DNA of 41,237 nt from a virus: IMG/VR virus record IMGVR_UViG_3300020469_004835, positions 1 through 41,237 of that record. One strand, written 5' to 3'. Positions 1 through 41,237 of the stretch are shown here, piece by piece. The notes beneath the pieces are model-generated. The model was given only the letters and a program-made list of their open reading frames with translations. It was not told where the DNA came from and did no database searches. Both the position numbers and the translations under genes were made by a program. Within the stretch, counting starts at the first letter, position 1. Each line of letters opens with the position of its first letter.

Positions 1-33
1 TTGTAATTAAAAATTCATTTTTAGATATTTAGT

Positions 34-816
34 ATGATTACTTGTTTAGATATTTCGAATAGAGCTATTGGAAACGCTCTTTTTAATTATTATTTCTTAC
101 TTACGGTTGCAGATAAGACTGGTTATAAGCCTATTTATCCAGTTTCTCAAGAGTTTATGCATCACTCTGGCCAAAGGATACAACAATTACAATCTGGCTT
201 TAATATTGATATAGATAAGATGCCAGTAGATGAGATTAGCAAGCATTTGAAGTATATTTACAGAGAACATCAGGATAATGTTTTCGATGAAGATGTTTTC
301 AATATCAAAGATGACACTAATTTTACTGGGTATTTTCAGAATCGAAGATTCTTTAATTTGGACGATAAAAAAAATATTGAATTCAAGGACTCCATAATTG
401 AACAATCACTTTTAGTTCTAGAAAAACTTGGAGTAGAAGCTAAAGATTTTGTTTCTATTCATGTGAGGAGGGGAGATTATCTAAAAATAGACCAGCACCC
501 CGTTCAAACAATGGACTATTATAATAAAGCTGTCGATCAATTCCCAAATCGTAAATTTTTGGTATTTTCTGATGACTATGAATGGATTAAAGACAATTTC
601 GATTCAGAAAGATTTGTATGTTTCCCAACTCAAGAGGATGCGTTCATAGATTTGTATTGCATGTCGGCTTGTTCTGACAATATAATAGCGAATTCTACAT
701 TCTCTTGGTGGGGGGCTTTTTTAAATAAAAATGTGGACAAGACAATTGTTTACCCTGATAATTGGTTTAAGAGCAAAAGTGCGGAAATATTCCCAGAGGA
801 CTGGGTAAGGATATGA
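34..816 (+). CDS. GT11-family alpha-1,2-fucosyltransferase-like glycosyltransferase
   Basis: This 260-residue protein is a GT11 glycosyltransferase, a family that transfers fucose from GDP-fucose to a sugar acceptor in the cytoplasm. The donor-binding motif HVRRGDY is at residues 143-149, a GYFQNRRFF stretch that is typical of the family is near 99-107, and the C-terminal motif STFSWWGAFL is near 225; all are in the expected order. Length is close to the bacterial norm of about 280. It begins a run of overlapping plus-strand genes (its stop overlaps the next start as ATGA) that includes a GDP-mannose dehydratase, which can supply the precursor of GDP-fucose. No GDP-fucose synthase is seen, so the true donor could be another GDP-deoxysugar. 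Family assignment is firm; donor and acceptor are inferred. Confidence 0.88.
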   Translation: MITCLDISNRAIGNALFNYYFLLTVADKTGYKPIYPVSQEFMHHSGQRIQQLQSGFNIDIDKMPVDEISKHLKYIYREHQDNVFDEDVFNIKDDTNFTGYFQNRRFFNLDDKKNIEFKDSIIEQSLLVLEKLGVEAKDFVSIHVRRGDYLKIDQHPVQTMDYYNKAVDQFPNRKFLVFSDDYEWIKDNFDSERFVCFPTQEDAFIDLYCMSACSDNIIANSTFSWWGAFLNKNVDKTIVYPDNWFKSKSAEIFPEDWVRI

Positions 817-1226
817 AAAAAATAAAAAATAAAAATGGGGATGTATTGCACATCATCTATAGATTATCAGAACTAGAAGACCTAGATTTTAGAGAGGATA
901 TTTCGGATGAGTCTGAATTCCTGCAACTTGCCGCAATTAAAATCCCAGATAACCATAAATTTCGGGGACACAAACACCTAACTCTTCCTAGAGAAACAAA
1001 CATCACCCAAGAATGTTGGGTGGTTGTTAAAGGTAAAGTCAAAACATTCCATTATGATGAAGACGATAATCTCTTAGAAGAAAACATTTTGGAGGTTGGT
1101 GACGCGACTATAACTTTCAGAGGAGGTCATAATTATCAGGCTCTTGAAGAAGGTGCGCTAGTTTACGAAATAAAAACTGGCCCTTATATGGGGCAAGCAA
1201 AAGATAAAACATTTATTAATGATTAA
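813..1226 (+). CDS. Cupin-fold protein, WbuC-like, of surface-sugar clusters
   Basis: A 137-residue single-domain cupin. Histidines in FRGHKHLTL (near residues 51-59) and the following strand pattern with GKVKTFHYDEDD fit a beta-barrel metal-binding cupin, and the C-terminal YEIKTGPYMG segment resembles small cupins found in LPS and O-antigen clusters. Such proteins are often called WbuC-like or sugar isomerase-like; the reaction is not established. It overlaps the fucosyltransferase gene by four bases and the next methyltransferase by eight, so all are probably translated from one message. The cupin fold is likely; the function is unknown. Confidence 0.6.
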   Translation: MKKIKNKNGDVLHIIYRLSELEDLDFREDISDESEFLQLAAIKIPDNHKFRGHKHLTLPRETNITQECWVVVKGKVKTFHYDEDDNLLEENILEVGDATITFRGGHNYQALEEGALVYEIKTGPYMGQAKDKTFIND

Positions 1227-1776
1227 GTTAAATTTAGGCTGCGGCCCTACCAACTTTGGAGATGAATGGATTCATATTGATTCTGGTGACTACGATCACT
1301 TGGATTTGAAATTTAACTCTATTACTAATTTACGTTGGGAATCAAATTCTGTAGATGTTATTTATGCTTCTCACGTTTTAGAATATTTCGATAGACAAGA
1401 AGCTTTAGAGATTTTATCCGAATGGAAAAGGGTTCTTAAAAAAGGGGGGACTCTTCGATTAGCTGTTCCAGATTTTGATGTGATGTCTAGGCTGTATCAA
1501 GATGGAGAGTATCCATTAGATAGATTTCTTGGGCCTTTGTATGGCAAGATGGTAATGTCAGATAAAATAATTTATCACAAGACAGTCTACGACTTTGATT
1601 CAATAAGTAAGATTCTTAGTGAGGAAATTGGATTTAATTCTGTTAAGCGTTATAATTGGAGGGATACGGATCATTCTCATATTGATGATTGCTCTCAAGC
1701 GTATTTGCCCCATATGGACAAAGATAATGGAACCTTAATAAGTTTAAATGTAGAATGTAAAAAATGGACAAGTTAA
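1219..1776 (+). CDS. SAM-dependent methyltransferase (type 11-like)
   Basis: A 185-residue class I methyltransferase. The SAM-binding motif LNLGCGP lies at residues 4-10, an acidic loop follows (IHIDSGDYDHLDL), and the post-motif region VDVIYASHVLEYF with LSEWKRVLKKGGTLRLAVPD is the classic type 11 pattern around motif IV and the strand after it. It is shorter than most family members (about 200-250). Position between sugar genes suggests methylation of a sugar or glycan, but small phage methyltransferases of this type can act on other substrates. It overlaps both neighbours (8 and 13 bases). Confidence 0.82.
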   Translation: MIKLNLGCGPTNFGDEWIHIDSGDYDHLDLKFNSITNLRWESNSVDVIYASHVLEYFDRQEALEILSEWKRVLKKGGTLRLAVPDFDVMSRLYQDGEYPLDRFLGPLYGKMVMSDKIIYHKTVYDFDSISKILSEEIGFNSVKRYNWRDTDHSHIDDCSQAYLPHMDKDNGTLISLNVECKKWTS

Positions 1777-2399
1777 CGAAAAATTTAATAAAAGATCTTA
1801 TTGGCAAGAATGATCCTATCATATTGGAGGTTGGGTCTTATGATGGTGAAGATAGTCTTGAAATGTTAAAGTTAATGCCTCAAGCGGAAATTTATGCCTT
1901 TGAAGCTGATCCGACATCAATTCAACATTTTAAAGATTTAGATCATCCAGAAAAAATTGTTTTAGTAGAAAAGGCGGTAGGTAAAGAAGATGGTTATATT
2001 GATTGGTATCCTAGCCAAACCAATAACGGGGAACGTTGGTCTTTATCAAGCTCTCTTAAAAAACCATTAAATCATTTGAGAAACTACCCAACTGTTTCAT
2101 TTAAAACAGATCCAGATAAAGTAGAGTGTGTTAAATTAGACTCTTGGTCTCAAGAAAATATTGGAGAAAGTATTATAGATTTTATCTGGTGTGATGTGAA
2201 TGGAGCGGAAGAAGAAATGATTCTGGGGGCTATCGAAACCCTTCAAAACAAAACAAGATACTTTTACACAGAGTGTTTTGATACAGAACTTTGGGAAGGG
2301 CAAGTAAATACCAAATGGATTCTTGAAACTTTAGATAATTTTGAGTTTCTTGGAAAGTATGGCCACAATATTCTTCTTAAAAATAAAACCTTAGAATGA
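1764..2399 (+). CDS. FkbM-family methyltransferase
   Basis: A 211-residue FkbM-type SAM methyltransferase. The nucleotide-binding motif IILEVGSYDGEDS starts near residue 19, the acidic strand end is AEIYAFEADP, and the later CVKLDSW plus FIWCDVNGAEEEMI segments match the FkbM pattern in which an LD..D.EG-like block is conserved. Members make O-methyl groups on sugars or other small molecules. It starts inside the end of the preceding methyltransferase gene and ends in an ATGA overlap with the aminotransferase, implying coupled translation. Substrate unknown; a glycan is the most likely one from context. Confidence 0.82.
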   Translation: MDKLTKNLIKDLIGKNDPIILEVGSYDGEDSLEMLKLMPQAEIYAFEADPTSIQHFKDLDHPEKIVLVEKAVGKEDGYIDWYPSQTNNGERWSLSSSLKKPLNHLRNYPTVSFKTDPDKVECVKLDSWSQENIGESIIDFIWCDVNGAEEEMILGAIETLQNKTRYFYTECFDTELWEGQVNTKWILETLDNFEFLGKYGHNILLKNKTLE

Positions 2400-2980
2400 A
2401 GCAAGTAAAAGACTTTGAGGATAAGGTGGCTAAGTTTTTCGGGGCTAAGTATGCTGTAGCTGTAGATAGCTGCACACATGGCTTGGAACTTTGTTTGAGA
2501 ATGCAAAACATTAAAGAGCTTTGCGTTCCTAAGAGAACATATATTTCAGTTCCTTTTTTAGCAAATAAATTAGGTATTCCACTCAAATGGAAGGAAGAGT
2601 CATGGCAAGATTACTATTTTATTGAAGGGACAAATATTGCTGATGCAGCAGTTCTTTGGCGCAAGGGTAGTTATGTCCCAAATACATTTATGTGTTTGAG
2701 CTTCCAATTTCAAAAACATCTTAGTCTTGGGAGAGGTGGTATGATTCTAACCGACAACAAACAAGCCTCCGAAGATTTAAAGAAAATGTCTTATGATGGA
2801 AGGTTGCCAGATGTCCCTTGGAGAGATCAGGACATATCTAGTTTTGGGTATCATTATTACATGACCCCAGAGACAGCTCAAATAGGGTTAGATAAATTAG
2901 AGGACGCTATTAATACTAAACCCAAAAAATGGGTTATAAATGATTGGCCAGACTTGACAAAGATGAAAGTTTTTCTATAA
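2396..2980 (+). CDS. Half-length DegT/DnrJ/EryC1/StrS aminotransferase
   Basis: The 194 residues match the N-terminal PLP-binding half of DegT-family sugar aminotransferases, which transfer an amino group from glutamate to a keto-sugar nucleotide. The PLP-anchoring Asp is in ADAAVLW (D83) and the Schiff-base lysine is K107 in SFQFQKHLSLGRGG. The usual protein is 370-400 residues; the C-terminal small domain is absent and the ORF ends cleanly just before the gmd promoter and start. It could be a naturally compact enzyme, a remnant, or half of a complex. Next to GDP-mannose 4,6-dehydratase the obvious partner activity would be a perosamine-type transamination. Family firm, activity uncertain. 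Confidence 0.78.
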   Translation: MKQVKDFEDKVAKFFGAKYAVAVDSCTHGLELCLRMQNIKELCVPKRTYISVPFLANKLGIPLKWKEESWQDYYFIEGTNIADAAVLWRKGSYVPNTFMCLSFQFQKHLSLGRGGMILTDNKQASEDLKKMSYDGRLPDVPWRDQDISSFGYHYYMTPETAQIGLDKLEDAINTKPKKWVINDWPDLTKMKVFL

Positions 2981-2981
2981 T
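2954..2981 (+). promoter_or_regulatory. Sigma70-type promoter for gmd
   Basis: TTGACA at 2954-2959, a 16-base spacer, and a perfect TATAAT at 2976-2981 lie inside the end of the aminotransferase gene. Only five bases separate the TATAAT from the gmd ATG at 2987, so a transcript starting at the usual distance would have practically no leader. Confidence 0.6.
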
Positions 2982-2986
2982 AAGGC

Positions 2987-3982
2987 ATGAAGAAAAAAGC
3001 TCTTATTACTGGCATCTCAGGTCAAGACGGAAGTTACTTGGCAGAGTTACTCTTAGAAAAAGATTACGAAGTTTATGGATTTATTAGGCGGCATTCTCTA
3101 GCTAGCACTCAAGAAACTAGGGTTGATCATCTAGTCAGCAAAGGTCTAGTTAAAACTGATTATGCTGATCTTTTAGATAATTCCTCTATAAATCGTTTGA
3201 TGGGTCTTATTCGACCAGATGAGATTTACAATCTTGCAGCTCAAAGCCACGTTAGAGTCAGCTTTGATGTTCCTCAATTTACTTTGCAAACAAATATGAT
3301 AGGAACTCTGAACATGCTTGAAGCATATCGTTTCTGTTGCCCAGAAGCTAAATTTTATCAAGCGAGTTCTTCTGAGATGTTCGGTAATGAGATCGATGAA
3401 GATGGGTTTCAAAGAGAAACTACTCAAATGAAGCCTGTTAGTCCTTATGGGTGTTCTAAGTTAGCTGCTCATTGTATCGTAAGAAATTATCGTAATTCTT
3501 ATAATTTGTTTGCTTCTAACGGCATTTTATTTAATCACGAGTCCCCTCGTAGGGGAGAAAACTTTGTTACCGCAAAAATAGCTAAAGCTGTAGCAGCAAT
3601 CCACTTGGGATTACAGGAGGATTTGGTTCTAGGAAATTTGGAATCTTATAGGGACTGGGGTCATTCTAAAGATTATGTAAAAGCAATGCATGCTATTTTG
3701 CAGCACCACGAACCAGAAGATTTTGTTATTTCTTCAATGCAGACTCATTCTGTTAGGGATTTTTGCGAGGAAGCATTTGGTTTTGTTGATCTAGATTACA
3801 AGGATTTTGTTAAGAGCGATCCGAAGTTTTATAGGCCAGAAGAGTTGAAAAAGCTAAAGGGCGACTCGTCTAGAGCTAGAAAAACTCTTAATTGGGAGCC
3901 AGAATTTGACTTTAAAGGCTTGGTTGCAGATATGGTTTCTTACTGGATTAATGAATTATCTGTTGACAACAATCAAAATTAG
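2987..3982 (+). CDS. gmd: GDP-mannose 4,6-dehydratase
   Basis: A 331-residue extended short-chain dehydrogenase that converts GDP-D-mannose to GDP-4-keto-6-deoxy-D-mannose, the branch point to GDP-fucose, GDP-rhamnose and GDP-perosamine. The NADP-binding motif GISGQDGSYLAE is at residues 9-20, the active-site segment ASSSEMFGN is present, and the catalytic YGCSK (YxxxK) follows. The substrate-binding stretch NHESPRRGENFVT is diagnostic for Gmd. Length is slightly under the usual 345-370. It has its own promoter immediately upstream. With the fucosyltransferase and DegT gene it forms a minimal deoxysugar pathway; the reductase or epimerase that would finish GDP-fucose is not seen here. Confidence 0.93.
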   Translation: MKKKALITGISGQDGSYLAELLLEKDYEVYGFIRRHSLASTQETRVDHLVSKGLVKTDYADLLDNSSINRLMGLIRPDEIYNLAAQSHVRVSFDVPQFTLQTNMIGTLNMLEAYRFCCPEAKFYQASSSEMFGNEIDEDGFQRETTQMKPVSPYGCSKLAAHCIVRNYRNSYNLFASNGILFNHESPRRGENFVTAKIAKAVAAIHLGLQEDLVLGNLESYRDWGHSKDYVKAMHAILQHHEPEDFVISSMQTHSVRDFCEEAFGFVDLDYKDFVKSDPKFYRPEELKKLKGDSSRARKTLNWEPEFDFKGLVADMVSYWINELSVDNNQN

Positions 3983-3996
3983 ATTAAGGTTCCTTT

Positions 3997-4443
3997 ATGC
4001 CGAGGGGTAAAAAGGAATGTCCAAAGTGTTCTGCTTTGTGTTCTAGCCGAGCTTTAGAGTGTGAGTGTGGGTTTATATTTAAAAACCACAAAAAAACACC
4101 CAAAAAGCCTACTTATTTTAGAGAGAGGCAGCAGTTTATAAAGAGGATGCTGAATAATCAGCCTTCAACGAATTACAAGCTGGATATGATCACAGCTACG
4201 AAGGTTTTCAAGCGCTTTGAAAATGATGCTGATTTTTTGTTGAAGGTTAAGCCTCCATTTAAGTTTGATGGGTCAATAAAATATTTTTTAACCAAAGATG
4301 GATTAGAATACTTAGACAAGAAGCTCAGAGAATTTTACTACAAGCCAAAAAACTCCGAAAAAATGGTTGACCATAGGCTCAAATTCGGAGAAGATATATT
4401 GATCGAAAAAAGAAAAACCCTGAGAGATTTTTTAGATGAGTAA
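3997..4443 (+). CDS. Zinc-ribbon protein of unknown function
   Basis: A 148-residue basic protein with an N-terminal zinc ribbon: CPKC at residues 8-11 and a second pair in CECG near 23-26. The remainder is lysine-rich with predicted alpha-helical character and no motif I recognise. It directly precedes the recombinase gene and overlaps it by eight bases, so it is probably part of the replication and recombination operon and might bind nucleic acid. AAGG sits about seven bases before the ATG. Function is an inference from context only. Confidence 0.6.
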   Translation: MPRGKKECPKCSALCSSRALECECGFIFKNHKKTPKKPTYFRERQQFIKRMLNNQPSTNYKLDMITATKVFKRFENDADFLLKVKPPFKFDGSIKYFLTKDGLEYLDKKLREFYYKPKNSEKMVDHRLKFGEDILIEKRKTLRDFLDE

Positions 4444-5563
4444 GAAAAGCGCAAAAGAAACAATCGGCACTTCGCAATTTATGTCGAAGTTTTTTAAGAG
4501 TAACAAAGAGTTTCATTACAATTATGAAGATACTGCGAAGCCTTATATAGTTTCGACTGGTTCTTTGATTTTAGACCAGTTTATTGGTGGTGGTCTTGGA
4601 GCTGGTTTGCAGCGTTTTATCGGCTGCAATGAAGGAGGTAAAACAAACGAGGCTCTTCATGTTATGAAGAACATGCTTGAGACAGTAGAGAAAACCAAGG
4701 GTCTTTATATTAAAGCAGAGGGTCGCCTATCAGGAGACATCCAAAAGCGTTCTGGATTGAAGTTTGTGACTGACCCAGAAGATTGGGAAGTCGGCACTTG
4801 CCTTGTTTGGGAGTGCAATATTTATGATGTAGTTTTCGATGGTCTTAGAGAACTACTAAAGAATAACCCAGATAAAGAAAAATTTTGCATTGTCATCGAC
4901 AGTATGGATGGCTTGATTCCTAAATCTGACCTAGAGAAGACTACCAGTGACGCAGCAAAAGTTGCAGCAGGTGCATCTTTAACTTCAGATTTCTTAAAGC
5001 GAGTTAGTCTTGGGATGGGTAAATTTGGTCACATGTGCATTATGATCTCTCAGGTTCGGTCAACTATTAAGACGAGTCAGTATGCAGCTAGTGATCCAAA
5101 CAACCAAACCAATTCTAGCGGTGGCAATGCAGCACTTCACTATCCAGACTGGATCATTAACTTCGAAAAGAGAAATCAGGCCGACTTGATCTTGCAAGAC
5201 CAAAAGGCAAGGCCAAGCCCAGAGAATCCAATCATTGGGCATTATGCCAAGGTTCATATTCAAAAGTCTACGAATGAGAGCACAGGGATGCGTATCCGCT
5301 ATCCAATTAAGCATGGTCGATCTGATGGAAAGTCTATCTGGATTGAGCGTGAGATTATTGAAATGCTGCTAATGTGGAACTTTATTGAGAAGTCAGCTTC
5401 TTGGTTTAAGTTTGATGAGGAGTTGATCAAATATCTTGACGATAGAGGCATTGAACTTCAGGAGAAGTATCAAGGAATGAAGGCTTTGTATGATCTCTTG
5501 GAGAGCAACGAAGAGGTGACAAAAGCAATGCACTTATTTATTGCTGAAAACGTTTTCGCATGA
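4436..5563 (+). CDS. RecA/UvsX-like recombinase
   Basis: A 375-residue RecA-fold ATPase that should form filaments on single-stranded DNA and catalyse strand exchange in recombination-dependent replication. After a targeting stretch (TGSLILDQFIGGGL, residues 41-54) comes the Walker A motif GCNEGGKT (63-70). A Walker B-like strand reads FCIVIDSMDGL, and the segment MCIMISQVRS is the usual DNA-binding loop neighbourhood. Length fits UvsX-type phage recombinases. The gene overlaps the zinc-ribbon gene upstream and the nuclease downstream (ATGA), forming one replication operon with helicase, primase and polymerase. Confidence 0.88.
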   Translation: MSKKSAKETIGTSQFMSKFFKSNKEFHYNYEDTAKPYIVSTGSLILDQFIGGGLGAGLQRFIGCNEGGKTNEALHVMKNMLETVEKTKGLYIKAEGRLSGDIQKRSGLKFVTDPEDWEVGTCLVWECNIYDVVFDGLRELLKNNPDKEKFCIVIDSMDGLIPKSDLEKTTSDAAKVAAGASLTSDFLKRVSLGMGKFGHMCIMISQVRSTIKTSQYAASDPNNQTNSSGGNAALHYPDWIINFEKRNQADLILQDQKARPSPENPIIGHYAKVHIQKSTNESTGMRIRYPIKHGRSDGKSIWIEREIIEMLLMWNFIEKSASWFKFDEELIKYLDDRGIELQEKYQGMKALYDLLESNEEVTKAMHLFIAENVFA

Positions 5564-5967
5564 TCTTTTTAACGACAACTGGTCGGGAACAAAAGCTCAA
5601 AAACTCTACAAAGTATTTAATTGATTGGGACAAAAAGTGTCGGAGTAAGCTTCAAAAAAAAGTTAAAGATCTCTTATATTCAAATTGGGTTTCTGATGTT
5701 GTTTTCGAGGAGCTTCCCGTTCTTGGGACACGAATGACATTAGACTTTTACAACGCAAATAAAAAACTTGCAGTAGAGGTGGATGGTAATCAACATTACA
5801 AATACAACAAGTTCTTCCACTCAAACTCTAGGCAAAATTTCCTTTCTCAATTGCAGAGAGATGAGAAAAAGGAGTATTTTTGTGAAATTAACCAAATTAA
5901 GCTTGTCAGAATATTGGAAAGGGATACCATTGACGAGGAGCTTCTAAGAGCATTAGACATTATATGA
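5560..5967 (+). CDS. Vsr/DUF559-like PD-(D/E)XK endonuclease
   Basis: A 135-residue protein with a very-short-patch-repair-like nuclease core. The strand LDFYNANKKLAVEVDGNQH carries the catalytic Asp and Glu spacing typical of the D...E-x-D pattern, followed by RDEKKEYFCEINQIKLVRI, where family members place the helix and strand that contact DNA. It could be a structure-specific repair or resolution nuclease acting with the recombinase, or a small selfish endonuclease. Four-base overlaps on both sides tie it to the operon, favouring a house-keeping replication role. Confidence 0.68.
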   Translation: MIFLTTTGREQKLKNSTKYLIDWDKKCRSKLQKKVKDLLYSNWVSDVVFEELPVLGTRMTLDFYNANKKLAVEVDGNQHYKYNKFFHSNSRQNFLSQLQRDEKKEYFCEINQIKLVRILERDTIDEELLRALDII

Positions 5968-6185
5968 ACAATTTTGACAAAACGGATAATACGTTACCTA
6001 TAAGCATTCTAACGAAGCTTTTTGATTGCACGGGTTCTGGGAGTGGAGGAAACAAGGGATTCTTCCTTTATTACATTAATGATGCGGGTCAACCTACTTT
6101 TGCAACCAAGACAGAAAATACTTGTGTCGATATGGCTTTGAGTAAGTTGGTAGAAATTTCTTTGGACGAGGGGGGTAATCGATGA
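5964..6185 (+). CDS. Small hypothetical protein in replication operon
   Basis: A 73-residue acidic protein. It has a central GSGSGGNKGFFLYYINDAG stretch and no recognisable motif. It overlaps the nuclease stop and the helicase start by four bases each, so it is co-translated with replication proteins. It could be a helicase accessory or loader, but nothing in the sequence shows this. Confidence 0.55.
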   Translation: MNNFDKTDNTLPISILTKLFDCTGSGSGGNKGFFLYYINDAGQPTFATKTENTCVDMALSKLVEISLDEGGNR

Positions 6186-7732
6186 TATCTAGCATGGATC
6201 TAGAGAAGACTGTATTGAAGGGTCTTCTCCAGCACCCTCACAAGTGGGCTGAAGTTTCAGTATTTCTCAATGAGAAAGATTTCTTCAGTGAGGACTCTCA
6301 GGTTCATCTTTCTATTTTTAAATTGATCCGCAATGCATCGAATAATATGGAGTCAATTGATGACACTATTCTTATTCCAAGATTGGAGCAACTAAAGGTG
6401 AGCTTTCCAGACAGTATCGACCTACCAGAATATATCCGCTCTCTTGTTTATCATAAGATAACAGAAGATATCTTTATTTCTTCAGTGAGGGAGTTGAAAA
6501 AGTTCTCTGCTCGTAGAGAGATTTATCGCTCCGCAAGGGACGTAGCGTCTTACGTCAAGAAGATCGATCCTGATGTAAAATATTCAGAAATTATAGATAA
6601 AGCTGACGAGATTTACAATAAAAACATCAAAGACTTTGAGTTCACTGATGAGGGGCCAATCAACCTTTTTGATATGATGGAAGATTTGGTTGAAGATAGG
6701 GGAAACAATCCTATTGAAGAATCTGGATTAATGGGGCCACATGAAAGAATAAACGAGATTTACGGATCTCTACTTCTAGAGGGTAACATCTCCGTTATTG
6801 TCGCTCGTTCTGGCGTGGGAAAGACTCAGTTCTGCATGGATTACACAATAAGAACTGGAGCTAAATACAATATTCCTGTCTTACATTTTGACAATGGTGA
6901 AATGAGTGAAGAGGAGCTTATTTTTCGTCAATGTTCTGCAATGAGCGGCATACCTGTTTACCTCTTGCAAAGTGGGAAGTGGAGGACTTCTAGTTATAAG
7001 AATTGGTCTGTTGAAGAGGTTGTAGCAAAGGTTCGTCAAACTTGGGATAAGATAAAGTCTGGTAATATGCAGTTTTATTATGTGAATGTTGCTGGTATGT
7101 CTGCTGAAGAAATGTGCTCTTATCTAAAAAGGTATTACTACTCTAAAGTTGGCAGGGGTAATAAAATGATCTTTAGTTTTGATTATATCAAGACAGACTT
7201 CAACAGTGTTGGCAAAAACGATTCTGGTTGGCAGCAAGTTTCTTTGATGGTTCACTTGTTCAAGCAAACTATCCATAGGGATTTGTGTTTTGATGGCAAG
7301 CCCTGCGTTTCAATGATGACTTCTGTTCAAGCAAATAGACTTGGGATTACGGGTAACAGGGGAACAGATTCAATAGTCGATAATGAAAGTGTAGTTTCTC
7401 TTTCTGATGGGATCACTCAATTTTGTTCTCATTTGTTTTTATTGAGGAGGAAAGTCCCAGATGAAATTCATGAAGATGGAGATCGATTCGGAACTCACAA
7501 GCTAGTAAATCTTAAAGCTCGTCATCTAGGTAAAAACCCTCTTCGTGACATTAATCCCATAGAAATGCCAGATGGCTCTAATCGCAAGAATTTTATAAAC
7601 TTGAATATTCAAAACTTTAGAATCGAAGAGCGCGGAGACCTTCAGGATATTGTTAATTCTATTAATAACGTTGATGTTAATTTGGAGTCTAGCAACGAAA
7701 GTGATGACATCCCAATCAGTCTTTCGCAATGA
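6182..7732 (+). CDS. DnaB-like replicative DNA helicase
   Basis: A 516-residue hexameric helicase that would unwind DNA at the fork. The N-terminal 120 residues match the DnaB N-domain (LEKTVLKGLLQHPHKW...DFFSEDSQVHLSIF), and the RecA-like ATPase domain starts near 190 with Walker A ARSGVGKT around 209-216. The strand NKMIFSFDYIKTDF occupies the Walker B place and VQANRLG the motif H4-like region. It is preceded by a good ribosome site (GAGGGGGG) and overlaps the primase gene by four bases, matching the usual helicase-primase partnership. The C-terminal 40 residues are acidic and poorly conserved. Confidence 0.9.
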   Translation: MISSMDLEKTVLKGLLQHPHKWAEVSVFLNEKDFFSEDSQVHLSIFKLIRNASNNMESIDDTILIPRLEQLKVSFPDSIDLPEYIRSLVYHKITEDIFISSVRELKKFSARREIYRSARDVASYVKKIDPDVKYSEIIDKADEIYNKNIKDFEFTDEGPINLFDMMEDLVEDRGNNPIEESGLMGPHERINEIYGSLLLEGNISVIVARSGVGKTQFCMDYTIRTGAKYNIPVLHFDNGEMSEEELIFRQCSAMSGIPVYLLQSGKWRTSSYKNWSVEEVVAKVRQTWDKIKSGNMQFYYVNVAGMSAEEMCSYLKRYYYSKVGRGNKMIFSFDYIKTDFNSVGKNDSGWQQVSLMVHLFKQTIHRDLCFDGKPCVSMMTSVQANRLGITGNRGTDSIVDNESVVSLSDGITQFCSHLFLLRRKVPDEIHEDGDRFGTHKLVNLKARHLGKNPLRDINPIEMPDGSNRKNFINLNIQNFRIEERGDLQDIVNSINNVDVNLESSNESDDIPISLSQ

Positions 7733-8778
7733 CCGATTACAAATCTGTTTTAGAAGATCTTGGTTATCGACTAAAAGATCATGGCTCTTATTGGAGAACT
7801 AGCGCTGTATATAGGTCTGGTGATAATTCTACAGCACTACAGATTTATAAAGATACTGGGGTTTGGAAAGATTATGTGGAAGACTCTATGTTTCTCCCCT
7901 TTGAAGCCTTACTTCAGAAAACTTTAAATACTAATGACAAAAGTATTTTAAGCTCTTACCTAAAGAGTAATAGTGTAAATATATATGAACGCTCTGCTCA
8001 AAAAAAACTTTTGAATGAAGAAAAAACATATCCAGATTCTTGCTTAAATCGCTTGCTACCCCATTATGACTTTTATTTGAACAGGGGTATATCAGAAGAC
8101 ACTTTGAAGAAGTTCAAGTGCGGATTGGCAATGTCTGGAAAAATGTATCAGCGAGTCATATTCCCCATTTGCCGCCCTGACGGGAGGATACATGGCTTTT
8201 CGGGCCGAAAGGTAACGGATGACCCTAGACCTAAATGGTTGCACAATGGGAGGTGTTCTGATTGGTTTTATCCATATTATACAATTGATAAAGTTCGAAC
8301 TGCTATTGAAGAAAGTCGCAGTGTTTATGTTGTAGAATCGATTGGAGATTGTATTTCATTATTTGATGCTGGAATCAAAAATGTTCTTGTTTCTTTCGGT
8401 CTTAATATTTCACCTAAGTTCATATCTAAGCTGCATGGCTTGCCCTTAGATAAAATTTTTATTGCATTTAATAATGATTTTAATTCAGGTTCTAACAGGG
8501 GATTTGAAGGTTCAATTAAGTCTATATTCAAGCTCTGCGATCAAATTGATTTTGATAAAGTATTTTTTTCTCCACCTCCAGAAAATGATTTCGGAGACAT
8601 GGATAAAGACCAAATAAACAAATATGTTGAATATTGTGCATCAATTAAGCATAATGAAACAATAGCCAACGTTATTGATTTTGCCAAAGAGATGAATAAA
8701 CGTGGGGTCAATAAAACATTTACTTCTAATTTACGGAAGTTCGAAAAAAAATACGACTTCCATTATGGAGAAATCTGA
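7729..8778 (+). CDS. DnaG-like primase with TOPRIM domain
   Basis: A 349-residue primase that would lay RNA primers for the polymerase. The N-terminal region has the shape of a DnaG zinc domain (YRSGDNSTALQIYKDTGVWKDY) but lacks the cysteines that hold zinc. The centre contains the DnaG core signature FPICRPDGRIHGFSGR, then a TOPRIM domain with the catalytic Glu in VYVVESIGDCISL and acidic residues in FIAFNNDFN. The expected DxD is here NND, so metal binding may differ. No DnaB-binding C-terminal domain of normal size is evident. It lies between the helicase and a RecB-like nuclease, with overlaps. Confidence 0.84.
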   Translation: MTDYKSVLEDLGYRLKDHGSYWRTSAVYRSGDNSTALQIYKDTGVWKDYVEDSMFLPFEALLQKTLNTNDKSILSSYLKSNSVNIYERSAQKKLLNEEKTYPDSCLNRLLPHYDFYLNRGISEDTLKKFKCGLAMSGKMYQRVIFPICRPDGRIHGFSGRKVTDDPRPKWLHNGRCSDWFYPYYTIDKVRTAIEESRSVYVVESIGDCISLFDAGIKNVLVSFGLNISPKFISKLHGLPLDKIFIAFNNDFNSGSNRGFEGSIKSIFKLCDQIDFDKVFFSPPPENDFGDMDKDQINKYVEYCASIKHNETIANVIDFAKEMNKRGVNKTFTSNLRKFEKKYDFHYGEI

Positions 8779-9811
8779 AAACAAGCCTCTGTCAGCCTCA
8801 CGCATTAAAACAATGCAGACTTGCACTTGGCAATATTGGGCTAAGTATCATTTGCGTCTACCAGACAAATCTAATCATGGATCTTTGCGTGGGACAATCT
8901 GTCATGCTATTTTTGAGAACTTAGGTAACCCTAGACATAGGAAGCATTATAGAGCTATTATTAAAGCTCAAGATATAAATGTTAGCTCTCCTATTAAGAG
9001 GATGGTCGAAGCTTATGCTAAAAAGTATGAGATAGACGACTTTGAGAATATGGACCTAATCAATAAGATGACAGTTGAGGGTTTGAATTTTGACTTCTTT
9101 GGGGATACAGAGGGGAAACCTACAGAAGCTATCTCTGAGAAAGATTTCGATATATCTGTAGATGAAGGAGATAAGAATTATCGGATACTAGGGTTTATAG
9201 ATAAGCTATTCCTCTTTAAAAGAAAAAAAACAGCCATAATCCGAGACTTTAAAACATCAAAAAATGTTTTCGAAGGTAAGGAGTATTCAGACAACATGCA
9301 GGATTATATGTATTGCCTTGCTGTTAAATATTTGTATCCAGAATACCTTAAGAGGCGTATGGAGTTCTTATTTTTAAAGTTCGATTTAAATGCGGAGGGT
9401 CTTATGGCTATGGAGCCGTTAGATGAACTAGACTTAGAAGGTTTTGAATATTTTTTAACGGATGTTCAGCAGGTAATCAACAACTTCAGTGAAAAGACTG
9501 CGGTTAGCGGTCTTGCTTGGGACAAGGGTTATCCAGCAAAGGAAGACGGGTTCGCTGGCAAAATTGTTTGTGGTAGAGCTACTCATGTAGGGCAATTGAA
9601 AAAGAATGGAGATTTGATGTGGCACTGTCCGTTCAAGTTTCCATTCGATTATTATCACCTGCTTGGGGGAAAAGATAAGTTCATCAAGTCGTCTTATGTA
9701 AAAGAAGATTTACAAGTCATGCTTGACGAAGGAGTAGGCACACATATCGAGAAGAAAAAATATTCTGGTTGTCCGTCTTTTTCGTTTGACAGTCCAAGTG
9801 ACCTCCTTTAA
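8765..9811 (+). CDS. RecB/Cas4-like PD-(D/E)XK nuclease
   Basis: A 348-residue nuclease of the PD-(D/E)XK superfamily. An N-terminal motif SASRIKTMQTCTWQYWAKY and RGTICHAIFE match the start of RecB and Cas4 domains; the catalytic core is ILGFIDKLF followed by AIIRDFKTSK, giving the Asp ... Asp-x-Lys pattern. One early cysteine (TCTW) and three late ones (IVCGR, WHCPF, SGCPSF) resemble the four-cysteine iron-sulfur arrangement of Cas4 and AddB, although their spacing is wider. The start at 8765 (ATG, 14-base overlap with the primase) is preferred over an upstream in-frame start at 8702 because residues begin conserved there. Probable 5'-3' or flap-type exonuclease in replication or recombination. 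Confidence 0.78.
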   Translation: MEKSENKPLSASRIKTMQTCTWQYWAKYHLRLPDKSNHGSLRGTICHAIFENLGNPRHRKHYRAIIKAQDINVSSPIKRMVEAYAKKYEIDDFENMDLINKMTVEGLNFDFFGDTEGKPTEAISEKDFDISVDEGDKNYRILGFIDKLFLFKRKKTAIIRDFKTSKNVFEGKEYSDNMQDYMYCLAVKYLYPEYLKRRMEFLFLKFDLNAEGLMAMEPLDELDLEGFEYFLTDVQQVINNFSEKTAVSGLAWDKGYPAKEDGFAGKIVCGRATHVGQLKKNGDLMWHCPFKFPFDYYHLLGGKDKFIKSSYVKEDLQVMLDEGVGTHIEKKKYSGCPSFSFDSPSDLL

Positions 9812-9820
9812 GATTTCTGC

Positions 9821-10522
9821 ATGATACCTCTCTTTAAGAGCCAGTTTAGTATAGGTAAGTCTATTCTGACCGCAGAGAAAATATTGGAAATCGCAAAGCT
9901 CAACTCCTTGGATCGCGTTGTCTTGGTTGAGGATAGCTTTTATGGATTTAGAATATTTAACAATCTTTTTCAAGAGGAAAATATTGATTTGGTATTTGGT
10001 CTTAGGATTCCTGTTATAAATAATGGAGTTGATGAAAACGAAAGGTCTAGCAAGTTAGTTCTTTTTGCAAAAAATAATGAAGGGGTAAAAGATTTAAAAA
10101 AAATGTATTCCAGTGCATCTTTGAATGATTGCAATTCCCTGATTTTATCCGAATACAGTAAGGAAGATTTTAAAAACCTTAAGGTTTGCGTCCCCTTTTA
10201 CGACTCTTATATTTTTAATAATTTATTTTATTTTGGATTATCTCATATAGATATTAAACACTTAGACCCAGTTTATTTTATCGAAGATAATAATCATCCT
10301 TTTGATTTTCAAATCAAGTCTGTTATTGATGGACTTGGAGTCAAGACGCAAGCAGTTAAGACAATTGTTCATCACAACAAAGATGAATTTGCAGCTTCAC
10401 AAATGTATAAAGCTACTTGCAATAGATCTGGAGGCAAATCTCCAACTTTCCAAAGCCCAAACCTAAATCACTTCTGTTCAGACGAGTTCTGCTGGGAGTC
10501 TTACAAAGATGCTACCACATAA
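9821..10522 (+). CDS. Detached, probably inactive PHP domain of DNA polymerase III alpha
   Basis: The 233 residues align in order with the N-terminal PHP domain of DnaE: PLFKSQFSIGKSILT takes the place of the first metal-binding strand, VVLVEDSFYGF the second, and the tail with LNHFCSDEFCW resembles the end of the DnaE PHP region. The histidines and aspartates that bind metal in active PHP domains (H-x-H, DHG) are missing, so proofreading activity is unlikely and a structural role is inferred. In ordinary DnaE this domain is fused to the palm; here it is a separate gene with the exonuclease gene placed between it and the palm gene. Confidence 0.72.
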   Translation: MIPLFKSQFSIGKSILTAEKILEIAKLNSLDRVVLVEDSFYGFRIFNNLFQEENIDLVFGLRIPVINNGVDENERSSKLVLFAKNNEGVKDLKKMYSSASLNDCNSLILSEYSKEDFKNLKVCVPFYDSYIFNNLFYFGLSHIDIKHLDPVYFIEDNNHPFDFQIKSVIDGLGVKTQAVKTIVHHNKDEFAASQMYKATCNRSGGKSPTFQSPNLNHFCSDEFCWESYKDATT

Positions 10523-11123
10523 TCAAAAATATCTAGTTTTCGACACGGAAACTGAAGGTCTTAATTTACATTCTTCTCGCACTTGGCAGGTTTCATGGTT
10601 GATCTGTCAAGGTAATAGAATCATCGAAGAGAATGATAGGTATATTAGTCATAAAGATCTGCAAATCAATAAATTAGTAGAGCGCCTTACTGGTTTCACT
10701 TGGGACGAGTATAACGAAAGAAAAGAGCCTTTGAAGAAAGTTTGGGCCGACTTTAAGGCTGATTTATTTAACCCAGAATATAAAATTGTTGGTCAGAACC
10801 TTCTAGGATTCGATGTCTACATGGTAGCTGGGATGCAAAGATTATTGGGAGAAATCCCTGATTACTCATATCTTAATCGAATTTACGATACTAGAGCTTT
10901 CGGTAAGGCTTACAGAGAAGATCTCGACAAGCCCAAGAAAGATTTATTGAGTTGGCAGTATAAGATAATCCATGACCGATCCCTCAAGGCAAGAGTCTCT
11001 CAAAACCAGCTACTTAAATTCTTCGGCATTGAGTTTGAGGAAGATAAATTACATGATGCCCTGTATGATAATAAGATGTGCTTTAAGGTTTTTTCTGCAC
11101 TTAAAAAAGAAATGAATTTGTAA
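10509..11123 (+). CDS. DnaQ-like 3'-5' proofreading exonuclease
   Basis: A 204-residue DEDDh exonuclease, the phage counterpart of the polymerase III epsilon subunit. Exo I is FDTETEG near residues 11-17, Exo II includes GQNLLGFDVYM, and Exo III is HDALYDNKMC with the histidine of the DEDDh subtype. It overlaps the PHP gene by 14 bases and shares its last base with the first of the palm gene (TAATG), so the three parts of the polymerase should be made in step. Length matches epsilon-type domains without an extended clamp-binding tail. Confidence 0.88.
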   Translation: MLPHNQKYLVFDTETEGLNLHSSRTWQVSWLICQGNRIIEENDRYISHKDLQINKLVERLTGFTWDEYNERKEPLKKVWADFKADLFNPEYKIVGQNLLGFDVYMVAGMQRLLGEIPDYSYLNRIYDTRAFGKAYREDLDKPKKDLLSWQYKIIHDRSLKARVSQNQLLKFFGIEFEEDKLHDALYDNKMCFKVFSALKKEMNL

Positions 11124-13684
11124 TGTTTGAAGACTTTTCTGTTTACGATGATTGTGAGCCACTTGGTGTGGAGCTGCCAAAAACTTCGGTTAGCGAAGCT
11201 GTTTTAAACAGCATTGGTCTTGATAAAGAAAGCTCAACCAAAGAGATTATGTATGAGCTTACCCGTAAAGGTTTGCGGGACAAGGGCATCACCAAGCATG
11301 ACAATAAAAAAGAATATTTTGATCGCGCCAAACAAGAACTAGAGACTTTCGAAGAACTTGGGTTTACAGATTATATTTTATTAAACTGGGATGTTCTAAA
11401 CTTCTGCCATGAAAACAATATTCCTACTGGAGCGGGTCGTGGCTCCGCTGCTGGGTCTTTAGTTTTATATTTGCTTGGGGTAACCAATATTGACCCCATC
11501 CCTCACAACTTGTTCTTTGAGCGTTTTGTTTCGAAGAGTCGAGCTAAAAAAGTTTACGACAAGAGGGATAAAGAGTTTCTTGTTGGTAGCCTTCTACCTG
11601 ATGTTGATTCAGATATTAGTTATGAGCAAAGGCAGAAAGTTATTCAATACATCGAAGAAAAACATGAAGGCAGGACGGCGAAGATTCTAACTTTCAATAC
11701 TTTTAGCTCTAAACTTTGTATTAGAGAAGCGACCAAGTATTTTGATGAAGCTAAGGAGGATCAGGCGAATGTAGTCAGCGATATGATTCCGAAGCTTCAT
11801 GGCAAAGTGTCTTCTTTAGAGAACGCGAGAGAAGAGAATGAAAAGTTTGATAATTGGGCTAAGAAACACAATAAGACTTTCACCAACGCGAAGAAGATAG
11901 AAAATTTAATTAAAAACACGGGAGTTCATCCATCTGGTATCGCCATTTGCTCCCAATCAATAGGAGATGTTGTTCCTCTACAAAAAACTAAAGATGGAGA
12001 CCTTATAACAGGCTACAATATGCATGATGTCGCTGACCTTATGGTTAAGTTCGATATTCTTGGCCTAAGAACTCTAACTATTGCTCATAGGACTTGCGAC
12101 AAGATTGGAATCAATATAGATGACGTTGACCCTAATGATGGATTCATATACGAGAAGCTTCAGGATTACAATCATCCAGAAGGCTTATTCCAGATTTCTG
12201 CTAGCACAAACTTTAGAGTGTGCCAAGATGTTAAGCCAGATAATTTAAATGAACTTTCTGATGTTGTAGCTCTTGCTAGACCGGGTGCTTTACAATTTGT
12301 TGACGAATACATTCGACAAAAACAAGCCCCCCAATCAAGCGACCTTCATAAAGAACTAGACGAAATCCTATCTTGGTCTAAAAATGTTATTTTGTATCAA
12401 GAGCAGTTGATGCAGATTGCTAATAAGGTTTTCGGTTTGACCCTAGAAGAGGCAGAAACTCTTCGTCGCATTGTTGGCAAAAAGAAAGCTGACGAGATGC
12501 CCAAGTGGAGAGATAGGATTTATCAGGCAGCAGAAGATTTAGGATTAGACTCTCAGATTAGTGACTTCTATTGGAGTGCTCTTCAAGCTTCAGCAGATTA
12601 CTCTTTCAACAAGTCTCACAGTTTTGCTTATGCTGAGTTGGCAGCTAAGACGGTTTATCTAAAGTATAAGTATCCTAGAGAGTTCTTTTTGTCTGTCCTT
12701 GAATCTTCAGAGTTTGATCCAGATCCCTTGGCAGTTGTCGCCTCTGTCCACCAAGAATTAGATCATTTCGGCATCAAACTACTGCCCCCAAACTTATTTA
12801 AATCAAAAATGAATTTTTCGATTGAAGGGGACAACATTAGATATGGCTTAAATAGCATTAAAGGTATTTCAGCGAAATCGATTGAGGGTCTTATAAACTT
12901 TAAGGGTTCTGATGGCTTTTCGAGTAAGTATGATGTTTTTTCCGCTGCGAAAAGCTGTGGTATTAATATTTCTGTTCTAGTTGCGTTAATTCAAGCTGGA
13001 GCTATGGGGGAAACCACAGAGAAAAGGAGTCGTTTGGTTCTAGAAGCTCAAGCATTCAATATCTTGACTGATAGAGAAAAGAGGAATTTTATTCTTTTTA
13101 AAGACAGGTTCGGTGATGATATTTTACATGCAATATCTAAAGTCATTGAGGCTAAGGCTATCGCTGATGATGGTCGCCCTATAATGAAGGAGTCTAGGTT
13201 TGAGACTTTTAAAAAGAAGTTTAAGAGCTATAAAGAAATTTTTGACAAGAATAAACCATATCGCAAGTTTTCTAATTGGTGGTATGAAAATAGTTTATTG
13301 GGCTACAGTTATTCTTTTGACTTGAAGGACTGCTTTGAGGACGAGTTTGGCTCAATGAATTCTCTGAAAGATTTGGATGAGATTCCAGAGAACTCTAAGT
13401 TCAAAACTGTTTGCCAAGTTAAAGATTTCTTTACAAGGATATCTCAAAACGGCAACAAATATATGCTTATCGAAGGTTCAGATAATACTGCTTCAGCCAG
13501 CTTTCTAATGATGGATAATTCAAGGTCTGAGACTCTTTCTGATTTCCTTGATCAATACAAGGTTTCAAAAGACTGTATTTTAATCTTGAACGCAAGCAAG
13601 GGTCGTGGTAGTAATTTCGTAGACTCAGCAAGGGTCGTAGATACCAAGATTATGATGAAATTAATGGATCTCAAGAAGAAATGA
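11123..13684 (+). CDS. dnaE: C-family DNA polymerase III alpha subunit lacking PHP domain
   Basis: An 853-residue polymerase with palm, thumb and fingers of DnaE. GRGSAAGSLVLYLLG is at residues 105-119; the first two catalytic aspartates lie in LLPDVDSD (D162 and D164), and the third in KFDILGLRTLT (D311). HPSGIAI and YQEQLM...RRIVGKKK motifs are typical of the fingers. After residue about 570 come a helix-hairpin-helix-like region (GLNSIKGISAKSIEGL) and an OB-fold-like C-terminus. Full DnaE is about 1,150 residues; the missing part is the PHP domain encoded two genes upstream. Its start resembles the DnaE residues just after PHP, so the break is at a domain border. Phages more often use family A or B polymerases. 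Confidence 0.92.
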   Translation: MFEDFSVYDDCEPLGVELPKTSVSEAVLNSIGLDKESSTKEIMYELTRKGLRDKGITKHDNKKEYFDRAKQELETFEELGFTDYILLNWDVLNFCHENNIPTGAGRGSAAGSLVLYLLGVTNIDPIPHNLFFERFVSKSRAKKVYDKRDKEFLVGSLLPDVDSDISYEQRQKVIQYIEEKHEGRTAKILTFNTFSSKLCIREATKYFDEAKEDQANVVSDMIPKLHGKVSSLENAREENEKFDNWAKKHNKTFTNAKKIENLIKNTGVHPSGIAICSQSIGDVVPLQKTKDGDLITGYNMHDVADLMVKFDILGLRTLTIAHRTCDKIGINIDDVDPNDGFIYEKLQDYNHPEGLFQISASTNFRVCQDVKPDNLNELSDVVALARPGALQFVDEYIRQKQAPQSSDLHKELDEILSWSKNVILYQEQLMQIANKVFGLTLEEAETLRRIVGKKKADEMPKWRDRIYQAAEDLGLDSQISDFYWSALQASADYSFNKSHSFAYAELAAKTVYLKYKYPREFFLSVLESSEFDPDPLAVVASVHQELDHFGIKLLPPNLFKSKMNFSIEGDNIRYGLNSIKGISAKSIEGLINFKGSDGFSSKYDVFSAAKSCGINISVLVALIQAGAMGETTEKRSRLVLEAQAFNILTDREKRNFILFKDRFGDDILHAISKVIEAKAIADDGRPIMKESRFETFKKKFKSYKEIFDKNKPYRKFSNWWYENSLLGYSYSFDLKDCFEDEFGSMNSLKDLDEIPENSKFKTVCQVKDFFTRISQNGNKYMLIEGSDNTASASFLMMDNSRSETLSDFLDQYKVSKDCILILNASKGRGSNFVDSARVVDTKIMMKLMDLKKK

Positions 13685-15963
13685 ACGATTTGCCCTTCAC
13701 TCCTCAACTAGCTTCTATATTAAAAAAATCCCAAGACTTAACTGAACATCTTGGCAGGAATAAAGTTGATTTAGATATTTTCTTCTCCTGTTTCATGGAC
13801 AACCTAAGTTTGTCATGTGAAACTATTTTAGGTAGATATGATAGCATCAAAGCACTTAATATAGCTTCGCAACGTGTTATTGAAAAGAAAAATCCAAATA
13901 AGGAGATTTCTAGGCAGTATTCAAAAAAATTATCTCAGCTTATTGATCATTCTGAGTTTATCCAAAAACAGCTTTTTGGGTTAGATTATATTAGCACAGA
14001 GTCAATGCTTTTGTGTATGTTAAGCGATGAATACACTCCGAAGGCTTTAGAAGAAGTTTTCGACGTAGATGATCGCAATGAACTAATTAATGACATTTCT
14101 TTTTTCGTAAAAGATGAAGAAGAGGTGGAAATAGAATTTAATTCCGAAAACAATGATTTTGATCTACCTATGGGAAACTGGATCGGGATGTTTGACGAAA
14201 ATAAAATCCTAGATCAATTCGCGGAAAATTTAAACCTAAAAGCCTCCCGCGACGAGTTCGATAAGGTTGTGGACTTTGATGATAAAATATCAGAGATAGC
14301 CACCATCCTCTGTAGGAAGAAAAAGCCCAATGCGATTTTAGTGGGGCCAGCGGGAACGGGTAAAACCTCTTTGATCGAGGGGCTAGCGTCTAATATTGTT
14401 AATGAGGAGGCTCCAGAGCTTATAGCCAATAAGGTTATTTACTCCTTGAGTTTGTCTAGCATGGTTGCTGGAACTCAATACAGGGGGCAGTTTGAAGAGA
14501 GGTTGGAGAAGTTTGTCAATGAGGTTAAAAAGTATGATAATATCATTCTCTTTATAGACGAAATCCATACTTTGGTGGGAGCGGGAGGAACAACTGAGAA
14601 CTCTTTGGAAGCCTCAAATATACTCAAGCCAGAATTAGCAAGAGGCACTATAAGTTGTATCGGGGCGACTACAATTAATGAATATACTAATACAATTAAA
14701 AAAGATACTGCTCTAGATCGTCGCTTTGAAAGGGTAATCATCAAGGAGCCTTCTAAGTTCCAGATGCAAGAGATATTACCCGTTATTGCTTCATATTATG
14801 AAGAGTTTCATTGTGTCCGTTATACAGACAACTTCATAAACAATGTCATTAACTTTTGTGAGAAATATCTTCCAAATAAGTTTTATCCAGATAAAGCTAT
14901 TGATGTTATAGATCATTGTGGCGCACAAGCAAAAGTTTCTCATTGGGGCCAAGACTCCTCTTTTAAACAAATTAAAGAGAATATAAAAGAAAAAAATATT
15001 GACCTTGATTCTGAAGATTCTATTCTTTCTTTTGTCACAGATCAGTTGACTTCTTGGACAAACGAAAAAGAAGAAGAGTTACCGGATGTTACAGTAAAAC
15101 ACTTAAAAGAATTTTTCTCTAAAAAGGAAAATCCCTTAAGGAAGTCAAATATTTTATCAGATCTGTCTGACAGCTTAAAAGAAAAGTTTGTGGGTAATGA
15201 TAAAATCATCGATTCTCTTATTGAATCAATATCACTTTCAAGTTACGGTATACATAAAAAAAGTTCAGTTCCAAGCATTTACTGCATCACTGGTGAAGAG
15301 TCTACGGGCAAAAGTTTTTTCTGCTCTACCTTAAAGGATTCTCTGGAAAAGAGCGGGGTGAATGTCTTAAATTATAGTGGAGTTCATTTCTCAGATGAGT
15401 TCGCTAAGTTTAAAATCTTGCCAGAAATCATGAACAACACTTCTTTATGCGAGAAGATCAATATACATCCTAATAGCGTCATTATTATTGACGATTTCCA
15501 TAAGTTACACCTGTCTGTTAAGAGTCTATTTGCTCAAATACTAAAGGACGGAAAGTTGCAAATGTCCAATGGAGATATCGCTGACTTTTCCAACGTCAAA
15601 ATTTTTGTGACTAGCGGAGTAGAAAATACTTCATCAATGGGCTTTAATTCCGACAAAGAATCTCCAACCTCGTCTATTTTTAAAGAATTATTATCTCTGG
15701 TTGATTGTAATGTATTATTGCAGCAGATTAAAAAGAAGGATATTTTTAGAATCCTCTATAACAAGCTTCAAAAAATTAATGATGATCTTCGCTTAAATAA
15801 AATAGAAGTTATATTTACCTTGAGCTTTTTGAAGAATTTCGCTCGCTCCTGTAAAAATCTAGTTGATTTTGAAGAACGATTTGAAACTCATATTAACAAG
15901 TTCATTTGCGAAAAAATCACGGAAAATTGCTCAGAAATAAACCTGAACAAAATTAATGTATGA
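13681..15963 (+). CDS. Clp-type double AAA+ ATPase (ClpA/ClpC-like)
   Basis: A 760-residue unfoldase. An N-terminal helical region resembling the Clp N domain is followed by a well-kept first AAA domain: Walker A GPAGTGKT (about 222-229), pore loop AGTQYRGQFEERL, Walker B ILFIDEIHT, and arginine-finger region LDRRFERV. The second AAA domain is diverged: TGEESTGKS (about 537-545) and VIIIDDFHK, where the catalytic Glu of Walker B is replaced by Asp. No clear IGF-type ClpP loop and no clpP gene are visible. It overlaps the polymerase gene by four bases. It could remodel replication or host proteins, or work with host ClpP. Confidence 0.86.
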   Translation: MNDLPFTPQLASILKKSQDLTEHLGRNKVDLDIFFSCFMDNLSLSCETILGRYDSIKALNIASQRVIEKKNPNKEISRQYSKKLSQLIDHSEFIQKQLFGLDYISTESMLLCMLSDEYTPKALEEVFDVDDRNELINDISFFVKDEEEVEIEFNSENNDFDLPMGNWIGMFDENKILDQFAENLNLKASRDEFDKVVDFDDKISEIATILCRKKKPNAILVGPAGTGKTSLIEGLASNIVNEEAPELIANKVIYSLSLSSMVAGTQYRGQFEERLEKFVNEVKKYDNIILFIDEIHTLVGAGGTTENSLEASNILKPELARGTISCIGATTINEYTNTIKKDTALDRRFERVIIKEPSKFQMQEILPVIASYYEEFHCVRYTDNFINNVINFCEKYLPNKFYPDKAIDVIDHCGAQAKVSHWGQDSSFKQIKENIKEKNIDLDSEDSILSFVTDQLTSWTNEKEEELPDVTVKHLKEFFSKKENPLRKSNILSDLSDSLKEKFVGNDKIIDSLIESISLSSYGIHKKSSVPSIYCITGEESTGKSFFCSTLKDSLEKSGVNVLNYSGVHFSDEFAKFKILPEIMNNTSLCEKINIHPNSVIIIDDFHKLHLSVKSLFAQILKDGKLQMSNGDIADFSNVKIFVTSGVENTSSMGFNSDKESPTSSIFKELLSLVDCNVLLQQIKKKDIFRILYNKLQKINDDLRLNKIEVIFTLSFLKNFARSCKNLVDFEERFETHINKFICEKITENCSEINLNKINV

Positions 15964-16112
15964 ACGAACAACAAATATTTTTCTGTTGCCCTAACTGTGG
16001 AGGCAATATGGAGGGGGACGGATATACAAGGGTTTTTCATTGCGAATTTGTGGACACCCCTTTTGATGTTGAAGCAGATGCTGACCCTATTTTTTGCGGT
16101 GAAGACGATTGA
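15960..16112 (+). CDS. Small cysteine-rich zinc-binding protein
   Basis: A 50-residue ORF whose ATG overlaps the Clp gene stop. Cysteines at residues 9, 10, 13, 28 and 46 in the pattern CCPNCGG ... HCE ... FCG suggest a single zinc-binding knuckle. The stretch CPNCGGNMEGDGYTRVFHCE resembles a small family I associate with T4-like marine phages; function unknown. A longer overlapping frame (15997-16326) is judged a shadow because this one has the conserved pattern, the coupled start and a stop just before the next gene. Confidence 0.68.
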   Translation: MNEQQIFFCCPNCGGNMEGDGYTRVFHCEFVDTPFDVEADADPIFCGEDD

Positions 16113-16174
16113 TTGCTACCAATTGTTATACTTTTTAGTTGATAAATCCCCAATTGCACTTAGAATAACGTGTT

Positions 16175-16384
16175 ATGAAATTAAATCGAAAGCAGAAAAC
16201 TGCCTTAAGTCTTATTCGTGGAACTCGTGGTCGTTTCTTTGGTCTTCAGACCACTCAAGGAGAGACTTTGAACGCTCAGTTCCGTGGAGAAACTGGAAAC
16301 TATATTCAGGTATTCGACCGAAATAATGGCTTAATTCGTCGTTTTGCTAAAACTAGCCTTGATAGGGTTTCGTTTAGTAAGTAA
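16175..16384 (+). CDS. Small SH3-like basic phage protein
   Basis: A 69-residue protein. The pattern GRFFGLQTTQGETLNAQF followed by YIQVFDRNNGLIRRFAKTSLDRV resembles the small phage beta-barrel proteins that are annotated as SH3 beta-barrel fold-containing. These are widespread in phages and of unknown function. The stop codon shares its last base with the next gene's ATG (TAATG). Family placement is from memory of pattern only. Confidence 0.55.
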   Translation: MKLNRKQKTALSLIRGTRGRFFGLQTTQGETLNAQFRGETGNYIQVFDRNNGLIRRFAKTSLDRVSFSK

Positions 16385-16545
16385 TGAGTGGGTCTACTTC
16401 AAGATATTTGAGAGGTTTGCTTAATTTTCAAGCTGATCCGATCATGAAAAGGGTTTACAAGCGCGTTAAACAGCGCTATACTAAGCTCCCTCACGATAAA
16501 AAACATCTAATCAAAGATTACTTAAAGACTCATGGAAGAAAATAA
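16384..16545 (+). CDS. Small basic protein, 53 aa
   Basis: An ATG overlapping the previous stop by one base opens a 53-residue, strongly basic protein (LRGLLNFQADPIMKRVYKRV ... HDKKHLIKDYLKTHGRK). It is mostly helical by residue pattern and ends 14 bases inside the following gene. Tight coupling on both sides and absence of any better frame support it as real. No function is evident. Confidence 0.55.
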   Translation: MSGSTSRYLRGLLNFQADPIMKRVYKRVKQRYTKLPHDKKHLIKDYLKTHGRK

Positions 16546-16927
16546 AAAAAATAGTGAATGGAGTGACCGAGAAGTTGGTGCTCTTTGGCGCAAAGGTGGC
16601 GAAAAGCCATTTTATTCTGGTAACTTTACCGTTTCTGGTTCTACTACCGAAATTGTTATTTTTCAGAATAAGTTTAAGGAGAAGGATGCCCAACCTGATC
16701 TTCGGATCTATCTGAGTAGACCGCAAGATTCTACCCAGACTAATGATGACTGGTCAGAACGTGAAATCGGGGCTTTGTGGCGTAAAGGTGACGATAAGCC
16801 TTTTTATTCTGGAAGCCTGTCGGTGAAAGATGAAAAGACAGAAATCGTTATTTTCAAGAATAAATTCAAAGAGAAGGATAATCAGCCCGATCTACGCATC
16901 TATAAAAGCAAAGCCCTACAGAAATAA
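16532..16927 (+). CDS. Tandemly duplicated small-domain protein
   Basis: A 131-residue protein made of two copies of a roughly 55-60 residue unit. Each copy carries W-S-(D/E)-R-E-(V/I)-GALWRKG, then KPFYSG, then EIVIF-x-NKFKEKD-x-QPDLRIY. The units differ at about a quarter of positions and are joined by a Thr/Asn-rich linker near residues 66-72. Single-copy proteins of this pattern occur in marine phages and in DUF736-like families, possibly beta-rich. The gene is in a string of coupled small ORFs after the Clp ATPase. Function unknown. Confidence 0.72.
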   Translation: MEENKKNSEWSDREVGALWRKGGEKPFYSGNFTVSGSTTEIVIFQNKFKEKDAQPDLRIYLSRPQDSTQTNDDWSEREIGALWRKGDDKPFYSGSLSVKDEKTEIVIFKNKFKEKDNQPDLRIYKSKALQK

Positions 16928-17109
16928 TGTCTCCAGAGCAAGAGCAAGAGCTTCGCGAAGCCTTCGTAAATCATATTACAAGTAATTTGACTTTTGCCGA
17001 GTTGATTGAAATTGTTTCTACCTTAGTAAACCAAGAGGTTGACCAAAAGCTTAGTAAAATGACTGATGAAGAAAAACTTCAAAGTTACAATGAAGTTTTT
17101 AAAAAATAA
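16927..17109 (+). CDS. Small acidic helical protein, 60 aa
   Basis: A 60-residue acidic protein (MSPEQEQELREAFVNHI ... MTDEEKLQSYNEVFKK) with a continuous helical pattern. It begins at the last base of the previous stop. It may be an accessory or anti-host protein, but no family is recognised. It is followed at once by a GTGTAAC promoter-like box. Confidence 0.5.
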   Translation: MSPEQEQELREAFVNHITSNLTFAELIEIVSTLVNQEVDQKLSKMTDEEKLQSYNEVFKK

Positions 17110-17117
17110 GTGTAACA
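17110..17117 (+). promoter_or_regulatory. GTGTAACA box, candidate late promoter
   Basis: GTGTAACA eight bases (counted from GTGTAAC) before the ATG at 17125. The same box and spacing recur before several lysis and virion-type genes on both strands of this window. Confidence 0.4.
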
Positions 17118-17124
17118 TCCTTTG

Positions 17125-18096
17125 ATGGAATACGATTTTTCTAAAGAAGCTAAGGAATTTCTTGAGTCTCAAGCTGCCAAGCGATCTGGACCTAAAAGTG
17201 GAGCGCAAACTCCATCAAAGCCTAGTGAGCGTAAAAAAGGTTCTAGTAAGAACAAAAAAGGCAGTGCGGGTAAAGATGGAAAGAAGATTAACTTCTCAGA
17301 GAAAGTTGTTACTGCTCTAAAAAACAAAGTTAAGGAGCATAACGAGAAGTATTCTAAAAAAGTTTCGCTTACACAACTTAAAAAAATATACCGTCGAGGT
17401 TCGGGGGCATTCAGCTCTAGCCATAGGCCCGGCAAGACCAGAGGTCAGTGGGCGATGGCTAGGGTTAATATGTTCCTGAAGATGGTGCGTGGAGGTAAAG
17501 TCAAGAAGTCTTACCGCGCAGCAGATCAAGATGTCGCCAAAGGATCTGAAGATTATTATATGGAAGATCCAAACAGCGCTTTTGTTGATTTTGACGAGCT
17601 TGATTTCGCTTGCGCTCGCTTAGATCTTCAAAAAATCGATGCTTTAGAGGAGTCTGACCAAGACATCGAAGATCTTGAGTATTCAGACGCTGAAAAAAAA
17701 ACTTTAAATAAGCCCTTCCGATTAAAAGACGGCAAAAAGAAGTTTGGCGTTTATGTAAAAAACCCAGAGACTGGTAATGTCATCATGGTTAAATTTGGTG
17801 ACCCTAACATGGAAATCAAGCGTGATGACCCAGATCGTCGCCGTAATTTCCGTGCTCGACACAAGTGCGATACAGCTAAAGATAAAACTACTCCTCGTTA
17901 CTGGAGTTGTAAATTTTGGTCTAAAAAACCTGTAAGTTCAATGGCTTCAGAAGAGGTCATTGCTTGGGATGAGGACGAAAAGTTTTCTCAGTGGTGTTGG
18001 GATGACGAGTCTTTCGCAGAGCATCAAGATTTATTGAATGGCTATCCATTCTTAGAATCAGTAAAAGAAATTGTAGAGGACGAAGGCGAACTTTAA
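17125..18096 (+). CDS. Probable virion-associated protein with DUF5824/DUF5872-like regions
   Basis: A 323-residue protein. An N-terminal Lys/Ser/Gly-rich stretch (residues 20-55) leads to KVSLTQLKKIYRRGSGAF then HRPGKTRGQWAMARVNMFL, a pattern seen in phage head-associated proteins (DUF5824-like). The C-terminal half has FGVYVKNPETGNVIMVKFGD, then RDDPDRRRNFRARHKCD and TTPRYWSCKFW, another block common in phage prohead or head-associated proteins. The usable start is the ATG at 17125 rather than the in-frame TTG at 17122. It is preceded by a GTGTAAC box, as expected for a late gene. A role in head morphogenesis is inferred from family context. Confidence 0.68.
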   Translation: MEYDFSKEAKEFLESQAAKRSGPKSGAQTPSKPSERKKGSSKNKKGSAGKDGKKINFSEKVVTALKNKVKEHNEKYSKKVSLTQLKKIYRRGSGAFSSSHRPGKTRGQWAMARVNMFLKMVRGGKVKKSYRAADQDVAKGSEDYYMEDPNSAFVDFDELDFACARLDLQKIDALEESDQDIEDLEYSDAEKKTLNKPFRLKDGKKKFGVYVKNPETGNVIMVKFGDPNMEIKRDDPDRRRNFRARHKCDTAKDKTTPRYWSCKFWSKKPVSSMASEEVIAWDEDEKFSQWCWDDESFAEHQDLLNGYPFLESVKEIVEDEGEL

Positions 18097-18102
18097 TATA
18101 AT
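18097..18102 (+). promoter_or_regulatory. TATAAT box six bases before the hldD-like start
   Basis: A perfect TATAAT exactly six bases from the ATG at 18109. A good -35 is not visible at 16-17 bases, so strength is uncertain. The spacing would place the transcription start on the A of the ATG. Confidence 0.4.
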
Positions 18103-18108
18103 ACCTTT

Positions 18109-18909
18109 ATGAAAAGGGTATTAGTTACTGGTAGCGAAGGATTTATTGGCAAAAATCTCTGCCCTTATCTTGAGAAAAGAGGAATAGAGGTCGTTCCTTA
18201 CGATATTAAGTTTGGTGGTAGTTTGCCTCCTTTGAATGGTATTGATGCTGTCATTCATCTTGGAGCTAACTCTAGCACTACGGAGACTGATTTAAAAAAG
18301 ATTTTAAATGAGAATTTTATATTCTCTGGCACACTTTATCAATTATGTGCGAATATGGGCATCAAGTTTCAATATTCCAGTAGTGCTTCCGTCTATGGCG
18401 CAGCAGAAACGTTTGAAGAGGATCATTTCTGCACTCCACTAAACCCTTATGCTTACAGCAAATATATGTTTGACAACTGGCTTTTAAACGAAGATCATCC
18501 CTATCAAGGATTTCGCTATTTTAATGTATATGGCCCACATGAGGAACATAAAGGAGATCAGGCAAGTCCGATAACGAAATTCATTAAACAAATTCAAGAA
18601 GATGGCGAGATCAAAGTATTTAGGACAAAAGCAAGCAGAGACTTCGTGCATGTGGAAGATGTTTGTGAAGTTCATTATAGGATGCTTCATCATGATACTA
18701 ATGGGGTTTTTAATGTTGGGACTGGCAACTCTGTTTCTTTTAAAGAAATTGCAGATAAAATGGCAGAAAACTCTGGGGCAAAGGTCAAGCAGATAGCGAT
18801 GCCTACAAAACTTAAGGGCAAGTATCAAAAATTTACCCAAGCAGACATCACAAAGCTGACATCTGTGATTGGAGAAATGGATTGGAAACAAGTCTTAGAG
18901 TGTATATAA
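18109..18909 (+). CDS. ADP-glyceromanno-heptose 6-epimerase-like (HldD-like) protein
   Basis: A 266-residue extended SDR. GSEGFIGKNL supplies the GxxGxxG dinucleotide loop at residues 7-16, the catalytic pair is in PYAYSKYMFDNW (YxxxK), and NVYGPHEEHKGDQASP closely follows the HldD hallmark NVYGPxExHKGxMAS. HldD converts ADP-D-glycero to ADP-L-glycero-manno-heptose for LPS core. It is about 45 residues shorter than typical. Separate genes at 24245-25467 encode the kinase and nucleotidyltransferase that would make its substrate. Alternative: a related NDP-sugar epimerase. Confidence 0.75.
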   Translation: MKRVLVTGSEGFIGKNLCPYLEKRGIEVVPYDIKFGGSLPPLNGIDAVIHLGANSSTTETDLKKILNENFIFSGTLYQLCANMGIKFQYSSSASVYGAAETFEEDHFCTPLNPYAYSKYMFDNWLLNEDHPYQGFRYFNVYGPHEEHKGDQASPITKFIKQIQEDGEIKVFRTKASRDFVHVEDVCEVHYRMLHHDTNGVFNVGTGNSVSFKEIADKMAENSGAKVKQIAMPTKLKGKYQKFTQADITKLTSVIGEMDWKQVLECI

Positions 18910-18910
18910 T
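18882..18910 (+). promoter_or_regulatory. Sigma70-type promoter, near-leaderless
   Basis: TTGGAA at 18882-18887, 17-base spacer, TATAAT at 18905-18910, then six bases to the ATG at 18917. It lies within the end of the HldD-like gene. Confidence 0.5.
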
Positions 18911-18916
18911 AAAGTA

Positions 18917-19186
18917 ATGGTATCTCTAATTAAATCTGTATTGAAAAGCGTGGAGTTATACCTCAAGTTGAGAAATAAACTCGCATTCTCTGAAATTACA
19001 GAGAAACATAACAAAAGAAAATATGAACTTATCGAAGAAATTGAAAATCTACGTGATATTGGCGACAATGAGTCCAGTGATCGCGCTGACTTCTTGCGGG
19101 GGCAGCTCCTCACCGAAAACAAGCAGTTTAAACATATATCAGCCGTCTTCCTTGAATCTGAAGGCGGGTCAGCCGATTCAGACTGA
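18917..19186 (+). CDS. Small coiled-coil protein hosting the o-spanin gene
   Basis: An 89-residue, helical protein with a coiled-coil-like middle (KHNKRKYELIEEIENLRDIGD) and an N-terminal amphipathic rather than clearly membrane-spanning helix. The lipoprotein gene for a probable outer-membrane spanin starts inside it in another frame, which is the usual Rz/Rz1 arrangement, so this is the candidate inner-membrane partner, although the expected transmembrane helix is not obvious. It may instead be an unrelated lysis-region protein. It has its own promoter. Confidence 0.6.
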   Translation: MVSLIKSVLKSVELYLKLRNKLAFSEITEKHNKRKYELIEEIENLRDIGDNESSDRADFLRGQLLTENKQFKHISAVFLESEGGSADSD

Positions 19187-19274
19187 GGAAGGAGTTTACA
19201 CTCCCCAGACTGACGAAGTTTGGCATTCAGACGCTCGTTATAGGAAGTTAGAGCGCGAAGTTTACAATCAATAA
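19023..19274 (+). CDS. Spanin-like outer-membrane lipoprotein (Rz1-like)
   Basis: An 83-residue protein beginning inside the preceding gene in a different frame and ending 88 bases beyond it. It has a signal peptide: MNLSKKLKIYVIL, a hydrophobic core to about residue 22, and the lipobox LTSC with the lipidated cysteine at 25, followed by GGSSS. The mature part is proline-, serine- and threonine-rich, like o-spanins that bridge the envelope at lysis. A holin and an endolysin lie 1.7-2.1 kb downstream. The overlapping frames and lipobox are seen; spanin function is inferred. Confidence 0.74.
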   Translation: MNLSKKLKIYVILATMSPVIALTSCGGSSSPKTSSLNIYQPSSLNLKAGQPIQTEEGVYTPQTDEVWHSDARYRKLEREVYNQ

Positions 19275-20009
19275 TTAGCGCTTCCTTCTGAATAGAGGTA
19301 GTAAAGCTACAGTTAAAAATAGTAAAGAATTAGCTTCTGGCACTACTGGTAATGTAGTGCCATTACCTTGAACAAGAGAATTAGGAACAGCTTCATCAAA
19401 CACAAAATTGTCCATTCCGAAACAAAAACCTGAATTACCACACTCAGGGCAACTTGAATTACCAGTGTGAGTTGCTGATGCACCCCTATCAAAGATAACT
19501 ACTTTATCGACGTTATCAAAAGAGCTGGGTAAGAAAACATCTCTAGTGCTTGCTGCACCCCAATCTACGCTGGGTAAAGCGTATATCTCCGTAACAGGAG
19601 AACCATTTAAGTAACCTTGAATTCCAATATTCTCTTCATTTGTAGCTGGTTGCCCACCAACAGAAGTATTCGAAGTTATTTGAAAATACTGTAAATCAAA
19701 AGGGTTGTTGTTTTGAAGAGAGATCTCTATAGCAGAGATTGCAGTCCAATGACCGTGAATGACATCATTCCCCACATCATAATAATCACCTACAGTCTGA
19801 AAACTCCAATCTTCGGTGGGTGAAACATATTCAAGAATAACAGACTGTTCTTGGTAGCTAATGACCCCATAATTTTGAGAAGTTGTAGTTGTGATGATAG
19901 TGCCACCTGATTCTAAGTTTGCCGTCCCACCTGTAAAGGTGACGATAGCTGCTTTACAAAAACAGGATATAACAAATATTGGCAATAGCAGGGGCATTAA
20001 TTTTTTCAT
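19275..20009 (-). CDS. Secreted protein with PEP-CTERM-like sorting tail
   Basis: A 244-residue exported protein. The N-terminus (MKKLMPLLLPIFVISCF, then CKAA) is a signal peptide. The body is Ser/Thr/Asn/Gly-rich beta structure with a GFCFGMDNFVF stretch typical of verrucomicrobial PEP-CTERM proteins. The last 22 residues are the sorting signal: VPEA (residues 223-226), a hydrophobic helix, and RRKR at the very end. Exosortase normally cleaves such tails at the host envelope; the usual Pro-Glu-Pro is here Pro-Glu-Ala. It stands on the minus strand, convergent with the lipoprotein gene, and its start overlaps the stop of a small membrane protein. Probably host-derived cargo for surface display. 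Confidence 0.78.
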   Translation of the reverse strand: MKKLMPLLLPIFVISCFCKAAIVTFTGGTANLESGGTIITTTTSQNYGVISYQEQSVILEYVSPTEDWSFQTVGDYYDVGNDVIHGHWTAISAIEISLQNNNPFDLQYFQITSNTSVGGQPATNEENIGIQGYLNGSPVTEIYALPSVDWGAASTRDVFLPSSFDNVDKVVIFDRGASATHTGNSSCPECGNSGFCFGMDNFVFDEAVPNSLVQGNGTTLPVVPEANSLLFLTVALLPLFRRKR

Positions 20010-20200
20010 TTTTTAAGTTTTTTAAGTAAGTAATCTTTAAATTTTGACAATCTTCCAGTGATTTTGTTAAGTAATCTACTTAACTTACTATCTTCTGGCG
20101 CGAAAAACGCAAGTGTCCCAACTATACCCATTACCGCGATTGTAAATTCAGGCAGCGAGGACATATAGGGTGCTAAAATTTTGTCGAATATTTCTTCCAT
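20006..20200 (-). CDS. Small single-span membrane protein
   Basis: A 64-residue protein with one hydrophobic segment (FTIAVMGIVGTLAFFA, about residues 19-34) and a lysine-rich helical tail. Its layout resembles the 66-residue protein at 23440-23640 and other small holin-like phage proteins. It overlaps the PEP-CTERM gene by four bases. A pinholin-like or membrane-anchor role is possible but unproven. Confidence 0.55.
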   Translation of the reverse strand: MEEIFDKILAPYMSSLPEFTIAVMGIVGTLAFFAPEDSKLSRLLNKITGRLSKFKDYLLKKLKK

Positions 20201-20202
20201 GA

Positions 20203-20952
20203 TTAATAATCAGATAGTTTCGGGGGATTGGTAGGAGGCTCATTCGAATTAATTTTGAGATCCTCCCTCACTTTAAGTAATTCCCTGTCTCTCTTCATTC
20301 TCTCCTCTTCAGCAAGCTCATTCTTTTCTTCGCTCTCCTCAGAAGAGGGATTAGACCCTTTAATGTCACCATACCCTTTTTCAGCGTATTCTCTAATGCC
20401 TTCGAAGGTTGAAATACCTAAAACCGACTCAGTAAACCTGTTGAATTTGGAAAATGCCCCATATTCTTGCTCTGTAACAACAGCTATCTCTATGCCTTCC
20501 GTTTTCGCTGCTTTGGCTTGGAAATAGGTTCCGCTTGCAATCGTCATTACCCCAGCGGTTCCCATTGCTGCCATTTTTTGAGTTGTAGCAGCTATAACTC
20601 CAACCCCTACCGTGACATTTTTTGATTTTTTCGTTAGCCTCTTATTATTTTTATCTGTTTCTATAAGCTTTTGCAAGTTAGAATCATCTGAAGATTCACC
20701 TTCGACTTCTGGGTTTTCTTCCTGCTCTTCAGGGGGTGATTCAACTTCTTCTTCCACCTGCTCTACTATTTCAATCCCACACTCCTCGCAAACACACTTT
20801 TGATCATCTAAATGCTTGACCCTTTGCAGTAACGTCCAAGCCGTCTCTCGCGCATGCCTATCAAGATCGGAGATTATGTCGCTATCATCTGGATTACAGT
20901 ATTTCAGAGCGAAAGCCTCGGCTTCTTCAAGATTTTTATCTCTTTCCTCCAT
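20203..20952 (-). CDS. Acidic protein of unknown function with hydrophobic centre
   Basis: A 249-residue protein of no recognised family. It has an N-terminal helical part, a CVCEEC motif near residue 53 that might bind metal, a long Glu-rich low-complexity linker (about 60-95), a glycine- and alanine-rich hydrophobic region (VTVGVGVIAATT... to ASGTYF, about 112-143), and a charged C-terminal helix. It is the first gene of the minus-strand trio ending in the PEP-CTERM protein and is divergent from the holin gene, sharing a palindromic promoter region with it. It could be a virion or envelope-associated protein. Confidence 0.55.
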   Translation of the reverse strand: MEERDKNLEEAEAFALKYCNPDDSDIISDLDRHARETAWTLLQRVKHLDDQKCVCEECGIEIVEQVEEEVESPPEEQEENPEVEGESSDDSNLQKLIETDKNNKRLTKKSKNVTVGVGVIAATTQKMAAMGTAGVMTIASGTYFQAKAAKTEGIEIAVVTEQEYGAFSKFNRFTESVLGISTFEGIREYAEKGYGDIKGSNPSSEESEEKNELAEEERMKRDRELLKVREDLKINSNEPPTNPPKLSDY

Positions 20953-20961
20953 TTGATTTTA

Positions 20962-20989
20962 GTTACACTTAAATCAAATTTTGTGTAAT
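20962..20989. promoter_or_regulatory. Palindromic divergent promoter region
   Basis: GTTACAC (20962-20968) and GTGTAAT (20983-20989) are inverted copies around an AT-rich centre. On the minus strand GTGTAAC is nine bases from the ATG at 20952; on the plus strand GTGTAAT is nine bases from the ATG at 20999. Each -10-like box is the complement of what would be the other promoter's -35. Confidence 0.5.
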
Positions 20990-20998
20990 ATACCTTAC

Positions 20999-21313
20999 AT
21001 GGATTTTAAAGTTATAATAAGGGAGTTTTTGGACGGAGGTTGGATTATCCCTGTTATTGGGGCAGCGGGTATGATCGTTCGCATGCTTACTTTTAAGGGT
21101 AGGGTTTCCTTAAAATGCTTTTTTAGGAATGTTTTGGCTGCTGCTATATTGTCAGGCATTTTGTGGTTCGTGTTGCATGATGCGCCTATAAGTGATTTTA
21201 TTAAGGCGATTTCTTATGGCGTAGTTGGAGTGGTAGCCCCAGAGATTACAAATGGAATCATTGCCTTGGCCAAAAAATTTGAAAGGAATCCTGATAAATT
21301 TTTAAAAAAATAG
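20999..21313 (+). CDS. Holin-like membrane protein
   Basis: A 104-residue protein with two or three hydrophobic segments: GGWIIPVIGAAGMIVRML (about 13-30), NVLAAAILSGILWFVL (about 44-59) and ISYGVVGVVAPEITNGIIAL (about 71-90). A charged C-terminus ends in KKK. Size and topology fit holins that permeabilise the inner membrane so the endolysin can act. It lies 60 bases before the amidase gene. The ATG at 20999 is chosen over an in-frame TTG at 20981, because the TTG lies inside the promoter box. Confidence 0.7.
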   Translation: MDFKVIIREFLDGGWIIPVIGAAGMIVRMLTFKGRVSLKCFFRNVLAAAILSGILWFVLHDAPISDFIKAISYGVVGVVAPEITNGIIALAKKFERNPDKFLKK

Positions 21314-21336
21314 CTAATTAGTGTGATATTAATTAG
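21314..21336. repeat. Inverted repeat between holin and endolysin genes
   Basis: CTAATTA (21314-21320) and TAATTAG (21330-21336) form an inverted repeat with a nine-base loop, extendable by a wobble pair. No T-run follows, so it is not a standard terminator; it may be an operator or an mRNA processing hairpin. Confidence 0.35.
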
Positions 21337-21364
21337 TTGAATTTATCTTGCCAAAGAATATAAT
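21337..21364 (+). promoter_or_regulatory. Promoter before endolysin
   Basis: TTGAAT at 21337-21342, a 16-base spacer and TATAAT at 21359-21364, nine bases before the ATG at 21374. Confidence 0.45.
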
Positions 21365-21373
21365 TAAGTGATT

Positions 21374-22006
21374 ATGAAGTTTTCTGGTAAAGATCGTATC
21401 GTTAAACAAGTTCAAAAAAAACTTGGCCTTAAAGCTGACGGAATTGATGGCCCCGCTACATGGAAAATGATTTGGGAGAATCTGATTCATGATGATAAAG
21501 GTGAGCCAGAAAAGCCAGAGCCTGAAGCTCAAGAACTTAAAGATGATTACCCTGAAGTTTATAAAGCTTCTCCAAATCAATCTGGAGCCATTAAACCTAA
21601 GTATGTGGTTCTGCATCATAGCAGTGGAAGTCATGATGGGACTCGTTCATGGATTTTAAATGCTGCATCAAAGGTTAGTTATCACTATCTTATTGCGCCT
21701 GATGGATCTCGCACACAATTTGTTTATGACAAAAAAAGGGCTTGGCATGCAGGAAGATCTTCTTGGAAAGGTGTAAGCGGTCTAAATGGCCATAGTGTCG
21801 GCATTTCTTTTTATGGAGATACTAATAAACGCACACCAAGTGCGGTTGAAATTGATTCTGCTGCCAAGAAATGCAAATACCTTATGGATAAATTTGACCT
21901 TGGAATAGAAAACATTCTAACGCACAAAATGATTGCGCCGAATAGAAAGAATGACCCTTCAGATGAAACCTACCAAATGGTCATCAAACGCATAAAAGAG
22001 CTTTAA
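21374..22006 (+). CDS. N-acetylmuramoyl-L-alanine amidase endolysin
   Basis: A 210-residue endolysin that would cut the bond between muramic acid and the stem peptide. Residues 1-36 form a peptidoglycan-binding domain (VQKKLGLKADGIDGPATWKM), then a Pro/Glu-rich linker (about 45-65), then an Amidase_2 domain: VVLHHSSG holds the first zinc histidine, YHYLIAPDG and AWHAGRSSW follow, and THKMIAPNRKNDP carries the second histidine and the Asp-Pro of the active site. No signal peptide, so export depends on the holin. The ATG at 21374 is favoured over the GTG two codons earlier. Confidence 0.93.
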   Translation: MKFSGKDRIVKQVQKKLGLKADGIDGPATWKMIWENLIHDDKGEPEKPEPEAQELKDDYPEVYKASPNQSGAIKPKYVVLHHSSGSHDGTRSWILNAASKVSYHYLIAPDGSRTQFVYDKKRAWHAGRSSWKGVSGLNGHSVGISFYGDTNKRTPSAVEIDSAAKKCKYLMDKFDLGIENILTHKMIAPNRKNDPSDETYQMVIKRIKEL

Positions 22007-22008
22007 CA

Positions 22009-22305
22009 GTGAATGAAGAGATATTTCATATCAATGTGAGCCGTCACGACATCTTTGACTACGTTGTGTCTAATTCTGTTTATGATCCAGTAGAGAAGTG
22101 CATTGATGCTACAATTTACGAGACATATGTAGATCACATTTTTAATATTAGGGATCAAGAATATGTCAATCAAGACAGAGATTATATTTATTTTTATAAA
22201 GAACTATTTAAATTAAAGGCAAAAGCTCCTGATATGCATACCTCAGAGATACTTAGGTTATGTGAAGAAATAGAGGAAATATCTCCTAAGACCGTCAAAT
22301 TATGA
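22009..22305 (+). CDS. Hypothetical acidic protein, 98 aa (GTG start)
   Basis: This 98-residue protein begins with GTG two bases after the endolysin stop; an ATG four bases later is in another frame. It is acidic and aromatic-rich (YIYFYKELFKLK) with no known motif. Close spacing suggests co-expression with the endolysin. Confidence 0.55.
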   Translation: MNEEIFHINVSRHDIFDYVVSNSVYDPVEKCIDATIYETYVDHIFNIRDQEYVNQDRDYIYFYKELFKLKAKAPDMHTSEILRLCEEIEEISPKTVKL

Positions 22306-22312
22306 AAAACAG

Positions 22313-22340
22313 TTGACACGGCTTAAAATATTTTTATACT
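22313..22340 (+). promoter_or_regulatory. Sigma70-type promoter for MazG-like gene
   Basis: TTGACA at 22313-22318, 16-base spacer, TATACT at 22335-22340, and ten bases to the ATG at 22351. A very good match to a host housekeeping promoter. Confidence 0.65.
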
Positions 22341-22350
22341 AAGTGTAGAT

Positions 22351-22716
22351 ATGGAATACGAAGAACTAAGTAAATTAGTGATTGAGTGGGGAGAAAGTAA
22401 AGGGATTTTAGATTCTTCTACCCCACTTAGACAACTAGACAAGACGCAAGAAGAGCTTGATGAAACAAGAGTAGCTTTAAAAAAACTAAATGATCTTGAT
22501 CGTCAACCTAACTTGATGGAAGTTCTTGGAATCCCTCCTGAAAATAAAGAGGATATTCTTGCAGAAGTTAAAGATGGTATTGGAGATATGTTGGTTACTA
22601 TTGTTTTACTGGCTAAGATGGTGGGACTAGACTCCACAGACTGTTTAAATGCAGCTTATGATGTAATTAAGAGCCGCACTGGAAAGATGGTGGATGGACA
22701 ATTTGTCAAAGACTAA
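22351..22716 (+). CDS. MazG-like NTP pyrophosphohydrolase
   Basis: A 121-residue all-alpha NTP pyrophosphatase-like protein. The metal-binding pattern is in LDKTQEELDET (ExxE) and EVKDGIGDMLVTIV (ExxD), and the C-terminal AYDVIKSRTGKMVDGQFVKD is typical of phage MazG-like proteins. They may hydrolyse dNTPs or lower (p)ppGpp to keep a starved host productive. The gene has its own promoter and its last base begins the next gene. Confidence 0.85.
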   Translation: MEYEELSKLVIEWGESKGILDSSTPLRQLDKTQEELDETRVALKKLNDLDRQPNLMEVLGIPPENKEDILAEVKDGIGDMLVTIVLLAKMVGLDSTDCLNAAYDVIKSRTGKMVDGQFVKD

Positions 22717-23261
22717 TGATTGAAATAGAGTTATCGCAAGAACAACTGGATTGGTGTGAGGATCATGCGAAAAAAATTGTTGAAAAATACGGAGGCGATA
22801 AAACCAAAGGCTCTGGATCTTACAATCACAATAGAGTTGATAGTAATTTAATTGGCGTAAAGTCCGAGGTAGCTACTGTAGTTTGGTTAAGAGAAAATTT
22901 AAAAGATGTAGAAGTATCTCCATGCTTTATTGATTTTGAAAACTCTAGAGGCAAGCCTGACATTGCAATAAAAGATTCGTTTATAGAAGTAAAAGGTTTA
23001 AGGAATTCTCACTGGGAGAAATTTAAAAGGTGTATCCCTCCCCGTCAATTGAAACAATACTTAAATAAAGGTGCTATTGTGATTTGGACAACAACAGAGG
23101 CTGATTCTGTGACTGGAGAAGTAACTTTAAAAGGTTGGAATTACGCTAGTGATGTCGATAAACATGGCGAATATCGCAGGACAATTTGTGACAATATTTG
23201 GCTCAAAGAAGACTCTCTAATGAGAAATTTAGAAAGTTTATTAGAAGAATTAAAAAAATGA
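22716..23261 (+). CDS. PD-(D/E)XK-fold nuclease-like protein
   Basis: A 181-residue protein with a restriction-enzyme-like core: Glu in LIGVKSEVATVVWL, then RGKPDIAIKDSFIEVKGLR giving PD ... EVK. The tail is helical and charged. It probably cuts DNA or RNA; a host-takeover, recombination or virion role is equally possible. It starts at the last base of the MazG-like stop (TAATG) and ends in an ATGA overlap with the small basic gene. Confidence 0.65.
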   Translation: MIEIELSQEQLDWCEDHAKKIVEKYGGDKTKGSGSYNHNRVDSNLIGVKSEVATVVWLRENLKDVEVSPCFIDFENSRGKPDIAIKDSFIEVKGLRNSHWEKFKRCIPPRQLKQYLNKGAIVIWTTTEADSVTGEVTLKGWNYASDVDKHGEYRRTICDNIWLKEDSLMRNLESLLEELKK

Positions 23262-23389
23262 AAAAAGCAAACAAAACTTACGAGGAAAAGAAGAAGATTA
23301 GGCGCAAAGGAGTTCATGCTAAAAGCAAGACTTCCAAGAATAAAAATTCCACAAACTATAAAAAACCCTATAGGGGCCAAGGTCGATAA
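23258..23389 (+). CDS. Small basic conserved phage protein
   Basis: A 43-residue, very basic protein (KKKIRRKGVHAKSKTSKNKN ... KPYRGQGR). The RKGVHAKSKTSKNKNS pattern with a C-terminal YRGQGR is a recurrent small phage protein of unknown function. The start at 23258 overlaps the nuclease stop as ATGA; an upstream in-frame TTG at 23198 lies deep in that gene and is rejected. Confidence 0.7.
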   Translation: MKKANKTYEEKKKIRRKGVHAKSKTSKNKNSTNYKKPYRGQGR

Positions 23390-23408
23390 TTCCCTGTCCC
23401 CTAGCTTG

Positions 23409-23416
23409 GTGTAATA
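23409..23416 (+). promoter_or_regulatory. GTGTAATA box
   Basis: GTGTAATA 23 bases before the ATG at 23440, farther than in the other cases; a TATACA at 23420-23425 lies between. Possible promoter. Confidence 0.3.
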
Positions 23417-23439
23417 AGCTATACAAACAAAATATTGTT

Positions 23440-23640
23440 ATGGATATTATTGAGATTATTACATCGTTCGTTGAAGATAAAGTTTGGTTTAACTGGGCTT
23501 GTGCTGTTATTGCTGCGGCTAGTGCATTTGCTGCTGCTTCCCCAACCCCAAAACAGGGGACTTGGCTGTCGAAAGCTTACAAAGTCGTAGATTTTCTCAG
23601 CATTAATTTTGGTAAAGCCAAAGATAAAGGCGATAAGTAA
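23440..23640 (+). CDS. Small membrane protein, holin-like phage family
   Basis: A 66-residue protein with one alanine-rich hydrophobic span (WACAVIAAASAFAAASP, about residues 19-35) followed by TPKQGTWLSKAYKVVDFLSI and a FGKAKDK end. The TPxP-GT-KxYKxxDxLxxNxGKAK pattern is common among short phage proteins, often near lysis genes. It may assist lysis or anchor a complex. It ends about 165 bases before a strong terminator. Confidence 0.65.
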   Translation: MDIIEIITSFVEDKVWFNWACAVIAAASAFAAASPTPKQGTWLSKAYKVVDFLSINFGKAKDKGDK

Positions 23641-23800
23641 AAATAACGCATCATAATTTATGTGATTAAACCGTGAGGATAATTGTATTGTCAGCTATCT
23701 CATCTCTTTTTTGTTACTCAGCTATTTCTAATAAAGGCGAGGCAAAAGAAAAGGAGAGGGTAAAAGAGCAGCAATAAACATAAATCATTTTAAATAATTT
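23641..23800 (+). other. Intergenic region with one doubtful mini-ORF
   Basis: No convincing gene. A GTG-started frame at 23673-23777 would give a 34-residue peptide with a hydrophobic N-terminus (IIVLSAISSLFCYS) and a charged tail, reminiscent of a tiny secreted peptide, but it lacks a ribosome site and a good lipobox. The rest is AT-rich leader to the terminator. Confidence 0.3.
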
Positions 23801-23828
23801 AAAAGCCGTCCTTCGGGACGGTTTTTTT
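23801..23828 (+). terminator. Rho-independent terminator
   Basis: CCGTCC (23806-23811), tetraloop TTCG, GGACGG (23816-23821) and a run of seven T. An A-run precedes the stem, so it may work weakly in the other direction too. It separates the lysis/MazG transcript from the sugar genes. Confidence 0.92.
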
Positions 23829-23873
23829 ATGATTAGCTATTGAATTTTCATGTATTCTAGCTAAAATTACTTA

Positions 23874-24248
23874 ATGAGTATGGAGCCAATCAAAGGTATT
23901 GTTGAGACTTATGCAAAGGGCTGGGGTAAAGAGATCTGGATTACGAACAACGAACTTTATTGCGGGAAAATTCTAAAGTTTAATAAAGGATCGGAGTTCT
24001 CCATGCACTACCACATCAAGAAGGAAGAAACTTGGGCCGTAATAAAAGGCAAACTTCTTTTAAAATATTATGATTTGAGTAATGCCGAGGAAAAAGAAAT
24101 GATCTTGCGGGTTGGAGAGACAATTCATTTAAAGCCTTGTATACCTCATAAACTTATTGCTATGGAAGAATCTTCTGTATTCGAAGTAAGCACTCAACAT
24201 TTTGAAGAAGACTCTTACAGGGTTCAAAAGGGAGATTCGCAGAAATGA
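23874..24248 (+). CDS. Cupin-domain protein, mannose-6-phosphate isomerase type II-like
   Basis: A 124-residue single cupin. The metal site is in EFSMHYHIKKEETWAV (two His and a Glu), then GKLLLKYYD, VGETIHLKPCIPHKL (last His) complete the two conserved cupin motifs. Small proteins like this accompany sugar-nucleotide genes and resemble the cupin part of type II mannose-6-phosphate isomerase/GDP-mannose pyrophosphorylase. It leads the heptose-type operon and overlaps the kinase gene by four bases. Alternative start at 23880. Exact reaction unknown; sugar phosphate isomerisation is an inference. Confidence 0.72.
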   Translation: MSMEPIKGIVETYAKGWGKEIWITNNELYCGKILKFNKGSEFSMHYHIKKEETWAVIKGKLLLKYYDLSNAEEKEMILRVGETIHLKPCIPHKLIAMEESSVFEVSTQHFEEDSYRVQKGDSQK

Positions 24249-24994
24249 AAAAAATCCTTGTTATTGGAGAATCTTGCTTAGACATTTTTACTTATGGGTC
24301 TGCTGATAGATTATGCCCAGAAGCTCCAGTCCCTGTTTTTAAGCAGGAGGACTCAGTTACCTTTATGGGTATGGCCTTTAACGTCCATAGAAATGTCATT
24401 GCTTGTCTTGATGATTTAGGTAAAAAGGCAGAGGTAGAGATTAAAAGCAATAAAAGCACTGGAGCAAAGGTTAGATATATTGACTCTAATTCTAATCAAA
24501 TGTTTTTGCGCGTTGATTCAGATGAGTATAAAGAGATTGATGAATTAAAGTTGCATGAAGCAAACGTGTGGTCTTATGATGCTGTAATCGTTTCTGATTA
24601 CAATAAGGGATATCTGACAGACAAAGATTTAAAATATATTGCAGATAATGCTCAAATGTCTTTTTTAGACACTAAAAAGAAATATAATTCAAAGTGGGCT
24701 AATTCATTTGATCTGATTAAAATCAACGAAAAGGAATACAAAGAGAATGGATTTAAAGGGATGGGTATGGATAACCTTATTGTTACTTTAGGGGGTGGAG
24801 GATGTAGGTTCAAAGGAAAGAAATACCCTTTGAAATCTGTCGCTCAAGTGAGAGATGTGAGTGGTGCTGGAGACACTTTCCTTGCTGCTTTTGCGACTAA
24901 CTATTTATTCAATCAAGATATAGATTCAGCGATTGACTACGCTCAGACTTGCTGTAGCATTGTCGTCAGTAAAGCTGGAACAGCAACGATATGA
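24245..24994 (+). CDS. HldE N-domain-like PfkB sugar kinase (heptose 7-phosphate kinase-like)
   Basis: A 249-residue ribokinase-fold enzyme. GESCLDIFTYGSADRLCPEA followed by PVPVF matches the N-terminus of HldE/RfaE kinases (ERxxPEAPVPV), and DVSGAGDTFLAAFATNYL is the PfkB ATP-binding and catalytic signature with the base Asp. HldE-type kinases are about 310-330 residues, so this is compact. The expected reaction is phosphorylation of D-glycero-manno-heptose 7-phosphate at C1. The next gene is the matching nucleotidyltransferase, which in many bacteria is fused to this kinase. Confidence 0.82.
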   Translation: MKKILVIGESCLDIFTYGSADRLCPEAPVPVFKQEDSVTFMGMAFNVHRNVIACLDDLGKKAEVEIKSNKSTGAKVRYIDSNSNQMFLRVDSDEYKEIDELKLHEANVWSYDAVIVSDYNKGYLTDKDLKYIADNAQMSFLDTKKKYNSKWANSFDLIKINEKEYKENGFKGMGMDNLIVTLGGGGCRFKGKKYPLKSVAQVRDVSGAGDTFLAAFATNYLFNQDIDSAIDYAQTCCSIVVSKAGTATI

Positions 24995-25467
24995 ATCATC
25001 CTAAAATAGCTAATATAACTAAGATTATGCACCATTTTTCGACGGGAACGAAAAATATGGCCTTTACTAATGGTTGCTTTGATTTGTTTCACGCAGGTCA
25101 TGCACACCTTCTGAAATCAATTAAGGAAGATTTGCCCGATGATTACGAATTAGTTGTCGGCGTGAATGGAGATAAAAGCGTTAAGCAAAATAAGGGTTCA
25201 GAAAGACCTATTATCAGCCAAGAACAGAGAGCCTTTCTTGTAGCTTGTCATGAGTGCGTTGACCATGTGTTTGTGTTTAATGACGCAACAGTTTCTGGCT
25301 ACCTGAGACACCTTAAGCCCTCTCGTTGGTATAAAGGTGGAGATTATAGCATTGCGACATTACATCCGTCTGAGAAGGCATCCTGTGGACAAACAGAGGT
25401 ATATTTCATTCCATTCTCTGAGGATATAAGTGCCACAAAAATCATAACAAAAATTAAAGAACTATGA
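24991..25467 (+). CDS. HldE C-domain-like sugar nucleotidyltransferase
   Basis: A 158-residue cytidylyltransferase-fold enzyme. FTNGCFDLFHAGHAHLL holds the HxGH nucleotide-binding motif, GVNGDKSVKQNKGSERPI fits the sugar-phosphate region of RfaE2, WYKGGDYS matches KGGDY, and EDISATKIITKI matches the C-terminal ISTTKI-type motif. It should make ADP-heptose from heptose 1-phosphate. It overlaps the kinase and the HAD gene by four bases each, reproducing as three adjacent genes a split HldE plus phosphatase arrangement. Confidence 0.82.
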   Translation: MNHPKIANITKIMHHFSTGTKNMAFTNGCFDLFHAGHAHLLKSIKEDLPDDYELVVGVNGDKSVKQNKGSERPIISQEQRAFLVACHECVDHVFVFNDATVSGYLRHLKPSRWYKGGDYSIATLHPSEKASCGQTEVYFIPFSEDISATKIITKIKEL

Positions 25468-25772
25468 AAACTTTTATCGTAGACATCGATGGGACTATTT
25501 GCACAGATAGTCGGGGCAGATATGAATTAGCTCGCCCTATGAAAGCTCGCATTCAATATTTCAATGGATTGGTTGATAGTGGCAATACAGTAATCTACTG
25601 GACTGCGAGAGGAGGGAACTCAGGAAAAGATTGGTCGGAGCTTACAAAGAAGCAACTTAAAGAGTGGGGGGTCAAATATACGGAGCTTAAGATGAACAAG
25701 CCAGCGTATGACTTTTGGATTGACGATAAGGCTTACAATGGGAATAGGTTCTTCGATGAACTTTATTTCTAG
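25464..25772 (+). CDS. Small HAD-superfamily phosphatase
   Basis: A 102-residue minimal HAD hydrolase. Motif I DIDGT at residues 7-11, motif II in VIYWTARGG, a lysine in KMNKPAYD, and motif IV acidic pair in FWIDDKAY. It lacks a cap domain. In LPS clusters such short HADs act on sugar or nucleotide phosphates; here it could replace GmhB, the heptose bisphosphate phosphatase, but is only about half GmhB's length and lacks an obvious zinc site. Convergent with the next gene, with a four-base overlap. Confidence 0.72.
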   Translation: MKTFIVDIDGTICTDSRGRYELARPMKARIQYFNGLVDSGNTVIYWTARGGNSGKDWSELTKKQLKEWGVKYTELKMNKPAYDFWIDDKAYNGNRFFDELYF

Positions 25773-26545
25773 TCGTGCTCATGATCCGCGAGGTCTGGAA
25801 CGAATAAGTAAATTTGTTCGTCATCTTCGCTTATTTCAAGCACGTTGGTTGCGCCTACTCTGTTTTCCTTAACTAAAGCCTTTATTCCGATCATTCCATT
25901 TGCTCCAGTCGAAGTATTTCGCTCAATATCGGTATGAATTCCTGTTGCAGTCAATAGTCCAAACGGTTCGTCAGAGCCTACTCTACTATCATCTCGATTA
26001 AATAGTTGTTCGAAACCTCTATAGTAAACATGAACATTTTCTCTTAAATAAAGTTCTTGAAGTTCAAAACCTTCAAACTCAGCTAAATCCATGTAGACGT
26101 AACTGTTGTTTCCATTTCCTGCTGAGTCGGGTAAAGTTTCCGCTTTAAGTCCTCCTAATTCATTTTCTACAATAAAATTTCTAAAAGTCTGCTCCGCTTG
26201 TCCTTTGTTATTACTGTTAACAATTTTCGCTTCAATTACTTCCCCATTTTTTTGATTTCTTTTTATCTCTAACGAATATTTGACAGTCCCTGAAAGACTA
26301 TGAGTGTGTTCTCGATTTGTAACTTTAATGCGGGGAATGGATACATTATCGCTAGTCTTACCTTCGAAATCATCCGTTTTCATATTCGCATGATCGTAGA
26401 TATAAGCCTCATTGAATTTAACCTTAACAACGTCATCTTCAAGAGTAATTTCTGGGAAAAAGGGAATTGCATAGAAAAGAATTGCAGCTTCGTTTTCTCT
26501 AACCCCCTTTACATGGAAAGTTGTATTTGGATCTTTTTCAGACAT
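25769..26545 (-). CDS. Unknown protein, probable structural protein
   Basis: A 258-residue, beta-rich soluble protein without signal peptide or recognisable domain. Repeated short strands, many Asn/Glu, and histidines at the acidic C-terminus (DLADHEHD). Its place on a minus-strand block with other virion-type genes suggests a tail or decoration protein, but no motif confirms this. ATG start at 26545 with an AGGT stretch before it. Confidence 0.5.
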   Translation of the reverse strand: MSEKDPNTTFHVKGVRENEAAILFYAIPFFPEITLEDDVVKVKFNEAYIYDHANMKTDDFEGKTSDNVSIPRIKVTNREHTHSLSGTVKYSLEIKRNQKNGEVIEAKIVNSNNKGQAEQTFRNFIVENELGGLKAETLPDSAGNGNNSYVYMDLAEFEGFELQELYLRENVHVYYRGFEQLFNRDDSRVGSDEPFGLLTATGIHTDIERNTSTGANGMIGIKALVKENRVGATNVLEISEDDEQIYLFVPDLADHEHD

Positions 26546-26546
26546 A

Positions 26547-26846
26547 TTACCTGTGCAATATATTTACAACCTCTCCGTTTTCACCAAAAAAGTATAGATG
26601 GTCAAAATATTCAAAATTATTATAATTAATGCATTTAATCTCCCTCTCTGGAGAATCAGGAACCCTACCTAAGAAATATTTTTTTCCTCCAGCCTTCAGG
26701 CTACCATCAGGCCAGAGGAATTGCTTCTCTGCGAAAAAACAATCTTTTAGCTGGGTGTTATGCCACGTTTCGATGTAAGCGAATTCGTTATCGAAATCGT
26801 GTCTTTTGGTTTCGATTTCTAATTTCTTTTTAACAATCGTTTTCAC
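26547..26846 (-). CDS. Hypothetical protein, 99 aa (GTG start)
   Basis: A 99-residue protein beginning with GTG at 26846 and ending one base before the next minus gene. Charged N-terminus, aromatic C-terminus (FEYFDHLYFFGENG). A TATAAA-like box lies eight bases before the start codon. No family recognised. Confidence 0.5.
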   Translation of the reverse strand: MKTIVKKKLEIETKRHDFDNEFAYIETWHNTQLKDCFFAEKQFLWPDGSLKAGGKKYFLGRVPDSPEREIKCINYNNFEYFDHLYFFGENGEVVNILHR

Positions 26847-26881
26847 TAAAAGATTTTATAGAAAAAATATATAAAAATCAA

Positions 26882-27238
26882 TTATTCTTTTTCTTCTTTC
26901 TCGTCTTCTTTATACTTACCGTCTTTTTTCATCTTCTCGATAATGGCTTTTTGTAATGCTGGGGGTAGTTTTTTTTGTTTTTCGGTAAGTTCTCCCTTGC
27001 TATCGTCCATCATCATGGCTCGCATTTTACCATATTGCACAGCACAAGCGCTGTAAGTCTCCTTATCTCCCATCTCAGCGGTATCTGTAAACATTTTATC
27101 TTCCATGGCACACATATTCATGTAAGACTTGTAAACTCCAGCTTCTGCTTGAGAATACTTCTTGGCGATGGTTACTTCCATTTCTCCAGCATCATTGACG
27201 CTGGCCTGACTTTCTAAGGGATTTTCAAAATTGTCCAT
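26882..27238 (-). CDS. Phage protein, head-associated-like
   Basis: A 118-residue charged protein. The segment SACAVQYGKMRAMM and the helical ELTEKQKKLPPALQKAIIEKMKK followed by a Lys/Glu tail resembles pieces of phage prohead or scaffold-linked proteins, but the match is weak. It is divergent from the glycosyltransferase gene across 46 bases filled with TATA-like boxes in both orientations. Confidence 0.48.
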   Translation of the reverse strand: MDNFENPLESQASVNDAGEMEVTIAKKYSQAEAGVYKSYMNMCAMEDKMFTDTAEMGDKETYSACAVQYGKMRAMMMDDSKGELTEKQKKLPPALQKAIIEKMKKDGKYKEDEKEEKE

Positions 27239-27284
27239 AGTATAATTGGGTTATACTATTATAATACACTATAAACACAAATTA

Positions 27285-28055
27285 ATGGAAAAAGTAGCTT
27301 TTTTGAATTTAACAATCAATTCCTTTTACCACAATCGCGTTTGGGAGGAGTTTTTCGATCAAGGAGATAAGGACTGTTTTAATCTTTATTTGCACTCAAA
27401 ACATCAAACCAAGCACCCATTTTCTAATTATTGCATAAAAAATACCGTCCCAACAGCTTGGGGGCATTTCTCACTAGTCGAAGCTACAATAGAGTTAATG
27501 AAAGCGGCTCTAGAGGATGAGGAGAATGAATACTTTACTCTAATTAGCGATTCTCATTTCCCCCTGCATGATTTAGATACCACGGTAAATCTGATTAAAA
27601 AAGGGTATAAAAAAATGACTTTTACCAAGCACTTTAGCTTTCATACAAAAGTTAAGAGTCAAAAACTTTTTAAGGAGGGGATAAAAGGTTACGATTTTGG
27701 TGAGTATAACGCTGTTTGTCAGTTTTTTGTTTGCCGAAGAAAAGATGTGGAAGTGTTTGTTGAGACTTTTGAGCACTGGTCACAGTTCTTTGTGAAAGAA
27801 AAAGTTATCTTTGCTGATGAGTTTTATTTTTGGGGAATAGCTAAACAGTTGGGCATGGACTTTGAAATGGGTCAAGCAACCACTTATTCTGATTGGGGGA
27901 TTAGAAGAAACGAGAGAGGCCAGCAAGATAGGAACCCAATGGTTTTTAGAACATTAACAAATTACATGCTTGACTCTTATCGTAATTCAGGGCATATATA
28001 TGTTAGGAAGATAATGCCAGATACATTTATCACGGCAAATCCATTTAAATATTGA
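27285..28055 (+). CDS. GT14-like (core-2/I-branching type) glycosyltransferase
   Basis: A 256-residue glycosyltransferase. TAWGHFSLVEATIELMKAAL, YFTLISDSHFPL, CQFFVCRRKDVE, FADEFYFWGIAKQLG and TYSDWG follow the order of core-2/I-branching beta-1,6-N-acetylglucosaminyltransferase-like proteins, a family also found in large viruses. It has no membrane anchor, so it would act in the cytoplasm. The ATG at 27285 is chosen; the longer frame starts at a TTG inside the promoter zone. Probable role in glycosylating a phage or host surface molecule. Confidence 0.74.
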   Translation: MEKVAFLNLTINSFYHNRVWEEFFDQGDKDCFNLYLHSKHQTKHPFSNYCIKNTVPTAWGHFSLVEATIELMKAALEDEENEYFTLISDSHFPLHDLDTTVNLIKKGYKKMTFTKHFSFHTKVKSQKLFKEGIKGYDFGEYNAVCQFFVCRRKDVEVFVETFEHWSQFFVKEKVIFADEFYFWGIAKQLGMDFEMGQATTYSDWGIRRNERGQQDRNPMVFRTLTNYMLDSYRNSGHIYVRKIMPDTFITANPFKY

Positions 28056-28061
28056 TAAAAT

Positions 28062-28679
28062 ATGACAAATACAGTAGAATTACTTGGACACTATGGATCT
28101 GATGAAGTCATCGCTTGTAGCGCATGGACTTCAACAAGTAGAGAGTTAGATGAAGAGAAAAGACAGAGAATTCCGAAGCTCATCGACATGCTTTGGAGTA
28201 ACGGACATGAGACACCCTTTGAGAAGGGTAGCGTTCACTTTCTTGTTGATTGTGATATTGCCAGTCATATACATTTGCTTAAACATAGGATTTCTTCGCT
28301 CAATGCTGAATCGGCTCGCTACAAAGAGCTTAAGGAAGACAAAATGTTTCTTCCTGAAGATTGGCCAGCGTTTTGGCAGGAAATGTTAGTGTCTTATACA
28401 CAAAAAGGGAATGAGCTTTACCACCAATGTATTGCTGAACTTGAGCCAGAGTTAGGGCGCAAACGAGCAAAAGAATCCGCACGATTCTTTAAGACTTACA
28501 ATAGTCGCATTCAAGCAGACGTTCAATTCAACATGAGAAGCTTTGCCAACTTTCTAAAACTTAGGAATAGTGAACACGCTCAAAAAGAAGTAAGAGAAAT
28601 ATCTCAAAAAATGCTTGACTTAGTTAATGATATCAAAGATAATCCGTTCAGACATACCTTAAATAGTTGGGGTTATTAA
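28062..28679 (+). CDS. thyX: Flavin-dependent thymidylate synthase
   Basis: A 205-residue ThyX, which makes dTMP from dUMP with FAD, NADPH and methylene-tetrahydrofolate. The ThyX signature appears as KHRISSLNAESARY, with Lys in place of the first Arg of RHR, and NMRSFANFLKLRNSEHAQKE supplies the substrate-binding C-terminal motif. HETPFEKGSVHFLV is the usual start region. It follows the glycosyltransferase by six bases. Boosts dTTP for phage DNA synthesis. Confidence 0.94.
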   Translation: MTNTVELLGHYGSDEVIACSAWTSTSRELDEEKRQRIPKLIDMLWSNGHETPFEKGSVHFLVDCDIASHIHLLKHRISSLNAESARYKELKEDKMFLPEDWPAFWQEMLVSYTQKGNELYHQCIAELEPELGRKRAKESARFFKTYNSRIQADVQFNMRSFANFLKLRNSEHAQKEVREISQKMLDLVNDIKDNPFRHTLNSWGY

Positions 28680-28682
28680 ATT

Positions 28683-28919
28683 ATGCAAATTAAAAAAATT
28701 GAACTTCGCTCTCTCCAGCAAGTTCATACTTATGAGTTGGAAGACGGAGATATTATTGATAACTTTGGCTCTATAGAAAGATTTAAGAAGATCATTGATG
28801 GTTCTGAACAGCCTGAAGGAGAGGAAGATGAAATTTTATCTAACATTCTGAGCGATTGTCCAGTAGAGGAAGACAATATTATGGGTGGCATTGAAGAGTC
28901 GTTTTTTGAATACGAATAA
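28683..28919 (+). CDS. Hypothetical acidic protein, 78 aa
   Basis: A 78-residue, strongly acidic protein three bases after thyX. Begins with a beta-like MQIKKIELRSLQQVHTYELE and ends with an acidic helix. No motif recognised. Confidence 0.5.
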   Translation: MQIKKIELRSLQQVHTYELEDGDIIDNFGSIERFKKIIDGSEQPEGEEDEILSNILSDCPVEEDNIMGGIEESFFEYE

Positions 28920-28965
28920 ATTAAGGGTAATTCCAGCGTGATATAATCTTCACTTAAGATTAATC

Positions 28966-29658
28966 TTGAAGTCCAATAAAACGATATCTCTTTTTACTTA
29001 TCTTTCATCAGAAGACGAGGTAGAGATAAGCTTAAAGGTTCTTAAACATTGCACCTCTGTTTTCGAATTTGATGACATAGTTATTTGCTCAAAAATTCCT
29101 AATCTAGACGCTTCTAAATTTGAAGCGCTTGGAGTTAGATTCGTTTTAGAAGATGACTTAGATTCCAGTTATGAATCCTATAATTTTTTTAAACTTAATC
29201 GTTTGAACGATCACATAAATACGGATTTTGTTTTAACAGTCGAAAACGATGGCTTTATCATTGATTCTTCATTTTGGAAAGATGAATTTCTTGATTATGA
29301 TTACATTGGTTCTCCTTGGTATGACCCAATAGATAATCATAAATATAGAGTCGGGAATGGGGGTTTCTCTCTTAGAAGCAAGAAATTATTGGAAGCTACG
29401 AAGATGATAACAGATTCTCGTGATGGCCCCTTTGGGAATGAAGATTCATTCATTTGTTGGAAGTCAAAAAGGGTGCTAGAGTCCTTTTATAAAGTAAAAT
29501 TTGCTCCAGCTGATTTGGCGGCTAAATTCTCAGTTGAGTGGAATGGATGCCCAGAACAAAAGCACATTATAACGGATGACCTTTTAACTTATGACACATT
29601 TGGATTTCATGGTCCTGACCATACTCCTTTGATGCACTCCACTTTTATTAAAGATTAA
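28966..29658 (+). CDS. DUF5672-like glycosyltransferase (TTG start)
   Basis: A 230-residue protein of the DUF5672 glycosyltransferase-like family. The core TDFVLTVENDGFIIDSSFW followed by KDEFLDYDYIGSPWYD and RVGNGGFSLRSKKLLE is the family hallmark, with the END acting like a DxD metal site. No nearby ATG in frame exists, so TTG at 28966 is the likely start; a TATAAT at 28942-28947 lies 18 bases upstream. Probably modifies a surface glycan. Confidence 0.78.
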   Translation: MKSNKTISLFTYLSSEDEVEISLKVLKHCTSVFEFDDIVICSKIPNLDASKFEALGVRFVLEDDLDSSYESYNFFKLNRLNDHINTDFVLTVENDGFIIDSSFWKDEFLDYDYIGSPWYDPIDNHKYRVGNGGFSLRSKKLLEATKMITDSRDGPFGNEDSFICWKSKRVLESFYKVKFAPADLAAKFSVEWNGCPEQKHIITDDLLTYDTFGFHGPDHTPLMHSTFIKD

Positions 29659-29690
29659 TTGTGAAGAAATCCAACCCAAATATAATACCC

Positions 29691-29718
29691 TTGACAATCT
29701 GGACACAAATAGTGTAAT
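29691..29718 (+). promoter_or_regulatory. Promoter combining TTGACA and GTGTAAT
   Basis: TTGACA at 29691-29696, 16-base spacer, TGTAAT at 29713-29718 (within GTGTAATA), eight bases to the ATG at 29727. This shows that the GTGTAAT box can serve as a -10. Confidence 0.62.
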
Positions 29719-29726
29719 AACAATTC

Positions 29727-29978
29727 ATGAAGATTACAGGTAAGCAGGAAGTCGAAATTGAGATATCCCAAGGCCAAAGACACTTGATTGCTCTTGATTA
29801 TATTTCAGAGGTATTTGATTGGGACTCAGACTACTTTATCGAAGGCGGTTGGGTGATTAAGCGTGATATAGCTCACACCTCGCACTCGTTTGAGATTAAG
29901 AATAAAGTGAGAGAGGCGACCAAACAAGATCAATGCTTGTATGACATCTTTAAAACTTTGAAAAGACAGGTTTTTTAA
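29727..29978 (+). CDS. Hypothetical protein, 83 aa
   Basis: An 83-residue protein with alternating polar/hydrophobic strands (KQEVEIEISQGQRHLIALDY) and a charged helical C-terminus. Own promoter; convergent with the next gene by a four-base overlap. No family recognised. Confidence 0.52.
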   Translation: MKITGKQEVEIEISQGQRHLIALDYISEVFDWDSDYFIEGGWVIKRDIAHTSHSFEIKNKVREATKQDQCLYDIFKTLKRQVF

Positions 29979-30298
29979 TCTTCAGGCTCAGTTGGAATAT
30001 CAGGATCTAATAAAACGTCAGGATTGATGTTTACCCGAGCTTCTAACCCACCAAGAAGTGCGACCAGTTGATCGTATTCAGGAAAATCTTTTGGAGTTAG
30101 TCCTTTACGTAGTGGCGTGTTAAGGACATCGTCGTTGGCAGCAATAAACATCTTACCAGCATTATCTCCTGAATAAATTTTCATTGCACCTGTAGTCCAG
30201 TAATAATTTTGTCCACGACTCGTTTGAGCGTGGCGAATACTGTCGATAACGGTATCTGCGGTTTGTATATCTGTAATAAATCCAATCATATTAGCCAT
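29975..30298 (-). CDS. Small partner of adhesin, copy A
   Basis: A 107-residue protein with a paralogue at 31903-32211: both share MIGFITD-Q-TA-TV, QTSRGQ-YYWTTG, LTP-DFPE-D-LVA-LGGL-ARV. It overlaps the end of the 333-residue adhesin gene, exactly as copy B overlaps the 560-residue one. Such paired small genes downstream of receptor-binding proteins are often tail-fibre chaperones or capping proteins; that is inferred. An internal ATG at 30289 gives the same start as copy B (MIGF). Confidence 0.68.
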   Translation of the reverse strand: MANMIGFITDIQTADTVIDSIRHAQTSRGQNYYWTTGAMKIYSGDNAGKMFIAANDDVLNTPLRKGLTPKDFPEYDQLVALLGGLEARVNINPDVLLDPDIPTEPED

Positions 30299-31292
30299 TT
30301 GGTAATGTTAATCCAGTGACGGTTTCCCACAATGTCTTCATGGCGGCGGCAAATTCAGAGCGTTTCGAGTGGAGGCTTGTGCCATAGCTCCAGAAACCAG
30401 CCGAAATGTCACTCGGTAAGACGGAAGAGGCTGCTCCCGCAACGGACCGTCCGAGAAGAAACGGCTCGCCAGAAGGTAGGGATACGGCGGTTTGAGTTGA
30501 GGTATCTTCTTGTTCAGAAAGTCGTCCCTTTTGAAGAAGCGTAGTAGAAACGCTTGTATTTCCTGTTCCCACGAATATACCAGCAGTCTTGCCACTAATT
30601 ATTGCAGCATTTGACGTAGTTTGATGCAAAAGCCAGAAAATGTCGGTTTCTTCATTACGGCAGCGAAGTGAAAACCTAGCCCCACCAGACTCATTTCCAG
30701 CTACAGGTCTGTTAGTTCCGGGGTGACTTTTAATAAGGATCGCCATGTGGCAGTTTGTTTGTGTTAAGCTTAAATCATCGAGTCCTCCACCTGCGTCGGG
30801 TTTGAAATAGCCTCCATTACCTTCAATGAATCCCGCTGATTGTCCGACAGAACCGTTAAACGTCCCGCTCGTTCCGCTAACAAGGCAACGGGCGTTAGGT
30901 GCAGCTGCGCCCCAGACAGGGAAATACGCACGTTTCAAGTGTGAATACCACCCATCGCTCTTACCAGTTTTAAAAAACGTATGAATAGCTGTCTTTTGTG
31001 CGCTGGAAACACTTACGCCATCACCTTCTATTAGGGTGATGTAAGCTGATGCGTCAGCGTCAAAATTACCATCTCCTGTATAACGCAAACCAGAATCAAA
31101 AGGGGAGATGTAAAGAGATTCAGGTTGACCTAAATCTCTGATCTTCTTATTGAATTCTCTAGTAATGTGGTCATTAAGTTCACTATGAGGAAAACTGTCG
31201 TAAAAGGCAGTTACTCCTGTTCTATAGTTAACCCAAGTTCCTGATGAAGTAGAAAAGTCTGAATGTATTTTTGATTGAGTTGATCGTGGCAT
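30291..31292 (-). CDS. Putative receptor-binding/tail adhesin, copy A
   Basis: A 333-residue virion protein. Residues about 1-75 are a unique anchor. Then comes a block shared with the 560-residue protein: AYITLIEGDGVSVSSAQKTA, GWYSHLKRAYFPVWGA, and PNARCLVSGTSGTFNGS. The C-terminal 200 residues are diverged and Gly/Ser-rich, ending with a conserved KTLWETVTGLTL tail. This mosaic is typical of phage tail-fibre and concanavalin-A-like host-recognition proteins. The C-terminal part has higher GC and frequent CpG than its neighbours, suggesting exchange between phages. Confidence 0.7.
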   Translation of the reverse strand: MPRSTQSKIHSDFSTSSGTWVNYRTGVTAFYDSFPHSELNDHITREFNKKIRDLGQPESLYISPFDSGLRYTGDGNFDADASAYITLIEGDGVSVSSAQKTAIHTFFKTGKSDGWYSHLKRAYFPVWGAAAPNARCLVSGTSGTFNGSVGQSAGFIEGNGGYFKPDAGGGLDDLSLTQTNCHMAILIKSHPGTNRPVAGNESGGARFSLRCRNEETDIFWLLHQTTSNAAIISGKTAGIFVGTGNTSVSTTLLQKGRLSEQEDTSTQTAVSLPSGEPFLLGRSVAGAASSVLPSDISAGFWSYGTSLHSKRSEFAAAMKTLWETVTGLTLPNG

Positions 31293-31295
31293 TTC

Positions 31296-31823
31296 TTATT
31301 CTCCTTTAGCTTTTTTGATTTGATCTGGGGTGGGCGCTCCCTTATCGCCCTTCTTCCTCATTTTCTCACCAGAGCCACTCTTGATTCGATCCCTCTTCTT
31401 TTTGATATTTTCCCACAGGCTACTGTCAGATTTTTCTTTTTCTTTTAGGATCTCGTCATGACGTTTCATGAACGTTTCATGATCTGGCCCAGCCATATAT
31501 AAAGTCTTACCGTCTTTTGTTTTGTGAGGGTGGATGCCTTTAAGACCTAACTTCTTAGCATCCTTCATTGCTTCTTCTTTTGTCTTGAAGTAATGTTTTT
31601 TTACATCAGGGGATGCCTTGGAGAAAAATAAAATACTATCTTCTTCATTTAATGGATCGCTAATCACTATAGATGCCTTGCTTTCAGCCTTCTCAAATTG
31701 AGAGTAACAAACAGCAGCTCTTTGCTTACCATCTTGAAATTCTTCTTTGTCTGAGAGGTCTAAAATACAGCGACTAACAAATTTATTTCTACTTTCTCCG
31801 TTGTTGGGTGTTGGTAATGGCAT
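31296..31823 (-). CDS. Probable head- or protease-associated phage protein
   Basis: A 175-residue protein with an N-terminal pattern PLPTPNNGESRNKFVSRC then QRAAVCYSQFE, recurrent in phage proteins fused or adjacent to prohead proteases, and a second block KGIHPHKTKDGKTLYMAG with HETFMKRH. The C-terminal 40 residues are lysine-rich and disordered. It lies between the two adhesin pairs and has a GTGTATA box seven bases before its ATG. Role inferred from pattern only. Confidence 0.55.
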   Translation of the reverse strand: MPLPTPNNGESRNKFVSRCILDLSDKEEFQDGKQRAAVCYSQFEKAESKASIVISDPLNEEDSILFFSKASPDVKKHYFKTKEEAMKDAKKLGLKGIHPHKTKDGKTLYMAGPDHETFMKRHDEILKEKEKSDSSLWENIKKKRDRIKSGSGEKMRKKGDKGAPTPDQIKKAKGE

Positions 31824-31830
31824 ATTTTAA

Positions 31831-31837
31831 TATACAC
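31831..31837 (-). promoter_or_regulatory. GTGTATA box, candidate late promoter
   Basis: On the minus strand, T6-GTGTATA is seven bases before the ATG at 31823, the same layout as T7-GTGTAAC before the 560-residue adhesin gene. Confidence 0.38.
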
Positions 31838-31902
31838 AAAAAAGCCCCAAGTTTAAACAGAATTTTGCCAAATAAGGAGGTGGTGAACGGAAAGCAAGAC
31901 TT

Positions 31903-32211
31903 TTAAGCTTTGTCATCGAGGTCTGGGTCATCTAAAACTTTAGGGTCAATTTCAACTCTGGCATCCAATCCACCAAGAATTGCAACCAACTCGTCAAACT
32001 CAGGAAAATCGCGGGGAGTAAGGCCATTGCGTAGCGGAGTATCCAAAAGAAAGTCACTCGCTTGGATAAATGTCTTTCCAGCATGATTACCCGAGTAAAT
32101 CAGTGCGGAGCCAGTAGTCCAATAATAATGTTGCCCACGACTCGTTTGAGCTTGGCGAATTCCATCCATGACGGTAGCTGCGGTTTGTTTATCTGTAATA
32201 AATCCTATCAT
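31903..32211 (-). CDS. Small partner of adhesin, copy B
   Basis: A 102-residue paralogue of the protein at 29975-30298, roughly two-thirds identical by eye across MIGFITDKQTAATVMDGIRQ, then AQTSRGQHYYWTTG, and PRDFPEFDELVAILGGLDAR. The ATG at 32211 overlaps the upstream adhesin stop as ATGA, so this start is preferred over an in-frame one at 32229. Acidic C-terminus. Possible chaperone or cap for the adhesin encoded immediately upstream. Confidence 0.7.
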   Translation of the reverse strand: MIGFITDKQTAATVMDGIRQAQTSRGQHYYWTTGSALIYSGNHAGKTFIQASDFLLDTPLRNGLTPRDFPEFDELVAILGGLDARVEIDPKVLDDPDLDDKA

Positions 32212-33890
32212 AAAGTTAGTCCTGAACAAGCTTCCCAGAGGGTTTTAATAGCGAGCGTGTAAGCATTGCGGTTAGTCGCATTTAACCCCTCACTAATTCC
32301 GAACGCACCAGCGTTAGAATCTGTGGCCTGAGTAGCGGCTCCTGTCGATGAAGCAGCAGACCCGAATCCGACGATTGGGAACGTGTTGTTATACGTTCCA
32401 GTCAACGTGCCTGTGGTTGAATTTTCGACGAACGCAGACCCGTCACGCCGACTTAACGTGGTTTCACCGTCTTTTCGGTTAGAAAGAAGAATTCCGTGAG
32501 AACCGTTGCTTGAAAGTGATGTTACGTTCACTCCGAGCCAAGACGCTTTCGGCAACACCGAACTATTTCCTGTGTTAATACGGACACTGTTCGCGGTAAT
32601 TGAGCCAGCACCGATGATGGTTTGATTCGGAGCTTTAATTCCACTCGTCGTTGTCGGCGGTATGCTATCGTAGGCAAGAGCCATGAGACAAGCATTTTCG
32701 GTAGTGAGACTATCCAGCAGTTTGTATCCAGTATCAAAACGATTTGCGCTAGATGCTGTATCTGGATTAGTATACCCAGTGGCATAGTTGAATGAACCTT
32801 CAAATGTTCCGCTCGTTCCGCTAACTAGGCATCGAGCATTCGGTGCAGATGCTCCCCAGATAGGGAGATATAGACGTTTCAAGCTAGAATACCAGCCACC
32901 ACTCTTGGCAGTTGTGTAAAATGTTTTAATTGCAGTTTTCTGAGCGTCCGAAACACTCACTCCATCCCCCTCAATTGCAGTGATGTAAGCCTCTGCGTCA
33001 TCGTCGGGGAAATGATACTCTACGGAATCATTTGCAATCGGGAACGAATAAGAAAAATTTAATGTTGCATTACCATCTAAATCATGAGAGTGACTCACAG
33101 AATTTAAAAAACAATTGTGAACGACTAATTTTAAATTTGGTGTGGTGGAAGCTGTCCCTAATACTGTTTCAGTTATTAAAAATGTAAAGTTTCCTTTCTC
33201 AGTTACTAGGTTTGATAGATTTAAAGTTTCCTCAACATTATTTTTAATTATAGATATTTCTAAAGATCCTTGGGCTGGTAACACGGGATATCTTCTTTTT
33301 GCTCCTCGTTCTCCGACTCTGATAGTAGCTCTTCTTTCTATTCCTACAGATAGCGAAACAGATTGAATAGGAAAGTCTGTAGAGTTTTTTCCTTCGGCCA
33401 AAGTTGTAGTTAGAGTTATATCTTGAGGGCGAAAGACGTTAAACTTGCTTGAATCTAAATCAGAATCTTGTAGTTCACCCGAACCCTCACGGTCGCTAGA
33501 GCTTACAGACAAAGAATCACACTGGAATCCATAGTTCCCACGAACAAGATCTCCGACACTGCAATCAAAAGAGAAGTTGGTTAAGTTGGCTTTACTGAAA
33601 GTGGTTTCAGCAGTAGCGTCCTTTAACTTTAAAGTAGACTCATCTGAACTTAAAAATTTCAAATAGTTGCCAGCTCTGCCTAAAATATGATCATTGACGA
33701 TAAAATCTATAGATGTATCAATGGGTTGATCTGCTGTTAAAATATAATCTTCTTGTTTGTAAGACCCAAGTTTTCTTAGCTCTTGAACATTTTTGGGATT
33801 CTCATAGCTGAAAGATTGAACGCCTCTAATCAAAGTGCTATCAATGTAGACTTGGCTCTCATGGGAGTGAACTCTCGTTGCAGAAGGCAT
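32208..33890 (-). CDS. Putative tail protein with receptor-binding C-terminus, copy B
   Basis: A 560-residue two-part protein. Residues 1-290 are a beta-rich structural domain (ESQVYIDSTLIRGVQSFSYE near the start, then strands such as YILTADQPIDTSIDFIV) reminiscent of tail-tube or baseplate proteins. From about 295 it carries the block shared with copy A (AYITAIEGDGVSVSDAQKTA, GWYSSLKRLYLPIWGASAP, ARCLVSGTSGTFEGS), then a diverged Ser/Thr/Gly/Asn-rich domain with GC-rich codons, ending KTLWEACSGLTL. It is transcribed from a GTGTAAC box immediately after a terminator. Probably a host-recognition component; the tube resemblance is weak. Confidence 0.7.
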   Translation of the reverse strand: MPSATRVHSHESQVYIDSTLIRGVQSFSYENPKNVQELRKLGSYKQEDYILTADQPIDTSIDFIVNDHILGRAGNYLKFLSSDESTLKLKDATAETTFSKANLTNFSFDCSVGDLVRGNYGFQCDSLSVSSSDREGSGELQDSDLDSSKFNVFRPQDITLTTTLAEGKNSTDFPIQSVSLSVGIERRATIRVGERGAKRRYPVLPAQGSLEISIIKNNVEETLNLSNLVTEKGNFTFLITETVLGTASTTPNLKLVVHNCFLNSVSHSHDLDGNATLNFSYSFPIANDSVEYHFPDDDAEAYITAIEGDGVSVSDAQKTAIKTFYTTAKSGGWYSSLKRLYLPIWGASAPNARCLVSGTSGTFEGSFNYATGYTNPDTASSANRFDTGYKLLDSLTTENACLMALAYDSIPPTTTSGIKAPNQTIIGAGSITANSVRINTGNSSVLPKASWLGVNVTSLSSNGSHGILLSNRKDGETTLSRRDGSAFVENSTTGTLTGTYNNTFPIVGFGSAASSTGAATQATDSNAGAFGISEGLNATNRNAYTLAIKTLWEACSGLTL

Positions 33891-33897
33891 ATCTTAT

Positions 33898-33904
33898 GTT
33901 ACAC
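33898..33904 (-). promoter_or_regulatory. GTGTAAC box, candidate late promoter
   Basis: Minus-strand GTGTAAC, seven bases before the ATG at 33890, directly abutting the T-run of the upstream terminator, so a normal -35 would fall in the hairpin. Confidence 0.42.
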
Positions 33905-33932
33905 AAAAAAACCCACTCCCGTAGGAGTGGGT
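33905..33932 (-). terminator. Rho-independent terminator
   Basis: A perfect 9-bp stem, ACCCACTCC / GGAGTGGGT with loop CGTA on the plus strand, followed on the minus strand by seven T. It ends the minus-strand transcript of the genes at 33960-35390. Confidence 0.9.
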
Positions 33933-33959
33933 TTATAAGTGGTGAATTTTTAATCGTTT

Positions 33960-34301
33960 TTACTCAATTTCTGGGTAGCTTATACGACTTCTTTGTTCCA
34001 TAAGCATTGCCTTTGCTAAAATTGCATAATTAACAATATCATCGCAAGCATCTTCGACACTCTCATTTGATACCTTCAACTCCTTGTCATTTGTAAAAGA
34101 CCTAATCCTTTGAATCTTATCGATTACTCTAAGTAGTAAGCCTTGCACTGGATCAATACCCAGAACAGATGCAGCGTTAAAATTAGCGAAGGGGTCTTTT
34201 GAAGTTTTCCCTCCAGTATAATCGTTATTTTTTTGCTTCATAATATCCCTGCAAGTGTCGCAGGTATCTTTGTGCAGTTTTAATAGTTCTTCAGTTGTCA
34301 T
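33960..34301 (-). CDS. DUF1599/Nmad1-like nucleotide-modification-associated protein
   Basis: A 113-residue protein with the pattern CRDIMKQKNNDYTGG, PFANFNAAS, GLLLRVIDKIQRI and EDACDDIVNYAILA. This matches the small phage family called nucleotide-modification-associated domain 1 (DUF1599), MazG-like in helical layout. It may process a nucleotide precursor, perhaps for modified DNA. The ATG at 34301 is preferred (ATGA overlap with the upstream gene) over the in-frame start at 34343. Confidence 0.72.
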   Translation of the reverse strand: MTTEELLKLHKDTCDTCRDIMKQKNNDYTGGKTSKDPFANFNAASVLGIDPVQGLLLRVIDKIQRIRSFTNDKELKVSNESVEDACDDIVNYAILAKAMLMEQRSRISYPEIE

Positions 34302-34537
34302 AATTCTTTTTTTTCTTCCATTCTTTGTAGGTGTTTCTCCCAAATATCTTCTTTGCCGTATTCTTTTAGTTGTTCTCTTGCTTTGCGGATTCTATTTTCA
34401 GCTAAATTGATTTTTGCTTGAGTATAGATTTGAAATGGGAATCTCAACCAACAAATCAATCCGACTACAACCCCAAGAGTTGCTCCAATTATAATTGATG
34501 AAATGATCAGAACTAAGTTTTGAAATGCTTGTCTCAT
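34298..34537 (-). CDS. Small membrane protein with cytoplasmic coiled coil
   Basis: A 79-residue protein with one transmembrane helix (LVLIISSIIIGATLGVVVGL, about residues 8-27) and a charged helical tail. Both ends overlap neighbours as ATGA. Unknown function. Confidence 0.58.
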   Translation of the reverse strand: MRQAFQNLVLIISSIIIGATLGVVVGLICWLRFPFQIYTQAKINLAENRIRKAREQLKEYGKEDIWEKHLQRMEEKKEL

Positions 34538-34659
34538 AAATTAAAGTATTCTTTTATTAATATTAATAGGACTGAAACCCAAATTCCAATAGCATATCCA
34601 ATAACTAAAGAAAAAAATGTGGGTCCAAATATTATTTTTTTTATTTTACGGTATACCAC
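34534..34659 (-). CDS. 41-aa single-span membrane protein (GTG start)
   Basis: This short frame starts with GTG at 34659, 19 bases inside the upstream gene, and its TGA overlaps the ATG of the next membrane protein. The 41 residues have a basic start (VYRKIKK) and a long hydrophobic span (GPTFFSLVIGYAIGIWVSVL, then LILIKEY). It fills an otherwise empty interval and keeps the overlapping-gene style, which supports it being real. Confidence 0.55.
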   Translation of the reverse strand: MVYRKIKKIIFGPTFFSLVIGYAIGIWVSVLLILIKEYFNL

Positions 34660-35138
34660 TTTGGCTTTTCGCTGTATTGCCATTTCGCCATATAAGATTT
34701 ATCGTGATTATAATACTCGCGATACTTTTCCACAACAGAAAGAGTTTCGAAGTTTGGTAGCTGTCTGCATCTCTGGTCTTGAGCAATTGCTACAGCAAAT
34801 TCTGTTTGCTCTTGCTCATCGAAGTGTAAGCGATGTTTGTTCTCCAGAATCCAAATAAAAGTATCTGTGCTTTTGTGACGCTTGCCATACCTTCTAGTAT
34901 ATTCGTTAAGTAAAGCTGCTGCATGCTGAACAAGCCACTCAAAGTTACCACGGGACTCTCTAGCCCAGATTGCAGAGGGATGATTGTAATGAGTCTTCTT
35001 GTATGGGGCTTCAAGATCCTGCATCCAGAATGTCGTGCAGAGAAGTTGATTGCATTCAAGAATCATCTTGACACAATGTTTGTCGCAATGCTGACGAGCA
35101 GCAATTTCGGGGTCTTCGTCTAAACAGAATATATTCAT
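34641..35138 (-). CDS. Conserved phage protein of unknown function
   Basis: A 165-residue protein beginning MNIFCLDEDPEIAARQHCDK followed by HCVKMILECNQLL. The N-terminal DxDPxxAAxxxCDKHxVKMILE pattern is shared by proteins of many large marine phages and some giant viruses; no activity is known. Further His, Cys, Trp residues suggest a metal site (Cys18-type, His, His). C-terminus ends KPKWYTVK. Confidence 0.65.
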   Translation of the reverse strand: MNIFCLDEDPEIAARQHCDKHCVKMILECNQLLCTTFWMQDLEAPYKKTHYNHPSAIWARESRGNFEWLVQHAAALLNEYTRRYGKRHKSTDTFIWILENKHRLHFDEQEQTEFAVAIAQDQRCRQLPNFETLSVVEKYREYYNHDKSYMAKWQYSEKPKWYTVK

Positions 35139-35171
35139 GTCTGGGCCAATTTAAACACTTAAAAATTGAAG

Positions 35172-35390
35172 TCAAGCATCTTTTCCTTCATTTGTGTGCA
35201 AGGCTACTTCAAGCTCGCGTCTAGGAAATTGTAATCCAACCACAAGAAAGTCCCAGAGACTACGATCATACCTCTCGGTTAATCCTAATTTTTCTCTGGT
35301 TTCTGTATAGAGATTAGCTTGAGTTTCTTTTAATTCGCTCATTTTTACCCTAGCTTGATCTAATATTTTTAATTTCTCTTCTGAGGTCAT
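35172..35390 (-). CDS. Hypothetical helical protein, 72 aa
   Basis: A 72-residue protein (MTSEEKLKILDQARVKMSEL...) with a helical N-terminus and a more hydrophobic SLWDFLVVGLQFPRREL end. The ATG at 35390 is used instead of the TTG at 35405. Divergent from the metalloprotease gene. Function unknown. Confidence 0.5.
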   Translation of the reverse strand: MTSEEKLKILDQARVKMSELKETQANLYTETREKLGLTERYDRSLWDFLVVGLQFPRRELEVALHTNEGKDA

Positions 35391-35432
35391 TAAAAATATT
35401 CTCAATGTTTTATCCGCTTAGTCAAGATCAAA

Positions 35433-35439
35433 GTGTAAT
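35433..35439 (+). promoter_or_regulatory. GTGTAAT box, candidate promoter
   Basis: GTGTAAT eight bases before the ATG at 35448. No clear -35 element at 16-17 bases. Confidence 0.42.
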
Positions 35440-35447
35440 TATTTAAG

Positions 35448-35741
35448 ATGAAAAAGCTTTCTTCCGTCGAGGTTTTAGATAAAAAAATAAAAATTATTTA
35501 CGAGGAAATGGAAGATTGGGGAGAATGTTTGATGGATGATAAGGTAATTAAATTGAATAAAAAATGCCTAAAAGATCCAGAGCAGCACTGGTGGACCTTA
35601 GTTCACGAAGTAACGCACATGATTTTTGAGATGACAGGTATAGCCTTCATGGAATTGAACGACGAAGAGGCTTATGTAAGGTGTGTTGAGAATTTAGTGA
35701 TCCCTTGGGCATTGAATAACAGTGGGTTAAGAAAAAAGTAA
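35448..35741 (+). CDS. Small zinc metallopeptidase-like protein
   Basis: A 97-residue minimal zincin. LVHEVTHMIFEMTG holds HExxH (about residues 53-57) and the downstream Glu in ELNDEEAYVRCVENL can be the third ligand, as in ImmA/IrrE-like and SprT-like peptidases. No signal peptide, so it would act in the cytoplasm, perhaps on a host regulator or in phage maturation. Own promoter box; the RuvB-like gene follows 52 bases later. Confidence 0.72.
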   Translation: MKKLSSVEVLDKKIKIIYEEMEDWGECLMDDKVIKLNKKCLKDPEQHWWTLVHEVTHMIFEMTGIAFMELNDEEAYVRCVENLVIPWALNNSGLRKK

Positions 35742-35759
35742 TTTTTAATCAAAAAAGTG

Positions 35760-35787
35760 TTGATCTATCCGAGAATACTGTTATTCT
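35760..35787 (+). promoter_or_regulatory. Promoter with overlapping palindrome before ruvB-like gene
   Basis: TTGATC at 35760-35765, 16-base spacer, TATTCT at 35782-35787, six bases to the ATG at 35794. The region 35769-35791 forms an imperfect palindrome (CCGAGAATA / TATTCTTCGG) that covers the -10, so a repressor or an RNA hairpin could control the gene. Confidence 0.52.
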
Positions 35788-35793
35788 TCGGAC

Positions 35794-36726
35794 ATGGAAA
35801 TCAACAAGGTATTCGAAGGAGCCATTGGACAAGAATCGGTCAAGCGCACTTTGAGTGTATTCATTGACTCTTATAAGGCGACAAACCGTTTGCCATTTAT
35901 TAATCTTACTACTCAGAAGGGTGGAGGCAAAACCTTCTTTGCTCGTAAGTTCCGCGAAGCCCTTGAGCGTCCAGACGGCACTCGTCCTCCAATGCTTGAG
36001 ATTAACGGCAAGACAATCAGAAACGCTCGTGCGTTCTTTGAGCAGGTTTATCCACTGTGGGTTGAGCATAATGCCTTTTTGTTTATTGATGAGGGACACA
36101 ACATCCCCAAGGACTTGCAGGAAATTTTCTTGACAGCACTGAACGTGGACAAGAATCCAGTTCGAACTGTTACTACAGAAGAGGGAACTTTCACATTCGA
36201 TTTTTCGAAGCTTTCACTTTGCATGGCGACAACAAATCAAGAAAAGCTTTGTGAGCCACTCAGAGATCGGCTTAGGGATATTTCTTTTGAAGATTACTCT
36301 GGGGAAGAGCTTTATAAAATCTTTGAATCTAATCTAGAAAAAAAGGTGCAGATTGATCCTGCGACGAAGCAGGAGATCGTTTCTGTATTGAGGGGAAACC
36401 CAAGGGATGCTGTAGTCAAGGCTCAGGACGCTCAGACGTATTCCTCCGCTACCAAGCTGAAAGTCTTCACAAAGACTGTCTGGTCTGAGTTCTGTATTGC
36501 TATGGGAATCAATCCAATGGGCCTCTCTAACTCTGAGCTTCAGATCGTGAAGACTCTAAAAGAAAGGGGGGCGATGACGCTCAATGGCCTCTCCTCTGTC
36601 ACTGGCTATCAGAAGCAAGCTATCCAGAGAGACTACGAGCAGATTCTGGTCAGAAAGAACTTGCTAGAGATAGATGTCAAGAGAAAACTTACCAGACAAG
36701 GTATGGCACTTGCTCAAACAATTTAA
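35794..36726 (+). CDS. RuvB-like AAA+ ATPase
   Basis: A 310-residue AAA+ protein. An initial IGQESVKRTLSVFID is the RuvB-type start (IGQ), Walker A is TTQKGGGKTF, Walker B is AFLFIDEGHNIP, sensor 1 is LCMATTN, and the arginine finger lies in LRDRLRDISFEDYS. The C-terminal 70 residues form a winged helix as in RuvB (GLSNSELQIVKTLKERGAMT). RuvB drives Holliday-junction branch migration. The P-loop is unusual. It could also be a clamp-loader-like factor. A member of the recombination set together with the RecA-like protein. Confidence 0.8.
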   Translation: MEINKVFEGAIGQESVKRTLSVFIDSYKATNRLPFINLTTQKGGGKTFFARKFREALERPDGTRPPMLEINGKTIRNARAFFEQVYPLWVEHNAFLFIDEGHNIPKDLQEIFLTALNVDKNPVRTVTTEEGTFTFDFSKLSLCMATTNQEKLCEPLRDRLRDISFEDYSGEELYKIFESNLEKKVQIDPATKQEIVSVLRGNPRDAVVKAQDAQTYSSATKLKVFTKTVWSEFCIAMGINPMGLSNSELQIVKTLKERGAMTLNGLSSVTGYQKQAIQRDYEQILVRKNLLEIDVKRKLTRQGMALAQTI

Positions 36727-36737
36727 TGAAAAAAAAC

Positions 36738-36765
36738 TTGACCCTAAAACGAAACCTACTATTAT
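36738..36765 (+). promoter_or_regulatory. Promoter upstream of small-protein cluster
   Basis: TTGACC at 36738-36743, 16-base spacer, TATTAT at 36760-36765. It gives about an 80-base leader to the ATG at 36848, the longest leader among the promoters seen here. The interval otherwise holds no gene. Confidence 0.48.
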
Positions 36766-36847
36766 AACGACATCGATCAAAGTGTTAGACAGATCAGAAG
36801 AACTTTACGATTAATCTTTTCAACTAAAAAACAAACCAACTAATAAA

Positions 36848-37066
36848 ATGGCAAAACGTGGAAGACCCAAAGGTGGCACATCATTTGTGAACATCAACCT
36901 AGAGCAACTGAATGACTTGTTCGGTCGAAAGCAGACAATCCCCGTATCAAGGGTTTGGCTGGAGAAATTGAACATTGTGGTTGACTCTACCCCTAGTGCA
37001 GTAATCACTAGCAGCGAAGCTCCTACAGAAGAGGTTTCGAAGATTGACATCAAGCTTGAAGCATAA
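36848..37066 (+). CDS. Small conserved phage protein with basic N-terminus
   Basis: A 72-residue protein starting KRGRPKGGTSFVNINLEQLN and containing IPVSRVWLEKLN. The GRPKG AT-hook-like start with SFV-V-L--LN and VSR-W--- pattern occurs in many phages. It might bind DNA. Its stop overlaps the next start by one base. Confidence 0.6.
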   Translation: MAKRGRPKGGTSFVNINLEQLNDLFGRKQTIPVSRVWLEKLNIVVDSTPSAVITSSEAPTEEVSKIDIKLEA

Positions 37067-37269
37067 TGTCTGAAATCAAAACATACAATGTTTACAGTCG
37101 TAAGGGTGATTGGATGGGCGGGTATTCAACCGACCTTGAGAAGGTGAATCCCTCCATAAATTGCTTGGAGATGGCAAAGCAAAATGCTGTTCAATGCAAA
37201 GGCAAGGTGCTAGCTATGTTCCAAGACGGATCAGAGAAAGAAGTATTCCCAAATGAGGGAAATGGATAA
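37066..37269 (+). CDS. Hypothetical protein, 67 aa
   Basis: A 67-residue protein (YNVYSRKGDWMGGYSTDLEK...) with a small alpha/beta layout. Starts at the last base of the previous stop. Function unknown. Confidence 0.5.
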   Translation: MSEIKTYNVYSRKGDWMGGYSTDLEKVNPSINCLEMAKQNAVQCKGKVLAMFQDGSEKEVFPNEGNG

Positions 37270-37347
37270 ATGAATGCTGAAGCAATGTGGTTGTTTGTCG
37301 CACTGATTGGTATGCTAATATTACTTATTAATTGCTTTAATCAATAG
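37270..37347 (+). CDS. 25-aa membrane peptide
   Basis: The ATG directly follows the previous stop. The peptide is MNAEAMWLFVALIGMLILLI plus NCFNQ, essentially one transmembrane helix. Too short for certainty but has the coupled start typical of this genome and ends five bases before the tRNA-like element. Confidence 0.42.
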   Translation: MNAEAMWLFVALIGMLILLINCFNQ

Positions 37348-37352
37348 AAGAG

Positions 37353-37427
37353 GGTGCATAGTCCAATGTAGAGACGGCTCGATACAAAGAGTGCCAATGT
37401 GTGAGTTCAAATCTCACTGCACCACCA
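37353..37427 (+). other. Degenerate tRNA-like element
   Basis: The 3' half is tRNA-perfect: T arm GTGAG-TTCAAAT-CTCAC, then TGCACC, discriminator A and encoded CCA. GGTGCA at the 5' end pairs with TGCACC to give a six-base acceptor stem, and GTCCAATGTAGAGAC resembles a D arm lacking one G of the GG pair. The expected anticodon arm (37375-37393) does not form a normal 5-bp stem with a 7-base loop; the best is four pairs around GATACAAA. It may be a decayed tRNA, an atypical tRNA or a tRNA mimic. Confidence 0.55.
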
Positions 37428-37432
37428 ATAAT

Positions 37433-37681
37433 ATGATGGATAAAAAATTAATAAAAATGGATGGCTATGATGACTGTATTGTCGGGGTAGTAGAAAGAGC
37501 TGGTCAAGAATCGATTCTCTGTTACGGCAAAGAAGAAGTGCTTTGCAAGCTGGAATCCAAAGGCATGAACAGATCCGAGGCAGAAGAGTTTTTTTATTAT
37601 AATCAAATAGGAGCGTGGATGGGTGACTCTACACCATGTTTTTTATCAAAGGAGCTTGACAAGGACGAGCTTCTATCTTAG
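37433..37681 (+). CDS. Conserved phage protein of unknown function
   Basis: An 82-residue protein. DDCIVGVVERAGQESILCYG, GMNRSEAEEFFYYN and IGAWMGDSTPCFL follow a pattern common in diverse phages (GVVER-G ... GM--EEA-E-F-(F/Y)N--GAW-G--TP-F), of unknown function. The frame extends upstream into the tRNA-like element, so the ATG at 37433 or 37436 is used. Confidence 0.66.
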   Translation: MMDKKLIKMDGYDDCIVGVVERAGQESILCYGKEEVLCKLESKGMNRSEAEEFFYYNQIGAWMGDSTPCFLSKELDKDELLS

Positions 37682-37707
37682 AGTCCTGAAATCAAAAAAA
37701 GAAAAAA

Positions 37708-37947
37708 ATGAAAGTAACATATACTCCGACCAACAAAAAGCAAATTGAGGAATATCTTGGAAAAGGTGATCCCACTTTATTAAACTCCAGTGTTTCGATT
37801 GAGCATCCTATGGATGATATGACTCTACCCGAATTCATGACACAAGCTATTTTCCCGATGCTTGTTGGCATGGGCTACACTGAAGGGACAATTGCGAGAA
37901 CAGTCACTATCAAAGATGAAGATGGTGAAGCTCCTGCTGATTACTAA
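37708..37947 (+). CDS. Hypothetical protein, 79 aa
   Basis: A 79-residue acidic protein with MTLPEFMTQAIFPMLVGMGY as its hydrophobic core. Preceded by an A/G-rich stretch as ribosome site. No family recognised. Confidence 0.52.
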   Translation: MKVTYTPTNKKQIEEYLGKGDPTLLNSSVSIEHPMDDMTLPEFMTQAIFPMLVGMGYTEGTIARTVTIKDEDGEAPADY

Positions 37948-37956
37948 AAAAAGAAA

Positions 37957-38403
37957 ATGAAAACACAATTATTTTTAGCTGTATCAAAAACACGATTATT
38001 CTTAGCTGCATCACTAACGTTTTGTGTGCTTGTGACTTGGGATTACTTTAAGACTCCTGAAGTTAAAACGGTCATTCAAGAGGAGATCATTTATCCAGAA
38101 AAAGTTGAGGCTTGCGTGTCTCTCACCAAGTTTCAACTGGAGAAAATGCTTAGTCATTTTAATGAGGACGATCATCCTTCCGAAATGAAGCGTTTCAAAA
38201 GTTTGGTTAAGAAAGATGTGAATGGTTGGAGAATCTCTTCAACTCACTTGGCTAAAGGTGCAGATGAGCATCCACTTCCAGATGGTGATTTCCTAGTTGT
38301 TGATGCCTCGTTTATTGATTATCATGGAAATTTCAAGGATTGTATCACCTACGCTCACAGCTATCAAGATAATCACGAATATATTGTAGTATCGGCCAAG
38401 TAA
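37957..38403 (+). CDS. Membrane-anchored hypothetical protein
   Basis: A 148-residue protein. One N-terminal hydrophobic helix (LFLAASLTFCVLVTWDYF, about residues 14-31) would anchor a soluble domain outside the inner membrane or serve as signal anchor; cysteines at about 52 and 130 could form a disulfide. No domain recognised. It might work in superinfection exclusion, which is only a guess from topology. Confidence 0.5.
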   Translation: MKTQLFLAVSKTRLFLAASLTFCVLVTWDYFKTPEVKTVIQEEIIYPEKVEACVSLTKFQLEKMLSHFNEDDHPSEMKRFKSLVKKDVNGWRISSTHLAKGADEHPLPDGDFLVVDASFIDYHGNFKDCITYAHSYQDNHEYIVVSAK

Positions 38404-38408
38404 ATTTA

Positions 38409-38494
38409 GGCTCTGTGGCGCAATTGGTAGACGCTGCGGATTTAAAATCCGTTGATCCTAGATCGTGAGGGTTCGATCCCCTCCAGAGCTACCA
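38409..38494 (+). tRNA. tRNA-Leu (anticodon TAA), CCA encoded
   Basis: Acceptor GGCTCTG pairs with CAGAGCT (G-T at the end), anticodon stem GCGGA/TCCGT with loop TTTAAAA gives TAA at positions 34-36, a long class II variable arm follows, T arm GAGGG-TTCGATC-CCCTC, discriminator A, then CCA. Matches the AT-rich codon use of the phage (TTA). Confidence 0.93.
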
Positions 38495-38499
38495 CTCAA

Positions 38500-38574
38500 G
38501 ACCCGTTCGTCTAATGGTTAGGACTCCAGATTTTCATTCTGGCAATAGGGGTTCGATCCCCCTACGGGTTGCCA
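38500..38574 (+). tRNA. tRNA-Glu (anticodon TTC), CCA encoded
   Basis: Acceptor GACCCGT pairs with ACGGGTT, anticodon stem CCAGA/TCTGG with loop TTTTCAT gives TTC, T arm AGGGG-TTCGATC-CCCCT, discriminator G, then CCA. Six bases (38494 to 38500) from the tRNA-Leu, so probably one transcript. Confidence 0.94.
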
Positions 38575-38602
38575 ACTTTAAAAAATACTAATAAAAAATA
38601 AT

Positions 38603-38806
38603 ATGAATGCACATTTAAAAGCAATTAAGAAAAAGCACGAAGCTCTTGCAGATATCGCCAGAGCAGATTTAGAAACCTATTTGAATAATCAAGTAGCTAT
38701 CGGAGAACATCCTGATCTGGGCGTAGAAATCGAAAAGAAAGTAGAGACCATCGCTCATCATAATGAAGTAGTTGAAACGATTAATAATCTTATTGAAGGT
38801 CATTAA
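38603..38806 (+). CDS. Small helical hypothetical protein, 67 aa
   Basis: A 67-residue helical protein (LKAIKKKHEALADIARADLE...) with two predicted helices that could form a coiled-coil hairpin. No known function. Confidence 0.52.
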   Translation: MNAHLKAIKKKHEALADIARADLETYLNNQVAIGEHPDLGVEIEKKVETIAHHNEVVETINNLIEGH

Positions 38807-38856
38807 TTTGGGCAAGTTATGAATAAAAAAAAATTTGGAGAATATGGGCTAGGACA

Positions 38857-38982
38857 ATGGGCCAAAAAATCTCAGATGATGGTGTAGAAGCAGATATTGC
38901 AGCAGTCATTAGAACTTTTTGGTGGTTAATACATATTACAACTTGCGGTTTCATTATCGCAAATACAATTAGACATTGGTAA
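38857..38982 (+). CDS. 41-aa membrane protein
   Basis: An ATG-started frame of 41 residues: a short polar start (MGQKISDDGVEAD) and a membrane span rich in aromatic residues (VIRTFWWLIHITTCGFIIAN), ending RHW. The R-T-x-W-x-x-I-H-x-x-T-C-x-F-I-I pattern recalls small membrane proteins of marine phages. A different frame at 38819-38887 (22 residues, MNKKKFGEYGLGQWAKKSQM...) overlaps its start and might be a leader peptide. Confidence 0.5.
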   Translation: MGQKISDDGVEADIAAVIRTFWWLIHITTCGFIIANTIRHW

Positions 38983-38998
38983 AAAGAATTTATATTTA

Positions 38999-39586
38999 AT
39001 GATTAGTGATAGAGATAAATTTATATTCGTGCATATACCTAAATGTGGAGGCACTTCAATAGAGAGATTTATTTTATCTAACTATGGAGTGAGTAATGAT
39101 TGGACGAGTAAATATCCTCTGTCGGCGCTGCCAATGAAAATTAAATCTGAATTTAGTATTGGCTTTCGGCATAAGCAACACATGTCATTAAATGATTTCC
39201 CCTTAGAAAAGCAAGAAGAATACTTTTCATTTGCTTTCGTCAGGAACCCTTGGGATAGGATTATGTCTTCTTATTTTTATTATAAGGGGCTTGGATGTAA
39301 GTTTACCTTTAAATCTTTTTTAGAATCTAATAAATCTCGTATTCACTGTAAACCGCAATTTTGTTTTCTTAATAAGAATATAGATTTTATAGGCAGGTTT
39401 GAGAACTTGCAAGAAGATTTTAATTTAATTTGCCAAAAGCTAGGCTTTGAGTCCAAGAAATTACCACATGAAAATAAGACAAATCATGAACATTATACTG
39501 AGTGGTATACTGATGAAAATAAAAATCTAGTTACAGATAGGTATTTTGACGATATTGAGGCTTTCGATTATGAATTCGGATATTAA
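38999..39586 (+). CDS. Sulfotransferase, copy 1
   Basis: A 195-residue PAPS-dependent sulfotransferase (sulfotransfer_2-like). The phosphosulfate loop is FVHIPKCGGTSIERF (residues 10-24) and the 3'-phosphate site is FAFVRNPWDRIMSSYFY. The C-terminal half with FIGRFENLQEDFN fits the family. Likely substrate is a glycan or cell-surface component. It is followed two bases later by a paralogue. PAPS would have to come from the host, because no PAPS synthase is seen here. Confidence 0.85.
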   Translation: MISDRDKFIFVHIPKCGGTSIERFILSNYGVSNDWTSKYPLSALPMKIKSEFSIGFRHKQHMSLNDFPLEKQEEYFSFAFVRNPWDRIMSSYFYYKGLGCKFTFKSFLESNKSRIHCKPQFCFLNKNIDFIGRFENLQEDFNLICQKLGFESKKLPHENKTNHEHYTEWYTDENKNLVTDRYFDDIEAFDYEFGY

Positions 39587-39588
39587 CT

Positions 39589-40167
39589 ATGATTAATTAC
39601 GAGCATAAATTTATATTTGCAAGAGTCGCTAAAACAGCATCAACAAGCATTCTTGATAAGCTACCTAAATGCGATAGACTATGTGAAGAATGGGACTACG
39701 ATTGGAACCATGTTCCTTTATGGCATCGGAAACAAATTTTAAATGAAAATATTTTTAATACATTCTTTAAGTTCGCGTTCGTAAGAAATCCATTTGATAG
39801 AGCGGTTTCAATAGTAGAATATTGGAATAAGCGTAGTAAAAAAAAGGGTGGCCCTACTTTTGATTTTATAGATTTTTTTACGGGTGGTATTAGTAGTGAA
39901 TTTATTATAAAAGACAGATTTTTTTCAAAATATGGATCACAGTATGATTTCACGAAAGGTTGTAATTTCATAGGCAAAGTAGAAAACTTACAAGAAGACT
40001 TTAATATTATCTGTGATAAAATTAGAATTACAAGACAGGAACTTCCGCACAAAAACAAATCCAAACATAAACACTATACCGAATATTACAATGACGAAGC
40101 AAAGCGGGTGATCGCAGAGCTATATGCGCGAGACATTGAGGCTTTTAATTATAAATTCGGAGAATAA
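39589..40167 (+). CDS. Sulfotransferase, copy 2
   Basis: A 192-residue paralogue of the preceding protein with FIFARVAKTASTSILDKL as PAPS loop and FKFAFVRNPFDRAVSIVEYW as 3'-phosphate site; the C-terminal FIGKVENLQEDFNIICDK, LPHKNKSKHKHYTEYY and DIEAFNYKFGE parts are clearly homologous to copy 1. The PAPS loop differs (VAKTAST versus IPKCGGT), hinting at another acceptor or altered activity. Tandem duplication followed by divergence. Confidence 0.83.
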   Translation: MINYEHKFIFARVAKTASTSILDKLPKCDRLCEEWDYDWNHVPLWHRKQILNENIFNTFFKFAFVRNPFDRAVSIVEYWNKRSKKKGGPTFDFIDFFTGGISSEFIIKDRFFSKYGSQYDFTKGCNFIGKVENLQEDFNIICDKIRITRQELPHKNKSKHKHYTEYYNDEAKRVIAELYARDIEAFNYKFGE

Positions 40168-40172
40168 AAAAT

Positions 40173-40248
40173 GCGCTTGTAGCTCAGTGGTTAGAGCAGG
40201 GGTCTCATAAACCCTTGGCCGTGAGTTCAAATCTCACCGAGCGCACCA
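40173..40248 (+). tRNA. tRNA-Met or tRNA-Ile2 (anticodon CAT), CCA encoded
   Basis: Acceptor GCGCTTG pairs with CGAGCGC, D arm GCTC...GAGC, anticodon stem GGGGT/ACCCT with loop CTCATAA gives CAT, T arm GTGAG-TTCAAAT-CTCAC, discriminator A, then CCA. A normal 1-72 G-C pair argues against an initiator. Could be elongator Met or lysidine-modified Ile. Confidence 0.94.
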
Positions 40249-40255
40249 TTTTTAA

Positions 40256-40284
40256 TTAGATAAATTTAAATACAAAGATATAAT
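40256..40284 (+). promoter_or_regulatory. Promoter before protease gene
   Basis: TTAGAT at 40256-40261, 17-base spacer, TATAAT at 40279-40284, five bases to the ATG at 40290. Confidence 0.45.
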
Positions 40285-40289
40285 AAATT

Positions 40290-41237
40290 ATGAAACCTAT
40301 CACTCTTCACTGCTCCAAACAAATTGATGACCTTTTAGATGAGTCTATGACTATGGAGGCTAACGGTAAAGTGTTCGCCTCTCAAGATCATGCAAGCTCC
40401 TCTTATGTCAGGAATCCCAATCTATGGTGTGGAGGCTTAGATATTACCTGTTTATCACCTTGGAATAGTAGTGGTGATCATAAGAAAGCGGGGACACTAG
40501 TGACCCCAAGGCACATTATAGGTGCAGCACACTACGAGTATTCTGTAGGGACAGTGGTTAGGTTTGTAGAGAAAAACGGTTCAGTGCATGAACGAACTGT
40601 AATAGGGAAAGCTCGACATCCCGAATGTAGACGTTACTTTCCAGACTTAACAATTTATACTTTGGACAGTGACCTCCCCTCTACGATAAAGCCTTGCTCT
40701 GTAATGCCTAGTAATTACAGTGACTATTTAGATACTTTCAGCAAGATACCTTGCCTTGGCCTTGATCAAGAGGAGAAGGCTCTCATCATAGATTGGCGTT
40801 CTGGAGGTAGGATGCAGACACCCACAGATCCGAAAAGACTTATTTTCCATGAGAATAAAATCAGTGGCGACAGTGGCAACCCTGCATTTTTAGTATTCAA
40901 AGGTGAGCCTGTTCTTATAACTGTTTGGACATTTGGTGGTGCGGGATCTGGGACTGCTATAGCGGATCATATTTCAGATATTAACTCCATGATTGTGACC
41001 GCTGATACACGGGCAAACGTATCGACAAATTATACAATTACTGAAGCGGATTTTTCAAAGTATATAGTCTTCGATGCTAAAAAACTTTTGGCTCAATTCT
41101 TCGCTGCACTTCGTAAGTTACGACCTCGTTGGTTTAAGAAAAGTCCCGAAACCAGTGCGGAGACCAGTGCGGAGACCAGTGCGGAGACCAGCGCGGAAAC
41201 CAGCGCGGAAACCAGCGCGGAGACCAGCGCGGAGACC
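40290..41237 (+). CDS. Trypsin-like serine protease with ETSA repeat tail, 3' end outside window
   Basis: The open frame of 316 codons runs off the window. A chymotrypsin-fold protease is indicated by the catalytic His in TPRHIIGAAHY, Asp in FPDLTIYTLDSDLP, and Ser in SGDSGNPAFLVF (GDSGNP), in proper order and spacing. It lacks a signal peptide. After about residue 285 the chain changes to a tetrapeptide repeat, Glu-Thr-Ser-Ala, repeated at least seven times. The enzyme could process virion or host proteins; the repeat may be a spacer to another domain. Missing from any longer annotation because it is cut by the window edge. Confidence 0.78.
   Translation, partial: MKPITLHCSKQIDDLLDESMTMEANGKVFASQDHASSSYVRNPNLWCGGLDITCLSPWNSSGDHKKAGTLVTPRHIIGAAHYEYSVGTVVRFVEKNGSVHERTVIGKARHPECRRYFPDLTIYTLDSDLPSTIKPCSVMPSNYSDYLDTFSKIPCLGLDQEEKALIIDWRSGGRMQTPTDPKRLIFHENKISGDSGNPAFLVFKGEPVLITVWTFGGAGSGTAIADHISDINSMIVTADTRANVSTNYTITEADFSKYIVFDAKKLLAQFFAALRKLRPRWFKKSPETSAETSAETSAETSAETSAETSAETSAET
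41148..41237 (+). repeat. 12-bp in-frame tandem repeat encoding ETSA
   Basis: Seven and a half copies of a 12-base unit, GA(A/G)-ACC-AG(T/C)-GCG, from 41148 to the window end. The third-position variants are clustered (agt then agc; gag, gaa, gag), as expected from local slippage with recent expansion. Confidence 0.95.

Follow-up and report, generated by a model that had tools for sequence, protein, structure and literature searches.

The gene at positions 19275–20009 (minus strand) of a 41,237-base virus contig (the whole of which is referred to here as the window) encodes a secreted protein of 244 amino acids with a PEP-CTERM-like tail. It is the third gene of an operon conserved in many phages, in which the tail remains constant behind four unrelated protein bodies; the anatomy of the protein, the conservation of the operon and the constancy of the Pro-Glu (PE) tail over these bodies are shown by the data below. 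Exosortase sorting, known from bacteria and, in a related form, from archaea, ties proteins to the cell surface and to exopolysaccharide. The reading we favour, with moderate confidence, is that the third gene is the cargo of a phage surface-display operon that makes use of the host exosortase, with export, processing, location and the role of the other two operon proteins being inferred.

The N-terminus of the protein is Lys-rich and hydrophobic, forming a signal peptide (residues 1–20; 19950–20009, minus strand) with a signal-peptidase-like site and predicted cleavage near CFCKA↓A; AxA-type sites (SAFA, SAYA, SAEA) are found at the same position in its relatives. The body (residues 21–223; 19341–19949, minus strand), of which Ser, Thr and Asn together make up 27.6%, includes the sequence GFCFGMDNFVF. 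The FCFGMD motif therein (residues 195–200; 19410–19427, minus strand) is the most conserved C-terminal motif of the body: C196-F-G-M-D200 is invariant across an alignment of 11 viral sequences (A1), and G198 and D200 across one of 45 viral and bacterial sequences (A4). The tail (residues 224–244; 19278–19340, minus strand), a putative exosortase sorting signal, reads VVPEANSLLFLTVALLPLFRRKR; the PE pair occupies residues 224–225, the third residue is Ala, and a hydrophobic stretch is followed by RRKR. An earlier note, based on the letters of the window only, had described the signal peptide, the Ser/Thr/Asn-rich body with GFCFGMDNFVF, the tail and a neighbourhood of lysis genes. Its coordinates held exactly, the minus strand being missing from it, the anatomy held by sequence, and so did the neighbourhood, in which the endolysin is supported by a PHROG match and the holin-like and spanin-like open reading frames (ORFs) by architecture only.

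AlphaFold2 predicted a beta-sandwich for the body, with a mean pLDDT of 86.6 for the whole model (about 91–97 across the greater part of the beta-sandwich), together with a helix at the C-terminus (residues 228–243). Fold comparison with Foldseek gave weak matches of the body to CBM29, CBM32 and fucolectin-type domains (TM 0.25–0.39 by query, up to 0.5 by target; a match was counted as convincing at about 0.5 or more), while the search against viral structures yielded no informative match for the fold. The likeness to carbohydrate-binding modules rests on this fold comparison alone, and glycan binding is a possibility hinted at by a predicted model, no more. The dN/dS of the body is ∼0.10, which indicates that the gene is under purifying selection. 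A promoter and terminator scan gave no clear signal relative to shuffled sequences.

The operon is transcribed from the minus strand in the order p249, TM64, PEP-CTERM-like protein. The first gene, p249 (20203–20952, minus strand), codes for an N-terminal domain, an acidic linker, one TM-like segment (IGxAGxMxIxSxxYFQ) and an acidic C-terminus. TM64 (20006–20200, minus strand) codes for a 64-aa protein with a single TM segment and a basic C-terminus; the last 4 bp of TM64 are shared with the start of the PEP-CTERM gene. On one side, the PEP-CTERM gene converges with that for a small o-spanin-like lipoprotein (19023–19274, plus strand; lipobox LTSC; assigned by sequence and architecture only), the stop codons of the two genes abutting at 19274/19275; in contig L103 the corresponding stop codons overlap by four bases (8245–8248). 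The lipoprotein gene is overlapped by a candidate spanin-like partner ORF (18917–19186, plus strand; architecture only), and in about 30 contigs the spanin-like ORF of this nested pair (18917–19274) keeps its place next to the operon. On the other side, separated from p249 by 28 bp and divergent from it, lies a gene for a holin-like membrane protein (20981–21313, plus strand; assigned by architecture, with only a weak PHROG match) that is kept next to p249, followed by an N-acetylmuramoyl-L-alanine amidase endolysin (21368–22006, plus strand; phrog_1794, E 4.6e-22). The small TM protein p66 (23440–23640, plus strand; phrog_9685) adjoins the operon in other phage lineages; that TM64 is a paralogue of p66 was ruled out (hhalign probability 0.6%).

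A 67-kb IMG/VR contig (G002, from locus L020) is ∼97% identical to the window over the genes they share and extends into genes for a terminase large subunit, a tape-measure protein and ribonucleotide reductase; its terminase and tape-measure genes indicate that the window belongs to a tailed phage. The window also carries three surface-glycan genes (34–816, 2987–3982 and 18109–18909), namely a family 11 glycosyltransferase (Pfam E 1.2e-29), a GDP-mannose 4,6-dehydratase (E 8e-116) and an NAD-dependent epimerase (E 3e-41), whose presence agrees with the possibility that the phage alters surface sugars. As separate observations made by eye, an HldE-like sugar kinase/nucleotidyltransferase pair and two sulfotransferase-like genes (24245–25467 and 38999–40167) hint at glycan modification, and a trypsin-like serine protease (40290–41237; GAAHYEY, GDSGNP) has a C-terminal SAETSAET repeat that runs off the contig end.

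The definition of PEP-CTERM used here is that of PMC12188702, which cites Haft et al. 2006 and 2012. The window protein matched the PEP-CTERM model NF038120 (E 8.8e-5, 22.5 bits) without reaching its curated cut-off of 80 bits; it had no match in Pfam, PF07589 included, and its own tail did not match TIGR02595. Among 11 relatives, ten matched NF038120, four TIGR02595 and four PF07589 (at E up to 1); the NF038120 matches, in 10 of the 11 A1 members, had E-values down to 1.1e-8 and scores of 16–35 bits. The TIGR02595 cut-off (16 bits) was passed by the operon relatives L022 (23.8 bits; tail VPEPATVGLIGVAAGTLMLTRKRRGL) and L028 (17.6 bits; tail IPEPSTSALMLAFGSFMYAAIRRRRVT). NF038120, the (QFxxD) PEP-CTERM family, is the best curated family for the body of the window protein (body 1), and the scores below 80 bits indicate that the latter forms a family of its own, related to NF038120.

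Two scans of viral contigs with the body detected 43 loci with 35–98% identity, and with independent protein searches using p249 and TM64 the number of distinct IMG/VR contigs rose to about 89 (a hand count of contig names). All viral contigs of sufficient length had the order p249, TM64, third gene; where only p249 or only TM64 was seen, a contig end cut off the other gene. No matches for the body, p249, or the L022 or L107 proteins were found in cultured phage genomes. A rule was defined that required a signal peptide and a PE no more than 36 aa from the C-terminus, followed by a hydrophobic stretch and then by basic residues. All 64 distinct third-gene proteins obeyed it. The control set was made up of the remaining phage ORFs of these contigs that were 80 aa or longer (1082 in number), and its sole passing member (L060) turned out to be a third gene severed from TM64, so that the control count is 0 of 1081. 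Many of the 64 proteins are closely related, and the more telling number is that of the unrelated bodies. Blast comparison sorted these into four mutually dissimilar groups: body 1, that of the window; body 2 (276 aa, 28 distinct proteins); body 3 (L140 and L141–L143); and body 4 (L184, sequence NGGFETGDLTGW). Homology of body 2 to the window's body was ruled out, there being no significant blast match, and the model of body 2 was of low confidence (pLDDT 52.7) and gave no usable fold. All 28 body 2 proteins keep I-P-E unchanged, and the tail residues after it drift.

These observations bear on a rival explanation, namely that the tail is an ordinary C-terminal anchor in the inner membrane and that its PEP-CTERM likeness is a bacterial inheritance whose function was lost in phages. 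The second proline of the signal is indeed missing in 55 of the 64 distinct phage proteins, most of which read PE-A/L/I/V/S, and the window tail misses TIGR02595. Nevertheless, PE is invariant over four unrelated bodies, which implies that each body either retained its tail or gained one anew; if the signal had decayed, PE would not be expected to persist next to hydrophobic residues that drift; and such tails are absent from the control ORFs. We therefore consider an ordinary anchor unlikely.

The contigs with the operon sort into several sets by the non-operon genes they share. Contig L024 is T7-like, with a head-tail adaptor (phrog_449, E 3e-184) whose gene directly follows the operon; G007 encodes T4-like baseplate proteins; and the terminase of L030 is of the same type as the window's. 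These different backgrounds indicate that the operon is either transferred among phage types or retained in several of them. In L030 (1657–2394) and L031, p249 and TM64 are separated by a gene that resembles, by eye, one for a virion protein. It could be argued from this gene, and from the adaptor gene next to the operon in L024, that the body decorates the particle, being made in the host envelope, or that the operon consists of structural genes. A signal peptide together with a membrane tail would be unusual for virion proteins, however, and in most contigs the operon lies away from structural genes, making this explanation very unlikely.

A role in lysis is also unlikely, if somewhat less so. 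According to this explanation, the three operon proteins assist lysis or set its timing, working in the envelope alongside the neighbouring holin, endolysin and spanins, and the tail is merely an anchor or a route to the outer membrane. In its favour, the operon has endolysin, holin-like or spanin-like neighbours in no fewer than three arrangements, and small membrane proteins make up two of its three products. On the other hand, the window transcribes the operon in the direction opposite to its lysis genes; homologues of those lysis genes were not detected beside the operon in the distant phages L022–L031; the invariant PE would be needless for a pure anchor; and the PEP-CTERM-tailed bacterial homologues of the body are unrelated to phage lysis.

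These homologues came from a genome scan with the body that returned 25 loci, all bacterial except for L032 and L033, distributed over Pseudomonadota, desulfobacterial groups, Cyanobacteria, Planctomycetota, Verrucomicrobiota and others. Most end in standard PEP-CTERM tails, e.g. VPEPSTILLLGAGLAGLAVWRKRKAA, and neither p249 nor TM64 was found at the bacterial loci. An exosortase was present in all five of the tested bacterial genomes that carry a body homologue. In contrast, none was found in 15 viral records, so a phage-encoded exosortase was discarded for the records inspected. Among 289 Verrucomicrobiota genomes the body was present in only one. The two exceptions, L032 and L033, are phage contigs that share phage genes with the window and sit in a metagenome-assembled genome (MAG) bin labelled Flavobacteriaceae. 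A Flavobacteriaceae host is unsupported, the bin having no exosortase match and the contigs being phage; the placement is probably the result of contamination during binning.

The existence of bacterial homologues, and of two contigs in a bacterial bin, might also suggest that host genes were mis-assembled into viral contigs. This can be all but excluded: phage genes flank the operon in many of the ∼89 contigs, the GC content of the operon (38.8%) matches that of the window (37.6%), p249 and TM64 do not occur at the bacterial loci, and the two binned contigs carry the same phage genes.

The host is likely to belong to Verrucomicrobiota, on the strength of a tRNA-Glu(TTC) gene (38500–38574, plus strand) that is identical over 75 of 75 bases to that of a Verrucomicrobiota genome (G261) and 94–97% identical to those of other Verrucomicrobiota. 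The best control matches were 86% (299 Pseudomonadota genomes), 85% (199 Planctomycetota) and 91% over 67 bases (198 Bacteroidota), which supports an earlier guess at this phylum, made without database searches. Three phage tRNA genes (Leu, Glu and Met) are present in all, at 38409–38574 and 40173–40248. No CRISPR spacer or isolated virus–host pair was found, and the true host is unproven. All seven of the best tRNA-matched Verrucomicrobiota genomes contain an exosortase, and a profile of the phage tails gave 15–70 matches in each of five of these seven. Sampled host tails (VPEPSxALLGGLGLLALLRRRR) closely resemble phage tails such as IPESSSALLGGLGMLVLFRRRR. Their third residue differs: it is Pro in 66 of 68 sampled tails from the tRNA-matched genomes as against 9 of 64 phage proteins. 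Given this disparity, it is conceivable that the matched genomes are not the real hosts, or that the phage tails are poor substrates. The difference between PE-x and PEP is unexplained, and it could mean either that the real host was not sampled and has a less strict enzyme, or that processing is altered.

Some distant operons have a fourth gene. In L022/L023 (8677–9846), L028 (7072–8238) and L029, and L140–L143 (3316–4479 in L140, 4651–5838 in L141), the PEP-CTERM gene is directly followed by one for a secreted outer-membrane beta-barrel of about 390 aa that ends in Phe. It resembles the BBP2 (PF10082) proteins of Verrucomicrobiota, with a YDDN-type motif in most members. Profile–profile comparison with host BBP2 proteins (hhalign) gave a probability of 92%, compared with 0.2% for a reversed control; the E-value rests on four phage sequences, and is suggestive only. 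Against the Pfam model, L141 scored 13.5 bits, under the gathering threshold of 23.7, and the other fourth genes had no match. In the window, no BBP2-like gene was found beside the operon.

The surface-display reading can be put as follows, all of its steps being inferred. The third protein would be exported by Sec and held in the inner membrane by its PE-TM-RRKR tail, with p249 and TM64, membrane proteins without a known function, as its partners. The host exosortase would recognize the tail, and the body would be passed outside the cell or into the exopolysaccharide layer. The likeliest benefit would be that a glycan-binding-like body alters the surface of the infected cell before lysis, by masking receptors, masking a phage-binding glycan or altering the exopolysaccharide. 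Swapping of the body would fit a component exposed to rapidly changing hosts or to rival phages. Surface display is the reading that we lean towards; its purpose is left open, and the earlier proposals that the protein blocks superinfection or changes aggregation are plausible without any direct evidence. A bolder reading, to which we give rather less than even credence, is that a dedicated cargo-swapping display operon hijacks the Verrucomicrobiota exosortase, with p249 and TM64 governing processing. If so, the change from PEP to PE-x would be functional, generating for instance slow or trapped substrates; these would retain the protein at the membrane or occupy the exosortase, and the cell surface would change as a result.

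That the protein is a PEP-CTERM-like exosortase substrate, as the earlier note had proposed, is supported by the NF038120 match, the TIGR02595 matches of its relatives, the homologues in exosortase-bearing bacteria and the dozens of related phages that carry it; processing is not shown, and the PE-x tail is the chief reservation. That note did not mention the operon of three genes, the exchange of bodies while the tail stays the same, or the contrast between the PE-x tails of phages and the PEP tails of hosts. A search of the open-licence literature, mostly of titles and abstracts, found no description of phage-encoded PEP-CTERM proteins. What is new is thus likely to be the occurrence of a known sorting signal within a phage-borne, cargo-swapping operon. 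If true, phages exploit the exosortase pathway, and do so in a phylum with few cultured phages. The operons would also offer natural experiments on what exosortases recognize (one tail with four bodies, and PEP versus PE-x tails), as well as specific candidate proteins through which phages may control the host surface.

With regard to known systems, phage surface proteins that act against superinfection, e.g. small lipoproteins, are similar in being envelope proteins that possibly change the host surface. Such proteins are known to use lipoprotein or inner-membrane anchoring; to our knowledge, none uses the exosortase pathway. The closest likeness is to the PEP-CTERM/exosortase (EpsH) system (TIGR02595 / PF07589 and PF09721), the proteins of which are reported to stabilize the link between exopolysaccharide and the bacterial cell surface (PMC12188702). 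Both cases have in common a Sec signal peptide, a divergent Ser/Thr/Asn-containing body, a C-terminal PE followed by a hydrophobic helix and an Arg/Lys cluster, and an association with exopolysaccharide genes. Unlike the known systems, the one described here is encoded by phages, has no exosortase of its own and always places the tailed protein third, behind p249 and TM64, with tails that mostly read PE-A/L/I/V/S rather than PEP.
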